A stretch of DNA of 47,203 nt from NCBI RefSeq assembly GCF_002251635.1, contig NZ_NMOJ01000012.1, positions 43,529 to 90,731 on the forward strand, read 5' to 3'. Position numbers and translations under genes: made by a program. Shown here piece by piece: positions 1-47,203 of this stretch. Each line of letters begins with the position of its first letter. The stretch's first letter is position 1. A model generated the notes under the pieces. That model was not told where the DNA came from. It saw nothing but the letters and a program-made list of their open reading frames with translations, and made no database searches. This stretch comes from Pseudomonas mandelii (GTDB taxonomy: Bacteria > Pseudomonadota > Gammaproteobacteria > Pseudomonadales > Pseudomonadaceae).

Positions 1-1181
1 GCTTCGATGGCGGCGTTGAGCGCCAGCAGGTTGGTCTGCTCGGCAATCGAGCGGATCACTTCCAGCACCTTGCTGATGTCCTGGGCCTGGACCGCCAGGC
101 CCTCGGCCTTGTTCGACGCGCCGAGCACTTCGTCCACCAGGTTCTGGATCGCGCTGATGGTTTCGCTGATCTGGTAGTGGCCGTGCTTGCTGTCTTCGTC
201 CGACGCCTGCGAGGCCTCGGAGGTGCTGACCGCATTGCGCGCCACTTCATCGACCGCCGCGGTCATCTGGTTCACGGCGGTGGCCGCCTGCTCGATCTCC
301 AGCCCTTGCAATTGCAGGTTGCTGCTAGTCTGGCTGCTGACCGCACTCAGCTCTTCGGAGGAACTGGCCACCTGGTCCACCGACATCGCGATGTGCCTGA
401 CCATGGCATTCAGACTTTGCTGCATCTGATGCATGTTCATCATCACGCTGCCGCCGGCACTTGAGTTCACGGGTACCTGAATCGTCAGGTCGCCTTGAGC
501 GATCTGACTTAAAAACCGTGCGGCATCATCCGGCTCGCCGCCCAATGGACGGGTCACACTGCGCGTGACGATCACCGCCGCGGCGATGACCAGCGCCACA
601 CAGAACAAAAACAACCCGAGCATATTGCGCCGGGCATCGCTGTACAGTGCCTGCGCTGATTGTTCTCTGTCGGCGAATATTTTGCCTTGCAGCGCCATCA
701 ATTGATCCAGGCTGCCATAAACCTCGCGTTCGGCCGGCACGACCTTTTGTTTCAGCTGTGCCATGGCGTCATCGAAAGCCCCTTGCCGGATCAACACCTG
801 CACTTGAGTGAACGCCGCCACGTAGGCTTCACGATTCTTCTTCAACGCGGCATAAGCGGTTTTGCCCTCTGGCAAATAGAACAATGGTTCAAGCGTATCG
901 AGTGCCTGGGTAATCCGTTTCTTGGTAGCGTCGATTGACTGCTGCACCTGCTGATTATCTTTATCGATCAGTAGATCCCGGGTGTTCCTGGCGTTATCAC
1001 GTACGCCGGTGGCGATGACCATGATCGGATCGATCTTCGGCCAGTCCTGCTTGACGATTACTACCGCCTGTTCCTTGAGCGTTGCCAGATCGTGCAACGC
1101 GTAAAATGCCATGCCCATCAGCGCCAACGGCGCGATGGCAAAGCCGATGACGATACGTTGTGCTGTCGTTAATTTGGCCAT
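1..1181 (-). CDS. Methyl-accepting chemotaxis protein, 3' end cut by window
   Basis: This is the first 393 codons of an inner-membrane chemoreceptor that passes ligand signals to CheA/CheW; the reading frame is still open at base 1. The start ATG at 1181-1179 gives MAKLTTAQRIVIGF. A first membrane helix covers about residues 9-28. A helical periplasmic domain of the four-helix-bundle type follows, then a second membrane helix (about residues 190-210, around LGLFLFCVALVIAAAVIV) and a HAMP region. The cytoplasmic coiled coil reaches the conserved hairpin tip (EQTNLLALNAAIEA) exactly where the window stops. The ligand cannot be told. It is separated from nrdG by about 90 bp, and nothing ties it to denitrification beyond position. 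Confidence 0.9.
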   Translation of the reverse strand, partial: MAKLTTAQRIVIGFAIAPLALMGMAFYALHDLATLKEQAVVIVKQDWPKIDPIMVIATGVRDNARNTRDLLIDKDNQQVQQSIDATKKRITQALDTLEPLFYLPEGKTAYAALKKNREAYVAAFTQVQVLIRQGAFDDAMAQLKQKVVPAEREVYGSLDQLMALQGKIFADREQSAQALYSDARRNMLGLFLFCVALVIAAAVIVTRSVTRPLGGEPDDAARFLSQIAQGDLTIQVPVNSSAGGSVMMNMHQMQQSLNAMVRHIAMSVDQVASSSEELSAVSSQTSSNLQLQGLEIEQAATAVNQMTAAVDEVARNAVSTSEASQASDEDSKHGHYQISETISAIQNLVDEVLGASNKAEGLAVQAQDISKVLEVIRSIAEQTNLLALNAAIE

Positions 1182-1274
1182 ATCAAATGCTCCCTGTTTG
1201 ATACCTGCCGATTGGCAGCGCATTTGAAAACCTAATGATGGATGTCACCGTTAAACGTTGATTCGCAGCCACGG

Positions 1275-1970
1275 TTACCCCCGTAACACGAAAGCGGGAA
1301 ACAGCTCGCGCATGGCTTCCCATAAGTCAGGTAGCAAGGCTTGTGCCGAAACACTCGGCAGCAACGGGTCGAACATCCGCTCGGTGCGAACCAGTTGCAC
1401 GGCGAAACGCTTGACGCCGAGTTCGCTCAAGCGCTTGGCAAGGATCAGCAGACGCGCCGGCTCGAACAGATGCCAGTGCACAGTGGTACGACATTCATAA
1501 TCGACACCACTGGCCAGCAGATGCTCAAGGCTGCGCCAGTTGGCCGTTCCGCTGCCCTCGACCCGGGTGATCGCCTGGCAATCCTCGGGCAGCGCCTTCA
1601 CATCGAAGCCGACCCAATCAGCGCCAGGCAATGCCTTGGCGAATGCAGCCGGCTTGATACCGGCACTGTGCAAACCAATGCGAAACCCCATCGCCCGCAC
1701 CTCCTCCATGGCGCCGAGCAAACCGTCCTGCAGGGTCGGCTCACCGCCACTGAACACCACCGCATCGAGCAGGTCCTGACGCCGTTGCAGAAACGCCAGC
1801 ACCCGCCGCCAATCCACTTCGTCTGTGCCACGAGGCGGGATCAACTGCGGGTTATGGCAGTAACGACAACGCCAGGCGCAACCCTGGCAAAACAGCACGC
1901 AGGCGAGCTGCCCCGGATAGTCGATAGTGGTCAGGGGCACCATGCCCCCGACCCGAAGCGTTCGACTCAT
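1275..1970 (-). CDS. nrdG: Anaerobic ribonucleotide reductase activating protein NrdG
   Basis: A radical-SAM activase of 231 aa that puts the glycyl radical on class III ribonucleotide reductase. The [4Fe-4S]/SAM motif CxxxCxxC is at Cys31, Cys35 and Cys38, followed by CHNPQL; the glycine-rich SGGEPTLQ motif lies near residue 95. It is longer than E. coli NrdG (154 aa) and resembles the longer activases found with pseudomonad NrdD (family knowledge). Its start overlaps by four bases the end of the small glycyl-radical ORF at 1967-2134, so the order of translation is nrdD, glycyl-radical ORF, nrdG. Confidence 0.9.
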   Translation of the reverse strand: MSRTLRVGGMVPLTTIDYPGQLACVLFCQGCAWRCRYCHNPQLIPPRGTDEVDWRRVLAFLQRRQDLLDAVVFSGGEPTLQDGLLGAMEEVRAMGFRIGLHSAGIKPAAFAKALPGADWVGFDVKALPEDCQAITRVEGSGTANWRSLEHLLASGVDYECRTTVHWHLFEPARLLILAKRLSELGVKRFAVQLVRTERMFDPLLPSVSAQALLPDLWEAMRELFPAFVLRG

Positions 1971-2134
1971 TGGCGCCCGGCCAGCGCCGCGCTTTCAGTG
2001 AAGTGCACCCGCTCACGGTGCTCCGACTGTTTACCCGGATTGAACGCCGACACAGGGCGGTGATAGCCCATCACCCGGGTCCAGACTTCGCAGCGTTGAC
2101 GTTGAGCCTGGGGCAGTGCTTGCGATGCAGTCAT
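1967..2134 (-). CDS. Separate glycyl-radical C-terminal domain of class III ribonucleotide reductase
   Basis: A 55-codon ORF too short for many gene callers. Its start ATG (2134-2132) is preceded by AAGGAG at 7-nt spacing. The protein contains CEVWTRVMGYHRPVSAFNPG, which matches the C-terminal glycyl-radical loop of NrdD (RVxGY; the radical Gly would be residue 23), followed by a GKQSEHRERV tail like other NrdD ends. The upstream 671-aa NrdD ends before this motif, and the two ORFs are in different frames 32 bp apart. I infer that the two chains together make the reductase and that NrdG activates this small chain. An alternative is a degraded or frameshifted gene, but the good ribosome binding site and clean reading frame argue against it. 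Confidence 0.75.
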   Translation of the reverse strand: MTASQALPQAQRQRCEVWTRVMGYHRPVSAFNPGKQSEHRERVHFTESAALAGRQ

Positions 2135-2166
2135 GGTGAAGCTCCTTGCGGTTGAGTGGATCGAAA

Positions 2167-4182
2167 TCAATGAACGGTGCCGAGCTTCTGTTCTTGCAGC
2201 AGCAAGACCTCGTCGCATTTGGGGCAGAACTCATGCTCGCCATCGAGGTAGCCGTGCACCGGGCAGATGGAGAACGTCGGGGTCACGGTCAGGTACGGCA
2301 GGCGGAAGCGGCCAAGGGCTTTGCGCACCAGTTGCTTGCACGCCTCGGTCGAGGAAATCCGCTCGGCCATGTACAGATGCAAGACGGTACCGCCGGTGTA
2401 TTTGCATTGCAGTTCGTCTTGAAGCTCCAGGGCCTCGAAGGGGTCTTCGGTGTAGCCCACGGGCAGTTGGGAAGAGTTGGTGTAATACGGCGCTTGCACG
2501 CTGCCAGCCTGGAGAATGCCGGGGTAACGCTTGAGGTCTTCCTTGGCGAAGCGGTAAGTCGTGCCCTCGGCTGGCGTCGCTTCCAGGTTGTACATGTGGC
2601 CGGTTTCCTCTTGGAAACGCAGCAACGTGGCGCGCACATGATCGAGCATGTTCAGGGCAAACTGCCGGCCATGCTCGGTGTGCATGCCCTCCTCGTCGCC
2701 CGTGAAATTGCGCAGCATTTCATGCATGCCGTTGAGGCCGATGGTCGAGAAATGGTTGCGCAGGGTTCCGAGGTAGCGCTTGGTGTACGGGTACAAACCG
2801 GCATCCATGTGGTGCTGAATCACCTTGCGCTTGACCTCCAGGCTTTCCATCGCCAGTTCCATCAGTGTGTCCAGGCGCTGCAATAATCCACTGGTATCAC
2901 CCTTGAACACATACCCCAGCCGTGCGCAGTTGATGGTGACAACGCCAAGCGATCCGGTCTGTTCCGCTGAGCCGAACAAGCCGCCGCCACGCTTGAGCAA
3001 CTCGCGCACATCGAGCTGCAAACGGCAGCACATTGAACGCACCTGATTGGGTTGCAGATCAGAATTGAGGAAGTTCTGGAAATACGGCAGGCCGTACCGC
3101 GCGGTCATCTCGAACAGACGATCGGCGTTTTCACTGTCCCACGGAAAGTCATGGGTGATGTTGTAGGTCGGGATCGGAAAGGTGAATACCCGCCCTTTCG
3201 CGTCGCCGGCCTGCATCACTTCGATGTAAGCGCGGTTGAGCAGCTCCATTTCGGCTTGCAGGTCACCATAGGCAAACGGCATTTCTTCACCGCCGATGAC
3301 GGGTATTTGCTCACGCAAATCCTGGGGGCACACCCAGTCGAAGGTCAGGTTGGTAAATGGCGTCTGCGTGCCCCAGCGTGACGGTACGTTGAGGTTGTAG
3401 ATGAACTCCTGGATCGCCTGGCGTACTTCCTGAAAACTCAGTTGATCCTTGCGCACGTAGGGCGCCAGATAGGTGTCGAACGAGCTGAACGCCTGGGCGC
3501 CGGCCCATTCGTTTTGCAGGGTGCCGAGAAAATTCACCATCTGCCCCAAGGCACTGCTCAAGTGCTTTGGCGGACCGGCTTCAACACGCCCCGGCACACC
3601 GTTGAGCCCTTCGTGCAACAGGGTGCGCAGCGACCAGCCGGCGCAGTAACCGGCGAGCATGTCGAGGTCGTGCACATGCAAATCCGACTCGCGGTGGGCC
3701 TGGCCTATGGCCTCGCTGTACACCTCGTCCAGCCAGTAGTTGGCAGTGACCTTGCCCGACACGTTCAACACCAGTCCGCCCAGTGAATACCCCTGATTGG
3801 CGTTGGCCTGGACCCGCCAGTCTTCACGGTCCAGGTATTCGTTCATCGAAGTCGCCACCTCGACCATGGTCCGGCGGTCGCGGCGCAAGCGCCCGTGCTG
3901 TTCGCGGTAGACGATGTAGGCACGCATGGCGAGGAAATATCCGGCGTCCATCAACACCCGTTCAACACGGTCCTGGATTTGCTCGACATGGAGTCTTGGC
4001 AAACCTTCGAGCCTGGCCAATACCGCGTTAAGCAAGCCTTCAACCTCAACCTCGGCGTACTCCCCCGTCGCCTTGCCGGCGGCGAGCAATGCCTGACGGA
4101 TTTTGTCGGCATCGAAGGCGACCTGACTGCCATCGCGTTTGTGCAAGCGGTTACATCCTACTGCGATCAGCGTGCTTTGCAT
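2167..4182 (-). CDS. nrdD: Anaerobic ribonucleoside-triphosphate reductase NrdD, catalytic chain
   Basis: The class III enzyme makes deoxyribonucleotides without oxygen. From the ATG at 4182 (GGAG five bases upstream) it is 671 aa; a GTG five codons earlier is possible but has no better site. Residues about 1-95 form an ATP-cone allosteric domain (RDGSQVAFDADKIRQALL), and the rest is the ten-stranded barrel. The C-terminal zinc-type motif (CPVHGY...FCPKCDE) is present, but the chain stops at TGA a few residues later, before the glycyl-radical loop that normally ends NrdD. That loop is encoded by the next ORF (1967-2134). An ANR-type box lies 87 bp upstream of the start. Confidence 0.92.
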   Translation of the reverse strand: MQSTLIAVGCNRLHKRDGSQVAFDADKIRQALLAAGKATGEYAEVEVEGLLNAVLARLEGLPRLHVEQIQDRVERVLMDAGYFLAMRAYIVYREQHGRLRRDRRTMVEVATSMNEYLDREDWRVQANANQGYSLGGLVLNVSGKVTANYWLDEVYSEAIGQAHRESDLHVHDLDMLAGYCAGWSLRTLLHEGLNGVPGRVEAGPPKHLSSALGQMVNFLGTLQNEWAGAQAFSSFDTYLAPYVRKDQLSFQEVRQAIQEFIYNLNVPSRWGTQTPFTNLTFDWVCPQDLREQIPVIGGEEMPFAYGDLQAEMELLNRAYIEVMQAGDAKGRVFTFPIPTYNITHDFPWDSENADRLFEMTARYGLPYFQNFLNSDLQPNQVRSMCCRLQLDVRELLKRGGGLFGSAEQTGSLGVVTINCARLGYVFKGDTSGLLQRLDTLMELAMESLEVKRKVIQHHMDAGLYPYTKRYLGTLRNHFSTIGLNGMHEMLRNFTGDEEGMHTEHGRQFALNMLDHVRATLLRFQEETGHMYNLEATPAEGTTYRFAKEDLKRYPGILQAGSVQAPYYTNSSQLPVGYTEDPFEALELQDELQCKYTGGTVLHLYMAERISSTEACKQLVRKALGRFRLPYLTVTPTFSICPVHGYLDGEHEFCPKCDEVLLLQEQKLGTVH

Positions 4183-4268
4183 TTGGTCTCCAGACACTAC
4201 ATATAGACTTATAAAAATCTAAAACCACAACATGCAGTGAAGGCTACGGAAAAAGTGCTGATCTGCAA

Positions 4269-4282
4269 TTGATCGACATCAA
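4269..4282 (-). promoter_or_regulatory. ANR/FNR box upstream of nrdD
   Basis: TTGATcgacATCAA is a perfect match to the ANR/FNR consensus TTGAT-N4-ATCAA. It lies 87 bp before the nrdD ATG, a position suited to activation of nrdD under low oxygen. Confidence 0.8.
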
Positions 4283-4328
4283 GATTCCCCGGCGAAAGAA
4301 CGTCCGATGACGGCAGAAGAAAATCTAA

Positions 4329-4418
4329 TGTGGGAGCGAGCCTGCTCGCGATGACTGCAGCACGCTCAACATTGATGTCGATTGTTCTACCGCTATCGCG
4401 AGCAGGCTCGCTCCCACA
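4329..4418. repeat. REPIN (inverted REP pair)
   Basis: TGTGGGAGCGAGCCTGCTCG at 4329-4348 (REP continues to GCGAT at 4352) is mirrored by its inverse complement at 4394-4418, with about 40 bp between. It lies between the 5' region of nrdD and the 3' end of moaA. The same unit recurs near 19929, 24424, 34722 and 47083. Confidence 0.9.
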
Positions 4419-4445
4419 TGGATTTGCTGTGTTTTACAGATCAGC

Positions 4446-5438
4446 TCAACCGCCACTCATGTTCATGAACCGTACAATCTGCACCTCCCCTTCGGGGCTG
4501 AAATCGTGGCGCAACGGCTTGCCGCGCAAGGCCTTCTGCACGGCGTTGATCACGGGCTGATCATCCAGCGGATAACGCCGCAGCAATCCTCTTAAATCCA
4601 GGGCATCGTCCTGCCCCAAACACAGCAACAGCTTCCCTTCAACGGTCATCCGTACCCGGTTGCAGCTGCCGCAGAAGTTGTGGCTGTTGGGTGAAATGAA
4701 GCCGATTCGGGTCTCGGGATGGCGTTCCAGACGCACATAGCGTGCCGGTCCGCCGCTGTTTTCGGCGCTGTCGAGTAACCGATGCTGGCTGGCGATCAGC
4801 GCCCGAACCTCGTCGCTGGAACAAAACGATTCACCCCGGGAACGCCCGACATCGCCCAAAGGCATTTCCTCGATGAAACTGATATCGATGCGCTGGTCGA
4901 TGGCGTACTGCACCAACGCCGGGACTTCATCAAAGTTGCGGCCCTTCATCACCACGCAGTTGAGTTTGATTCGCTCGAACCCCGCGTCCCGTGCTGCCTC
5001 GATGCCGTTGAGCACTTGATCGAGATCGCCAATGCGGGTGATCGCGCGAAACTTCTGCCCGTCCAGGCTATCGAGGCTGATGTTCATCCGCTTCACCCCG
5101 GCATCGACCAACGGCCGGGCCAGACGGCCCAGCTGCGAGCCGTTGCTGGTCATCACCAATTCGCGCAAACCGGGCAACGCGGCGATGTTGCGACAAAGGT
5201 CGACAATGCCCGGACGAATCAGCGGCTCGCCGCCGGTCAGGCGAATCTTGCGTACACCCAGGCCAACGAACAGCGTTGCCAAACGCTGCAACTCTTCAAG
5301 GGTGAGCACCTGCTGACGCGGCAGGAAGGTCATGTTTTTCGCCATGCAATACACACAGCGAAAATCACAGCGGTCCGTCACCGACATCCGCAGATAATCA
5401 ATCTGCCGTCCAAAGCCATCCTGCATTACAGCGTTCAT
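4446..5438 (-). CDS. moaA: GTP 3',8-cyclase MoaA
   Basis: A radical-SAM enzyme that performs the first step of molybdenum cofactor synthesis, converting GTP to 3',8-cyclo-GTP. The ATG at 5438 (GGGAG five bases upstream) gives 330 aa. The N-terminal cluster motif is Cys24-x3-Cys28-x2-Cys31, and the C-terminal cluster motif is FCGSCNRVR followed by a third Cys. The protein ends in Gly-Gly, as MoaA does. It is the last gene of the nar operon, 25 bp behind ppiC, matching the moaA1 position behind P. aeruginosa narI. Supplying Moco locally for NarG fits. Confidence 0.95.
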
Positions 5439-5463
5439 CACATCTCCCGGTTTGCCTCGATGC

Positions 5464-6423
5464 TCACTGCACCAGCGGTGAGTCGGCGCCCTGCAAATGG
5501 ATACCGCGAATATCCGCCGCACCGATCAGGGTTTGCAGGTATTGCACCAGGGCTTTTTGCCACACGCCTTGCTGCAACTGCGTGCGGATCGCCGTCGACA
5601 CCACTTCGTAGGGCAACGGCATGCCTTCGATTCGCTGATCGACACTGACCACATGCCAGCCGTAGCGACTTTCCAGCGGTTTGCTGGCCAGGCCCGGTGC
5701 CAGAGTGAACAACTGACGCTCCAGTTCAGGCACGGTCTGGCCCTTGCTGATCTGCCCCAAAGAACCACCCTGAGCCTTCGACGGGCAGGCCGAATATTTC
5801 AACGCCAGTTCGGCGAAAGTGCCGGGGAATTCATCCAGACGTTGCAGCAGGACTTCCGCCTGAACATGCGCAAGGCTGCGCGCCTCTACATCGTCCGGCG
5901 CACATTCGAGCAGGATGTGCCGTACCGCCAACAATGGTGCGCTGTGAAAGCGCCCGCGATTGTTTTCGTAGTAACGAAGACTGGTTTCCTCGTCGCACTG
6001 CGGCACATGCACCTCGCGTTCAAGCAACAAACGCGTGGCCGCTTCTTCTTCGTTCTCGCCAGCACCGATCTCCATCGATACGCCGAGTTCGGCAATGCGC
6101 TGCTGCAACAACTCGCGGATCACCAACGCCCTGGCGGCCAGGTACACCGCCTCCTCGCGGCTTTCGGCCGGGTGATATTGCAGCTCCAGCGCCATCGATT
6201 CCGGCGTGATCGACACCTCGTTGACGCTGATGATCGGCCACTCCTGTTCACTGCTGGCGATCAACTGCGCCGGGGCGTCATCGGCCCCTGCGGGCTCAAC
6301 CGGCAGCGCCTCGAACTGCGCCTCTGCGACCGGCGCCGTGTCGAGAATGGCCTCCGCTTTTTTTGAAGAACCGCAGCCACCGCTGCCCCCATTACCGCCA
6401 CCACATCCGCATCCACCTGACAT
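5464..6423 (-). CDS. PpiC/parvulin-type peptidyl-prolyl isomerase of the nar operon (NifM-like)
   Basis: 319 aa, start ATG at 6423 with GAGGAG upstream, 10 bp behind narI. Residues about 160-260 form a parvulin rotamase domain ([15 protein letters not shown] ... [19 protein letters not shown]). There is no signal peptide, so it should be cytoplasmic. The first 18 residues are almost only Gly, Cys and Ser ([18 protein letters not shown]), an unusual cysteine-rich tail that might bind metal. A parvulin sits at this place in other pseudomonad nar operons, and it presumably helps fold or mature nitrate reductase (inference from context). Confidence 0.85.
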
Positions 6424-6433
6424 GATTGTCTCC

Positions 6434-7114
6434 TCAGTACTTCTGACGAACGATTTGATAACGACGCCCCAGGTACCAGATCGGTGCGCTGATCATGTGT
6501 ACGAGACGGGTGAAGGGGAACAGCACAAACAGGGTCAAACCGAGAAACACATGCAGCTTGTAGATCAGCCCGACCGGCGCGATGGCCGCCGCGGCTTCCA
6601 CCGGACGCAACAACACGGTGTTCTGTGCCCAATCGGCGAGCATCACCATCACCGAGCCGTCCATGTGCGCGGTGGACGCAACGATCGTCAGCAGCCCCAG
6701 CAGCAACTGCGCCAGCAGCACCAGCAGAACCAGAATGTCCGAGGGGCTGGACGTGGCGCGGACCCGTGGATCGGTAAGCCGCCGATTGACCAGCATCAGC
6801 AAGCCAATCAGGCACAACAGACCAAAGAAGCCACCGGACACCATCGCCAGCAACTGCTTGTTCTCAGTGCTGATCACGTGGTGATACACCGATGCCGGGG
6901 TCAGCAGGCCGACAAAGTGTCCGGCGAGTACGAACAACACACCGATGTGGAAGAAGTTGCTCGCCACGCGCATGCCGCGCTGATTGAGCATCTGGCTCGA
7001 GCCGGCCTTCCAGGTGTACTGCGACAGATCGAAACGCGCCCAGCTGCCAATCAGGCAAATCGCGAGGGCGACGTAGGGATAGACCCCGAACAACAACAGG
7101 TTCCATTTAGACAT
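6434..7114 (-). CDS. narI: Respiratory nitrate reductase gamma subunit NarI
   Basis: The diheme cytochrome b membrane anchor, which oxidises quinol and passes electrons to NarH. 226 aa with five membrane segments. The four heme-ligand histidines expected for the family are seen as His56 and His66 (FFHIGVLFVLAGHF) and His188 and His206 (LHVFLGLTLFVLFPFTRLVHM). Its start overlaps the end of narJ by eight bases, showing translational coupling. Confidence 0.95.
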   Translation of the reverse strand: MSKWNLLLFGVYPYVALAICLIGSWARFDLSQYTWKAGSSQMLNQRGMRVASNFFHIGVLFVLAGHFVGLLTPASVYHHVISTENKQLLAMVSGGFFGLLCLIGLLMLVNRRLTDPRVRATSSPSDILVLLVLLAQLLLGLLTIVASTAHMDGSVMVMLADWAQNTVLLRPVEAAAAIAPVGLIYKLHVFLGLTLFVLFPFTRLVHMISAPIWYLGRRYQIVRQKY

Positions 7115-7862
7115 TGCCTACCTCCTTGGCCGGCACGACGGCCAACCCTTCATGCTGAAAATCCACCCAGTGCAACGGCACCGCGCTTTCTTCCCGGGCC
7201 TTGCCCGGTGCGCTTGGCAGTCCACTGCAACGGTCCTGCTGTTCGGCCTGGAGAAAGTCCACGGCCTCCTCTTCCCAGATCTTGTCGAGGGCTTCCAGGG
7301 AGTCGTCGCGCGGCTCCGCCGCCACCTGCGCCCGCAGGTCGGCCACCGCTTGATGCGGCTCGGCCCCGGCAATTTGCAGCAGCGCCCGGAAGCAGCTGGC
7401 ATAGGCACTTTCACGCTCTTCCAGACGCGCCGCGAGCAAGGCCAGCAAGTGCGACACATCCGCCAGGCCCTCCCGGGCCTCGATGTCTTCGCGGGTGGAC
7501 AGGAACTCCAGGTACAGCGGGATGTAATCGGGCAGCTCTTTGACACCGATGGCAAAACCGGCTTCTTCGTATTGCGCCATCATGTCGACCATCGCCTGGC
7601 CGCGATCGCGGGATTCGCCATGCACGTGCTCGAACAAGAGCAGCGACAGCGAGCGGCCTCGACCGAACAGCGCACCGTAGTGCTCCTGCCCATCCATCAG
7701 GTCATTGGCGCAGATCAACTCCAACAATTCGAACAACGCGCCGCGTTGCTTGGGGCTGATTTCCCGTGACTGGATGATCGCTTGCTCGAGTTCGTCGCGA
7801 CCGCCAATCAGTGTCTCGGTCGGGTAATCGAGCAGCAGCGAAATCACTTTGAGAATTTGCAT
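7107..7862 (-). CDS. narJ: Nitrate reductase molybdenum cofactor assembly chaperone NarJ
   Basis: A TorD/NarJ-family cytoplasmic chaperone that holds apo-NarGH during cofactor insertion and membrane attachment. 251 aa from the ATG at 7862 (GGAGG seven bases upstream; protein starts MQILKVISLLLDYPTE). A second ATG at 7868 overlaps the narH stop as ATGA but lies directly on the Shine-Dalgarno sequence, so 7862 is preferred. The acidic, helical sequence and its place between narH and narI are typical. Confidence 0.93.
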   Translation of the reverse strand: MQILKVISLLLDYPTETLIGGRDELEQAIIQSREISPKQRGALFELLELICANDLMDGQEHYGALFGRGRSLSLLLFEHVHGESRDRGQAMVDMMAQYEEAGFAIGVKELPDYIPLYLEFLSTREDIEAREGLADVSHLLALLAARLEERESAYASCFRALLQIAGAEPHQAVADLRAQVAAEPRDDSLEALDKIWEEEAVDFLQAEQQDRCSGLPSAPGKAREESAVPLHWVDFQHEGLAVVPAKEVGNV

Positions 7863-7864
7863 GC

Positions 7865-9403
7865 TCATTCCTCCCACAACTGGACGGTTTTCAGGATGTC
7901 GCGGCGGTTGGCTTTCTTCGCACCGAACATGTTGGTGTCGGAGCTGCCGCTGCAGCCGCTGCCAAAGCTGAAACCGCAACCGGAGCGTTCGGCAAAGGCG
8001 TCGCTCATGGCGTCTTCACGGTGGGCGCTCGGTACCACAAAGCGGTCTTCGTAGTTGGCGATTGCCAGGTAGCGATACATCTCCTCGACCTGGGCCACAC
8101 TCAGGCCGACATCCGCCAGCACCTGCAGGTCCTGCACGCCGTCGACTTGCTCGGAACGTTTGTAGGCGCGCATCGCCAGCAAGCGTTTAAGCGCACGCTT
8201 GACCGGTTTCTCATCACCCGCCGTCAGCAGGTTCGCCAGGTACTTCAGGGGAATACGCAGGCTGTCGACATCCGGGATCACCCCGTTCATGCCGACGGTG
8301 CCGGCAGTGGCAGCGTTCTGGATCGGCGACAGTGGCGGCACGTACCAGACCATCGGCAAGGTGCGGTATTCCGGGTGCAGTGGCAGGGCGAGTTTCCAGT
8401 CCACGGCCATTTTGTAGACCGGCGAACGCTGAGCGGAATCGATCACCGATTGCGGTACGCCATCGGCCAGGGCCTGACGAATCACTGCCGGATCGTTCGG
8501 ATCGAGGAAGATCTCCAGTTGTTTCTCGTACAGGTCCTGCTCATTGGCGGTGCTCGCCACTTCGCTGATGCGGTCGGCGTCATACAGCAGCACGCCGAGG
8601 TAGCGGATGCGCCCGACGCAGGTTTCCGCGCAAACGGTCGGCATCCCGGCTTCGATACGCGGGTAGCAGAAGATGCATTTCTCGGACTTACCGCTTTTCC
8701 AGTTGAAATAGATCTTCTTGTACGGGCAGCCGCTGATGCACATCCGCCAGCCACGGCATTTTTCCTGGTCGATCAGGACGATGCCGTCTTCTTCACGCTT
8801 GTAGATCGCACCGCTCGGGCACGATGCCGCGCACGTCGGGTTGAGGCAGTGCTCGCACAGGCGCGGCAAATACATCATGAACGTGTTTTCGTACTCACCG
8901 TAAATGTCCGCCTGAATCTTGTCGAAGTTCTTGTCCTTGCGACGTTTGGCGAATTCGGTGCCGAGGATTTCTTCCCAGTTCGGACCCCACTCGATTTTTT
9001 CCATGCGCTTGCCGGAGATCAGCGAACGCGGACGCGCGGTGGGCTGATGCTCGCCCAGCGGTGCGGTGTGCAGGTGCTGGTAATCGAAATCGAACGGTTC
9101 GTAGTAGTCGTCGAGGCTCGGCAGGTCCGGGTTGGCGAAAATGTTTGCCAGCACGCGGAATTTACCGCCGATGCGCGGGTTGATCGTGCCGTTGGCGTTG
9201 CGGATCCAGCCGCCCTTCCACTTGTCCTGGTTTTCCCATTCTTTCGGGTAGCCGATCCCGGGTTTTGATTCGACGTTGTTGAACCAGGCGTATTCCATGC
9301 CTTCGCGGCTGGTCCAGACGTTTTTGCAGGTGATCGAACAGGTGTGGCAACCGATGCATTTGTCCAGGTTCAGAACCATGCCGATTTGTGAGCGAATCTT
9401 CAT
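7865..9403 (-). CDS. narH: Respiratory nitrate reductase beta subunit NarH
   Basis: The iron-sulfur subunit that carries electrons from NarI hemes to NarG. The ATG at 9403 (GAGGAG upstream) gives 512 aa. Cysteine groups for three [4Fe-4S] and one [3Fe-4S] cluster are seen: CIGCHTCSITC near residue 16, CEHCLNPTCAASCP, CRGWRMCISGCP (Trp in place of Cys marks the [3Fe-4S] site) and KCIFCYPR. It starts two bases before the narG stop and its stop overlaps the narJ start region. Confidence 0.95.
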   Translation of the reverse strand: MKIRSQIGMVLNLDKCIGCHTCSITCKNVWTSREGMEYAWFNNVESKPGIGYPKEWENQDKWKGGWIRNANGTINPRIGGKFRVLANIFANPDLPSLDDYYEPFDFDYQHLHTAPLGEHQPTARPRSLISGKRMEKIEWGPNWEEILGTEFAKRRKDKNFDKIQADIYGEYENTFMMYLPRLCEHCLNPTCAASCPSGAIYKREEDGIVLIDQEKCRGWRMCISGCPYKKIYFNWKSGKSEKCIFCYPRIEAGMPTVCAETCVGRIRYLGVLLYDADRISEVASTANEQDLYEKQLEIFLDPNDPAVIRQALADGVPQSVIDSAQRSPVYKMAVDWKLALPLHPEYRTLPMVWYVPPLSPIQNAATAGTVGMNGVIPDVDSLRIPLKYLANLLTAGDEKPVKRALKRLLAMRAYKRSEQVDGVQDLQVLADVGLSVAQVEEMYRYLAIANYEDRFVVPSAHREDAMSDAFAERSGCGFSFGSGCSGSSDTNMFGAKKANRRDILKTVQLWEE

Positions 9404-9404
9404 C

Positions 9405-12400
9405 TCAGTTCTCCTCAATATCGGTCGGCAGCGGACGTGGCAGGTCATCGCCACTTGAACCATCGAGCCAGTCGACTTTGGACATTTTGCGCACCACGAC
9501 GAATTCATCGCGGTTGCAACCGACCGTGCCGTAATAGTTGAAACCGTAGGCTTGCTGCGCATAGCCGCCGATCATGTGGGTCGGTTTGAGCACGACACGG
9601 GTAACCGAGTTGTGGTGGCCGCCACGGGTCTTGGTGGTTTCCGAACCTGGCACGTTCACGATCCGTTCCTGTGCGTGATACATCATCACCATGCCGTCCT
9701 TGACGCGCTGGCTGACCACCGCCCGGGCGGTCAGTGCACCGTTGACGTTGAAGCACTCGATCCAGTCGTTGTCCTCGATACCGGCGCTTTTCGCGTCATT
9801 CTCCGAGAGCCAGACAATCGGCCCGCCGCGGCTGAGGGTGAGCATCAGCAGGTTGTCGCTGTAGGTGCTGTGGATGCCCCATTTCTGGTGCGGGGTAATC
9901 CAGTTCAGGACGATTTCGATCTCGCCGTTGCTGCGCTTGCCTTTCACCCCTTCGATGGTGCGGGTGTTGACCGGCGGCCGATAACTCATCAGTTGTTCAC
10001 CGAATGCCTGCATCCACGGGTGATCCTGATAGAACTGCTGGCGACCGGTGATGGTGCGCCACGGGATCCCTTCGTGAACGTTGGTATAGCCGGCGTTGTA
10101 GCTGACGTGATCGTCTTCGAGGCCCGACCAGGTCGGGCTGGAAATGATCTTGCGCGGCTGTGCCTGAATGTCGCGAAAACGAATCGCCTCGTGGGCCTTG
10201 GACAGCGCCAAGTGGCTGTGGTCGATGCCGGTAAATTCCGACAGCGCGGCCCAGGCCTTGACCGCCACCTGGCCGTTGGTTTCCGGCGCCAGGGACAGAA
10301 TCACTTCAGCGGCATCGATGGCCGTGTCGATTTTTGGCCGACCCTGGCTGATACCGGCATCGCCTTCTTTGTGATTGAGTTCACCGAGGAATTTCACTTC
10401 GTCTTCGGTGTTCCAGTTGATGCCCTTGCCGCCGTTGCCGTGTTTTTCGAGCAATGGCCCGAGGGACGAGAACTGTTTGTAGATGTTCGGGTAGTCACGC
10501 TCCACCACGTGCAGATTCGGTGCGTTTTTGCCCGGCACCGGTGCCACGCCGTCGCTTTTCCAGTCGGTGCCGCCAAACGGTTGGGCCAGTTCGCCGACGC
10601 TGTCGTGCATCAGCGGGATGGTCACCAGATCCTTCTCAACGCCCAGGTGCCCTTCGGACATGCTGGAAAACGCCTTGGCGATGCCTTTGTAGATTTCCCA
10701 GTCGGAACGCGATTCCCACGCCGGGTCGATCGCTGCCGACAACGGGTGAATGAACGGGTGCATGTCCGAGGTGTTCATGTCGTCTTTTTCGTACCAGGTT
10801 GCGGTCGGCAAGACGATGTCGGAATAGACGCAGGTCGAGGACATGCGGAAGTCCAGCGTAGTGACCAGATCAAGCTTGCCGATGGCGCCCTCATCCACCC
10901 ATTCGGCTTCTTCAGGTTTGCAATCGCCGACCTGGCCGATGTCTTCGTTCATCACCCCGTTTTTGGTGCCCAGCAGGTACTTGAGCATGTACTCGTGGCC
11001 CTTGCCCGAGGAGCCCAGCAGGTTGGAACGCCAGATGAACATGTTGCGCGGAAAGTTGACCGGGCTGTCCGGCTGTTCGCAGGAGAAGCGCAGCGAACCG
11101 TCCTGCAGCGACTTGACCACGTAGTCTTTCGGGTCCATGCCGGCCGCCGCCGCGTCACGGCAAATGTGCAAAGGGTTAGTGTTGAGTTGCGGTGCGCTGG
11201 GCAACCAGCCGGCGCGTTCGGCGCGGATGTTGTAGTCCAGGGCATGCTCAGGGAATTGTGATTTATCGGCCAATGGCGAGAGCACGTCGTGCATGCTCAT
11301 CTTCTCGTGGCGCCACTGCGAACTGTGGGCGTAGAAGAAGCTGGTGCCGTTCATCTGGCGAGGCGGACGGTTCCAGTCCAGGCCGAATGCCAGTGGCAGC
11401 CAGCCGCATTGCGGACGGAGTTTTTCCTGACCCACGTAGTGCGCCCAACCGCCACCGGTCTGACCGACACACCCGCAGAGCATGAGCATGTTGATCAGCC
11501 CGCGGTAGTTCATGTCCATGTGGTACCAGTGGTTCATCGCCGCGCCGACGATGATCATCGAGCGGCCCTTGGTCTTGTCGGCGTTGTCGGCGAACTCACG
11601 GGCAATCTGGATGGCTTTCTCACGGCTGACGCCAGTGATCTGCTCCTGCCAGGCCGGGGTGCCGGGCACCGAGGCGTCGTTGTAATCCTTGGCGACGTTT
11701 TCACCCCCCAAGCCACGGTCGATCGCCAGATTGGCCGCCGACAGGTCGAACACGGTGGCGACTTTGGCCACACTGCCGTCCGCCAGCACCACGCTGTGTA
11801 CCGGCACGCGGCGGTATTGCACGGCATCGCCGGCCACGTGCTGGAAGTGTTCGTGGGACTCGCCGGCAAAATACGGGAACGCCACTTCGGCCACGTCATC
11901 GCCGATCAGGCTCAGCTTCAGATCGATCTCACGGCCTTCGCCGCCTTCGCGGGGAAGGATGTTCCACTTGCCCTTCTCGCCCCAGCGATAGCCGATGGAG
12001 CCCTGAGGGGACACCAGTTCGCCACTGACATCCAGCGCGATGGTTTTCCATTCCGGGTTGTTTTCCTGGCCGAGGTTGTCGGTCAGATCGCTGGCGCGCA
12101 GGAAACGGTCCGGCTGGTAACCGGCGCCCGGTGCCTTGTCGACCATTTGCTTGAGCAGCACCAGCACCGGCAAATCGGTGAAGCGCTTGGCGTAGTCGGT
12201 GAAATAGGCGCTCGGTTTGTCCAGGTGGAATTCTTTGAAGATCACATGGTTGAACGCCTGGGCCAGCGCCGCATCGGTGCCTTGTTTAGGGTTCAGCCAC
12301 AGGTCGGTGAGTTTGGCGACTTCCGAGTAATCCGGGGTGATCGCGACCGTCTTGGTACCCTTGTAACGGACTTCGGTGAAGAAGTGCGCGTCGGGGGTAC

Positions 12401-13178
12401 GGGTCTGCGGGACGTTGGAACCCCAGGCAATGATGTAGTTGGAGTTGTACCAGTCGGCCGATTCCGGCACGTCGGTCTGCTCGCCCCAGACCATCGGCGA
12501 GGCCGGTGGCAAGTCGCAGTACCAGTCGTAGAAACTCAGGCAGGCGCCACCGATCAGCGACAGGTAACGCGAGCCTGCGGCATAGCTGACCATCGACATG
12601 GCCGGGATCGGCGAGAAGCCGACGATCCGGTCCGGGCCGTATTGCTTGATCGTATAGACGTTGGCCGCGGCAATGATCTCGTTGACTTCGTCCCAGTTGG
12701 AGCGGATGAAGCCACCCATGCCACGCTTGCTTTTATAGGAGTCGGCCTTGGCCTTGTCCTCGACGATGCTGGCCCAGGCTTCCACTGGCGCCATGGTCTG
12801 CCGCGCATCGCGCCAGAGCTTGAGCAATGGCTTGCGGATTTTCGGGTACTTGAGCCGGTTGGCGCTGTAGATGTACCAGCTGTAACTGGCACCACGTGGA
12901 CAGCCACGGGGCTCATGGTTCGGCAGATCGTTACGGGTACGCGGGTAGTCGGTCTGCTGGGTTTCCCAGGTGATCAGGCCGTTCTTGACGTAGATTTTCC
13001 ACGAGCAGGAACCGGTGCAGTTCACCCCGTGGGTGGAACGCACAATTTTGTCGTACTGCCAGCGCGAACGGTAGACGTTCTCCCAGTCACGGGACTCTTT
13101 GCGGGTCTCGCCATGACCGTCGGAAAATTCGTTTTGCTTGCGGTTGAAAAACCGCAATTGATCCAGTAAATGACTCAC
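9405..13178 (-). CDS. narG: Respiratory nitrate reductase alpha subunit NarG
   Basis: The catalytic molybdenum subunit, which reduces nitrate to nitrite on the cytoplasmic face. 1257 aa, starting at GTG (13178-13176) with GAGGAC upstream. The N-terminal region THGVNCTGSCSWKIYVKNG holds the His/Cys ligands of the FS0 [4Fe-4S] cluster. The molybdopterin oxidoreductase core and C-terminal dinucleotide-binding domain follow at full length. No twin-arginine export signal for the periplasm is present, so this is the membrane NarG type and not periplasmic Nap. Confidence 0.97.
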   Translation of the reverse strand: MSHLLDQLRFFNRKQNEFSDGHGETRKESRDWENVYRSRWQYDKIVRSTHGVNCTGSCSWKIYVKNGLITWETQQTDYPRTRNDLPNHEPRGCPRGASYSWYIYSANRLKYPKIRKPLLKLWRDARQTMAPVEAWASIVEDKAKADSYKSKRGMGGFIRSNWDEVNEIIAAANVYTIKQYGPDRIVGFSPIPAMSMVSYAAGSRYLSLIGGACLSFYDWYCDLPPASPMVWGEQTDVPESADWYNSNYIIAWGSNVPQTRTPDAHFFTEVRYKGTKTVAITPDYSEVAKLTDLWLNPKQGTDAALAQAFNHVIFKEFHLDKPSAYFTDYAKRFTDLPVLVLLKQMVDKAPGAGYQPDRFLRASDLTDNLGQENNPEWKTIALDVSGELVSPQGSIGYRWGEKGKWNILPREGGEGREIDLKLSLIGDDVAEVAFPYFAGESHEHFQHVAGDAVQYRRVPVHSVVLADGSVAKVATVFDLSAANLAIDRGLGGENVAKDYNDASVPGTPAWQEQITGVSREKAIQIAREFADNADKTKGRSMIIVGAAMNHWYHMDMNYRGLINMLMLCGCVGQTGGGWAHYVGQEKLRPQCGWLPLAFGLDWNRPPRQMNGTSFFYAHSSQWRHEKMSMHDVLSPLADKSQFPEHALDYNIRAERAGWLPSAPQLNTNPLHICRDAAAAGMDPKDYVVKSLQDGSLRFSCEQPDSPVNFPRNMFIWRSNLLGSSGKGHEYMLKYLLGTKNGVMNEDIGQVGDCKPEEAEWVDEGAIGKLDLVTTLDFRMSSTCVYSDIVLPTATWYEKDDMNTSDMHPFIHPLSAAIDPAWESRSDWEIYKGIAKAFSSMSEGHLGVEKDLVTIPLMHDSVGELAQPFGGTDWKSDGVAPVPGKNAPNLHVVERDYPNIYKQFSSLGPLLEKHGNGGKGINWNTEDEVKFLGELNHKEGDAGISQGRPKIDTAIDAAEVILSLAPETNGQVAVKAWAALSEFTGIDHSHLALSKAHEAIRFRDIQAQPRKIISSPTWSGLEDDHVSYNAGYTNVHEGIPWRTITGRQQFYQDHPWMQAFGEQLMSYRPPVNTRTIEGVKGKRSNGEIEIVLNWITPHQKWGIHSTYSDNLLMLTLSRGGPIVWLSENDAKSAGIEDNDWIECFNVNGALTARAVVSQRVKDGMVMMYHAQERIVNVPGSETTKTRGGHHNSVTRVVLKPTHMIGGYAQQAYGFNYYGTVGCNRDEFVVVRKMSKVDWLDGSSGDDLPRPLPTDIEEN

Positions 13179-13247
13179 GGTGTAGTCCTCTCAGGCTTTG
13201 TCGCGGGGTCTGTGCCCCGCCCACGCAATGGTTGGATTCGGCTCGAC

Positions 13248-14645
13248 TCAGCAGGGTGTCGCGGCGCCTTTGCGCGCGTACCACCACCACGTCACCACGA
13301 TGCAGCTCAGGTAAAAGCCGACGAACATGTAGAAGGCCATCTCCGGGCCGCCGGTCAGGGCCATCGAAGAACCGAAGGATTTGGGAATGAAGAACGCACC
13401 GAAGGCGCCCATGGCCGAACTGAAGCCCAGGACGGCGGCGGACTCTTTGCCGGCATTTTTCAGCGCTTGTTCGCGCACGGCGGCTGGTTTGCCGGCCGAG
13501 GCTTTTTCATGTTGGGTACGGAAGATCACCGGGATCATGCGGAAGGTGGAACCGTTGCCGACGCCGGTGGTGATGAACAGCAGCATGAACATACCGAGGA
13601 AGCCGTAGAAGTTACCGCCCTGGCCGCTTTGCGGCAGAAAGTGCAGAACACCGAAGACCATCACGATCATCAGCACGAAGTTCCACAAGGTCACCTTCGC
13701 ACCGCCGAGCTTGTCCGCCAGCCAGCCGCCCAATGGACGCACCAGCGCACCCACCAACGGGCCGAGGAAAGCGAATTTCAAGGCAATGACGTCAGGGAAC
13801 GAGGTTTTGATCAGCAGCGGAAACGCGGCGGAGAAACCGATGAACGAACCGAAGGTCGCCAGGTACAACCAGCACATCAGCCAGTTGTGTTTGCGTTTGA
13901 AGATCACCGCCTGTTCGCTGAACGAGGCCCGGGCACTGGACAGATCATTCATGCCAAACCAGGCCAGCACGGTCACCAGGACAATAAACGGCACCCAGAT
14001 GAAGCCGGCGTTCTGCAACCACAACTGGCCGCCGTCCGGCAGTGCTTGCGGCGAGCCGCCCATGAAACCGAACACACCGAAGGTAATCACCAGCGGCACA
14101 CAGAACTGCATCACCGAGACGCCCAGGTTACCCAGCCCCGCGTTGAGGCCAAGGGCCGTGCCCTGCTGCGACTTGGGATAGAAGAAACTGATGTTGGACA
14201 TGCTCGACGCGAAGTTGCCGCCACCAAAACCGCAGAGCAACGCAATCAACACGAACACGCTGTAGGAGGTGCTCGGGTCCTGCACGGCGAAGCCCATCCA
14301 GATCGATGGCAGCAACAGCGACGCGGTGCTCAGGGCGGTCCAGCGACGGCCACCGAAGATCGGCACCATAAAGGAATAGAAGATCCGCAAGGTCGCCCCG
14401 GACAGCCCCGGCAACGCCGCCAGCCAGAACAGCTGGTCGGTGGTGAAGGAGAAACCGATGGCGTTCAAACGCACGATCACCGTGCTCCAGACCATCCACA
14501 CCGCAAAGGCGAGCAGCAGCGCAGGAATGGAAATCCACAAGTTGCGCGTGGCGGTCTGTTTACCGCTACTTCCCCAGAACGCGGGGTCCTCGGGGCGCCA
14601 GTCATGAATGACCGGGCCTTTGTCAGGCTTTTGCAGAACGGACAT
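13248..14645 (-). CDS. narK2: Nitrate/nitrite transporter NarK2
   Basis: An MFS transporter of 465 aa with 12 predicted membrane segments and conserved glycine-rich nitrate-signature stretches (e.g. LCGFGGGNFASSMSNISFFYP). It is the second transporter of the operon. In P. aeruginosa the NarK2-type protein is the main nitrate/nitrite carrier during denitrification (established). The ATG at 14645 has AGGAG upstream, and the start overlaps the narK1 end by 23 bp. Confidence 0.92.
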   Translation of the reverse strand: MSVLQKPDKGPVIHDWRPEDPAFWGSSGKQTATRNLWISIPALLLAFAVWMVWSTVIVRLNAIGFSFTTDQLFWLAALPGLSGATLRIFYSFMVPIFGGRRWTALSTASLLLPSIWMGFAVQDPSTSYSVFVLIALLCGFGGGNFASSMSNISFFYPKSQQGTALGLNAGLGNLGVSVMQFCVPLVITFGVFGFMGGSPQALPDGGQLWLQNAGFIWVPFIVLVTVLAWFGMNDLSSARASFSEQAVIFKRKHNWLMCWLYLATFGSFIGFSAAFPLLIKTSFPDVIALKFAFLGPLVGALVRPLGGWLADKLGGAKVTLWNFVLMIVMVFGVLHFLPQSGQGGNFYGFLGMFMLLFITTGVGNGSTFRMIPVIFRTQHEKASAGKPAAVREQALKNAGKESAAVLGFSSAMGAFGAFFIPKSFGSSMALTGGPEMAFYMFVGFYLSCIVVTWWWYARKGAATPC

Positions 14646-15927
14646 GTTCTTCTCCTAGGGCAATGCTGGAATTCGGGGACGGTGTCAGCAGCGGCGCTTT
14701 ACCCAGCACCGGGCTTTTGCGTATTTCGCTGAAGTACATCCAGGTGAGGGAGACCCAGACCACGCCGTACATCAACATGAAGCAGGAAGAGCGCACGCCG
14801 GTGAGGTCCACCAGGGCGCCGAACAGGATCGGCAACACGAAGCCGCCCAGGCCACCGGCGAGGCCGACGATGCCGGACACCGCACCCATGTTTTTCGGGT
14901 AGTCATTGGCGATGTATTTGAAGACCGAGGCCTTGCCGAACGCGAAGGCGATGCCCATGACGAACAGCAGTACGGTGAACAGCGCAGGGTTGAGGCCGAT
15001 GTGAAAATCCACCGGGCCGTTGATCGTTTGCACTTGCAGTTGGGTCTGGGGATACGAGAGCAGGAACAGGCAGATCCAGCTGACCCACAACACCCACCAG
15101 GTCACGCTTTGCGCACCCCAGCGATCCGACATCCAGCCACCGACCGCACGCAGCACGCCACCGGGCAGGGAAAAACAGGCCGCCAGCAGCGCCGCGCTTT
15201 GCAGGCTGAAACCGTATTCCTGTACGTAGTATTTGGTCATCCACAGCGCGAGGGCGACGTAGCCACCGAAGACGATCGAGTAGTACTGGCAGTAGCGCCA
15301 CACGGCCGGGTCCTTCAGCGAACTCAATTGCTCACGCAACGTGGCGCCCGAAGCGCTGCGGTGGTTTTTGTTCTCGGCGCTGAGGAACCAGAACAACAGC
15401 GCGGTGATAAATAGAATGGCGCTGAAAACTTTCGGCACCAACTGCCAGCTGCCGGCAGCGATCAATGCGGGGGCCAGAAACTTGGTCACCGCGGCTCCGG
15501 CGTTACCGGCGCCGAAGATGCCCATGGCGAAGCCCTGATTCTCCTTGTCGAACCATTTGGCGACGTAGGCAATCCCCACCGAGAACGAGCCGCCGGCCAG
15601 GCCGACGAACAAGCCCAGCACCAGGAACTGCCAATAGGCGGTGGCGTGACTGATCAGGTACAGCGGCGCGACGCAGGCCAGCATCAGCAGGAAGAACACG
15701 CTGCGCCCACCAAAGCGGTCGGTCAGCAGCCCCAGTGGCAGACGCACCAGCGAACCGGTCAGCACCGGCGTCGCGGCCAGCAGGCCGAACTGGGTTTCGT
15801 TGAGCTGGAGAAGGTCCTTGATCGGCACCCCGAGCACGGCAAACATCATCCAGACCATAAAGCAGACAGTGAAGGCCAATGTGCTCATGCCCAGCACCAG
15901 GCCTTGTCGTACACGGGGTTCGGTCAC
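14623..15927 (-). CDS. narK1: Nitrate transporter NarK1
   Basis: An MFS transporter of 434 aa and 12 helices, of the NarK1 type often described as a nitrate/proton symporter. The glycine-rich signature LFVGLAGGSFSVGIAYVAKWF is visible. It starts at GTG (15927) with GGAG upstream and is the first gene of the operon; expression should be driven by the ANR and NarL sites at 15986-16150. Confidence 0.92.
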   Translation of the reverse strand: MTEPRVRQGLVLGMSTLAFTVCFMVWMMFAVLGVPIKDLLQLNETQFGLLAATPVLTGSLVRLPLGLLTDRFGGRSVFFLLMLACVAPLYLISHATAYWQFLVLGLFVGLAGGSFSVGIAYVAKWFDKENQGFAMGIFGAGNAGAAVTKFLAPALIAAGSWQLVPKVFSAILFITALLFWFLSAENKNHRSASGATLREQLSSLKDPAVWRYCQYYSIVFGGYVALALWMTKYYVQEYGFSLQSAALLAACFSLPGGVLRAVGGWMSDRWGAQSVTWWVLWVSWICLFLLSYPQTQLQVQTINGPVDFHIGLNPALFTVLLFVMGIAFAFGKASVFKYIANDYPKNMGAVSGIVGLAGGLGGFVLPILFGALVDLTGVRSSCFMLMYGVVWVSLTWMYFSEIRKSPVLGKAPLLTPSPNSSIALGEEHVRSAKA

Positions 15928-15985
15928 AATGCTCTCCAGTCAGTTAGCCATGGCGGCAGACTAGAGAGGCCAACCCCGCAAAAAC

Positions 15986-15999
15986 TTGACCTACGTCAA
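15986..15999 (-). promoter_or_regulatory. ANR/DNR box for the narK1 operon
   Basis: TTGACctacGTCAA is a perfect palindrome that fits the ANR/DNR consensus, about 65 bp upstream of the narK1 GTG. Confidence 0.85.
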
Positions 16000-16037
16000 C
16001 GAAGCCCATGGGGGCATAGGCCTATGCTTGCGGGGTC

Positions 16038-16053
16038 TACCTCTAAGGAGGTA
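16038..16053. promoter_or_regulatory. NarL 7-2-7 heptamer pair
   Basis: TACCTCT-AA-GGAGGTA is two inverted NarL heptamers (consensus TACYYMT) with a 2-bp spacer, between narK1 and narX. Confidence 0.75.
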
Positions 16054-16081
16054 GTACAGAAGAACCCTGAAACCGTTTGTT

Positions 16082-16094
16082 TATCAGTGTCTTA
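16082..16094. promoter_or_regulatory. Putative IHF site
   Basis: TATCAG-tgtc-TTA matches the IHF consensus WATCAR-N4-TTR. It lies between the proximal NarL pair and the distal heptamer at 16144, where a bend would be needed. Confidence 0.5.
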
Positions 16095-16231
16095 AGGTTT
16101 TTCGCCAAGGTTTTTGCTGACAAGGATCAGTCGACAACTCTTTAGAGGTAGCGCGCCCGGGATCGGCGGCAAAGCCCTGACCTGGGGTTCCGCATGCTCT
16201 GTTTTCCTGAAATCTTCCGGGACCTGCGCTG

Positions 16232-18034
16232 ATGATGCGCTGGTTGCGCAGCTCCCTGCCCGCTCGCGCCGGGCTGGCCGTGATCCTGATCGCCGTGCTC
16301 GCCCTCGCCAGTTCGTTGAGCGCCGGACTGATCGCCTGGTTCAGCCAGGGTGATGCGGCTGCCATCAACACCGCTGGCTCTGTGCGCATGGAGACCTACC
16401 ACCTGAGCTGGAAACTGGCCGCAGGGGCAACCGGCGAAGAAATCCTCGCCATCACCGACAGCCTGCAAACCCGTCTAAACAGCCAGTCACTCAAAGCCGT
16501 GCTGGAAGATGGCCCGACCACTGCGCTGCAGATCAGCTACGGGCAAATCCAGCAACAATGGAACGAGGATTTGCGTCCGGCACTGGAGCGCGGTGATGCC
16601 GCCTATTTTCAGGCCCAGGCCTTGTCCTTCGTTGAGCAACTGAACCATTTCGTCGACCTGTTGCAGCGCCAAAGCGAACAGAAGCAAGGCTGGCAACAAG
16701 TTATCCAGGGCTTGGCGCTGTTCACCACGATGATCGTCCTGCTGCTTGGGCTTTATGAACTGCAATATGGCGTGGTCACGCCTTTGAAAGAGTTGGTGGA
16801 CGCGACCCAGCGTTTTCGTCGTGGCGATTTCAAGGTGCGGGTCAACCATCAGTCCCAGGACGAATTGGGCCAATTGGCCATGAGTTTCAACGCCATGGCC
16901 GAGACGATCGAAGACTCGCATCGCACCCTTGAGAGTCAGGTGCAGCAAAAAACCCTGAACCTGCAACAAGCCAATGCTGCCCTTGAATTGCTGTACCAAA
17001 GCAGTCGAAGCCTGGCCACACGCCTGGCCAATGCCGAAGGTTTGGATGAGTTGATCCGGCGCTTTCAGCAACGCCTGCCCGGCTTGCGCCTGTCGCTGTG
17101 CCTGCAAGGTCAATTACATGCCCCGGCCCAACAGTTGCTCGCCCTGCATGGCGCCAACATCCGCGAAGTTTGCGCCAGCAGCGATTGCGCCACGTGCCAG
17201 AAACACCATAAAGCCAGCCCGCAAACCTTCAGCATCAGCAACCAGGGCAGCGAACTGGGTGAGCTCAAGGCGCATTTTGTCGATGGACACCCGACGCAAG
17301 CCTGGGAAACCCAACTGATCCAGGCCCTGGCCAACCTGATTGGCACCTCGCTCTCGCTCAAGCGCCAACGGGAACAGGATCATCGCCTGCTGCTGCTCGA
17401 CGAACGCACGATCATTGCCCGCGAGCTGCACGACTCACTGGCCCAGGCCCTGTCCTACATGAAGCTGCAAGTCAGCCGCCTGCAAACCCTGATGCGTCGT
17501 GGCGAACCGATCGAGACCCTGGAAAACGTCACCGCCGAACTGCGCGAAGGGCTGAACAATGCCTACCGCCAGTTACGCGAATTGCTGACCACCTTTCGCT
17601 TGCAGATTCACGATGCGGGGCTGGTGCAGGAGCTCAAGGACACCGCCGAAGAGTTCTCCCGTCGCGGGGAGTGCCAGGTGCACCTGCACGTCGACGCGCT
17701 GGCCTTTCAATTATCGGCCAGCGAACAAATCCACATTCTGCAGATCACCCGCGAGGCGCTCTCCAATTGCCTGCGTCACGCCCATGCGCAAAACGCCTGG
17801 CTGCAACTGCGTCAGGACGGTGAAACCGTGAGGCTGATCGTCGAAGACGACGGACGTGGCTTCAGCGGCAACGTCGACCAACGCGAGCATCACGGCCTGA
17901 AAATCATGGATGAGCGGGCCCGCAGCTTGCGCGGTCAACTCGAAATAGTCTCCAGGGAGCCGCAAGGCACCCGTGTCCAACTGGAATTCCAACCGGAGTT
18001 TCTGGGACAAAAAACAGAAGGTAGCGTCACATGA
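16232..18034 (+). CDS. narX: Nitrate/nitrite sensor histidine kinase NarX
   Basis: An inner-membrane sensor that phosphorylates NarL in response to nitrate. 600 aa with membrane segments at about residues 12-36 and 155-175. The periplasmic part starts with a P-box-like ligand sequence (AAINTAGSVRMETYHL). HAMP lies at about 175-230. A central region with a cysteine cluster (CASSDCATC) follows, as in E. coli NarX. The HPK7 dimerisation box has its phosphorylated His near residue 400 (ARELHDSLAQALSY), and the ATPase has the G box EDDGRGFSG. Its stop overlaps the narL start as ATGA. Confidence 0.93.
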   Translation: MMRWLRSSLPARAGLAVILIAVLALASSLSAGLIAWFSQGDAAAINTAGSVRMETYHLSWKLAAGATGEEILAITDSLQTRLNSQSLKAVLEDGPTTALQISYGQIQQQWNEDLRPALERGDAAYFQAQALSFVEQLNHFVDLLQRQSEQKQGWQQVIQGLALFTTMIVLLLGLYELQYGVVTPLKELVDATQRFRRGDFKVRVNHQSQDELGQLAMSFNAMAETIEDSHRTLESQVQQKTLNLQQANAALELLYQSSRSLATRLANAEGLDELIRRFQQRLPGLRLSLCLQGQLHAPAQQLLALHGANIREVCASSDCATCQKHHKASPQTFSISNQGSELGELKAHFVDGHPTQAWETQLIQALANLIGTSLSLKRQREQDHRLLLLDERTIIARELHDSLAQALSYMKLQVSRLQTLMRRGEPIETLENVTAELREGLNNAYRQLRELLTTFRLQIHDAGLVQELKDTAEEFSRRGECQVHLHVDALAFQLSASEQIHILQITREALSNCLRHAHAQNAWLQLRQDGETVRLIVEDDGRGFSGNVDQREHHGLKIMDERARSLRGQLEIVSREPQGTRVQLEFQPEFLGQKTEGSVT

Positions 18035-18678
18035 ACCCATCCCTGCAACACACCATCCTGCTGGTCGATGACCATCCGATGATGCGTCACGGCATCCGCC
18101 AGATGCTCGAACTCGAAGATGATTTCCTGATCGTCGGTGAAGCCAGCAACGGTGAAGAAGCGCTCGGACTGATCGAGCCGCTGCAACCGGATCTGGTGTT
18201 GCTCGATAACAACATGCCGGTGATGAATGGCATTGAAACCCTGCGCCAGTTACGGGCGATGCACTACACCGGCAAGGTGCTGCTGTTCACGGTCTCGGAT
18301 GCCGAAGACGATATTCGCGACGCACTGCGTCTGGATGCCGACGGCTACCTCCTCAAGGACATGGAGCCCGAACTGTTGATTCAGTACATCCGCAATGCCT
18401 TGAACGGCGAATTGGTGATCAGCCCGGGGCTGACCCAGGTCATGGCCCAGGCACTGCGCTCACCCCAGCGCCAGACCGTGGTGGAACTGACCGAGCGTGA
18501 ACGTCAGGTGCTGAAAACCATCGCCAGCGGCTTCAGCAACAAAGTCATCGGGCACAAGCTCGGCATCACTGAAGGGACGGTCAAGGTTCATGTGAAAAAC
18601 CTGCTGCACAAACTCGGCTTGCGCTCGCGGGTCGAGGCCGCCGTATGGGCCATGGAACATCTGCGCAATGCCGGATGA
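18031..18678 (+). CDS. narL: Nitrate/nitrite response regulator NarL
   Basis: 215 aa. Receiver domain at residues 8-122 with acidic pocket Asp13-Asp14 and phosphorylation site Asp59 (VLLDNNMPVMNG). LuxR/FixJ helix-turn-helix at about residues 148-212 (LTEREREVLKTIASG-like). Co-translated with narX. Likely targets seen in this window are the 7-2-7 heptamer pairs at 16038, 18685 and 24365. Confidence 0.95.
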   Translation: MNPSLQHTILLVDDHPMMRHGIRQMLELEDDFLIVGEASNGEEALGLIEPLQPDLVLLDNNMPVMNGIETLRQLRAMHYTGKVLLFTVSDAEDDIRDALRLDADGYLLKDMEPELLIQYIRNALNGELVISPGLTQVMAQALRSPQRQTVVELTERERQVLKTIASGFSNKVIGHKLGITEGTVKVHVKNLLHKLGLRSRVEAAVWAMEHLRNAG

Positions 18679-18726
18679 CGGGCATGCCTCTTTGGAGGTA
18701 GGCCGGCAGAGGCATAGGTCATCCGG
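18671..18726 (+). promoter_or_regulatory. Nested inverted repeat carrying NarL heptamers, between narL and the DNR-type gene
   Basis: Outer arms CCGGATGAC (18671-18679) and GTCATCCGG (18718-18726), and inner arms ATGCCTCT (18684-18691) and AGAGGCAT (18708-18715), are perfect inverse complements. The left arm overlaps the narL stop. Inside is a NarL-type pair TGCCTCT-TT-GGAGGTA (18685-18700). It is both a possible RNA hairpin (no T tract follows) and a NarL operator for the gene at 18765. Confidence 0.65.
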
Positions 18727-18764
18727 CCGACGCTCTCTACTATGAGCGTCAGCGGAGGTACGCC

Positions 18765-19439
18765 ATGCTGACCCACCCTTCCATCGTTTTAACGTTGCGC
18801 CGTCACCATCTGTTCAGCCAACTACCGGAGAAAATCTTCGAGGAAGTCTGCGGCCTGGCGATGCTCAAGCGCCTGAGTTGTCACAGCACACTCATGCACC
18901 AAGGGGATCCGGCCAAGCGTTTCTTCCTGTTGGTCAGCGGCCAGATCAAGTTGTATCGGCTGACCGGCGAAGGCCAGGAGAATCTGGTGGAGATCATCCA
19001 GCCGGGCCAGACCTTTGCCGAAGCCTTACTGTTCAGCCAGGCCCGTCTCTACCCGGTCAGCGCCACGGCGCTGAAAGACAGCGTACTGGTGAGTATCGAG
19101 GGCAACCACTACCGCAATGCCCTGGAAGATCAGCCGAAAGTCTGCCTGGCGATCCTGGCGAGCATGAGCGTGCACCTGCACCTGCGTCTGCGCGACATCG
19201 ACACCTTGACCATGGCCAGCGCGAGCCGCCGGGTGATCAATTTCCTGTTGCAGGAGCGCAACCCGGTCAGCGGATTGATTGTGTTGCAGGTGTCCAAACG
19301 CCTGGTGGCCTCGAAGCTGGGCATTCAGCCGGAAACCTTTTCGCGGATCTTGCACCGCCTGGTGGACAGCGGCCTGATCGCGATGGAACGCCGCAATATC
19401 AGCATCCTCGCCGAAGAGGATCTCGCGGCCTTCCAATAG
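18765..19439 (+). CDS. DNR-type Crp/Fnr regulator next to narXL (DnrE-like)
   Basis: 224 aa: a cyclic-nucleotide-like sensor domain (residues about 15-125), a long dimer helix and a winged helix (about 150-220). The recognition helix IQPETFSRILHRL keeps the Glu-x-x-Ser-Arg contacts for TTGAT half sites. The four N-terminal cysteines of oxygen-sensing FNR/ANR are absent, which places it with the DNR (NO-responsive) group. A dnr-type gene (dnrE) lies beside narXL in P. stutzeri, and this looks like its counterpart. The ribosome binding site is GGAGG six bases before ATG. NarL heptamers upstream suggest nitrate control. Confidence 0.85.
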   Translation: MLTHPSIVLTLRRHHLFSQLPEKIFEEVCGLAMLKRLSCHSTLMHQGDPAKRFFLLVSGQIKLYRLTGEGQENLVEIIQPGQTFAEALLFSQARLYPVSATALKDSVLVSIEGNHYRNALEDQPKVCLAILASMSVHLHLRLRDIDTLTMASASRRVINFLLQERNPVSGLIVLQVSKRLVASKLGIQPETFSRILHRLVDSGLIAMERRNISILAEEDLAAFQ

Positions 19440-19445
19440 TCGTAA

Positions 19446-19459
19446 TTGACCGCCGTCAA
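19446..19459 (+). promoter_or_regulatory. ANR/DNR box upstream of the DGC-domain gene
   Basis: TTGACcgccGTCAA, a perfect palindrome seven bases after the DNR-type gene's stop and 55 bp before the ATG at 19514. It implies a separate promoter for the DGC gene. Confidence 0.75.
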
Positions 19460-19513
19460 TGCGCAATGCCACCGCTCTTGCAGACTGAAGAAGTCCCTCC
19501 ATGGAGAGTGCTG

Positions 19514-19912
19514 ATGCCCCGTTCAACCTTGCCGCTGATTTATGCCTGCTCAGGCTGCTCAAACGTCGCCCAACTGGCCAATACCCTGGCCGTGCGGCTT
19601 GATCGCTGCGGCCTGGCGGAAATGTCCTGCATCGTCGGTGTTGGCGGGCATGTGGCGGCGCTGGTCAACAAGGCCCGTTCGGGACGGCGGATTTTTGCGC
19701 TGGACGGCTGCCCGCTGCAATGCGTCGAAAACTGCTTGAAGCAACATGGCCTGCACGCGAACGTGCACTTGATTCTAAGCCATTACGGGTTGCGTAAACG
19801 CAATGGCGAGGATTGCACGCCAGCGCAGGGGGATGAGTTGTTCGAAGAGATCAGGCAGTTGATTGCGAGTGATGCGAAGAGCAGCGAGCAGTTTTACAAC
19901 GCGGCTGTCTGA
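19514..19912 (+). CDS. DGC-domain putative zinc-binding protein
   Basis: 132 aa from the ATG at 19514. The sequence has CSGCSN at residues 12-17, a further Cys near 39, and ALDGCPLQCVENC near 65-77; Asp-Gly-Cys names the DGC domain family, thought to bind zinc through conserved cysteines. No signal peptide or membrane segment is seen. The biochemical role is unknown. Its own ANR/DNR box and its place in a denitrification cluster suggest an anaerobic role, perhaps metal or redox handling (inference). Confidence 0.8.
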   Translation: MPRSTLPLIYACSGCSNVAQLANTLAVRLDRCGLAEMSCIVGVGGHVAALVNKARSGRRIFALDGCPLQCVENCLKQHGLHANVHLILSHYGLRKRNGEDCTPAQGDELFEEIRQLIASDAKSSEQFYNAAV

Positions 19913-19928
19913 CCCGCCACAAATCCAA

Positions 19929-20018
19929 TGTGGGAGCGGGCTTGCTCGCGAATGCGGAGTTTCAGTCACCATCCATGTTGGATGTGACGGCCCCTTCGCG
20001 AGCAAGCCCGCTCCCACA
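19929..20018. repeat. REPIN overlapping the 3' end of ubiT
   Basis: Arms TGTGGGAGCGGGCTTGCTCG (19929 on) and the inverse complement (19995-20018) flank a spacer. The element lies between two convergent genes and supplies the last codons and the stop of ubiT. Confidence 0.9.
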
Positions 20019-20501
20019 CTGGGATTGGGTGCAAACCGTCGCCAACCCCTTCCCTGCCCGCTCCAGATTGCGCCACAGCCACACAGGCAACACGTCAGGA
20101 TCGAGGCTGTCGATCAGGTTCTTCAGCGCCAGCCCCAACTCCGTATCACCCTCAATCACCAAACGCCTGCGAAAGAACAACGTATCCGGATCCTCCTGAC
20201 GGCTGGCCAGCAATAAAAACTCGCGCCAGTTACCGCTGATGGTCACATGCGCCGTGGCATGCTCGGCAATTCGCAACCCTTGACGGGTCAGCGTCAAATA
20301 CCAGGACAAGCCCAAATCCGGAATCCGCAGGCACAACCAGCGCCCACGCAACACTTCAAACTCGCCGTCGCGCAAAGGCTCGGCAAGGCAACGATTCAAC
20401 GCCTGCTGCAACGCCAGACGCTGCACTGCAAAAGGCACCCGGCGCACCAGTGGCAATAACCGGTCGGCGCCTTTGAGCAGCCACTTCTTCCGATTCAACA
20501 C
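19962..20501 (-). CDS. ubiT: Ubiquinone biosynthesis accessory factor UbiT (SCP2 domain)
   Basis: A lipid-binding SCP2-type protein needed for O2-independent ubiquinone synthesis together with UbiU and UbiV (shown in E. coli and P. aeruginosa). 179 aa. The SCP2 fold spans about residues 40-145 (LTLTRQGLRIAEHATAHVTISG). The homologous part ends near residue 155; residues from about 162 to the stop are read from a REPIN and look like an accidental extension. The start overlaps the end of ubiV by seven bases. Confidence 0.88.
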   Translation of the reverse strand: MLNRKKWLLKGADRLLPLVRRVPFAVQRLALQQALNRCLAEPLRDGEFEVLRGRWLCLRIPDLGLSWYLTLTRQGLRIAEHATAHVTISGNWREFLLLASRQEDPDTLFFRRRLVIEGDTELGLALKNLIDSLDPDVLPVWLWRNLERAGKGLATVCTQSQCGSGLAREGAVTSNMDGD

Positions 20502-21385
20502 AGGCCGACCTCCTCGATGCGCAACATGCCGGCCTGGCCATGCCAGTAACCGTTACAACCGTCGACGAACACCGGCGGTGTCTCGCCCAGACGAACCCGT
20601 TGATAGGCGGCAATGACCTGCGCCATGCCTTGATAACGAGGGCTCAGTCGCAACAAATCAGCGCCGCAGGCCACCAGACCCGCGTAATCTGCCAGGAGAT
20701 TGGTCACCTCGGCCGACATTGTTTGAATGCCGTTAATGGTGAACAGTGCTTGCCCTTCCTGACTGGTCAGCGGCAGACCGTCGGGGTAGTTGATGCAGCA
20801 AAACTGGCAGTCGTCCTTGGGCCGGTTTTCCGCCCGCGCGGTGAAGCAGCGTGCGGAATAGGCCAACGGCAAATGCCCGTAAGCAAAGACTTCGACTTCC
20901 GGGACCTCTCGACCCAGCTCCCGCACCTGATCGAGCACATCGCTAATCAGCGTCGCCGAACACTCCACGGGCGGCACCCAACGGGTCATCCCGCCGTCCA
21001 GCAGTTGCGTGAGCGTATGCCCGTTGTACACATTCAGCGCAGGACCGCCCACGAACGGCAACTTGCGCTCGGCCAGAAACTGCACCGCGCCCATGTCGTT
21101 GGCTTCCACCAACAGTTGGCCGTTGTCGCAGAGCCGCCGCAGGCTAGAGAGCTCAGAGGCCGCTTCGATAAGCGTCAGGCTGGAGAGAACCAGTTGTGCC
21201 TGGCTGCATTCTTGTAACTCGCGCCCCAGGCCCAACCATTGATCCAATGAAAATGACCGGCGTTTCGAGCACACGGTTTCCCCCAGATAAATCACATCCA
21301 GGGGCAAGGCCGACATCTCGGCGTAAAAGTTGCTGAGTTGCGCTTTGTCCCAATAAAACAGGACCGGTCCAAGGCTGAGCTTCAT
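20495..21385 (-). CDS. ubiV: O2-independent ubiquinone hydroxylation protein UbiV
   Basis: A U32-peptidase-family protein of 296 aa, partner of UbiU in oxygen-independent ring hydroxylation. The start is the ATG at 21385 (GGGAGG upstream). Cysteines that would hold its [4Fe-4S] cluster are Cys39 (GETVCSKRR) and the group around residues 180-197 (ARCFTARAENRPKDDCQFCC). It follows ubiU by 10 bp. Confidence 0.93.
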   Translation of the reverse strand: MKLSLGPVLFYWDKAQLSNFYAEMSALPLDVIYLGETVCSKRRSFSLDQWLGLGRELQECSQAQLVLSSLTLIEAASELSSLRRLCDNGQLLVEANDMGAVQFLAERKLPFVGGPALNVYNGHTLTQLLDGGMTRWVPPVECSATLISDVLDQVRELGREVPEVEVFAYGHLPLAYSARCFTARAENRPKDDCQFCCINYPDGLPLTSQEGQALFTINGIQTMSAEVTNLLADYAGLVACGADLLRLSPRYQGMAQVIAAYQRVRLGETPPVFVDGCNGYWHGQAGMLRIEEVGLC

Positions 21386-21395
21386 GTCGCCTCCC

Positions 21396-22391
21396 TCATT
21401 GCCATGATCGATGGTAAGCACCCAAAGTGGTCTGGCTGCCTTCGGACAAACCGGCCAACACCCGGCGCCATTCCTCCTTGACCCGAAAACTGCCCGGCGA
21501 GCCACGATGGGCATCCAGCGCCGCACGCCAGACACGGGTGACTTGTTCGACATACGCCGGGCTGCGTTGCCGGCCCTCGATTTTGACCGCCTCGACGCCG
21601 ATGGCCGTCAATTCCGGCAGCAAGTCCAAGGTGTCGAGGCTGGTGGGTTCTTCCAGCGCATGAAAGCGTTTGCCGCCGACCAGGAAACGGCCTTTGCACA
21701 GGGTCGGGTAACCGGCGGGTTCCTCAGGGGTGTAACGGTCTATCAGCACTTCACTGAGCCGTGCACTCAAGCCGTCGGCGTCTTCGCTCCAGCGCACCGC
21801 TTTGGCCGGCGAACAGACGCCACAGAGGTTCGGCGACTCACCGGTAATGTACGAAGACAGATGGCAACGCCCTTCAGCCATGATGCACAAGCTGCCGAAG
21901 CCAAAGACTTCGATGGGCACCGGGCTGCTTGCAGCGACCTGGCGCACCTGCGCCAACGACAACACCCGAGGCAGTACCGCGCGACGAATTCCGTAGCGTT
22001 GCGCATAAAACTCCAGGGCCGCGGCATGGGTCGCCGAGCCCTGCACCGACAGGTGCAGCGCCAGTTGCGGATGCCGCTGGCTGGCGTAGTTGAGTACGCC
22101 GGGGTCGGCGGCGATCAGCGCATCCACACCAAAATCGGCGGCGCGATCAACCGCGCGCTGCCAGCGTTCCCAGCCCTTGGGTTGCGGGTAGGTGTTGACC
22201 GCGACGTAGAGTTTGCGTTGGTGCTGGCGGATGTGGGCGACCGCCGCGTCGAATTGTTTGTCGTCCATGTTCAGCCCTGCAAAATGCCGGGCATTGGTGT
22301 CATCGCGAAAACCGACATAAACGGCATCGGCGCCTTGGCGCACCGCCGCTTTCAGCGCAGGCAGGTTGCCTGCCGGACAGACCAGTTGCAT
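21396..22391 (-). CDS. ubiU: O2-independent ubiquinone hydroxylation protein UbiU
   Basis: A U32-family protein of 331 aa. The four cysteines known to bind the [4Fe-4S] cluster in E. coli UbiU are at the same positions here: Cys169, Cys176, Cys193 and Cys232. It works with UbiV and UbiT to make ubiquinone when O2 is absent, which denitrifying Pseudomonas needs for the Nar quinol pool. An ANR-type box lies upstream at 22494-22507. The gene order moaB-moeA-ubiU-ubiV-ubiT matches P. aeruginosa PA3915-PA3911. Confidence 0.94.
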   Translation of the reverse strand: MQLVCPAGNLPALKAAVRQGADAVYVGFRDDTNARHFAGLNMDDKQFDAAVAHIRQHQRKLYVAVNTYPQPKGWERWQRAVDRAADFGVDALIAADPGVLNYASQRHPQLALHLSVQGSATHAAALEFYAQRYGIRRAVLPRVLSLAQVRQVAASSPVPIEVFGFGSLCIMAEGRCHLSSYITGESPNLCGVCSPAKAVRWSEDADGLSARLSEVLIDRYTPEEPAGYPTLCKGRFLVGGKRFHALEEPTSLDTLDLLPELTAIGVEAVKIEGRQRSPAYVEQVTRVWRAALDAHRGSPGSFRVKEEWRRVLAGLSEGSQTTLGAYHRSWQ

Positions 22392-22493
22392 GGGTAATCC
22401 TCATGGAAAAACGCGTCTGGACCCTCCCTCGATGCTCGTGGTACAGCGATCGAAGAAGGCGCTGCCAGTCTAGCGAGACCGGCAGGCACGGCC

Positions 22494-22507
22494 TTGACGG
22501 CAATCAA
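22494..22507 (-). promoter_or_regulatory. ANR/DNR box upstream of ubiU
   Basis: TTGACggcaATCAA lies seven bases beyond the moeA stop and 103 bp before the ubiU ATG. It suggests that ubiUVT has its own anaerobic promoter besides read-through from moaB-moeA. Confidence 0.65.
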
Positions 22508-22513
22508 TTGCGA

Positions 22514-23749
22514 TTAATGCATCAGGTCGGCGAAGGACAGGAACATCACGTTGTCGTGCTTGAGCACTTGCTGCTCGCACTCGATCACCGCCAGGCCATC
22601 GGCCCAGCACGCGGCGGTCAACATCGCCGAGCTTTGCTGAGGGTGCAGCTCCACGCTCAACTGACCATCAGCACCGGGTGTCAGCCGTGCCCGCAGGTAC
22701 TGCCGACGTTTGTTGCGCTGCAACCAATCGAACCCGGCGGGCACGGCCAGTGGCGCCGGCAACACATCGCTGACGCCCTGAGCCCTGAGCAGGAACGGGC
22801 GCACCACCACCAACGCGGTAATCAGCGCCGCCGAAGGATTGCCCGGCATGCCGATCCAAGGTTTGCCGGCGACTTCGCCGAAGGCCAGCGGCTTGCCCGG
22901 CTGAATGGCCAGCCGCCAGAAATCCAGGCTGCCGAGTTCCTCGATCGCTTGTTTGAGGTGATCTTCCTCACCCACCGAGACGCCACCGGAACTCAACAAC
23001 AGGTCGCATTCCGAAGACGCCAGGCTCAAGGCATGCCGGCTGGCGGCCAACTCATCGGCCATGACGCCATAGTCATGCACCTCGACCCCCCAACCGCTCA
23101 ACAACGCGGCGAGGCAGTAGCGATTGCTGTTGTAAATCTGCCCGGGCGCCAATGAATCACCCGGTTCACGAAGTTCATTGCCACTGCTGAGCAAGCACAC
23201 CTGCAACGGTCGATAGACCTCGACCCGCCCGATGCCAGCGCCAGCCAGCAACCCCACTTCTTGCGCACGCAGACGTTTGCCGGCCTGGATTAACAGGTCG
23301 CCGCGGCGAACCTCCTCACCTTCTTTGCGCACGTGATCGCCAGTACTGACGGGCGGGAACCACACGCGCTCGCCCTCGATCCGACAGCGCTCTTGCGGCA
23401 CCACGGTGTCGGCGCCTGCAGGTAATGGAGCGCCGGTAAAAATCTGCACTGCTTGCTGCGCGAGCAACGGTGAGCACGCCGAATCCCCCGCTGCGATTCG
23501 TCCGCCAATCAACAACCAGCCACCCTCCGGTGGCAGGTCAGCGGCCCTGAGGGCATAACCGTCCATGGCGCTGTTGTCCCAGGCCGGCAGGTTGACGGGG
23601 GAATGAATGTCCGCCGCCAGCACCCGACCCAAGGCTTGATCCAGGTCGATCTTTTGCGCCAGGGGCGGCGGCGGTGCCTGGTCCAGCAAACGATTGATGG
23701 CCTCGTCCACCGGCATCAAGTGACCAAGGTCACACACCCGGCCGGTCAT
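22514..23749 (-). CDS. moeA: Molybdopterin molybdenumtransferase MoeA
   Basis: It inserts molybdate into adenylylated molybdopterin in the last step of Moco synthesis. 411 aa from the ATG at 23749, which overlaps the moaB stop as ATGA. Conserved motifs seen include the AMDGYA substrate loop (near residue 70), the MoCF-type SGGVSVGEEDH and the IGMPGNPSAA loop. In P. aeruginosa the homologous moaB1-moeA1 pair lies at the same place before ubiU. Confidence 0.94.
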   Translation of the reverse strand: MTGRVCDLGHLMPVDEAINRLLDQAPPPPLAQKIDLDQALGRVLAADIHSPVNLPAWDNSAMDGYALRAADLPPEGGWLLIGGRIAAGDSACSPLLAQQAVQIFTGAPLPAGADTVVPQERCRIEGERVWFPPVSTGDHVRKEGEEVRRGDLLIQAGKRLRAQEVGLLAGAGIGRVEVYRPLQVCLLSSGNELREPGDSLAPGQIYNSNRYCLAALLSGWGVEVHDYGVMADELAASRHALSLASSECDLLLSSGGVSVGEEDHLKQAIEELGSLDFWRLAIQPGKPLAFGEVAGKPWIGMPGNPSAALITALVVVRPFLLRAQGVSDVLPAPLAVPAGFDWLQRNKRRQYLRARLTPGADGQLSVELHPQQSSAMLTAACWADGLAVIECEQQVLKHDNVMFLSFADLMH

Positions 23750-24300
23750 GAGCGGGTCTCGCAGGCGTCGACGACCCGTTGCCCTTGCGGTTTCAAATGG
23801 GGGGCGAAATTGCATGGGCCGGTGCGGCTGTCCAGCTGTTCGAGCAGGATCTGGTTCCAGGCCGTTCGACACGCGCCCGGCGAACCCGGAACGCAGCACA
23901 CCAGCACGCCATTGCTCATCCCTGCCAATGCCCGTGACTGCAGGCTGGACATGCCGATTTCCGCAAGCGACACCTGACGGAACAGTTCACCGAAGCCTTC
24001 CACGTGTTTGTCCAGCAACGGCAAGACCGCTTGTGGTGTGTTGTCGCGCGCGGTGAAACCGGTGCCGCCGGTCATCAATACCACCTGCACCTTGGGGTCG
24101 GCGATCCAGTGGGAAACCTTGGCGCGGATCTGATAAATGTCGTCCTTGACCAGACCACGATCGATCAATACATGCCCGGCCGTTTGCAGCAAATCCGTGA
24201 GGGTCTGCCCCGAGGTGTCGGTGTCAAAGGTGCGCGTATCGCTGATGGTCAGTACGGCAATGTTCAGGGGTTCAAACGTGCGTTGCGCCAGATGGGCCAT
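23746..24300 (-). CDS. moaB: Molybdenum cofactor biosynthesis protein MoaB
   Basis: 184 aa MoCF-domain protein, related to MogA, taking part in molybdopterin adenylylation or cofactor handling. The ATG at 24300 has GGAAGG upstream. The motifs LTISDTR, LMTGGTGFTARDNT and CVPGSPGACR are clear. A NarL 7-2-7 heptamer pair 65 bp upstream suggests nitrate-dependent expression together with NarG. Confidence 0.93.
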   Translation of the reverse strand: MAHLAQRTFEPLNIAVLTISDTRTFDTDTSGQTLTDLLQTAGHVLIDRGLVKDDIYQIRAKVSHWIADPKVQVVLMTGGTGFTARDNTPQAVLPLLDKHVEGFGELFRQVSLAEIGMSSLQSRALAGMSNGVLVCCVPGSPGACRTAWNQILLEQLDSRTGPCNFAPHLKPQGQRVVDACETRS

Positions 24301-24364
24301 ATCCAAGCCTTCCCGTAAATGAGGGTATGGGGCAAAGCCTGAACTGGAATGCCCGATGAGCCTA

Positions 24365-24380
24365 TTCCTCCAAGGAGGTA
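24365..24380 (-). promoter_or_regulatory. NarL heptamer pair upstream of moaB
   Basis: On the minus strand TACCTCC-TT-GGAGGAA, a 7-2-7 inverted pair. A further overlapping half site AGAGGTA reads at 24379-24385. Confidence 0.7.
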
Positions 24381-24423
24381 CCTCTACAGGGACATATGAA
24401 GAACGTGTAGGCCACACGATACC

Positions 24424-24514
24424 TGTGGGAGCGAGCCTGCTCGCGATAGCGGCTTGTCAGGCAACATTGATGTCGACTGACCCACTGCTATCGCGAGCAG
24501 GGCTCGCTCACACA
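24424..24514. repeat. REPIN
   Basis: TGTGGGAGCGAGCCTGCTCG at 24424 and a slightly decayed inverse partner (one inserted G, CTCACA for CTCCCA) ending at 24514, beyond the 3' end of pdxH. Confidence 0.88.
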
Positions 24515-24544
24515 TTGTTCTCCATCGCTGCGTGTTCTGCGGGT

Positions 24545-25192
24545 TCAAGGTGCCAGGCGGTTGCGTTGCCATACGCCATCGCGCAACCGGTAATCGAGGC
24601 GGTCATGCAAGCGGTCGGCACGGCCTTGCCAGAATTCCAGGCGATCCGGCTGCAAGCAGTAGCCGCCCCAATGCTCGGGCCGCGGCACGGTCTGGCCGGC
24701 AAACCGTTGGGTGGTTTGTGTCAACAGCGATTCAAGCTCGGCCCGATTGGCCAATGGTCGGCTTTGCGGTGAGGCCCAGGCGCCCAGGCGACTGTCCTGT
24801 GAGCGGGAATCGAAATACGCATCCGACAGCGTCGGGGCGAGCCTGGACACCTGACCCTCGATCCGCACCTGACGCTCCAGCCCCGGCCAAAAAAAGGTCA
24901 TCGCAGCATACGGATTAGCAGCCAACTGCTGCCCCTTGTCGCTCTGGTAATGACCGAAAAACGTGAAGCCTTCATCACTAAAGCCCTTGAGCAGCAGGAC
25001 CCGACAGTGCGGGCGACCTTCACTGTCGACAGTCGCCAACACCATGCTGTTGGCTTCGACAGGCGCGCGCTCGGTGTCGCGGGCCAGTTGCATCCACTGT
25101 CGGAACATGGCCAGCGGGTCGTCCAGCGCCGCCTCGTCTTGCAGGCCAAAAAGGGTGTAGTTGCGGCGCATCTGTGCCAGGGAAAGGGGCAT
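24545..25192 (-). CDS. pdxH: Pyridoxine/pyridoxamine 5'-phosphate oxidase PdxH
   Basis: A 215-aa FMN enzyme that oxidises PNP or PMP to pyridoxal phosphate. Typical features are RVLLLKGF (FMN/substrate region near residue 65), the C-terminal [16 protein letters not shown] motif, and the end RLAP. It is an O2-using housekeeping enzyme without an obvious link to denitrification. It stands alone between a REPIN and norR. Confidence 0.95.
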
Positions 25193-25280
25193 GACGGTGA
25201 TCTCCGAAAAGGTTCTGCCCAGCGTGCGAGACTTCGCGCAACAGCACCTTGATCACCATCAACACTGAGCATGCCCAGCC

Positions 25281-26810
25281 TTACTTCAGGCGTAACCGCC
25301 GCGCCAATTTGTGCAGGTTGCTGGGATCGATTTCCAGGATCCGCGCGGCGCTGGCCCAGTTATCCCCGGACAGGCTCAAGGCCTGGAGAATTTTCTTGCG
25401 CTGGTAATCGTCGACCGCTTCCCCCAGGGGCTGGAACGGCGCGTCAGCCGTTTCGTCCAGAGGACTTTCGACGACCACGCCCTGCCCGCCCATGGCACTG
25501 TCGAGGTCCAGAATCTCGGGTTCCAGCGTCATGATCAGGGTACGACTCGTGCCGCGGCTGAGCGTCTTCAACGCGGCTCGGCTGATCACATGTTCCAGCT
25601 CGCGCACGTTGCCCGGCCAGTTGTAAGTCAGCAGCGCGCGCTCGGCGGCCGGCGACAGACGCAAACCGCGCAAGCCAAGCCGCGCCCGATTCAGCTCAAG
25701 GAAGTGCCCGGCCAGCATCAACACATCGTTACCCCGCTCGCGCAACGGCGGAATCGGCACCGGATAGACCGAGAGCCGGTGATACAGATCCGCCCGAAAC
25801 AAGCCATCGCGGATGCTGTCCGGCAGGTGCCGGTTAGTCGCGGCGATGATGCGCACATCGACGTGCAACGGCTTGTCGGCGCCGAGGCGCTGGATCTCGC
25901 CGTTCTGCAGGGTGCGCAGCAGTTTCGCCTGCACAGCCAACGGCAATTCACCGACTTCATCTAGAAACAGCGTGCCGCCGTTGGCCGCATCGAAACGCCC
26001 GGCACGGTCACTGGTGGCGCCGGAAAACGCGCCTTTGACATGGCCGAACAATTCACTTTCCGCCAGAGACTCCGGCAAAGCAGCGCAGTTGACCTGCACC
26101 AGCGGCTTATGACTGCGACGCGACAGACGATGCAAGCGCCGGGCGAACAGCTCTTTGCCGACGCCGGTCTCGCCCAGCAGCAACACCGGCAGCTCGGAAT
26201 CGGCCAGTACATCCAGTTCATTGAGCAACTGGTGCAGCACTTCACTTTGCCCGAGGATTTCGCCTTCGTCCGCCGGTCTGCGTACGTCTTGAATATCGCT
26301 GCGGGACAAGCGCAGGCTGCGGTTTTCCTGTTCCAGTCGGGTGACTCGCACGGCGGCTTCGATCTGCAAGGTGCAGCGCTTGAGTTCTTCCCGCGCACGG
26401 CTGTCGAAGGTCCCGGCATGCAGCGCATCGAGGGTGATCGCCCCCCAGATCCGACCTTCCACATACAGACTCACGCCCATGCAGTCATGCACTGGCATCG
26501 GTTCGCCGGCGTGATTGTCGAGCAAGCCATCATAGGGATCCGGCAGCCGACTGTCGGGCTCGAACCAGGTGGGTTCGCGCGACGCCATGATCGCCGCCAG
26601 CCGCGGATGCTGAGCGATGACAAACCGGCGGCCCAACGCTTCATGCACCAGCCCCACCGTCGCGACCGGCCTGAGGCTGTCGTCATCCAGACGCAGCAAT
26701 CCCACGGCGCCACTGTTGAAGTACTCGCGCAGGGTCTGGACCAAACGTTGCAACCGCACAGCATTCGGCAACTCGACGATCAGGTCGGCCGCCAGGCTTT
26801 CACGCAGCAT
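25281..26810 (-). CDS. norR: Nitric oxide-responsive sigma54 activator NorR (FhpR-type)
   Basis: 509 aa. The N-terminal GAF domain (about 20-165) senses NO at a mononuclear iron; residues that match the E. coli ligands Arg75, Asp96, Asp99, Cys113 and Asp131 are Arg70, Asp91, Asp94, Cys110 and Asp128. The AAA+ domain has Walker A GETGVGKE (about 213) and Walker B LFLDEVGE (about 281). The sigma54-contact loop reads GAFSGA (about 260) instead of GAFTGA. A Fis-type helix-turn-helix ends the protein. It is divergent from ytfE, and a NorR box lies directly before its ATG, suggesting autoregulation. Confidence 0.93.
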   Translation of the reverse strand: MLRESLAADLIVELPNAVRLQRLVQTLREYFNSGAVGLLRLDDDSLRPVATVGLVHEALGRRFVIAQHPRLAAIMASREPTWFEPDSRLPDPYDGLLDNHAGEPMPVHDCMGVSLYVEGRIWGAITLDALHAGTFDSRAREELKRCTLQIEAAVRVTRLEQENRSLRLSRSDIQDVRRPADEGEILGQSEVLHQLLNELDVLADSELPVLLLGETGVGKELFARRLHRLSRRSHKPLVQVNCAALPESLAESELFGHVKGAFSGATSDRAGRFDAANGGTLFLDEVGELPLAVQAKLLRTLQNGEIQRLGADKPLHVDVRIIAATNRHLPDSIRDGLFRADLYHRLSVYPVPIPPLRERGNDVLMLAGHFLELNRARLGLRGLRLSPAAERALLTYNWPGNVRELEHVISRAALKTLSRGTSRTLIMTLEPEILDLDSAMGGQGVVVESPLDETADAPFQPLGEAVDDYQRKKILQALSLSGDNWASAARILEIDPSNLHKLARRLRLK

Positions 26811-26811
26811 G

Positions 26812-26866
26812 GTAGTTATTACCCTCTATGGTTGGATTCACCCTAAAGCGTCCGGGTGTCTATCAC
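26812..26866 (+). promoter_or_regulatory. Three NorR boxes between norR and ytfE
   Basis: Three GT-N7-AC sites: GTAGTTATTAC (26812-26822), GTTGGATTCAC (26831-26841) and GTGTCTATCAC (26856-26866). Three such sites are also what NorR uses at E. coli norVW. Confidence 0.75.
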
Positions 26867-26907
26867 CACAACTAAAAATTAAGCCATATTTTTCAATATG
26901 TTAAATA

Positions 26908-26923
26908 TGGCATGCCGGATGCA
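26908..26923 (+). promoter_or_regulatory. Sigma54 promoter of ytfE
   Basis: TGGCATGccggaTGCA has the invariant GG-N10-GC spacing of the -24/-12 element. It starts 42 bp after the last NorR box, and the predicted start of transcription is about 30 bases before the ytfE ATG. Confidence 0.75.
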
Positions 26924-26965
26924 ATGAGCCTGGGGAACCGTTGAAATCCAAACAAGGAACCCCTG

Positions 26966-27640
26966 ATGAGCCTGACTCTATTGGAACAAAGCCTCGGCCA
27001 ACTGGCGTGCGACATTCCCGGCGCCACACGGATTTTCCACACCTTTAAACTGGACTTCTGTTGTGGCGGGCATAAAAGCCTGCTTGAAGCGGCCGCTGGC
27101 AAAGGCCTCGATCCGGCCCTGATTGCCGATGCGCTGCACCGGCTGCAAGACACCGGCGAAACCCAGCACGACTGGCGCAACGAACCCTCGGAGCTGTTGA
27201 TCGCCCATCTTCTGGCGCGCTACCACGCCCGCCATCGCGAACAACTGCCGGAACTGATTCGTCTGGCCCGCCGCGTCGAGCAGGTCCATGGTGCCCGCAG
27301 CAGTTGCCCCAACGGCCTGGCCGATCTCTTGACCGACATGCAACAAGAACTTGAAGGCCACATGCTCAAGGAAGAACAAGTGCTCTTCCCGATGCTGCAA
27401 CAAGGCATCGGCCCTCAGGCCGCACCGCCGATCCAGGTGCTGCGCTTTGAACATGATCAACATGGCGAAGCATTGGAAAGGCTGCTTGCGCTGACCAACA
27501 ACATCACCCCGCCGGCCAATGCCTGTAATACCTGGCGTGCCCTGTATCGCGGGCTGCTGGAGTTCCGTGATGACTTGATGCAACACATCCATCTGGAAAA
27601 CAACGTGTTGTTCGTCAACGCACTTAAACCTCGCCATTGA
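26966..27640 (+). CDS. ytfE: Iron-sulfur cluster repair di-iron protein YtfE (RIC, DnrN)
   Basis: 224 aa. An N-terminal ScdA-type segment (about residues 5-60) contains CCGGHKSL with the Cys-Cys pair. A hemerythrin-like domain (about 75-220) carries spaced His and Glu residues (HLLARYHARH, EGHMLKEEQVLFP, RFEHDQHGEALE, DLMQHIHLENNVLF) for the di-iron site. It repairs clusters damaged by NO. The ribosome binding site AAGGA is seven bases before the ATG. Expression is predicted to be NorR/sigma54 dependent. Confidence 0.93.
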   Translation: MSLTLLEQSLGQLACDIPGATRIFHTFKLDFCCGGHKSLLEAAAGKGLDPALIADALHRLQDTGETQHDWRNEPSELLIAHLLARYHARHREQLPELIRLARRVEQVHGARSSCPNGLADLLTDMQQELEGHMLKEEQVLFPMLQQGIGPQAAPPIQVLRFEHDQHGEALERLLALTNNITPPANACNTWRALYRGLLEFRDDLMQHIHLENNVLFVNALKPRH

Positions 27641-27674
27641 TCGATTGCGGGTCATACAAAACCAGTGACACAGC

Positions 27675-27740
27675 TTTCGCGAGCCAGCTCGCTCTCACAG
27701 GGGAACGGTATCCCAATGTGGGAGCGAGCCTGCTCGCGAA
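27675..27740. repeat. Back-to-back REP pair
   Basis: Two REP units in the opposite arrangement to the other pairs: TTCGCGAGCCAGCTCGCTCTC at 27676-27696 (written without its last bases it is one inverted unit) and TGTGGGAGCGAGCCTGCTCG at 27718-27737, pointing away from each other. They separate the convergent ytfE and the gene at 27777. Confidence 0.8.
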
Positions 27741-27776
27741 TGGCGCCGTTACAGGGTTGCGGGTTCTCCAGCGCGA

Positions 27777-28217
27777 TCAACCGTGCCAATAGAACATGGC
27801 CTTGGCCAGGATCACGATCAACACCATGTGCCCGAGGATGCTGCGGCGAATCCAAGTGGCGCGGGTCGTGGTCAGGCATGCACTTTTCAGCCAGTACGCC
27901 AGCAGAAAGTAATGGCCGATGATGCTCAGGGCCAGGATGATCTTCAGGCTCAGCAACGTACCAAAACTGCTCGCCAGCGGCTGACTCAATACACCCCGGT
28001 GTTGCCACGCCAGGCTGATACCGGCGGCATACAACAGCAACACCACGCCATGCAGCACCTTGCGCGAACGCACCGCAATCGCTTGATCGGCGCTCGTTTG
28101 CGCGCTAACGGCCACCTGCTGGCGGGCGTTGTGCCAGATCACCACCTCGAAAAACAGCGTGCCGATGAAGGCAATCGCCGCCAGCAAGTGGGTGACCAGT
28201 AAAAAGGGATACATCAC
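27777..28217 (-). CDS. Small four-helix membrane protein, CopD-like, in operon with nnrS
   Basis: 146 aa (GTG at 28217 lies six bases after GGAGG; an ATG at 28214 is the alternative). Four hydrophobic segments are seen, with His residues in or near the first (VTHLLAAIAFIGTLFFEVVIWH), second (KVLHGVVLLLYAAGISLAW), third (LALSIIGHYFLLAYWL) and fourth (LGHMVLIVILAKAMFYWH). The pattern recalls CopD-type heme or copper membrane domains. It follows nnrS by 25 bp and is likely co-expressed with it. The function is not known; a heme or copper role beside NnrS is inference. Confidence 0.75.
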   Translation of the reverse strand: MMYPFLLVTHLLAAIAFIGTLFFEVVIWHNARQQVAVSAQTSADQAIAVRSRKVLHGVVLLLYAAGISLAWQHRGVLSQPLASSFGTLLSLKIILALSIIGHYFLLAYWLKSACLTTTRATWIRRSILGHMVLIVILAKAMFYWHG

Positions 28218-28242
28218 CGGCAGCCTCCATCAGTTAGCGTGC

Positions 28243-29433
28243 TTAGCCCGGATGGCCGTCCACCCGGGACTGCAACAGCATCGGCCCATAGCGCCAGGCG
28301 TATAGCGCAAACGCCAGCACCCAACACAGACCGGCCAGCCACAACGCCGGCAAGGGGAAAAACAGGATCAACACGACCCGGCTCAGACAGGCCAGGTTGA
28401 GCAGAATGAACGCCAGGGTCATGCCCGACGGCGGCTCCAGCGCGCGGCCGGTATGCCCCAGGCTGACCCGTGCAATCATCGCCAGCACCAGGCCGCCCAT
28501 GGCGCCAATGGTCAGGCAATGCACCGCCAGACTCGGATTGATCGGCACACCGAAATGCCACAGCGCCATCCCGAGACAGGCCACCGCCAGCCAGGCATAA
28601 GCCAGGTACAACGACCACAACAACGGCACATGCCAGAGGGCGCGATCATGCCAGCGCACCAGGCGCACCAGATGCCCAGCGGCCAACACCGCGAACAACA
28701 GGCCCACCCAGAAATCGGGGGCAAGCGCAGGTCCCGCGGCATAGAGCAACGCTACCAGCGGTGAGCCAATCAGCAGCAGCCAATCCAGCCACGGCCAAGG
28801 GGTTACGCCCTCGACCTTGCCGAGGCCGCGCTGGATGAAGAACGGAATGACGCGCCCACCGATCAAACCCATCATTGCCGCCACCAGCCACATACCCGTC
28901 AACACGCCTTGACGCTGCCAGCCTTCATGACCTTCGACCAGACCATACAGGGACAACCCATCGGCCGCTGCTAACAGCAGCAACACCACCGCAATGGGGT
29001 AGTTACGTTTCTGCCGCACCTTCCACAAGGTGAATCCCATGAGCGCAGCCACCGCCAGCGGGAACGCCAGTTCCAGCACCGCAAGCACCGGCAACGGTGC
29101 ATTGACCAGCCAGGCCACGCGCGCCAACAACCACAGCAGCGCCAGCATGGCCAGTGGTTGCCCGCTGATGCCGGGGCGACCGGTCCAGGTCTGCACCGCC
29201 GTCAGCAGAAAGCCGGCGATGATCGCCAAGCCGAATCCGAACAGCAATTCGTGTCGATGCCAGTTCAGCCAGCCACCCGCCGGCTGCCAGCCGGAAAGCT
29301 CACCACTGAAGGCGAACAGCCAGAGCGGAATGACCAACACCGCCAGCAGGCAGCCGGCGAGGAAAAACGGCCGAAAGGCCAAACGCAACAGCGGCGCGAT
29401 AGCCATCGCTTTACGGCGGTCAAGCACTTGCAT
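28243..29433 (-). CDS. nnrS: NnrS family heme-copper membrane protein
   Basis: 396 aa with about 12 membrane helices. NnrS proteins contain heme and copper and relieve NO stress in denitrifiers and in Vibrio cholerae (established); the molecular activity is unsettled. Family features are the N-terminal LAFRPFFLAGCLLAVL and histidines such as NWHRHELLFGFG (near residue 57) and HCLTIGAMGGLVLAMIARVSLGHTGR. A strong sigma54 element at 29547-29562 faces this gene and lies next to NorR boxes shared with the dnr side. Confidence 0.92.
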   Translation of the reverse strand: MQVLDRRKAMAIAPLLRLAFRPFFLAGCLLAVLVIPLWLFAFSGELSGWQPAGGWLNWHRHELLFGFGLAIIAGFLLTAVQTWTGRPGISGQPLAMLALLWLLARVAWLVNAPLPVLAVLELAFPLAVAALMGFTLWKVRQKRNYPIAVVLLLLAAADGLSLYGLVEGHEGWQRQGVLTGMWLVAAMMGLIGGRVIPFFIQRGLGKVEGVTPWPWLDWLLLIGSPLVALLYAAGPALAPDFWVGLLFAVLAAGHLVRLVRWHDRALWHVPLLWSLYLAYAWLAVACLGMALWHFGVPINPSLAVHCLTIGAMGGLVLAMIARVSLGHTGRALEPPSGMTLAFILLNLACLSRVVLILFFPLPALWLAGLCWVLAFALYAWRYGPMLLQSRVDGHPG

Positions 29434-29529
29434 AAAGCTACTCCTTTACCTTGCTGCTGACCTGACGCCAACCCACACGCGTCGAGGCAAGTCCGGGGGC
29501 AATCATCGGGTATTGACGATTAATTGCCT

Positions 29530-29543
29530 TTGTCGCAGATCAA
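29530..29543 (-). promoter_or_regulatory. Degenerate ANR/DNR-like box before nnrS
   Basis: TTGTCgcagATCAA matches one half site fully. It would overlap the predicted sigma54 transcription start of nnrS, so its role is doubtful. Confidence 0.35.
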
Positions 29544-29546
29544 GTG

Positions 29547-29562
29547 TGCAAGGGCCGTGCCC
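29547..29562 (-). promoter_or_regulatory. Sigma54 promoter facing nnrS
   Basis: On the minus strand GGGCACGgcccTTGCA differs from the -24/-12 consensus TGGCACG-N4-TTGCA only in its first base. It lies about 113 bp before the nnrS ATG, with NorR boxes starting 59 bp further upstream. Confidence 0.7.
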
Positions 29563-29620
29563 TGATGTTCATTCGCCCGCTGTGGTGAGAGAACCCGCGC
29601 CCCTGCGGGACCGGGCCAGG

Positions 29621-29675
29621 GTAGAAATGACCATCAAAGGGTTATTTGAACCCTAAACCCCGTGGTCGTTTTTAC
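29621..29675. promoter_or_regulatory. Three NorR boxes between nnrS and the dnr transcript
   Basis: GTAGAAATGAC (29621-29631), GTTATTTGAAC (29641-29651) and GTCGTTTTTAC (29665-29675) are all GT-N7-AC. The outer boxes are 44 bp apart, as before ytfE, and both middle boxes are followed directly by CCTAAA. This 351-bp intergenic stretch (29434-29784) otherwise holds only the two sigma54 elements and the weak box at 29530. Confidence 0.75.
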
Positions 29676-29716
29676 CCTCCTATCTGGCAACCCCACTAAA
29701 CAAAGGACTCCAGGGA

Positions 29717-29732
29717 TGGCCCGCGTCTTGCT
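29717..29732 (+). promoter_or_regulatory. Sigma54 promoter upstream of the 29-codon ORF and dnr
   Basis: TGGCCCGcgtcTTGCT has the GG-N10-GC core and a full TTGCT -12 half. It begins 42 bp after the third NorR box, exactly as at ytfE. The predicted start is about 40 bases before the ATG at 29785. Confidence 0.75.
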
Positions 29733-29784
29733 CAATGGTTCAAAATTAAGGAAAACCTGATCCTTCTCGATCCCAGGAGTCGTC

Positions 29785-29874
29785 ATGAAAAAAGTCATCC
29801 AGCCATTGGCCTGGTTTGTGGTGCTGACCTCGGTGCTGGCGTTGGCCAGCGGTGTCTCGCTGGGCCTCGTTTGA
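29785..29874 (+). CDS. 29-aa hydrophobic membrane peptide upstream of dnr
   Basis: ATG-AAA-AAA opens a 29-codon ORF with AGGAG five bases upstream and a TGA stop at 29872-29874. The peptide has a Lys-Lys start and then one membrane helix (PLAWFVVLTSVLALASGVSL), with no cysteine. It is 41 bp ahead of dnr and behind the NorR/sigma54 promoter. It might be a single-pass membrane peptide like the small subunits of terminal oxidases, or a leader peptide for dnr. I do not recognise the family. Confidence 0.6.
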   Translation: MKKVIQPLAWFVVLTSVLALASGVSLGLV

Positions 29875-29915
29875 CTTGATCGCCATCCCCTCTTCAAACT
29901 TCAGGATGAATTCTT

Positions 29916-30599
29916 ATGGTGCTTCATCGCGTCCATCACCAGATTCTGCGCAGTCATCACTTGTTCGAGCCGTTGAACGAAGAACAGCTGGATGAGTTGA
30001 TGAGTACCAGCCATTTGCTGAGCATCGACAAAGGCGAACCGTTGTTCCGTCAGGGCGAGCCGGCAGACTCGTTCTATTTCGTGATTGCCGGCGCGGTGAA
30101 AATCTATCGCCTGACGCCCGACGGGCAGGAGAAAGTGTTTGAGGTCATTGGTGACCGGCAAACCTTCGCCGAAGCGATGATGCTGATGGACACCCCGAAC
30201 TATGTGGCCTCGGCCGAAGCGATCTGCCCCACTCAGCTCTATCGGTTATCCAACAGCACCTATATGCGCCTGCTGCAAAGTAACAGCCGACTGACCTTTG
30301 CGCTGCTCGGCAAGCTGTGCGTTCGCTTGCATCAACGGGTCAACGAAATCGAAACCCTGTCACTGAAAAACGCCACCCACCGGGTCGTGCGTTATCTGCT
30401 GACGCAACTGGTGCGCCAGCAAACCGTTGGCAGCCAATTCGAATTGCCAATGGCCAAGCAACTGATTGCCGGGCACCTGTCGATCCAGCCGGAAACCTTT
30501 TCGCGGATTATCCGTCGCCTGATCGATGAAAACATCATCACCCAGGACGGCCGCCAGATCGCCATTCTCGATCGTCTGCGCCTGGAGCAGTTTGAGTGA
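29916..30599 (+). CDS. dnr: Denitrification regulator DNR
   Basis: Crp/Fnr-family activator of 227 aa, the same length as P. aeruginosa DNR, which senses NO through heme and turns on nir, nor and nos genes. Sensor domain about residues 18-130, dimer helix, then winged helix with IQPETFSRIIRRL. The iron-sulfur cysteines of FNR are lacking. Targets in the window probably include norC (34661) and nirS/nirQ (36558). Its own upstream region carries a predicted NorR/sigma54 promoter and no good ANR box, unlike the ANR control reported for P. aeruginosa dnr. Confidence 0.94.
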   Translation: MVLHRVHHQILRSHHLFEPLNEEQLDELMSTSHLLSIDKGEPLFRQGEPADSFYFVIAGAVKIYRLTPDGQEKVFEVIGDRQTFAEAMMLMDTPNYVASAEAICPTQLYRLSNSTYMRLLQSNSRLTFALLGKLCVRLHQRVNEIETLSLKNATHRVVRYLLTQLVRQQTVGSQFELPMAKQLIAGHLSIQPETFSRIIRRLIDENIITQDGRQIAILDRLRLEQFE

Positions 30600-30604
30600 G
30601 TGCC

Positions 30605-30796
30605 ATGCCCGTCTGCTTGTATTGCCAACGCGCCAACCCCGCACAAGAAACCGAGTGCCGCCAGTGCGGCATGCCCTTGCCAGTATTGGCCGCACACGCG
30701 GCGCAACGTCGGCTGCGCCGATTCACGTGGTTCTGCATTGGCCTGACGATCTTCTGCGTGACGATGTTTTTCTGGCTGCCACGCGGCATCAGTTGA
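30605..30796 (+). CDS. dnrP: DnrP protein, zinc-ribbon membrane peptide
   Basis: 63 aa from the ATG at 30605; a GTG at 30596 overlapping the dnr stop could add three residues. The N-terminus has a double CxxC zinc ribbon (CLYC ... CRQC), and residues about 42-58 form one membrane helix (TWFCIGLTIFCVTMFFW). It follows dnr at five bases and resembles the small protein called DnrP in pseudomonads. Its role is unknown. It ends 15 bp from the convergent norD stop. Confidence 0.75.
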   Translation: MPVCLYCQRANPAQETECRQCGMPLPVLAAHAAQRRLRRFTWFCIGLTIFCVTMFFWLPRGIS

Positions 30797-30811
30797 TGCT
30801 GCGTACCCCCC

Positions 30812-32653
30812 TCAAGGTTGGGTCAACTGGCGGTACAGCTGCGGCAATCGCAGGGGTAATTGCTCGGGCTGACGGATCAAGGTGTAGCCATTGGCGCCGA
30901 ACATGTAAGGCAGGTAATCCCCGGCCTCGCGATCAATCGTGATGCAGAACGGCGTCAACCCCTTGCGCCGCGCCTCCAGCACCGCTTCGCGGGTGTCTTC
31001 AACGCCGTAACGTCCCTCGTACAAGTCCAGATCGTTCGGTTTGCCATCCGTGAGCAATAGCAACAGTTTGCTGCGGCGCTTGCTCTTGCCCAGCAGTTGG
31101 GTGGCCTGGCGGATGGCGGCGCCCATGCGCGTGTAATAACCCGGTTTGAGCCCTTGAATACGCCCGCGGGTGTTGTCGTCATAACGCTGGGTGAAAGACT
31201 TGAGTTCCTGCATCCGCACTTGATGACGGCGCAACGAGGAAAACCCGTACAAGGCGAAATCATCACCGAGCACCGACAGGGTCTCACCGAACAGCAGCAA
31301 GCTGTCGCGGATGACATCAATCACCCGATGCTCATCGTTCAGGTGCGCGTCGGTGGACATCGACACATCGGCCAGCAACAGGCACGCCAGGTCACGGCGT
31401 GTCTGCCGTTGTTCCATGAACAAACCGCGTTCCGCACACTGGCCATGCTCGCGTTCAACGTGAAAATCCAGCCAGGCCTGCATATCCAGTTCAGACCCTT
31501 GGGGTTGCTGGCGTAACCATTGGCGGTCATTGCGCAGGTGCTCGAACTGGCGCCGCAGACGGTGCGCCGAAGCTTTCAGCCGTGGCGGCAGTGGCTGCGC
31601 CTCGCAGTCCCGGGGCACCATCATTTGCAGATTGACGAAGGCGTCTTGCATCTGCTGTTTGCGATAGTCCCACTCCGGCAACTTGATGCCCTCGCCCAGG
31701 GGAATATCGTCGACATCGGCCGGCGGTAAATCCAGGTGCAGCTTGAGGCCGCCGCCCTTGCGCAGACGGGTGCGCGACAGGCTCAACTCGTCGAGGTCCT
31801 CGGCGACTTTGGCCGCGTCCGGGTCCTCGCTGTCGTCCGACCAGCGATCCAGGTCCACGTGTTCGGTCCAGCTGAACAGGTTCTCCAGACGCACGATCAA
31901 CAACCCGCCGTCACGGGTGCTTTCATCTATCCGCTTGGCGCGTTTGCTTGCGCCCTTTTGCTCACCGGGCGGGGTCGTCAACGATTCTTCGGACTCCTCC
32001 CCCAGGTCGGCAGCCTGAGGGCTCGCGAGGTTTCGCGGCGGGTACAACCACAGCGGCAGCGGCCACGCGGCCCGTTCGCTGCGGGGAAAATGTTCGACAC
32101 TGCCGGGCTCGCGCAGCGCCTGGCATAACGCCCGTTCCAGGGCCGCTTCGCCGCTACTCAATGTGGCCGGATCCGGGCGCAATTGCAGGTGAGCATCGAC
32201 CAGACGTTTGTACCGGGCACGCAACGCGGGATAACGCCCTAACAGCAGTTGCGTCCAGCGTTGATTGTCCCGTCCCCAGTGCCGCATCTGGCCGGCCTGT
32301 GCCGCCAGCAAGGCGAGCCAACGATAGAGTTCTTCGTTCAGTGCGACTTCGGGAAACACCGCGAGACTCGACGGTAGACGAAGGTTGCTCGCATCGCACC
32401 ACGCCAGGGGCACTTGCTTGCAGGTGCCGGCGATCTGCTGCAACACGTTGCGCCGCAACAGCAGATCGCGGTCGCTGGCGGCTTCGACACCGATGCCACT
32501 GGCGCCGCCCATGGCGCGAAACAGCAGCGCCAGCGGACGTTGCTGGCTGGCCAGTTCAACGCGTGCTTCGGGGAAGTCCGGGCTGGCGCGCCGGGTGATG
32601 AAGCGATGCCAGACGCTGCCGACCCACTCTTCCAGTTCGACGGTAAAGGCCAT
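30812..32653 (-). CDS. norD: Nitric oxide reductase activation protein NorD
   Basis: 613 aa from the ATG at 32653 (MAFTVELEEWVG); an ATG two codons earlier is possible. The C-terminal part is a von Willebrand A domain with the metal site DVSMS (LLADVSMSTD). NorD works with the MoxR-type ATPase NirQ/NorQ to activate NO reductase (established for the NorQD pair). It follows norB, but an intrinsic terminator lies between the two genes. Confidence 0.94.
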   Translation of the reverse strand: MAFTVELEEWVGSVWHRFITRRASPDFPEARVELASQQRPLALLFRAMGGASGIGVEAASDRDLLLRRNVLQQIAGTCKQVPLAWCDASNLRLPSSLAVFPEVALNEELYRWLALLAAQAGQMRHWGRDNQRWTQLLLGRYPALRARYKRLVDAHLQLRPDPATLSSGEAALERALCQALREPGSVEHFPRSERAAWPLPLWLYPPRNLASPQAADLGEESEESLTTPPGEQKGASKRAKRIDESTRDGGLLIVRLENLFSWTEHVDLDRWSDDSEDPDAAKVAEDLDELSLSRTRLRKGGGLKLHLDLPPADVDDIPLGEGIKLPEWDYRKQQMQDAFVNLQMMVPRDCEAQPLPPRLKASAHRLRRQFEHLRNDRQWLRQQPQGSELDMQAWLDFHVEREHGQCAERGLFMEQRQTRRDLACLLLADVSMSTDAHLNDEHRVIDVIRDSLLLFGETLSVLGDDFALYGFSSLRRHQVRMQELKSFTQRYDDNTRGRIQGLKPGYYTRMGAAIRQATQLLGKSKRRSKLLLLLTDGKPNDLDLYEGRYGVEDTREAVLEARRKGLTPFCITIDREAGDYLPYMFGANGYTLIRQPEQLPLRLPQLYRQLTQP

Positions 32654-32676
32654 GATCATTGCCCTTTTTGTAAAGC

Positions 32677-32707
32677 AAAAAAACGGCCCGCTGTATCAGC
32701 CGGGCCG
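32677..32707 (-). terminator. Intrinsic terminator between norB and norD
   Basis: On the minus strand the stem CGGCCCG(G)CTG-ATA-CAGCGGGCCG is followed directly by seven T residues, 24 bp before the norD start. It has the form of a strong rho-independent terminator. Confidence 0.8.
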
Positions 32708-32731
32708 ACCTTTTCTAACCTTGACAGCAGC

Positions 32732-34162
<1,431 letters not shown>

Positions 34163-34603
34163 TTAGCCCTCCTTGTTTGGCGGCCAGCCATTGGTGTTGA
34201 TGTTCGAGCTCCATTTGAGGAACTCGGCGATGTCATCCACCTCCTGGTCACTCAACTTGAACTGCGGCATCGCGCGCCGGCCGGGTACACCCAGTGGCTG
34301 CATTTTCATCCAGGCATGCAGAAAGGGTTTGAAGCCCGCTTCCCCACCGCGCCGCTGGAACACGTTGCCCAGCTCAGGCGCAAAGTAGGCGCCCTCGCCC
34401 AGCAGCGTGTGGCAGCCGATGCAATTGTTTTGCTCCCAGACCAACTTTCCGCGCACCACGGATTCGGTGAGCTGCGCCTCATTGCTGCGGGCCGGAAAGG
34501 TCTGTTCCGTGTGATAGGTCAAGGCCAGGAATATCAGGAAGAAGAAGATGCTTCCCCCGAAATAGATATTCCTGGCCATGCCTTTGGTGAAGGTCTCTGA
34601 CAT
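34163..34603 (-). CDS. norC: Nitric oxide reductase cytochrome c subunit NorC
   Basis: 146 aa, identical in length to P. aeruginosa NorC. The ATG at 34603 has GAGGAAG upstream. One N-terminal membrane anchor (about residues 12-31) and a periplasmic heme c site CIGCH near residue 61 with a later Met ligand (RRAMPQF). It passes electrons to NorB. Confidence 0.96.
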   Translation of the reverse strand: MSETFTKGMARNIYFGGSIFFFLIFLALTYHTEQTFPARSNEAQLTESVVRGKLVWEQNNCIGCHTLLGEGAYFAPELGNVFQRRGGEAGFKPFLHAWMKMQPLGVPGRRAMPQFKLSDQEVDDIAEFLKWSSNINTNGWPPNKEG

Positions 34604-34660
34604 GGTCGCTTCCTCTTTGCTTGGCCCGTCCATGATAGGAAGCGAAGGGTTAGAACCTGC

Positions 34661-34674
34661 TTGATGGCGATCAA
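34661..34674 (-). promoter_or_regulatory. DNR/ANR box of norCB
   Basis: TTGATggcgATCAA, a perfect box 58 bp before the norC ATG. DNR is the expected regulator, as at P. aeruginosa norC. Confidence 0.85.
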
Positions 34675-34721
34675 GAAAGTCAGATGGTTTTGGTCGGGTA
34701 TTACTGACAACGCAGATCGAA

Positions 34722-34811
34722 TGTGGGAGCGAGCCTGCTCGCGAAGGCAGAGTGTCAGTCAACTTGGATGTTGAATGTGACGGCTCCTTCGCGAGCAGGC
34801 TCGCTCCCACG
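34722..34811. repeat. REPIN between nirP and norC
   Basis: TGTGGGAGCGAGCCTGCTCG at 34722 and its inverse complement ending at 34811; it separates nirQOP from the norC promoter. Confidence 0.9.
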
Positions 34812-34845
34812 TTGAAAGTCGGGCTGTTTTACGGGCTGTATTCCT

Positions 34846-35103
34846 TCAGCGGACCACCTCCAGCGTCAGGCCTACAACCGCCGCCAACACCAGCGCCCAG
34901 CTCAACATCAACCGGCGCCACAGTCGCGGTGCGTGGCGCATCTCCATGAAGCCATCGGTGATCAGCCACGCCTTGCCCACCGCCACCAGCAAGATGGCCA
35001 TCGACAGCAGCGATGTCGCGCCAAAGTGGGCCAACGCCACCGTGCACACACTTAACGTGGCAAGCGCCGCCCAACAGACGAGCAATACCCTGGAAACAGA
35101 CAT
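34846..35103 (-). CDS. nirP: NirP/NorF-like small membrane protein
   Basis: 85 aa with three hydrophobic segments; the middle region ILLVAVGKAWLITDGFMEMRHAP is typical of cytochrome oxidase subunit IV-like/NorF proteins. It is the third gene of the nirQ-nirO-nirP order known from P. aeruginosa, 10 bp behind nirO. NorE/NorF-type pairs support NO reductase activity without being part of the purified enzyme. Confidence 0.85.
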   Translation of the reverse strand: MSVSRVLLVCWAALATLSVCTVALAHFGATSLLSMAILLVAVGKAWLITDGFMEMRHAPRLWRRLMLSWALVLAAVVGLTLEVVR

Positions 35104-35113
35104 GAGAACCTCG

Positions 35114-35701
35114 TCAACTCAGCACGTAGACCAGCGGAAACAGCATGACCCAGATCAGATCGACCATGTGCCAATAGAGCACGCCGGATTCAAACCCGCT
35201 GCGCTTGCTGGCGTCGTACAAGCCACGGCGACAGCGCTCCGCGAGCCACCCGAGAATGACCATGCCGAGCAGTACGTGGAGAAAATGAAAACCGGTGAGG
35301 ATCCAGTAGAGGGTGAAAAAGGTGTTGTGCTCCATGCCCAGCCCCGAGGCGAGCAAGTGCCGATATTCCGTGAGTTTCAGCACCACGTAGACACTGGCGG
35401 CGAGTAACGCCATCAGCAGGAAGACCGCACCGTGACGCGGCCGCGAGCGCCTGACTTGCTCCTGCGCCAGCGCGGCGAACAGCCCCGCAGTGAGCAGGCT
35501 CAGGGTCATCGCCAACCCGGTTGAGGTGTTCAGCAACAGGCGGCTTTCACTGAACATCTGCGGTTTGAGCGCTTGGGTCACGGCGAACGCCAGGATCAGG
35601 ATGGCGAACACCGACAGCTCGGCCAGAATGAAAAACCACATCGCCAGATCGCCCGGCAAGTGACGGCGAAAGACGCCCGTGGACTCAGCCGAAGTGGACA
35701 T
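35114..35701 (-). CDS. nirO: NirO/NorE-like cytochrome c oxidase subunit III family protein
   Basis: 195 aa with five membrane helices, like subunit III of cytochrome c oxidase (LPGDLAMWFFILAELSVF near the start; LLGMVILGWLAE and VLYWHMVDLIWVMLFPLVYV at the end). Its start overlaps nirQ by 17 bp. Likely an accessory protein for NO reduction. Confidence 0.88.
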   Translation of the reverse strand: MSTSAESTGVFRRHLPGDLAMWFFILAELSVFAILILAFAVTQALKPQMFSESRLLLNTSTGLAMTLSLLTAGLFAALAQEQVRRSRPRHGAVFLLMALLAASVYVVLKLTEYRHLLASGLGMEHNTFFTLYWILTGFHFLHVLLGMVILGWLAERCRRGLYDASKRSGFESGVLYWHMVDLIWVMLFPLVYVLS

Positions 35702-36476
35702 CGACCACGTCCATCAGCGCGGCAACGGTCAACGGATCGTCGCTCAGCGGCTCGGCCAGGCAGGCCATGCAGGCCTCACGCGGGCTCATGCCGGAGCGGA
35801 TCATGCGCGCGGTAAAGATCAGCAGCCGCGTTGAGGCGACCTCTTCCAGATCATGTTGATCGAGCCGGCGCAGCGCCTGGCCCAACCGCACCACTTGCGC
35901 CGCCAGCGCGGTGTCCACCTGGGCTTCCCGGGCCACGATACGTTCTTCGTCGGCCACCGGTGGATAGCCGAAACGCATCGCCACGAAACGTTGGCGGGTG
36001 CTGGGTTTCATGCCTTTGAGCAGGTTCTGGTAACCGGGGTTGTAGGAGACCACCAGCATGAAGGACGGCGGCGCCTTCAGCACTTCGCCGGTGCGTTCCA
36101 GGAACAGTTCACGACGATCATCGGCCAATGGATGCAACACCACCACGGTGTCCTGACGCGCCTCGACCACTTCGTCGAGGTAACAGATGCCGCCTTCACG
36201 CACCGCGCGGGTCAGCGGTCCGTCCTGCCACCAGGTGCCCTGGGCACCGATCAGGTGGCGGCCGATCAGGTCGGCCGCGCTCAGATCGTCATGGCAAGCC
36301 ACGGTGTACAGCGGCAGTTTCAGCCGATGAGCCATGTGCTGGACAAAGCGGGTCTTGCCGCATCCCGTCGGGCCTTTGATCAGCACCGGCATGCCGTGTC
36401 GCCAGGCTTGCTCGAACAGCGCCTCCTCATTGTTGAGCGGTTGATAGAAGGGTTCGCAAGACGGGTTACGGTCCAT
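35685..36476 (-). CDS. nirQ: MoxR-type AAA+ ATPase NirQ (NorQ)
   Basis: 263 aa. Walker A GPTGCGKT at about residues 35-42, Walker B ICYLDEVVEAR near 97-107, then sensor regions typical of MoxR ATPases. NirQ is required to activate NO reductase with NorD and affects nitrite reductase in P. aeruginosa. It is divergent from nirS and shares its DNR box. Confidence 0.95.
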   Translation of the reverse strand: MDRNPSCEPFYQPLNNEEALFEQAWRHGMPVLIKGPTGCGKTRFVQHMAHRLKLPLYTVACHDDLSAADLIGRHLIGAQGTWWQDGPLTRAVREGGICYLDEVVEARQDTVVVLHPLADDRRELFLERTGEVLKAPPSFMLVVSYNPGYQNLLKGMKPSTRQRFVAMRFGYPPVADEERIVAREAQVDTALAAQVVRLGQALRRLDQHDLEEVASTRLLIFTARMIRSGMSPREACMACLAEPLSDDPLTVAALMDVVDVHFG

Positions 36477-36557
36477 GGGCTGCCTGTTCCAAAAGCGGAT
36501 TCAAGGAACACGCTACGGGCCCCTGCGACAACCTGGCAAGTGAGATGGCCGGCAAAC

Positions 36558-36571
36558 TTGATCGTCGTCAA
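36558..36571. promoter_or_regulatory. ANR/DNR box between nirQ and nirS
   Basis: TTGATcgtcGTCAA lies 82 bp before nirQ and 105 bp before nirS in a 199-bp divergent region. It can serve either or both promoters. Confidence 0.85.
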
Positions 36572-36597
36572 GCGAACATTGGCCTGCTCGGGCATAG

Positions 36598-38367
<1,770 letters not shown>

Positions 38368-38391
38368 GCTCCATCAATGCAAGGAAACACC

Positions 38392-38706
38392 ATGAAAAAT
38401 ACTCTGTTTTCACTGTTCGCCCTGACCGCTGCGCTGAGTGTGCAACCGGCCATGGCCCAAGACGCGCTGGAGCTGTTCAAGAGCAAACCCTGCGCAGCCT
38501 GTCATTCCATCGACACCAAGATTGTCGGCCCTGCGCTCAAGGATGTAGCGGCCAAGAACGCTGGCGTACCCGGAGCCGTGGACACCCTCGCGAGCCACAT
38601 CAAGAACGGTACACAAGGCAACTGGGGGCCGATGCCCATGCCGGCCAACCCGGTGACTGAAGAAGAAGCGAAAACGCTCGCGACTTGGGTACTGACACTC
38701 AAATAA
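38392..38706 (+). CDS. nirM: Cytochrome c551 NirM
   Basis: 104 aa precursor: signal peptide of 22 residues (cleavage after AMA), mature 82-aa c551 with heme site CAACH and axial Met in NWGPMPMP. It donates electrons to NirS. The start is the ATG at 38392 after AAGGA; an in-frame ATG five codons earlier is less likely. 24 bp behind nirS. Confidence 0.95.
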
Positions 38707-38725
38707 CCGCCAGGAGGGCGTCTTG

Positions 38726-39049
38726 ATGGTGTATCGACACGCTGTGATTCTGGCGGCCCTCCTCCTCATTTGCGCAACCGCGGTTGCGGCGCCGGACGCC
38801 CAGCGTCAGGCGCAACTCTCACACCTGCTGACCCAGGACTGCGGTGCCTGCCATGGGCTGCACCTGACTGGCGGGCTAGGCCCCGAACTGACGCGCGCAG
38901 CGCTGGCCGGCAAATCCAGGGACAGCCTGATTGCCACCGTCACCCAAGGCCGGCCCGGCACCGCGATGCCCGGTTGGGCCCCGTTGCTCAGCCCCGGCGA
39001 CATCCGTTGGCTGGTCGATCTACTTCTCCAGGGATATCCCGCACCATGA
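38726..39049 (+). CDS. nirC: Periplasmic cytochrome c55X NirC
   Basis: 107 aa from the ATG at 38726 (a TTG one codon earlier is also possible). Signal peptide to about residue 22, heme c site CGACH, Met ligand in GTAMPGW. NirC can donate electrons to NirS or assist heme d1 maturation. The stop overlaps the nirF start (ATGA). Confidence 0.93.
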   Translation: MVYRHAVILAALLLICATAVAAPDAQRQAQLSHLLTQDCGACHGLHLTGGLGPELTRAALAGKSRDSLIATVTQGRPGTAMPGWAPLLSPGDIRWLVDLLLQGYPAP

Positions 39050-40224
39050 TCCGTTCAATCCTGCTGTCAGCGGCGACCGGGCTGTTGTTGTCCGCTTGCG
39101 TTCAGCCACCATTGCGTGGCACCGGCGACTTGGGCCTGGTCGTGGAGCGCGCCACCGCAAGCGTACAAATCATCGAAAGCGACACCCAAACCGCACTGGC
39201 CCGACTCGAGGGTTTGGGCGATCTGTCCCATGCCTCGGTGGTGTTCTCCCGTGACCAGCGCTACGCCTATGTGTTCGGGCGCGACGGCGGGTTGAGCAAA
39301 ATCGACTTGCTGACCTGGCGTATCGACCATCGCGTCATCCAGGGCGGCAACAGCATTGGTGGCGCCATCAGTCAGGACGGCAAGCTGATCGCCGTGTCCA
39401 ACTACGTGCCCGGCGGGGTCAAGGTCTTTGATGCCGAAACCCTTCAGCAGGTGGCCGATATTCCGGCCACGCCCCTGGCCGATGGCAGCAAGCGCTCCCG
39501 GGTGGTCGGCCTGGTCGACGCGCCGGGGCAACGTTTTGTCTTCAGCCTGTTCGATACCGGCGAGATCTGGACCGCCGATTTCAGTCAGGGCAGCACACCA
39601 CAAATCAGCCGTTTCACCGGCATTGGTGAGCAACCCTACGATGCCTTGATCACCCCGGACGGACGCTATTACATGGCCGGCCTGTTCGGTGAAGACGGCA
39701 TGGCGCAACTCGACCTCTGGCATCCAGAACGCGGCGTGCAGCGAGTACTCGGCGATTACGGACGCGGTCAGGCGAAACTCCCGGTCTACAAGATGCCGCA
39801 CCTGGAAGGCTGGGCCGTCGCCGATAACCAGGCCTTCGTGCCCGCCGTCGGCCGGCATCAAGTGTTGGTGATGGATTCACGCACCTGGCAGCAGACCGCC
39901 GTGATTCCAGTGGCCGGCCAACCGGTGTTCGTCACGTCGCGCCCGGACGGTCGGCAGCTGTGGGTCAATTTCGCCTACCCGGACAACGATCGGGTTCAGG
40001 TCATCGACACCGAAACCCACGCCGTGGTCGCCGATCTGCGCCCCGGGCCAGCGGTGCTGCACATGGAATTCACCGCACGCGGCGACCAATTGTGGCTGTC
40101 ATTACGCGACGGTGATCAGGTCCAGGTCTGGGATCCGTACCGCCTGAAGCTGCTGAGCACCCTGCCCGCCAGAGCACCGAGCGGCATCTTCTTCAGCAGT
40201 CGCGCGCAGAAAATGGGGTATTGA
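39046..40224 (+). CDS. nirF: Heme d1 biosynthesis protein NirF
   Basis: 392 aa periplasmic lipoprotein: lipobox LLLSAC with Cys near residue 16. The rest is a beta-propeller related to the d1 domain of NirS. NirF acts late in heme d1 synthesis and binds the precursor (established). Confidence 0.95.
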   Translation: MIRSILLSAATGLLLSACVQPPLRGTGDLGLVVERATASVQIIESDTQTALARLEGLGDLSHASVVFSRDQRYAYVFGRDGGLSKIDLLTWRIDHRVIQGGNSIGGAISQDGKLIAVSNYVPGGVKVFDAETLQQVADIPATPLADGSKRSRVVGLVDAPGQRFVFSLFDTGEIWTADFSQGSTPQISRFTGIGEQPYDALITPDGRYYMAGLFGEDGMAQLDLWHPERGVQRVLGDYGRGQAKLPVYKMPHLEGWAVADNQAFVPAVGRHQVLVMDSRTWQQTAVIPVAGQPVFVTSRPDGRQLWVNFAYPDNDRVQVIDTETHAVVADLRPGPAVLHMEFTARGDQLWLSLRDGDQVQVWDPYRLKLLSTLPARAPSGIFFSSRAQKMGY

Positions 40225-40225
40225 A

Positions 40226-40684
40226 ATGGACCTTGAACGACTCAGCCGCCAACTCATCGACCGCTTTCAGCACGGCATGCCGCTGTGTCCGTCACCGTAC
40301 AAGGAGATGGCCAGGATTCTCGGTTGCCGCGAATCCCAGGTGATGGCCTGCCTGGAAGAAATGGATCAGGCCGGCACCCTCTCACGCATCGGCCCGGTGT
40401 TCGAACACAGCCGCGCCGGGGCCAGCACCCTCGCCGCCCTCGCCGTGCCCGCTGACCGCCTGCAACAGGTGGCCGATCGCGTCAGTCAGTACCCGGAGGT
40501 CAATCACAACTACGCACGGGAGCATTTCTACAACCTGTGGTTTGTGCTGACCGGCCCTGATCGCCAACACATCGACCGCGTGCTCAAGGAACTGGAGGAC
40601 GACACCGGCCTCATGCCGCTGGACCTGCCGATGTTGACCGCCTACCGCATCGACCTGGGCTTTGCCCTGGGAGAAAACTCATGA
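40226..40684 (+). CDS. nirD: Siroheme decarboxylase subunit NirD
   Basis: 152 aa Lrp/AsnC-like protein. With NirL, NirG and NirH it decarboxylates siroheme to didecarboxysiroheme on the way to heme d1. It is most like NirG of this cluster (shared PEVxHNYxREHxxNxWFVL). The conserved RIGPVFEH region is present. It starts one base after the nirF stop. Confidence 0.94.
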
Positions 40685-41196
40685 CACCAGGATTGAACCC
40701 CAAACAAGCATTGGCGCTGCGCCGGCACCTCGAAGGCGGGTTGCCGCTGGTGTCGCGCCCGTATCAGGCTCTCGCCGAACGGCTCAACGCTGACGAAAAC
40801 CAGGTACTCGAACAGATGCGCCAATGGAGCGAGCAAGGGCTGTTTCGCCGTATCGGCCTGGTGCTGCACCATCGCGCACTGGGTTTTACCGCCAACGCCA
40901 TGCTGGTGCTGGATATTCCCGATGCGCTGATTGACGAAGTCGGCCAGCGCCTGGGGCGAGCGCCCGGCATCAACCTCTGCTATCAGCGGCCCCGGCGCCT
41001 GCCGCAGTGGCGGTACAACCTGTTTTGCATGGTGCACGGGCGTCAACGTGAGCAGGTTGAGGCGCAGATCCAGGCGTTGTTGGAGGAGCATCTACTGAGC
41101 GACCTGCCCCATCAATTACTGTTCAGCACCCAGGTCTTCAAACAGTGCGGCGGCCGTTTTGCGCCCTCGCGCACCGGAGTACCGACCCATGGATGA
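40681..41196 (+). CDS. nirL: Siroheme decarboxylase subunit NirL
   Basis: 171 aa AsnC-like protein, paralogue of NirH (shared CYxRPRRxxxWRYNLFxMVHGR). Starts inside the nirD stop (ATGA) and overlaps nirG by eight bases. Confidence 0.93.
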
Positions 41197-41632
41197 CCTC
41201 GACCGCCGACTGATCAACCGTTTGCAATTGGGCTTGCCGCTGGTGCGCCACCCCTGGCGGGTATTGGCGGCCGAACTGCAGAGCAGCAGCACTGAACTGC
41301 TCGACCGATTGCACACCCTGCTCGCTGATGGCGTGCTCACACGCTTCGGCCCGATGTTCGACATTGAACGGCTGGGCGGCGCCTTCACCCTCGCCGCGTT
41401 GGCGGTGCCGGAAGAACGTTTCGATGACGTCGCCGAACAGCTCAATGGCCTGCCGGAAGTGGCGCACAACTACCGACGCGAACACGCCTGGAACATGTGG
41501 TTCGTGCTTGGCTGCGCGACCGAAGAAGGCATCGCCGAGACGCTGCAGCGCATCGAAACCCTGACCGGCCTGCCCCTGCTCAACCTGCCTAAGGAGGAGA
41601 CTTACCATGTCGGTCTGTATTTCCCGGTCTGA
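41189..41632 (+). CDS. nirG: Siroheme decarboxylase subunit NirG
   Basis: 147 aa from the ATG at 41189 ([13 protein letters not shown]). AsnC-like winged helix followed by a ligand domain with [19 protein letters not shown], parallel to NirD. Overlaps nirH by 26 bases. Confidence 0.93.
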
Positions 41633-42110
41633 AGACACCCTCGCCCAGCGTCTGATTGCGTTGACCCAGGCCGGTCTGCCGTTGCTGGATGACCCGTGGG
41701 CGTGGCTCGCCGAACAACTGGAATTAAGCATCGAATCCACCCTGGACCTACTTAAGCGCTTGCAGGCCGAGGGCGCGATTCGGCGCATTGCCGCCGTACC
41801 CAATCACTACCGACTGGGCTATCGCCACAACGGCATGACGGTCTGGGATGTGCGCGACACCGACATAACGCGCCTCGGCGCGCTGATCGGCGCGCAGCCT
41901 TTCGTCAGCCACTGCTATCGCCGCCCGCGCCGAACCGGATGGCGCTACAACCTGTTCGCCATGGTGCATGGCCGCAGCCGCGATGAGATCAACAGCTACC
42001 GCGAGCACCTGCGCTATTTGTTGGGCGAGGCCTCTGCTGCCGACGAAATGCTGGTGAGCAGCCGCATCCTGAAGAAAACCGGCTTGCGATTACCTGTCGT
42101 TTCGCACTGA
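41607..42110 (+). CDS. nirH: Siroheme decarboxylase subunit NirH
   Basis: 167 aa, paralogue of NirL with HCYRRPRRTGWRYNLFAMVHGR. AAGGAGGAG eleven bases before ATG inside nirG gives a strong ribosome binding site. Completes the separate four-gene decarboxylase set. Confidence 0.93.
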   Translation: MSVCISRSEDTLAQRLIALTQAGLPLLDDPWAWLAEQLELSIESTLDLLKRLQAEGAIRRIAAVPNHYRLGYRHNGMTVWDVRDTDITRLGALIGAQPFVSHCYRRPRRTGWRYNLFAMVHGRSRDEINSYREHLRYLLGEASAADEMLVSSRILKKTGLRLPVVSH

Positions 42111-42136
42111 ACACGCCCTGACTCAAGGAGAGTTGC

Positions 42137-43315
42137 ATGTTGAGGATCAGCCAATACCTGCGTGCGCTGGCAGGCCAGGCGCCTGCACCCAGAACCAGTC
42201 CACCGGGCAGTAACCGGGCGCCGGTGGTGATCTGGAACCTGCTCAGGCGCTGCAACCTGACCTGCAAACATTGCTACGCCACCTCGGCCGACAGTGTCTT
42301 TCGCGACGAACTGGATACGGCCGCCGCGCTGACCGTGATCGACGATTTGCATGATGCCGGGGTGAAGGTGTTGATACTTTCCGGTGGCGAACCGCTGTTG
42401 CGCGAGGATCTGTTTGTGCTCAGCGCCTACGCCCGCACCAAGGGTTTCTTTGTGGCCTTGTCCACCAACGGCACGCTGATCGATGAGCAGAACATTGCGC
42501 AGATCAGTGCGGCGAATTTCGATTACCTCGGCATCAGCATCGATGGACTGGAAGCCACCCATGACGCTTTCCGCCAACTCAAGGGCAGCTTCGCCCGCTC
42601 CATGCAGGCGATCCGGCTCTGTCGCGAACAAGGCATTCGCGTCGGGCTGCGCACTACCCTGACCCAGGAAAACCATCCGCAGTTACCCCAATTACTGGCG
42701 CTGATGCGCGAGTTCGACGTGCAGAAGTTTTATCTGTCGCACCTCAACTACAGCGGTCGCGGTAAACGCAGTCGCAAACTCGACGCGCACCAGCAGATGA
42801 GCCGCGAGGCCATGACGTTGATCTTTGAGCGAGCCTGGGAAGACATCCAACAGGGGCGCGACAGCGATTTTGTCAGCGGTAACAACGATGCCGATGCCAT
42901 TCTGCTGCTGCAATGGGCAGCCCTGCGTATTCCCGAGCATTACCCACGCCTGGAAAACATGCTCCGCGCCTGGGGTGGCAACGCCTCCGGCAGCGGCATT
43001 GCCAATATCGACAACACCGGCGAAGTGCACCCGGACACCTACTGGTGGCAGCACTCGGTGGGCAATGCCCGCCGCACGCCGTTCCGCACGTTGTGGCTGG
43101 ATCAGCCGGATGCCCTGCTGTTGCGCCTGCGTGAGCATCCCCGCGCCGTCGGTGGTCGTTGCGCGCAATGCCGCTGGTTGCCCATCTGCAACGGCAACAC
43201 CCGCACGCGAGCCTGGGCCGAGGGTGATTTGTGGGGCCAGGACCCCGGCTGCCACCTCAGCGATGACGAAATCGGTGTTACGCCGTCAACGAACATCCCT
43301 TGCATCACCCACTGA
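42137..43315 (+). CDS. nirJ: Heme d1 biosynthesis radical SAM protein NirJ
   Basis: 392 aa. Radical-SAM motif Cys39-x3-Cys43-x2-Cys46, SGGEPLLREDL for SAM, and a C-terminal SPASM-like cysteine group (RCAQCRWLPICNGN). NirJ converts the propionates at rings A and B to the keto groups of heme d1. AAGGAG precedes the ATG. Confidence 0.95.
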   Translation: MLRISQYLRALAGQAPAPRTSPPGSNRAPVVIWNLLRRCNLTCKHCYATSADSVFRDELDTAAALTVIDDLHDAGVKVLILSGGEPLLREDLFVLSAYARTKGFFVALSTNGTLIDEQNIAQISAANFDYLGISIDGLEATHDAFRQLKGSFARSMQAIRLCREQGIRVGLRTTLTQENHPQLPQLLALMREFDVQKFYLSHLNYSGRGKRSRKLDAHQQMSREAMTLIFERAWEDIQQGRDSDFVSGNNDADAILLLQWAALRIPEHYPRLENMLRAWGGNASGSGIANIDNTGEVHPDTYWWQHSVGNARRTPFRTLWLDQPDALLLRLREHPRAVGGRCAQCRWLPICNGNTRTRAWAEGDLWGQDPGCHLSDDEIGVTPSTNIPCITH

Positions 43316-43385
43316 ATAGCCCGTCCGGCCAACCACCTGACAAAGGCTGGGGCCGGCCAACCTGATGAAGCACCAAGGACGTCCC

Positions 43386-44225
43386 ATGCCTCCATCAATT
43401 GCTATACCGGCCACACTTGAGTCGCCGTTCCGGCCGGGCGAAGTTGCCCTGGTCGGCGCCGGCCCCGGCGATCCACGCCTGCTGACCCTGCGCGCCTGGA
43501 GCCTGTTGATGCAGGCCGACGCCGTGGTGTACGACCGGCTGATCAGCCCCGAACTGCTGAACTTGATTCCCCTGACCTGCGCTCGGCATTACGTCGGCAA
43601 GGCCAGTGGCTGCCACAGCCTGCCCCAGGAACAGATCAACGAGCTGCTGGCCGACCTCGCCGATCAAGGGCAACGCGTGGTCCGGCTCAAGGGCGGCGAC
43701 CCGTTCATTTTCGGTCGCGGTGCCGAGGAGCTGGAGTACCTGCTGCAACGCGGCATTGATTGCCAGGTGGTGCCGGGAATCACCGCCGCTTCCGGCTGCA
43801 GCGCCTATGCAGGCATACCGTTGACCCACCGCGATCTGGTCAATTCCTGCCGGTTCATCACCGGCCATTTGCAACGCGATGGCGAGTTGTCGCTGCCCTG
43901 GAGCAGCCTCGCCGACAGTAGCCAGACGCTGGTGTTTTACATGGGCTTGTCGAACCTGGGGATCATCGCTCAACGCTTGATCGAAGCCGGGCTGTCGGCC
44001 GACACACCGGCGGCGCTGATCAGCAACGGCACGCGACCCGACCAGCACGTCGCCCGCGGCAAGCTGCACCAATTGCCGACCCTCGCGCTGGATTGTCCAC
44101 CGGGTATTCCGACACTGACGGTAATCGGCTTAGTGGTCGATATGTTTGACGCAGAACAGCTGGAATACCCGGCGCGACTCTACCCGACCCAAGCCCTGCT
44201 ACGTCGCGCCAAGGTGGCGATATGA
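43386..44225 (+). CDS. nirE: Uroporphyrinogen-III C-methyltransferase NirE
   Basis: 279 aa, the length of P. aeruginosa NirE, from the ATG at 43386 with AAGGA six bases upstream; an ATG at 43365 has no such site. SUMT motifs are GAGPGDPRLLTLRA, VVRLKGGDPFIFGRGAEE and VPGITAASG. It makes precorrin-2 for the heme d1 branch. Its end overlaps nirN (ATGA). Confidence 0.95.
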   Translation: MPPSIAIPATLESPFRPGEVALVGAGPGDPRLLTLRAWSLLMQADAVVYDRLISPELLNLIPLTCARHYVGKASGCHSLPQEQINELLADLADQGQRVVRLKGGDPFIFGRGAEELEYLLQRGIDCQVVPGITAASGCSAYAGIPLTHRDLVNSCRFITGHLQRDGELSLPWSSLADSSQTLVFYMGLSNLGIIAQRLIEAGLSADTPAALISNGTRPDQHVARGKLHQLPTLALDCPPGIPTLTVIGLVVDMFDAEQLEYPARLYPTQALLRRAKVAI

Positions 44226-45667
44226 GGCGCATCGTTCTTGCCCACCTGTTAGGGGTCAGTGCGGCCCAGGCCGGCGCAGCAGTGCCGGCACTTGAACACG
44301 CGGCGCAACTCTATCAGCAGCATTGCCAGAGCTGTCACGGTATCAACCGTCTCGGCGGCGCAGGGCCGGCGTTGTTGCCTGAGAGCCTCAGCCGGATCAA
44401 ACCCAATGAAATTCGCAGCGTGATTCAAAACGGTCGCCCCGCGAGCCAGATGACCGGCTATGCCAACGTGTTCAGCCCCGCGCAGGTCGACGCGCTGGTG
44501 GATTACCTTCAGCAACCGCCCGCCACCCCGCCCACCTGGAGCAATGACGACATTCTCGGCAGTTACTCGATGCTCGCGGACCTGAGCAAACTGCCCTCCA
44601 CGCCCCAGCACGGCGCCGACCCGCTGAACCTGTTTGTGGTGGTAGAAGCTGGCGACCATCACATCGACATCCTCGACGGTGACCGCTTTGAGGTGCTCGC
44701 GCGGTTCGCTTCGCACTTCGCCGTGCACGGCGGACCGAAGTTCTCGCCCGATGGGCGCTTCGTCTACTTCGCATCCCGTGACGGCTGGATCAGTCTGTAT
44801 GACTTGCACAACCTGAAGCTGATCGCCGAGGTCCGCGCCGGCCTTAACACCCGCAACCTGGCGGTGAGCAAGGATGGACGCTGGGTGCTGGTGGGCAACT
44901 ATTTGCCCGGCAACCTGGTGGTGCTCGATGCCCGCGATCTGTCGCTGGTCAAAACCATCCCGACCATCGGTCAGAACGGTACCGCGTCACGGGTCAGCGC
45001 GGTTTACTCCGCCCCGCCGCGCGACAGTTTCATCGTCGCACTCAAGGACGTGAAGGAAGTCTGGGAGCTGTCCTGGTCGGGCATACCGGATTTCGAACCC
45101 CGGCGGATTCCTGCCGGGGATTTTCTCGATGATTTTTCCTTTTCGCCGGACTACAAACAGCTGCTGGCCACGTCGCGCAAGGCCCAGGGCGGCCAGGTCA
45201 TCGACCTCGACAGCGGCAAGGTGGTCGCCGACATACCGCTGCCGGGCATGCCGCATTTGGGGTCGGGGACCTATTGGAAACGCAACGGTGAGTGGGTGTT
45301 CGCCACGCCGAATATCAGCAAGGGACTGATCTCGGTCATCGACTTCAAGACCTGGAAACTGATCAAGGAAATTCCGACCCTGGGGCCCGGGTTTTTCATG
45401 CGCAGTCATGTCAACTCGCGGTACGCCTGGACTGACGTGTTCTTCGGGCCCGACAACGATGCGATCCACCTGATCGACAAACAGACGCTGGAGATTGCCC
45501 ACACCTTACGCCCGATGCCCGGTAAAACCGCCGCTCATGTTGAGTTCACCCGGGATGGCCGTTTCCTGCTGTTGAGCATCTGGGCCACCGACGGTGCGCT
45601 GATTGTCTACGACAGCAACACCCTCCAGGAGATCAAACGCATTCCGATGAAATTGCCTGCGGCATAG
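44222..45667 (+). CDS. nirN: NirN, cd1-like cytochrome of heme d1 maturation
   Basis: 481 aa. Signal peptide of about 18 residues, heme c site CQSCH near residue 36, and a C-terminal d1-type propeller homologous to NirS (residues about 110-480). NirN is a dihydro-heme d1 dehydrogenase that forms the last double bond and hands over d1 to NirS. Last gene of the operon; no clear intrinsic terminator follows. Confidence 0.94.
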   Translation: MRRIVLAHLLGVSAAQAGAAVPALEHAAQLYQQHCQSCHGINRLGGAGPALLPESLSRIKPNEIRSVIQNGRPASQMTGYANVFSPAQVDALVDYLQQPPATPPTWSNDDILGSYSMLADLSKLPSTPQHGADPLNLFVVVEAGDHHIDILDGDRFEVLARFASHFAVHGGPKFSPDGRFVYFASRDGWISLYDLHNLKLIAEVRAGLNTRNLAVSKDGRWVLVGNYLPGNLVVLDARDLSLVKTIPTIGQNGTASRVSAVYSAPPRDSFIVALKDVKEVWELSWSGIPDFEPRRIPAGDFLDDFSFSPDYKQLLATSRKAQGGQVIDLDSGKVVADIPLPGMPHLGSGTYWKRNGEWVFATPNISKGLISVIDFKTWKLIKEIPTLGPGFFMRSHVNSRYAWTDVFFGPDNDAIHLIDKQTLEIAHTLRPMPGKTAAHVEFTRDGRFLLLSIWATDGALIVYDSNTLQEIKRIPMKLPAA

Positions 45668-45689
45668 GTATCTACACATCTTTTTTTAC

Positions 45690-45900
45690 GGGTTGAGTGC
45701 TGTGGTTGTCGGGGGGCGCTGAGTACATATCCGTTGTTTGGGTCACGGCTGACATGGGTTCCGCCCTTACGGCGGGTCACTTTGGAAAAGCCCCAAAGTA
45801 ACCAAAAGGGCTCTTGCCCCACCACTCGGCACCTCGCCTAGGCTCGGTGTGCCCTCACGCAGGCTTTGGACCGTGGGCCGCCGCCATGGGCCATCCTTAA
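45690..45900. repeat. Structured intergenic sequence, probable dispersed Pseudomonas repeat
   Basis: The stretch 45668-45926 has no credible gene. It contains several inverted repeats: CCGCC-cttac-GGCGG, ACTTTGG-aaaagcc-CCAAAGT (45779-45799) and GGCACCTCGCCTAGGCTCGG. I recall this kind of sequence as a common intergenic repeat in fluorescent pseudomonads, often mis-annotated as short proteins, but I cannot verify copy number here. Confidence 0.5.
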
Positions 45901-45923
45901 GCATACGCATTCCCCTGTGGGAG

Positions 45924-45958
45924 ATTCTATGTTTGGGGGGAACACCCAAACATAGAAT
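45924..45958. repeat. Perfect 14-bp hairpin at the transposase 3' end
   Basis: ATTCTATGTTTGGG (45924-45937) and CCCAAACATAGAAT (45945-45958) form perfect arms with a 7-nt loop. The transposase stop lies within the left arm. It may be an end structure of the element or a terminator. Confidence 0.8.
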
Positions 45959-46889
45959 TTGGCTTGTATTCGGTTTGGTTTTTCATCAGGGCAAACATCA
46001 CTCTGGCCAGCTTGCGTGCCAGGATTACCAAGGCCTGAGTGCCTTTTAGACCTCTGGCCAGATAGCGTTCGTAGTACGGCTTCCAGGTCGGCGAACGGCT
46101 GGCAGCCATAGCGCTATTGTGAAACAAGCGCCGGAACTCCGAGTCCCCTCGTTTAGAGAGTCGGCGCTTTTGATCCTTTTGTCCTGACTGCCTCACACGC
46201 GGATCCATGCCGAGGAAGGCGACGTACTCGTCGCTGTTGGCAAATTCCCCACGCATAAAAGCAGTGGCCGCTGCGGTGGCCGTCAGGAGCCCTACGCCCT
46301 CGATGGCCTGGCAACGCTTCACCTGATCATCAATCCCACCTTCCTCAGCAATTTCCTTGAGCGTTTTCTGAATCATCTTTTCGAACTGGGCAATGGCGGC
46401 CAGAAGCTGGTTGAAGTGCTCTTTCAGCAAGGATTCGTTTTTCCAGCTCTGCTTGAGTGCAACACAGGCCCGGACCAACTGAGCCCGACGGCGAAGCAGG
46501 CTTTTCATTTGTGTGTAAGCCTTCGGTGGCGGATTCCAGATCCTCAATCTGTCGGATTCGCGGCTCAAGTAACGGGCCAGCAGTTCGGCATCCAACGTAT
46601 CTGTTTTCGCCCTCATGCCTATTCCATCGTGGTATTTGTTGAGGCGACTGCCATCGATGACGTAAACGTCATGGCCCATTTCATGGGCCATTTCCGTTGT
46701 ATCAAGGTGATAGATATTGGTCGCTTCTAGCGCGATAGCGCTGTGCGCTGGCAGCGTCTTGAGCCATTGCTTCAAGGTTGATCGCTTGTTCGCGATATTT
46801 AGGGTCTTTTCCAGGTCGGATCGATAGATAACGATCTCGTCCTTCGCCACATCCACACCGACGACCACCTGCGAATCCAGGATTGTCAT
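45927..46889 (-). CDS. IS110-family transposase (DEDD recombinase)
   Basis: 320 aa. The N-terminal RuvC-like DEDD domain has Asp13 (VGVDVAKDEI), Glu55 (AIALEATN), Asp97 and Asp100 (KTDTLDAELLARY). The C-terminal Transposase_20 part has AIEGVGLLTATA and the serine-bearing segment FHNSAMAA. Full length, with no frameshift. IS110 recombinases use an element-encoded bridge RNA (established for IS621 and relatives). Confidence 0.92.
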   Translation of the reverse strand: MTILDSQVVVGVDVAKDEIVIYRSDLEKTLNIANKRSTLKQWLKTLPAHSAIALEATNIYHLDTTEMAHEMGHDVYVIDGSRLNKYHDGIGMRAKTDTLDAELLARYLSRESDRLRIWNPPPKAYTQMKSLLRRRAQLVRACVALKQSWKNESLLKEHFNQLLAAIAQFEKMIQKTLKEIAEEGGIDDQVKRCQAIEGVGLLTATAAATAFMRGEFANSDEYVAFLGMDPRVRQSGQKDQKRRLSKRGDSEFRRLFHNSAMAASRSPTWKPYYERYLARGLKGTQALVILARKLARVMFALMKNQTEYKPNSMFGCSPQT

Positions 46890-47082
46890 GGCACACCCTC
46901 CGAGCTAGGGTTTAGATACTTGACGGGGTTCACCGTTGCGCTGGCTTGTTTCTATCGTCGGTCCGAGCCGATGCATTCCTTATCGGCGCATTAGGTGAAG
47001 GGGTGGGACGAAGTCTCCTGGGTCATTGCGGTGTTCTCTTGTTATGGGTAGACGCCAATGTCCGGCGGTTAAACGCGATCCA
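46890..47082 (-). ncRNA. Candidate bridge-RNA region of the IS110 element
   Basis: About 190 bp of noncoding sequence before the transposase start, the usual place of the bridge RNA in IS110-group elements. It has local inverted repeats, e.g. GGTCCGAGCC and pairing segments near CCGATG...CATTCCTTATCGG. I cannot fold it here; the call rests on position and family. Confidence 0.35.
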
Positions 47083-47172
47083 TGTGGGATCGAGCCTGCT
47101 CGCGATGAGGGCGTGTCAGTCGATATTAACGTCGCTTGGCACACCGCCATCGCGAGCAAACTCGCTCCCACA
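47083..47172. repeat. REPIN at the right edge of the IS110 element
   Basis: TGTGGGATCGAGCCTGCTCG at 47083 and the inverse unit ending at 47172. The first eight bases probably belong to the IS; CGAGCCTGCTCG onward is the interrupted REP. Downstream to 47203 no gene is seen. Confidence 0.8.
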
Positions 47173-47203
47173 GGGATTAGGTTTGACCCACGGGCCTTGG
47201 GGC

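Follow-up and report, generated by a model that had tools for sequence, protein, structure and literature searches.

Predicted control of the denitrification regulator gene dnr by NorR and sigma54 in Pseudomonas mandelii and related pseudomonads

The gene for the nitric oxide (NO)-responsive denitrification regulator DNR of Pseudomonas mandelii very probably lies behind a NorR-activated sigma54 promoter at 29621-29732 of the window, the whole stretch of 47,203 nucleotides analyzed here. A transcript from this promoter, whose start we take to be near 29743 from the usual distance to a -24/-12 element, would carry a 29-codon open reading frame (ORF) and then dnr, so that NO, through NorR, would raise DNR. 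NO binding by the GAF domain is known for the NorR family. In the proposed cascade NO would bind the GAF domain of this NorR, NorR at three boxes would activate sigma54-RNA polymerase at the -24/-12 element, the level of DNR would rise, and DNR, itself requiring NO, would switch on norCB, nirS, and probably nnrS. That NorR and sigma54 drive dnr had been proposed in an earlier sequence-only reading, and it is the interpretation that the genome comparisons best support: 70 of 87 dnr loci in the genus appear to have such a promoter dedicated to dnr, its presence tracks that of NorR with exceptions, and it abuts dnr where the small ORF is absent.

Architecture of the dnr Promoter

The three GT-N7-AC boxes and the near-consensus -24/-12 element of the sequence-only reading were read back exactly. 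They and the genes at which they point are listed here.

29621..29631, plus strand: NorR box 1, GTAGAAATGAC, read directly; in register in 69 of 87 loci
29641..29651, plus strand: NorR box 2, GTTATTTGAAC, read directly; in register in 69 of 87 loci
29665..29675, plus strand: NorR box 3, GTCGTTTTTAC, read directly; in register in 69 of 87 loci
29717..29732, plus strand: sigma54 -24/-12 element, TGGCCCGcgtcTTGCT, read directly; GG-N10-GC, located 3' of the boxes
29785..29874, plus strand: 29-codon ORF (MKKVIQPLAWFVVLTSVLALASGVSLGLV), which opens the predicted transcript; AGGAG upstream; ORF of 29 amino acids in 66 of 87 loci
29916..30599, plus strand: dnr, Crp/Fnr-family NO-responsive denitrification regulator; matches DNR protein 3dkw and Pfam cNMP_binding and HTH_Crp_2

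The array at 29621-29732 points at the 29-codon ORF and, beyond it, dnr. The top match of the dnr product among solved structures is the DNR protein 3dkw (E 1.4e-93, residues 3-227), a full-length similarity accompanied by the Crp/Fnr domains, and the identity of the gene is settled by this match; none of the NCBIfam models reached its cut-off against the product. The 29-codon ORF is conserved between the promoter and dnr with its third codon positions the most variable, and eight residues (P7, W10, F11, L14, A21, S22, L26, and L28) are invariant in all 66 of the 29-residue copies, a peptide without a family match in NCBIfam or Pfam. It reads as a single-helix membrane peptide. At four loci (L075, L084, L093, L115) the start of the small ORF opens a protein of 169-170 residues instead, and at three others (L073, L097, L104) the ORF is of intermediate length. 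In the window, the 41-base gap separating dnr from the small ORF yielded no terminator-like site, and 29434-29920 no site resembling a sigma70 promoter; the single terminator-like match (29551-29563) lies upstream of the NorR boxes and is at chance level.

The box geometry (steps of 18-22 and 22-27, a gap of 35-49, and GG-N10-GC) occurs at exactly two sites on both strands of the 47-kb window, those of dnr and ytfE, and nowhere in 300 first-order Markov resamples of it. A profile derived from 50 promoters in other genomes, with the two of the window excluded, scores these sites at 77.1 and 76.7 bits, and its remaining matches in the window (23.5 and 17.9 bits) are their reverse strands. In the 6.67-Mb genome, ytfE and dnr, with their weak reverse strands, were the only matches among the 150 of 966 first-look candidates that were scored, at 72.6 and 69.9 bits that are partly high by construction, the profile for this search having included the window's own sequences. 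Given that share of candidates, a third site, weak or differently spaced, may lie elsewhere in the genome, which also encodes rpoN outside the window.

Comparison with the ytfE Promoter and Other NorR Promoters

The second site of the window stands between norR and the divergent ytfE.

25281..26810, minus strand: norR, sigma54 activator containing GAF and AAA+ domains; 686.9 bits with the NCBIfam NorR equivalog model (cut-off 476); GAF and Sigma54_activat
26812-26822, 26831-26841, and 26856-26866, plus strand: NorR boxes of ytfE, GTAGTTATTAC, GTTGGATTCAC, and GTGTCTATCAC, read directly
26908-26923, plus strand: sigma54 element of ytfE, TGGCATGccggATGCA, read directly
26966..27640, plus strand: ytfE (iron-sulphur repair gene), oriented divergently to norR; 331.6 bits with the NCBIfam YtfE model (cut-off 254)

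The numerical agreement that the sequence-only reading had seen between the two promoters is accurate, since in both box 3 starts 44 bases after the start of box 1, the middle box is followed by CCTAAA, and 41 bases separate box 3 from the -24 element. The description of the dnr promoter as a near copy of that of ytfE does not hold: 53 of 115 aligned bases are identical; without the motif letters the figure is 37 of 99, and on this measure the dnr promoter is no closer to its own ytfE promoter than to 21 other ytfE promoters (mean 38%). The shared spacing is not a likeness peculiar to the two promoters, the geometry being general to NorR promoters, as 61 ytfE promoters illustrate. Duplication of the ytfE promoter was accordingly rejected as the cause of the equal spacing, given this generality and the 37% identity outside motif letters. 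In a spacing survey limited to steps of 18-21 and 23-26 and gaps of 39-46, the span from box 1 to box 3 was 44 in 53 of 61 ytfE and 43 of 69 dnr promoters (42-45 in the others), and the gap from box 3 to the -24 element was 41-42 in 60 of 61 and 67 of 69, respectively. The 61 ytfE promoters are those that reached 11 of 12 letters among 82 upstream regions scanned. Of the 21 below that level, thirteen belong to genus loci in which the YtfE match is short and the anchor was probably wrong (L066, L076, L081, L083, L086, L087, L092, L094, L096, L100, L105, L112, L113), and the remaining eight come from two other genera and have no close NorR adjoining; L096 does possess a ytfE promoter, unscored in this survey. 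By eye, an AT-rich stretch of the ytfE promoter, the possible location of an IHF site, is absent from the dnr promoter.

Known NorR/sigma54 promoters, those of norVW in E. coli, norAB in Ralstonia, and hmp and dnrN in P. stutzeri, likewise combine three GT-N7-AC boxes with a -24/-12 element further downstream, and the NorR sites of P. stutzeri hmp, at -192, -173, and -148, show the same steps of 19 and 25 bases (passages of PMC1274295). With three tandem boxes, a -24/-12 element, the spacing of other NorR promoters, and both norR and rpoN encoded in the genome, the site upstream of dnr has the features predicted of a NorR promoter.

Conservation of the Promoter

Conservation in related genomes, which the sequence-only reading had put forward as a check, was borne out in two scans, whose genome sets overlap and are not independent. 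The genus survey covered 398 genomes, of which 92 had a DNR-like match and 88 an orthologue at 73% identity or above; the 87 loci compared are the window and 86 that were fetched, with G240 left out as it is cut inside dnr. A scan at near-fixed spacing found 11-12 of the 12 half-site letters together with the -24/-12 element at 69 loci, and the other 18 score 6-8 of 12, making the distribution bimodal. Two of these 18 (L099, L107) have all boxes and the element, split by an inverted-repeat insertion, a tolerance that fits an enhancer-type activator. The insertion is a REP-like inverted repeat from about 400 to 190 bases before dnr, between the boxes and the -24/-12 element, and the boxes are conserved in both species. 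The arrangement of ytfE and dnr together behind a NorR promoter occurs in L096 (of the 69), L124 (of the 18), and also G240 (L222). In all, the 87 loci comprise 70 with a promoter dedicated to dnr, two of the operon form, and 15 that are promoter-less. Three genomes without the small ORF (L151, L160, L167) have the promoter 38-57 bases from dnr.

The query of the second scan, run on 84,980 species genomes, contained no dnr gene and consisted of the three boxes together with TGGCCC and TTGCT at the observed gaps. The scan returned 58 stretches, 57 from Pseudomonas and one from Simplicispira psychrophila, against a uniform-chance expectation estimated at about 0.03 matches (23 fixed letters, four gap combinations); TGGCCC being the form derived from dnr promoters, the scan is tuned to these and does not count other NorR promoters. 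In 55 of the 58 the element is followed by dnr at 38-240 bases. Two further stretches (L125, L157) end before dnr would be reached, but the small ORF stands 56 bases downstream in both; L157 and L181 are contigs of one strain. The Simplicispira stretch adjoins norR. Carriers of the promoter include common soil and plant species such as P. brassicacearum, P. corrugata, P. mandelii, and P. donghuensis.

Association with NorR

Intact NorR at 81% identity or above was found for 68 of the 70 loci with a dedicated promoter, within the locus in 58 (open, with at least 491 aligned residues) and elsewhere in the genome in 10; of the other two, L088 is truncated where its contig stops, and in L086 (G052) a frameshift interrupts norR ahead of the DNA-binding end. 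A close full-length NorR is missing from all 15 promoter-less loci: nine have only a paralogue at about 52-54%, two a NorR without GAF, and four a homologue at 61-67%, the scoring of these last as not NorR being a choice. Five further genus genomes comprise G613 and G621, with both NorR and the promoter; G632 and G561, with neither, G561 having a 66% homologue; and G567 (L218), in which the promoter is intact though norR lacks residues 176-454. In L096 the promoter accompanies a NorR without GAF. The norR of L219, L220, and L221 (G004, G101, G304) also lacks GAF and starts just before the AAA+ domain, and the ytfE beside it gave no match over its first 60-68 residues.

The most telling case for a link between promoter and NorR is that of two sisters, L093 and L075. 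In G069 (L093), a genome without a close NorR, box 2 is intact but boxes 1 and 3 are damaged, as are the two parts of the -24/-12 element, and in G187 (L075) the promoter is intact. Across the 122-row dnr tree there are seven changes of the promoter label and eight of NorR; five independent pairs differ in NorR on starred branches, of which a mean of 2.8 go the same way and none the opposite (median sign-test p 0.25, with L086 counted as having NorR). The promoter is thus conserved in relatives and lost with NorR, with G052 and G567 as exceptions, and the association is clear in the counts, but few independent events lie behind them.

A sample of 30 genomes from eight other genera contained an arrangement in which ytfE and dnr may share a promoter. 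In nine of the ten members of group g15 a NorR promoter stands at ytfE, and dnr lies beyond ytfE in the same orientation; norR is beside ytfE in eight of the nine, and four of the nine (L183, L184, L185, L191) show an FNR-like box 72-94 bases ahead of dnr. In the tenth (L190), which lacks a close NorR, a perfect FNR box is located 94 bases ahead of dnr. The operon type is represented by G427. In G400, G416, and G460, with a NorR homologue at 77-78%, no such promoter was found within 1300 bases of dnr, and the other sixteen genomes had neither such a promoter nor a close NorR (G548 has a 66% homologue). From this distribution we infer that control by NorR of a ytfE operon including dnr may be old, and that dnr would have gained its own NorR promoter once nnrS and a second gene had come between ytfE and dnr.

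ANR and Other Candidate Inputs to dnr

A second candidate regulatory sequence lies in the gap between nnrS and dnr.

28243..29433, minus strand: nnrS, divergent neighbor; Pfam NnrS 364.8 bits
29530..29543, no strand assigned: FNR/ANR/DNR-type box TTGTCgcagATCAA (8 of 10), fits nnrS

On the nnrS side of this box a -10 sequence, GATGAT at 29507-29502 on the minus strand, is in register, pointing to control of nnrS by ANR or DNR. On the dnr side the in-register hexamer is TGTTCA, not TAnnnT; the window thus lacks, towards dnr, the -10 hexamer 29.5 bases from the box centre that marks class II ANR/FNR promoters, and the box is about 380 bases from dnr. Exact copies of the box, TTGTC-N4-ATCAA, occur in the gap at 10 of the 15 promoter-less loci. 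All 10, and also L096, have TAnnnT in register towards dnr, whose start is 69-70 or 188-198 bases from the box. Exact boxes are also present at 56 loci with a dedicated promoter, eight of which have TAnnnT towards dnr, by a short criterion that was spotted in the data before counting, and these eight form one sister clade on the dnr tree; the hexamer is absent in the window and the other 47. By these features, the species appear to fall into NorR-only, dual, and ANR-only groups.

It could be argued that dnr is activated mainly by ANR, or by DNR itself, at 29530-29543, in line with the ANR control of dnr in P. aeruginosa (passages of PMC8139620), and that the NorR site is accessory; the conservation of the box and the in-register hexamers of the promoter-less loci and L096 would accord with this. 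Yet the hexamer is missing from the window and from 47 of the 55 other dedicated loci with the box, which in the window is remote from dnr and fits nnrS through its -10 sequence, and the loci with both inputs are confined to a single clade. ANR as the main activator of dnr in the window's lineage was therefore judged unlikely, there being no in-register -10 towards dnr. A different doubt concerns the target, as the promoter might serve the 29-residue membrane peptide alone, with dnr merely downstream and set by another promoter. The small ORF is indeed the first after the promoter and stays there even when grown to 169-170 residues (L075, L084, L115), but in the three genomes that lack it (two of them also appearing as L113 and L119) the promoter abuts dnr, in L124 and G240 (L222) the NorR promoter, ytfE, the small ORF, and dnr follow one another on the same strand, and in the window neither a terminator-like site in the 41-base gap nor a sigma70-like promoter was found, all of which makes it highly improbable that dnr is a bystander.

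The remaining doubts concern the activator and the array itself. The window's genome encodes a paralogue of the same activator type at about 51% (G000:C96), presumably FhpR, and such a protein could bind similar boxes; the survival of the dnr promoter in G567 despite a broken norR would also be explained if such a paralogue, rather than NorR, acted there. Against this, nine promoter-less genus genomes have lost the promoter while having only a paralogue of about 52-54%, and norR adjoins ytfE, the only other such site found among the 150 of 966 genome candidates scored, a co-occurrence that leaves the paralogue with only a slim chance of being the activator. As for coincidence, the GT-N7-AC box alone is very degenerate and the gap AT-rich, but with no array in 300 resamples, and with 57 of the 58 exact stretches in 84,980 species being dnr promoters by gene or small ORF, a chance array is refuted by conservation and its probability is close to nil. 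Activation by NorR and sigma54 is thus the reading favored for dnr.

Expression Data and Previous Literature

Published expression data agree with NorR control in direction only, coming from different species, doses, and media. In P. donghuensis P482 exposed to tomato exudate, a stress that is not pure NO, dnr rose by 3.23 log2, along with ytfE (+6.36), hmp (+6.13), norC (+4.44), and nnrS (+4.99), while norR changed by -1.67 and nir was not induced; with maize exudate the change in dnr was +0.31 log2 (passages of PMC10256816). The cells were taken in early stationary phase, and the growth passage of that paper describes shaken plates. In HYS (L160), a different strain of P. donghuensis, the promoter and dnr are 57 bases apart. 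In biofilms of P. aeruginosa PAO1, an NO donor lowered dnr 1.64 fold (-1.64) as the denitrification operons and fhp went up (passages of PMC13024080), which indicates that the level of dnr need not limit DNR action.

The main-text passages of PMC1274295 name detoxification, repair, and nor genes and nnrS as NorR targets, dnr not being among them. No statement that NorR controls dnr was found in the literature searched, consisting mostly of sources outside subscription journals, and the parts seen of PMC13086519 and PMC3570484 make no mention of NorR acting on dnr. The parts of the circuit are known; the link between NorR and dnr, its spread, and the swap with ANR appear to be new within this literature. 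The sequence-only reading had also suggested that the wiring departs from that of P. aeruginosa, and passages on ANR control of dnr (PMC8139620), on its response to NO (PMC13024080), and on its rise in P. donghuensis (PMC10256816) support this.

Regulatory Context and Implications

Candidate targets of DNR and a small ORF directly after dnr lie downstream in the window.

30605..30796, plus strand: 63-residue zinc-ribbon-like ORF directly after dnr, which we presume to be DnrP-like; weak L40e match, below cut-off
34163-34810, minus strand: likely norC ORF; cytochrome c domain, gene name by context
34661..34674, no strand assigned: perfect FNR/DNR box TTGATggcgATCAA (10 of 10), upstream of the likely norC start; likely DNR target
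36558..36571, no strand assigned: FNR/DNR box TTGATcgtcGTCAA (9 of 10), upstream of nirS; likely DNR target
36676-38367: nirS; Cytochrom_D1

DNR governs if and when nitrite and NO reductases are produced in a pseudomonad, and hence how much NO and N2O escapes. If dnr is under NorR, NO would build its own second sensor in a positive feed-forward loop, dnr could rise without ANR, and the effect of NO on dnr would be opposite to that in the P. aeruginosa model. The NorR promoters of PMC1274295 (in the passages seen) serve detoxification, repair, nor, and nnrS genes, whereas the predicted target here is itself an NO-responsive regulator. The ANR-dnr cascade of P. aeruginosa (passages of PMC8139620) ends in the same regulator gene but differs in activator, sigma factor, and signal, and while dnr there falls 1.64 fold with an NO donor, the NorR input of the window should rise with NO; FhpR and fhp of P. 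aeruginosa likewise pair a NorR-type activator with an NO-response gene, but a different one (passages of PMC13024080 for both). Several regulators are also stacked in the FNR/Dnr cascade of Dinoroseobacter shibae (PMC5398030), where they are of the Crp/Fnr type, whereas in the window a sigma54 activator would stand above a Crp/Fnr one.

A broader model has, in our estimate, about an even chance of being right. In this model dnr would have two exchangeable inputs, NorR/sigma54 and ANR/sigma70, swapped through the dual-promoter stage seen in eight species, and would answer NO in opposite ways, up under the one and down under the other; in the window's genome, NorR promoters of this type would serve ytfE and dnr alone, norCB and nirS being reached only through DNR; and the micropeptide, made ahead of DNR, would be a conserved member of the circuit. 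The dual-promoter sister clade offers a natural series for the study of regulatory-network rewiring. Two more perfect TTGAT-N4-ATCAA boxes occur in the window, at 4269-4282 and 25249-25262, and a second DNR-like Crp/Fnr regulator, 37% identical to DNR, is encoded at 18765-19439 and adjoins a narXL-like pair.
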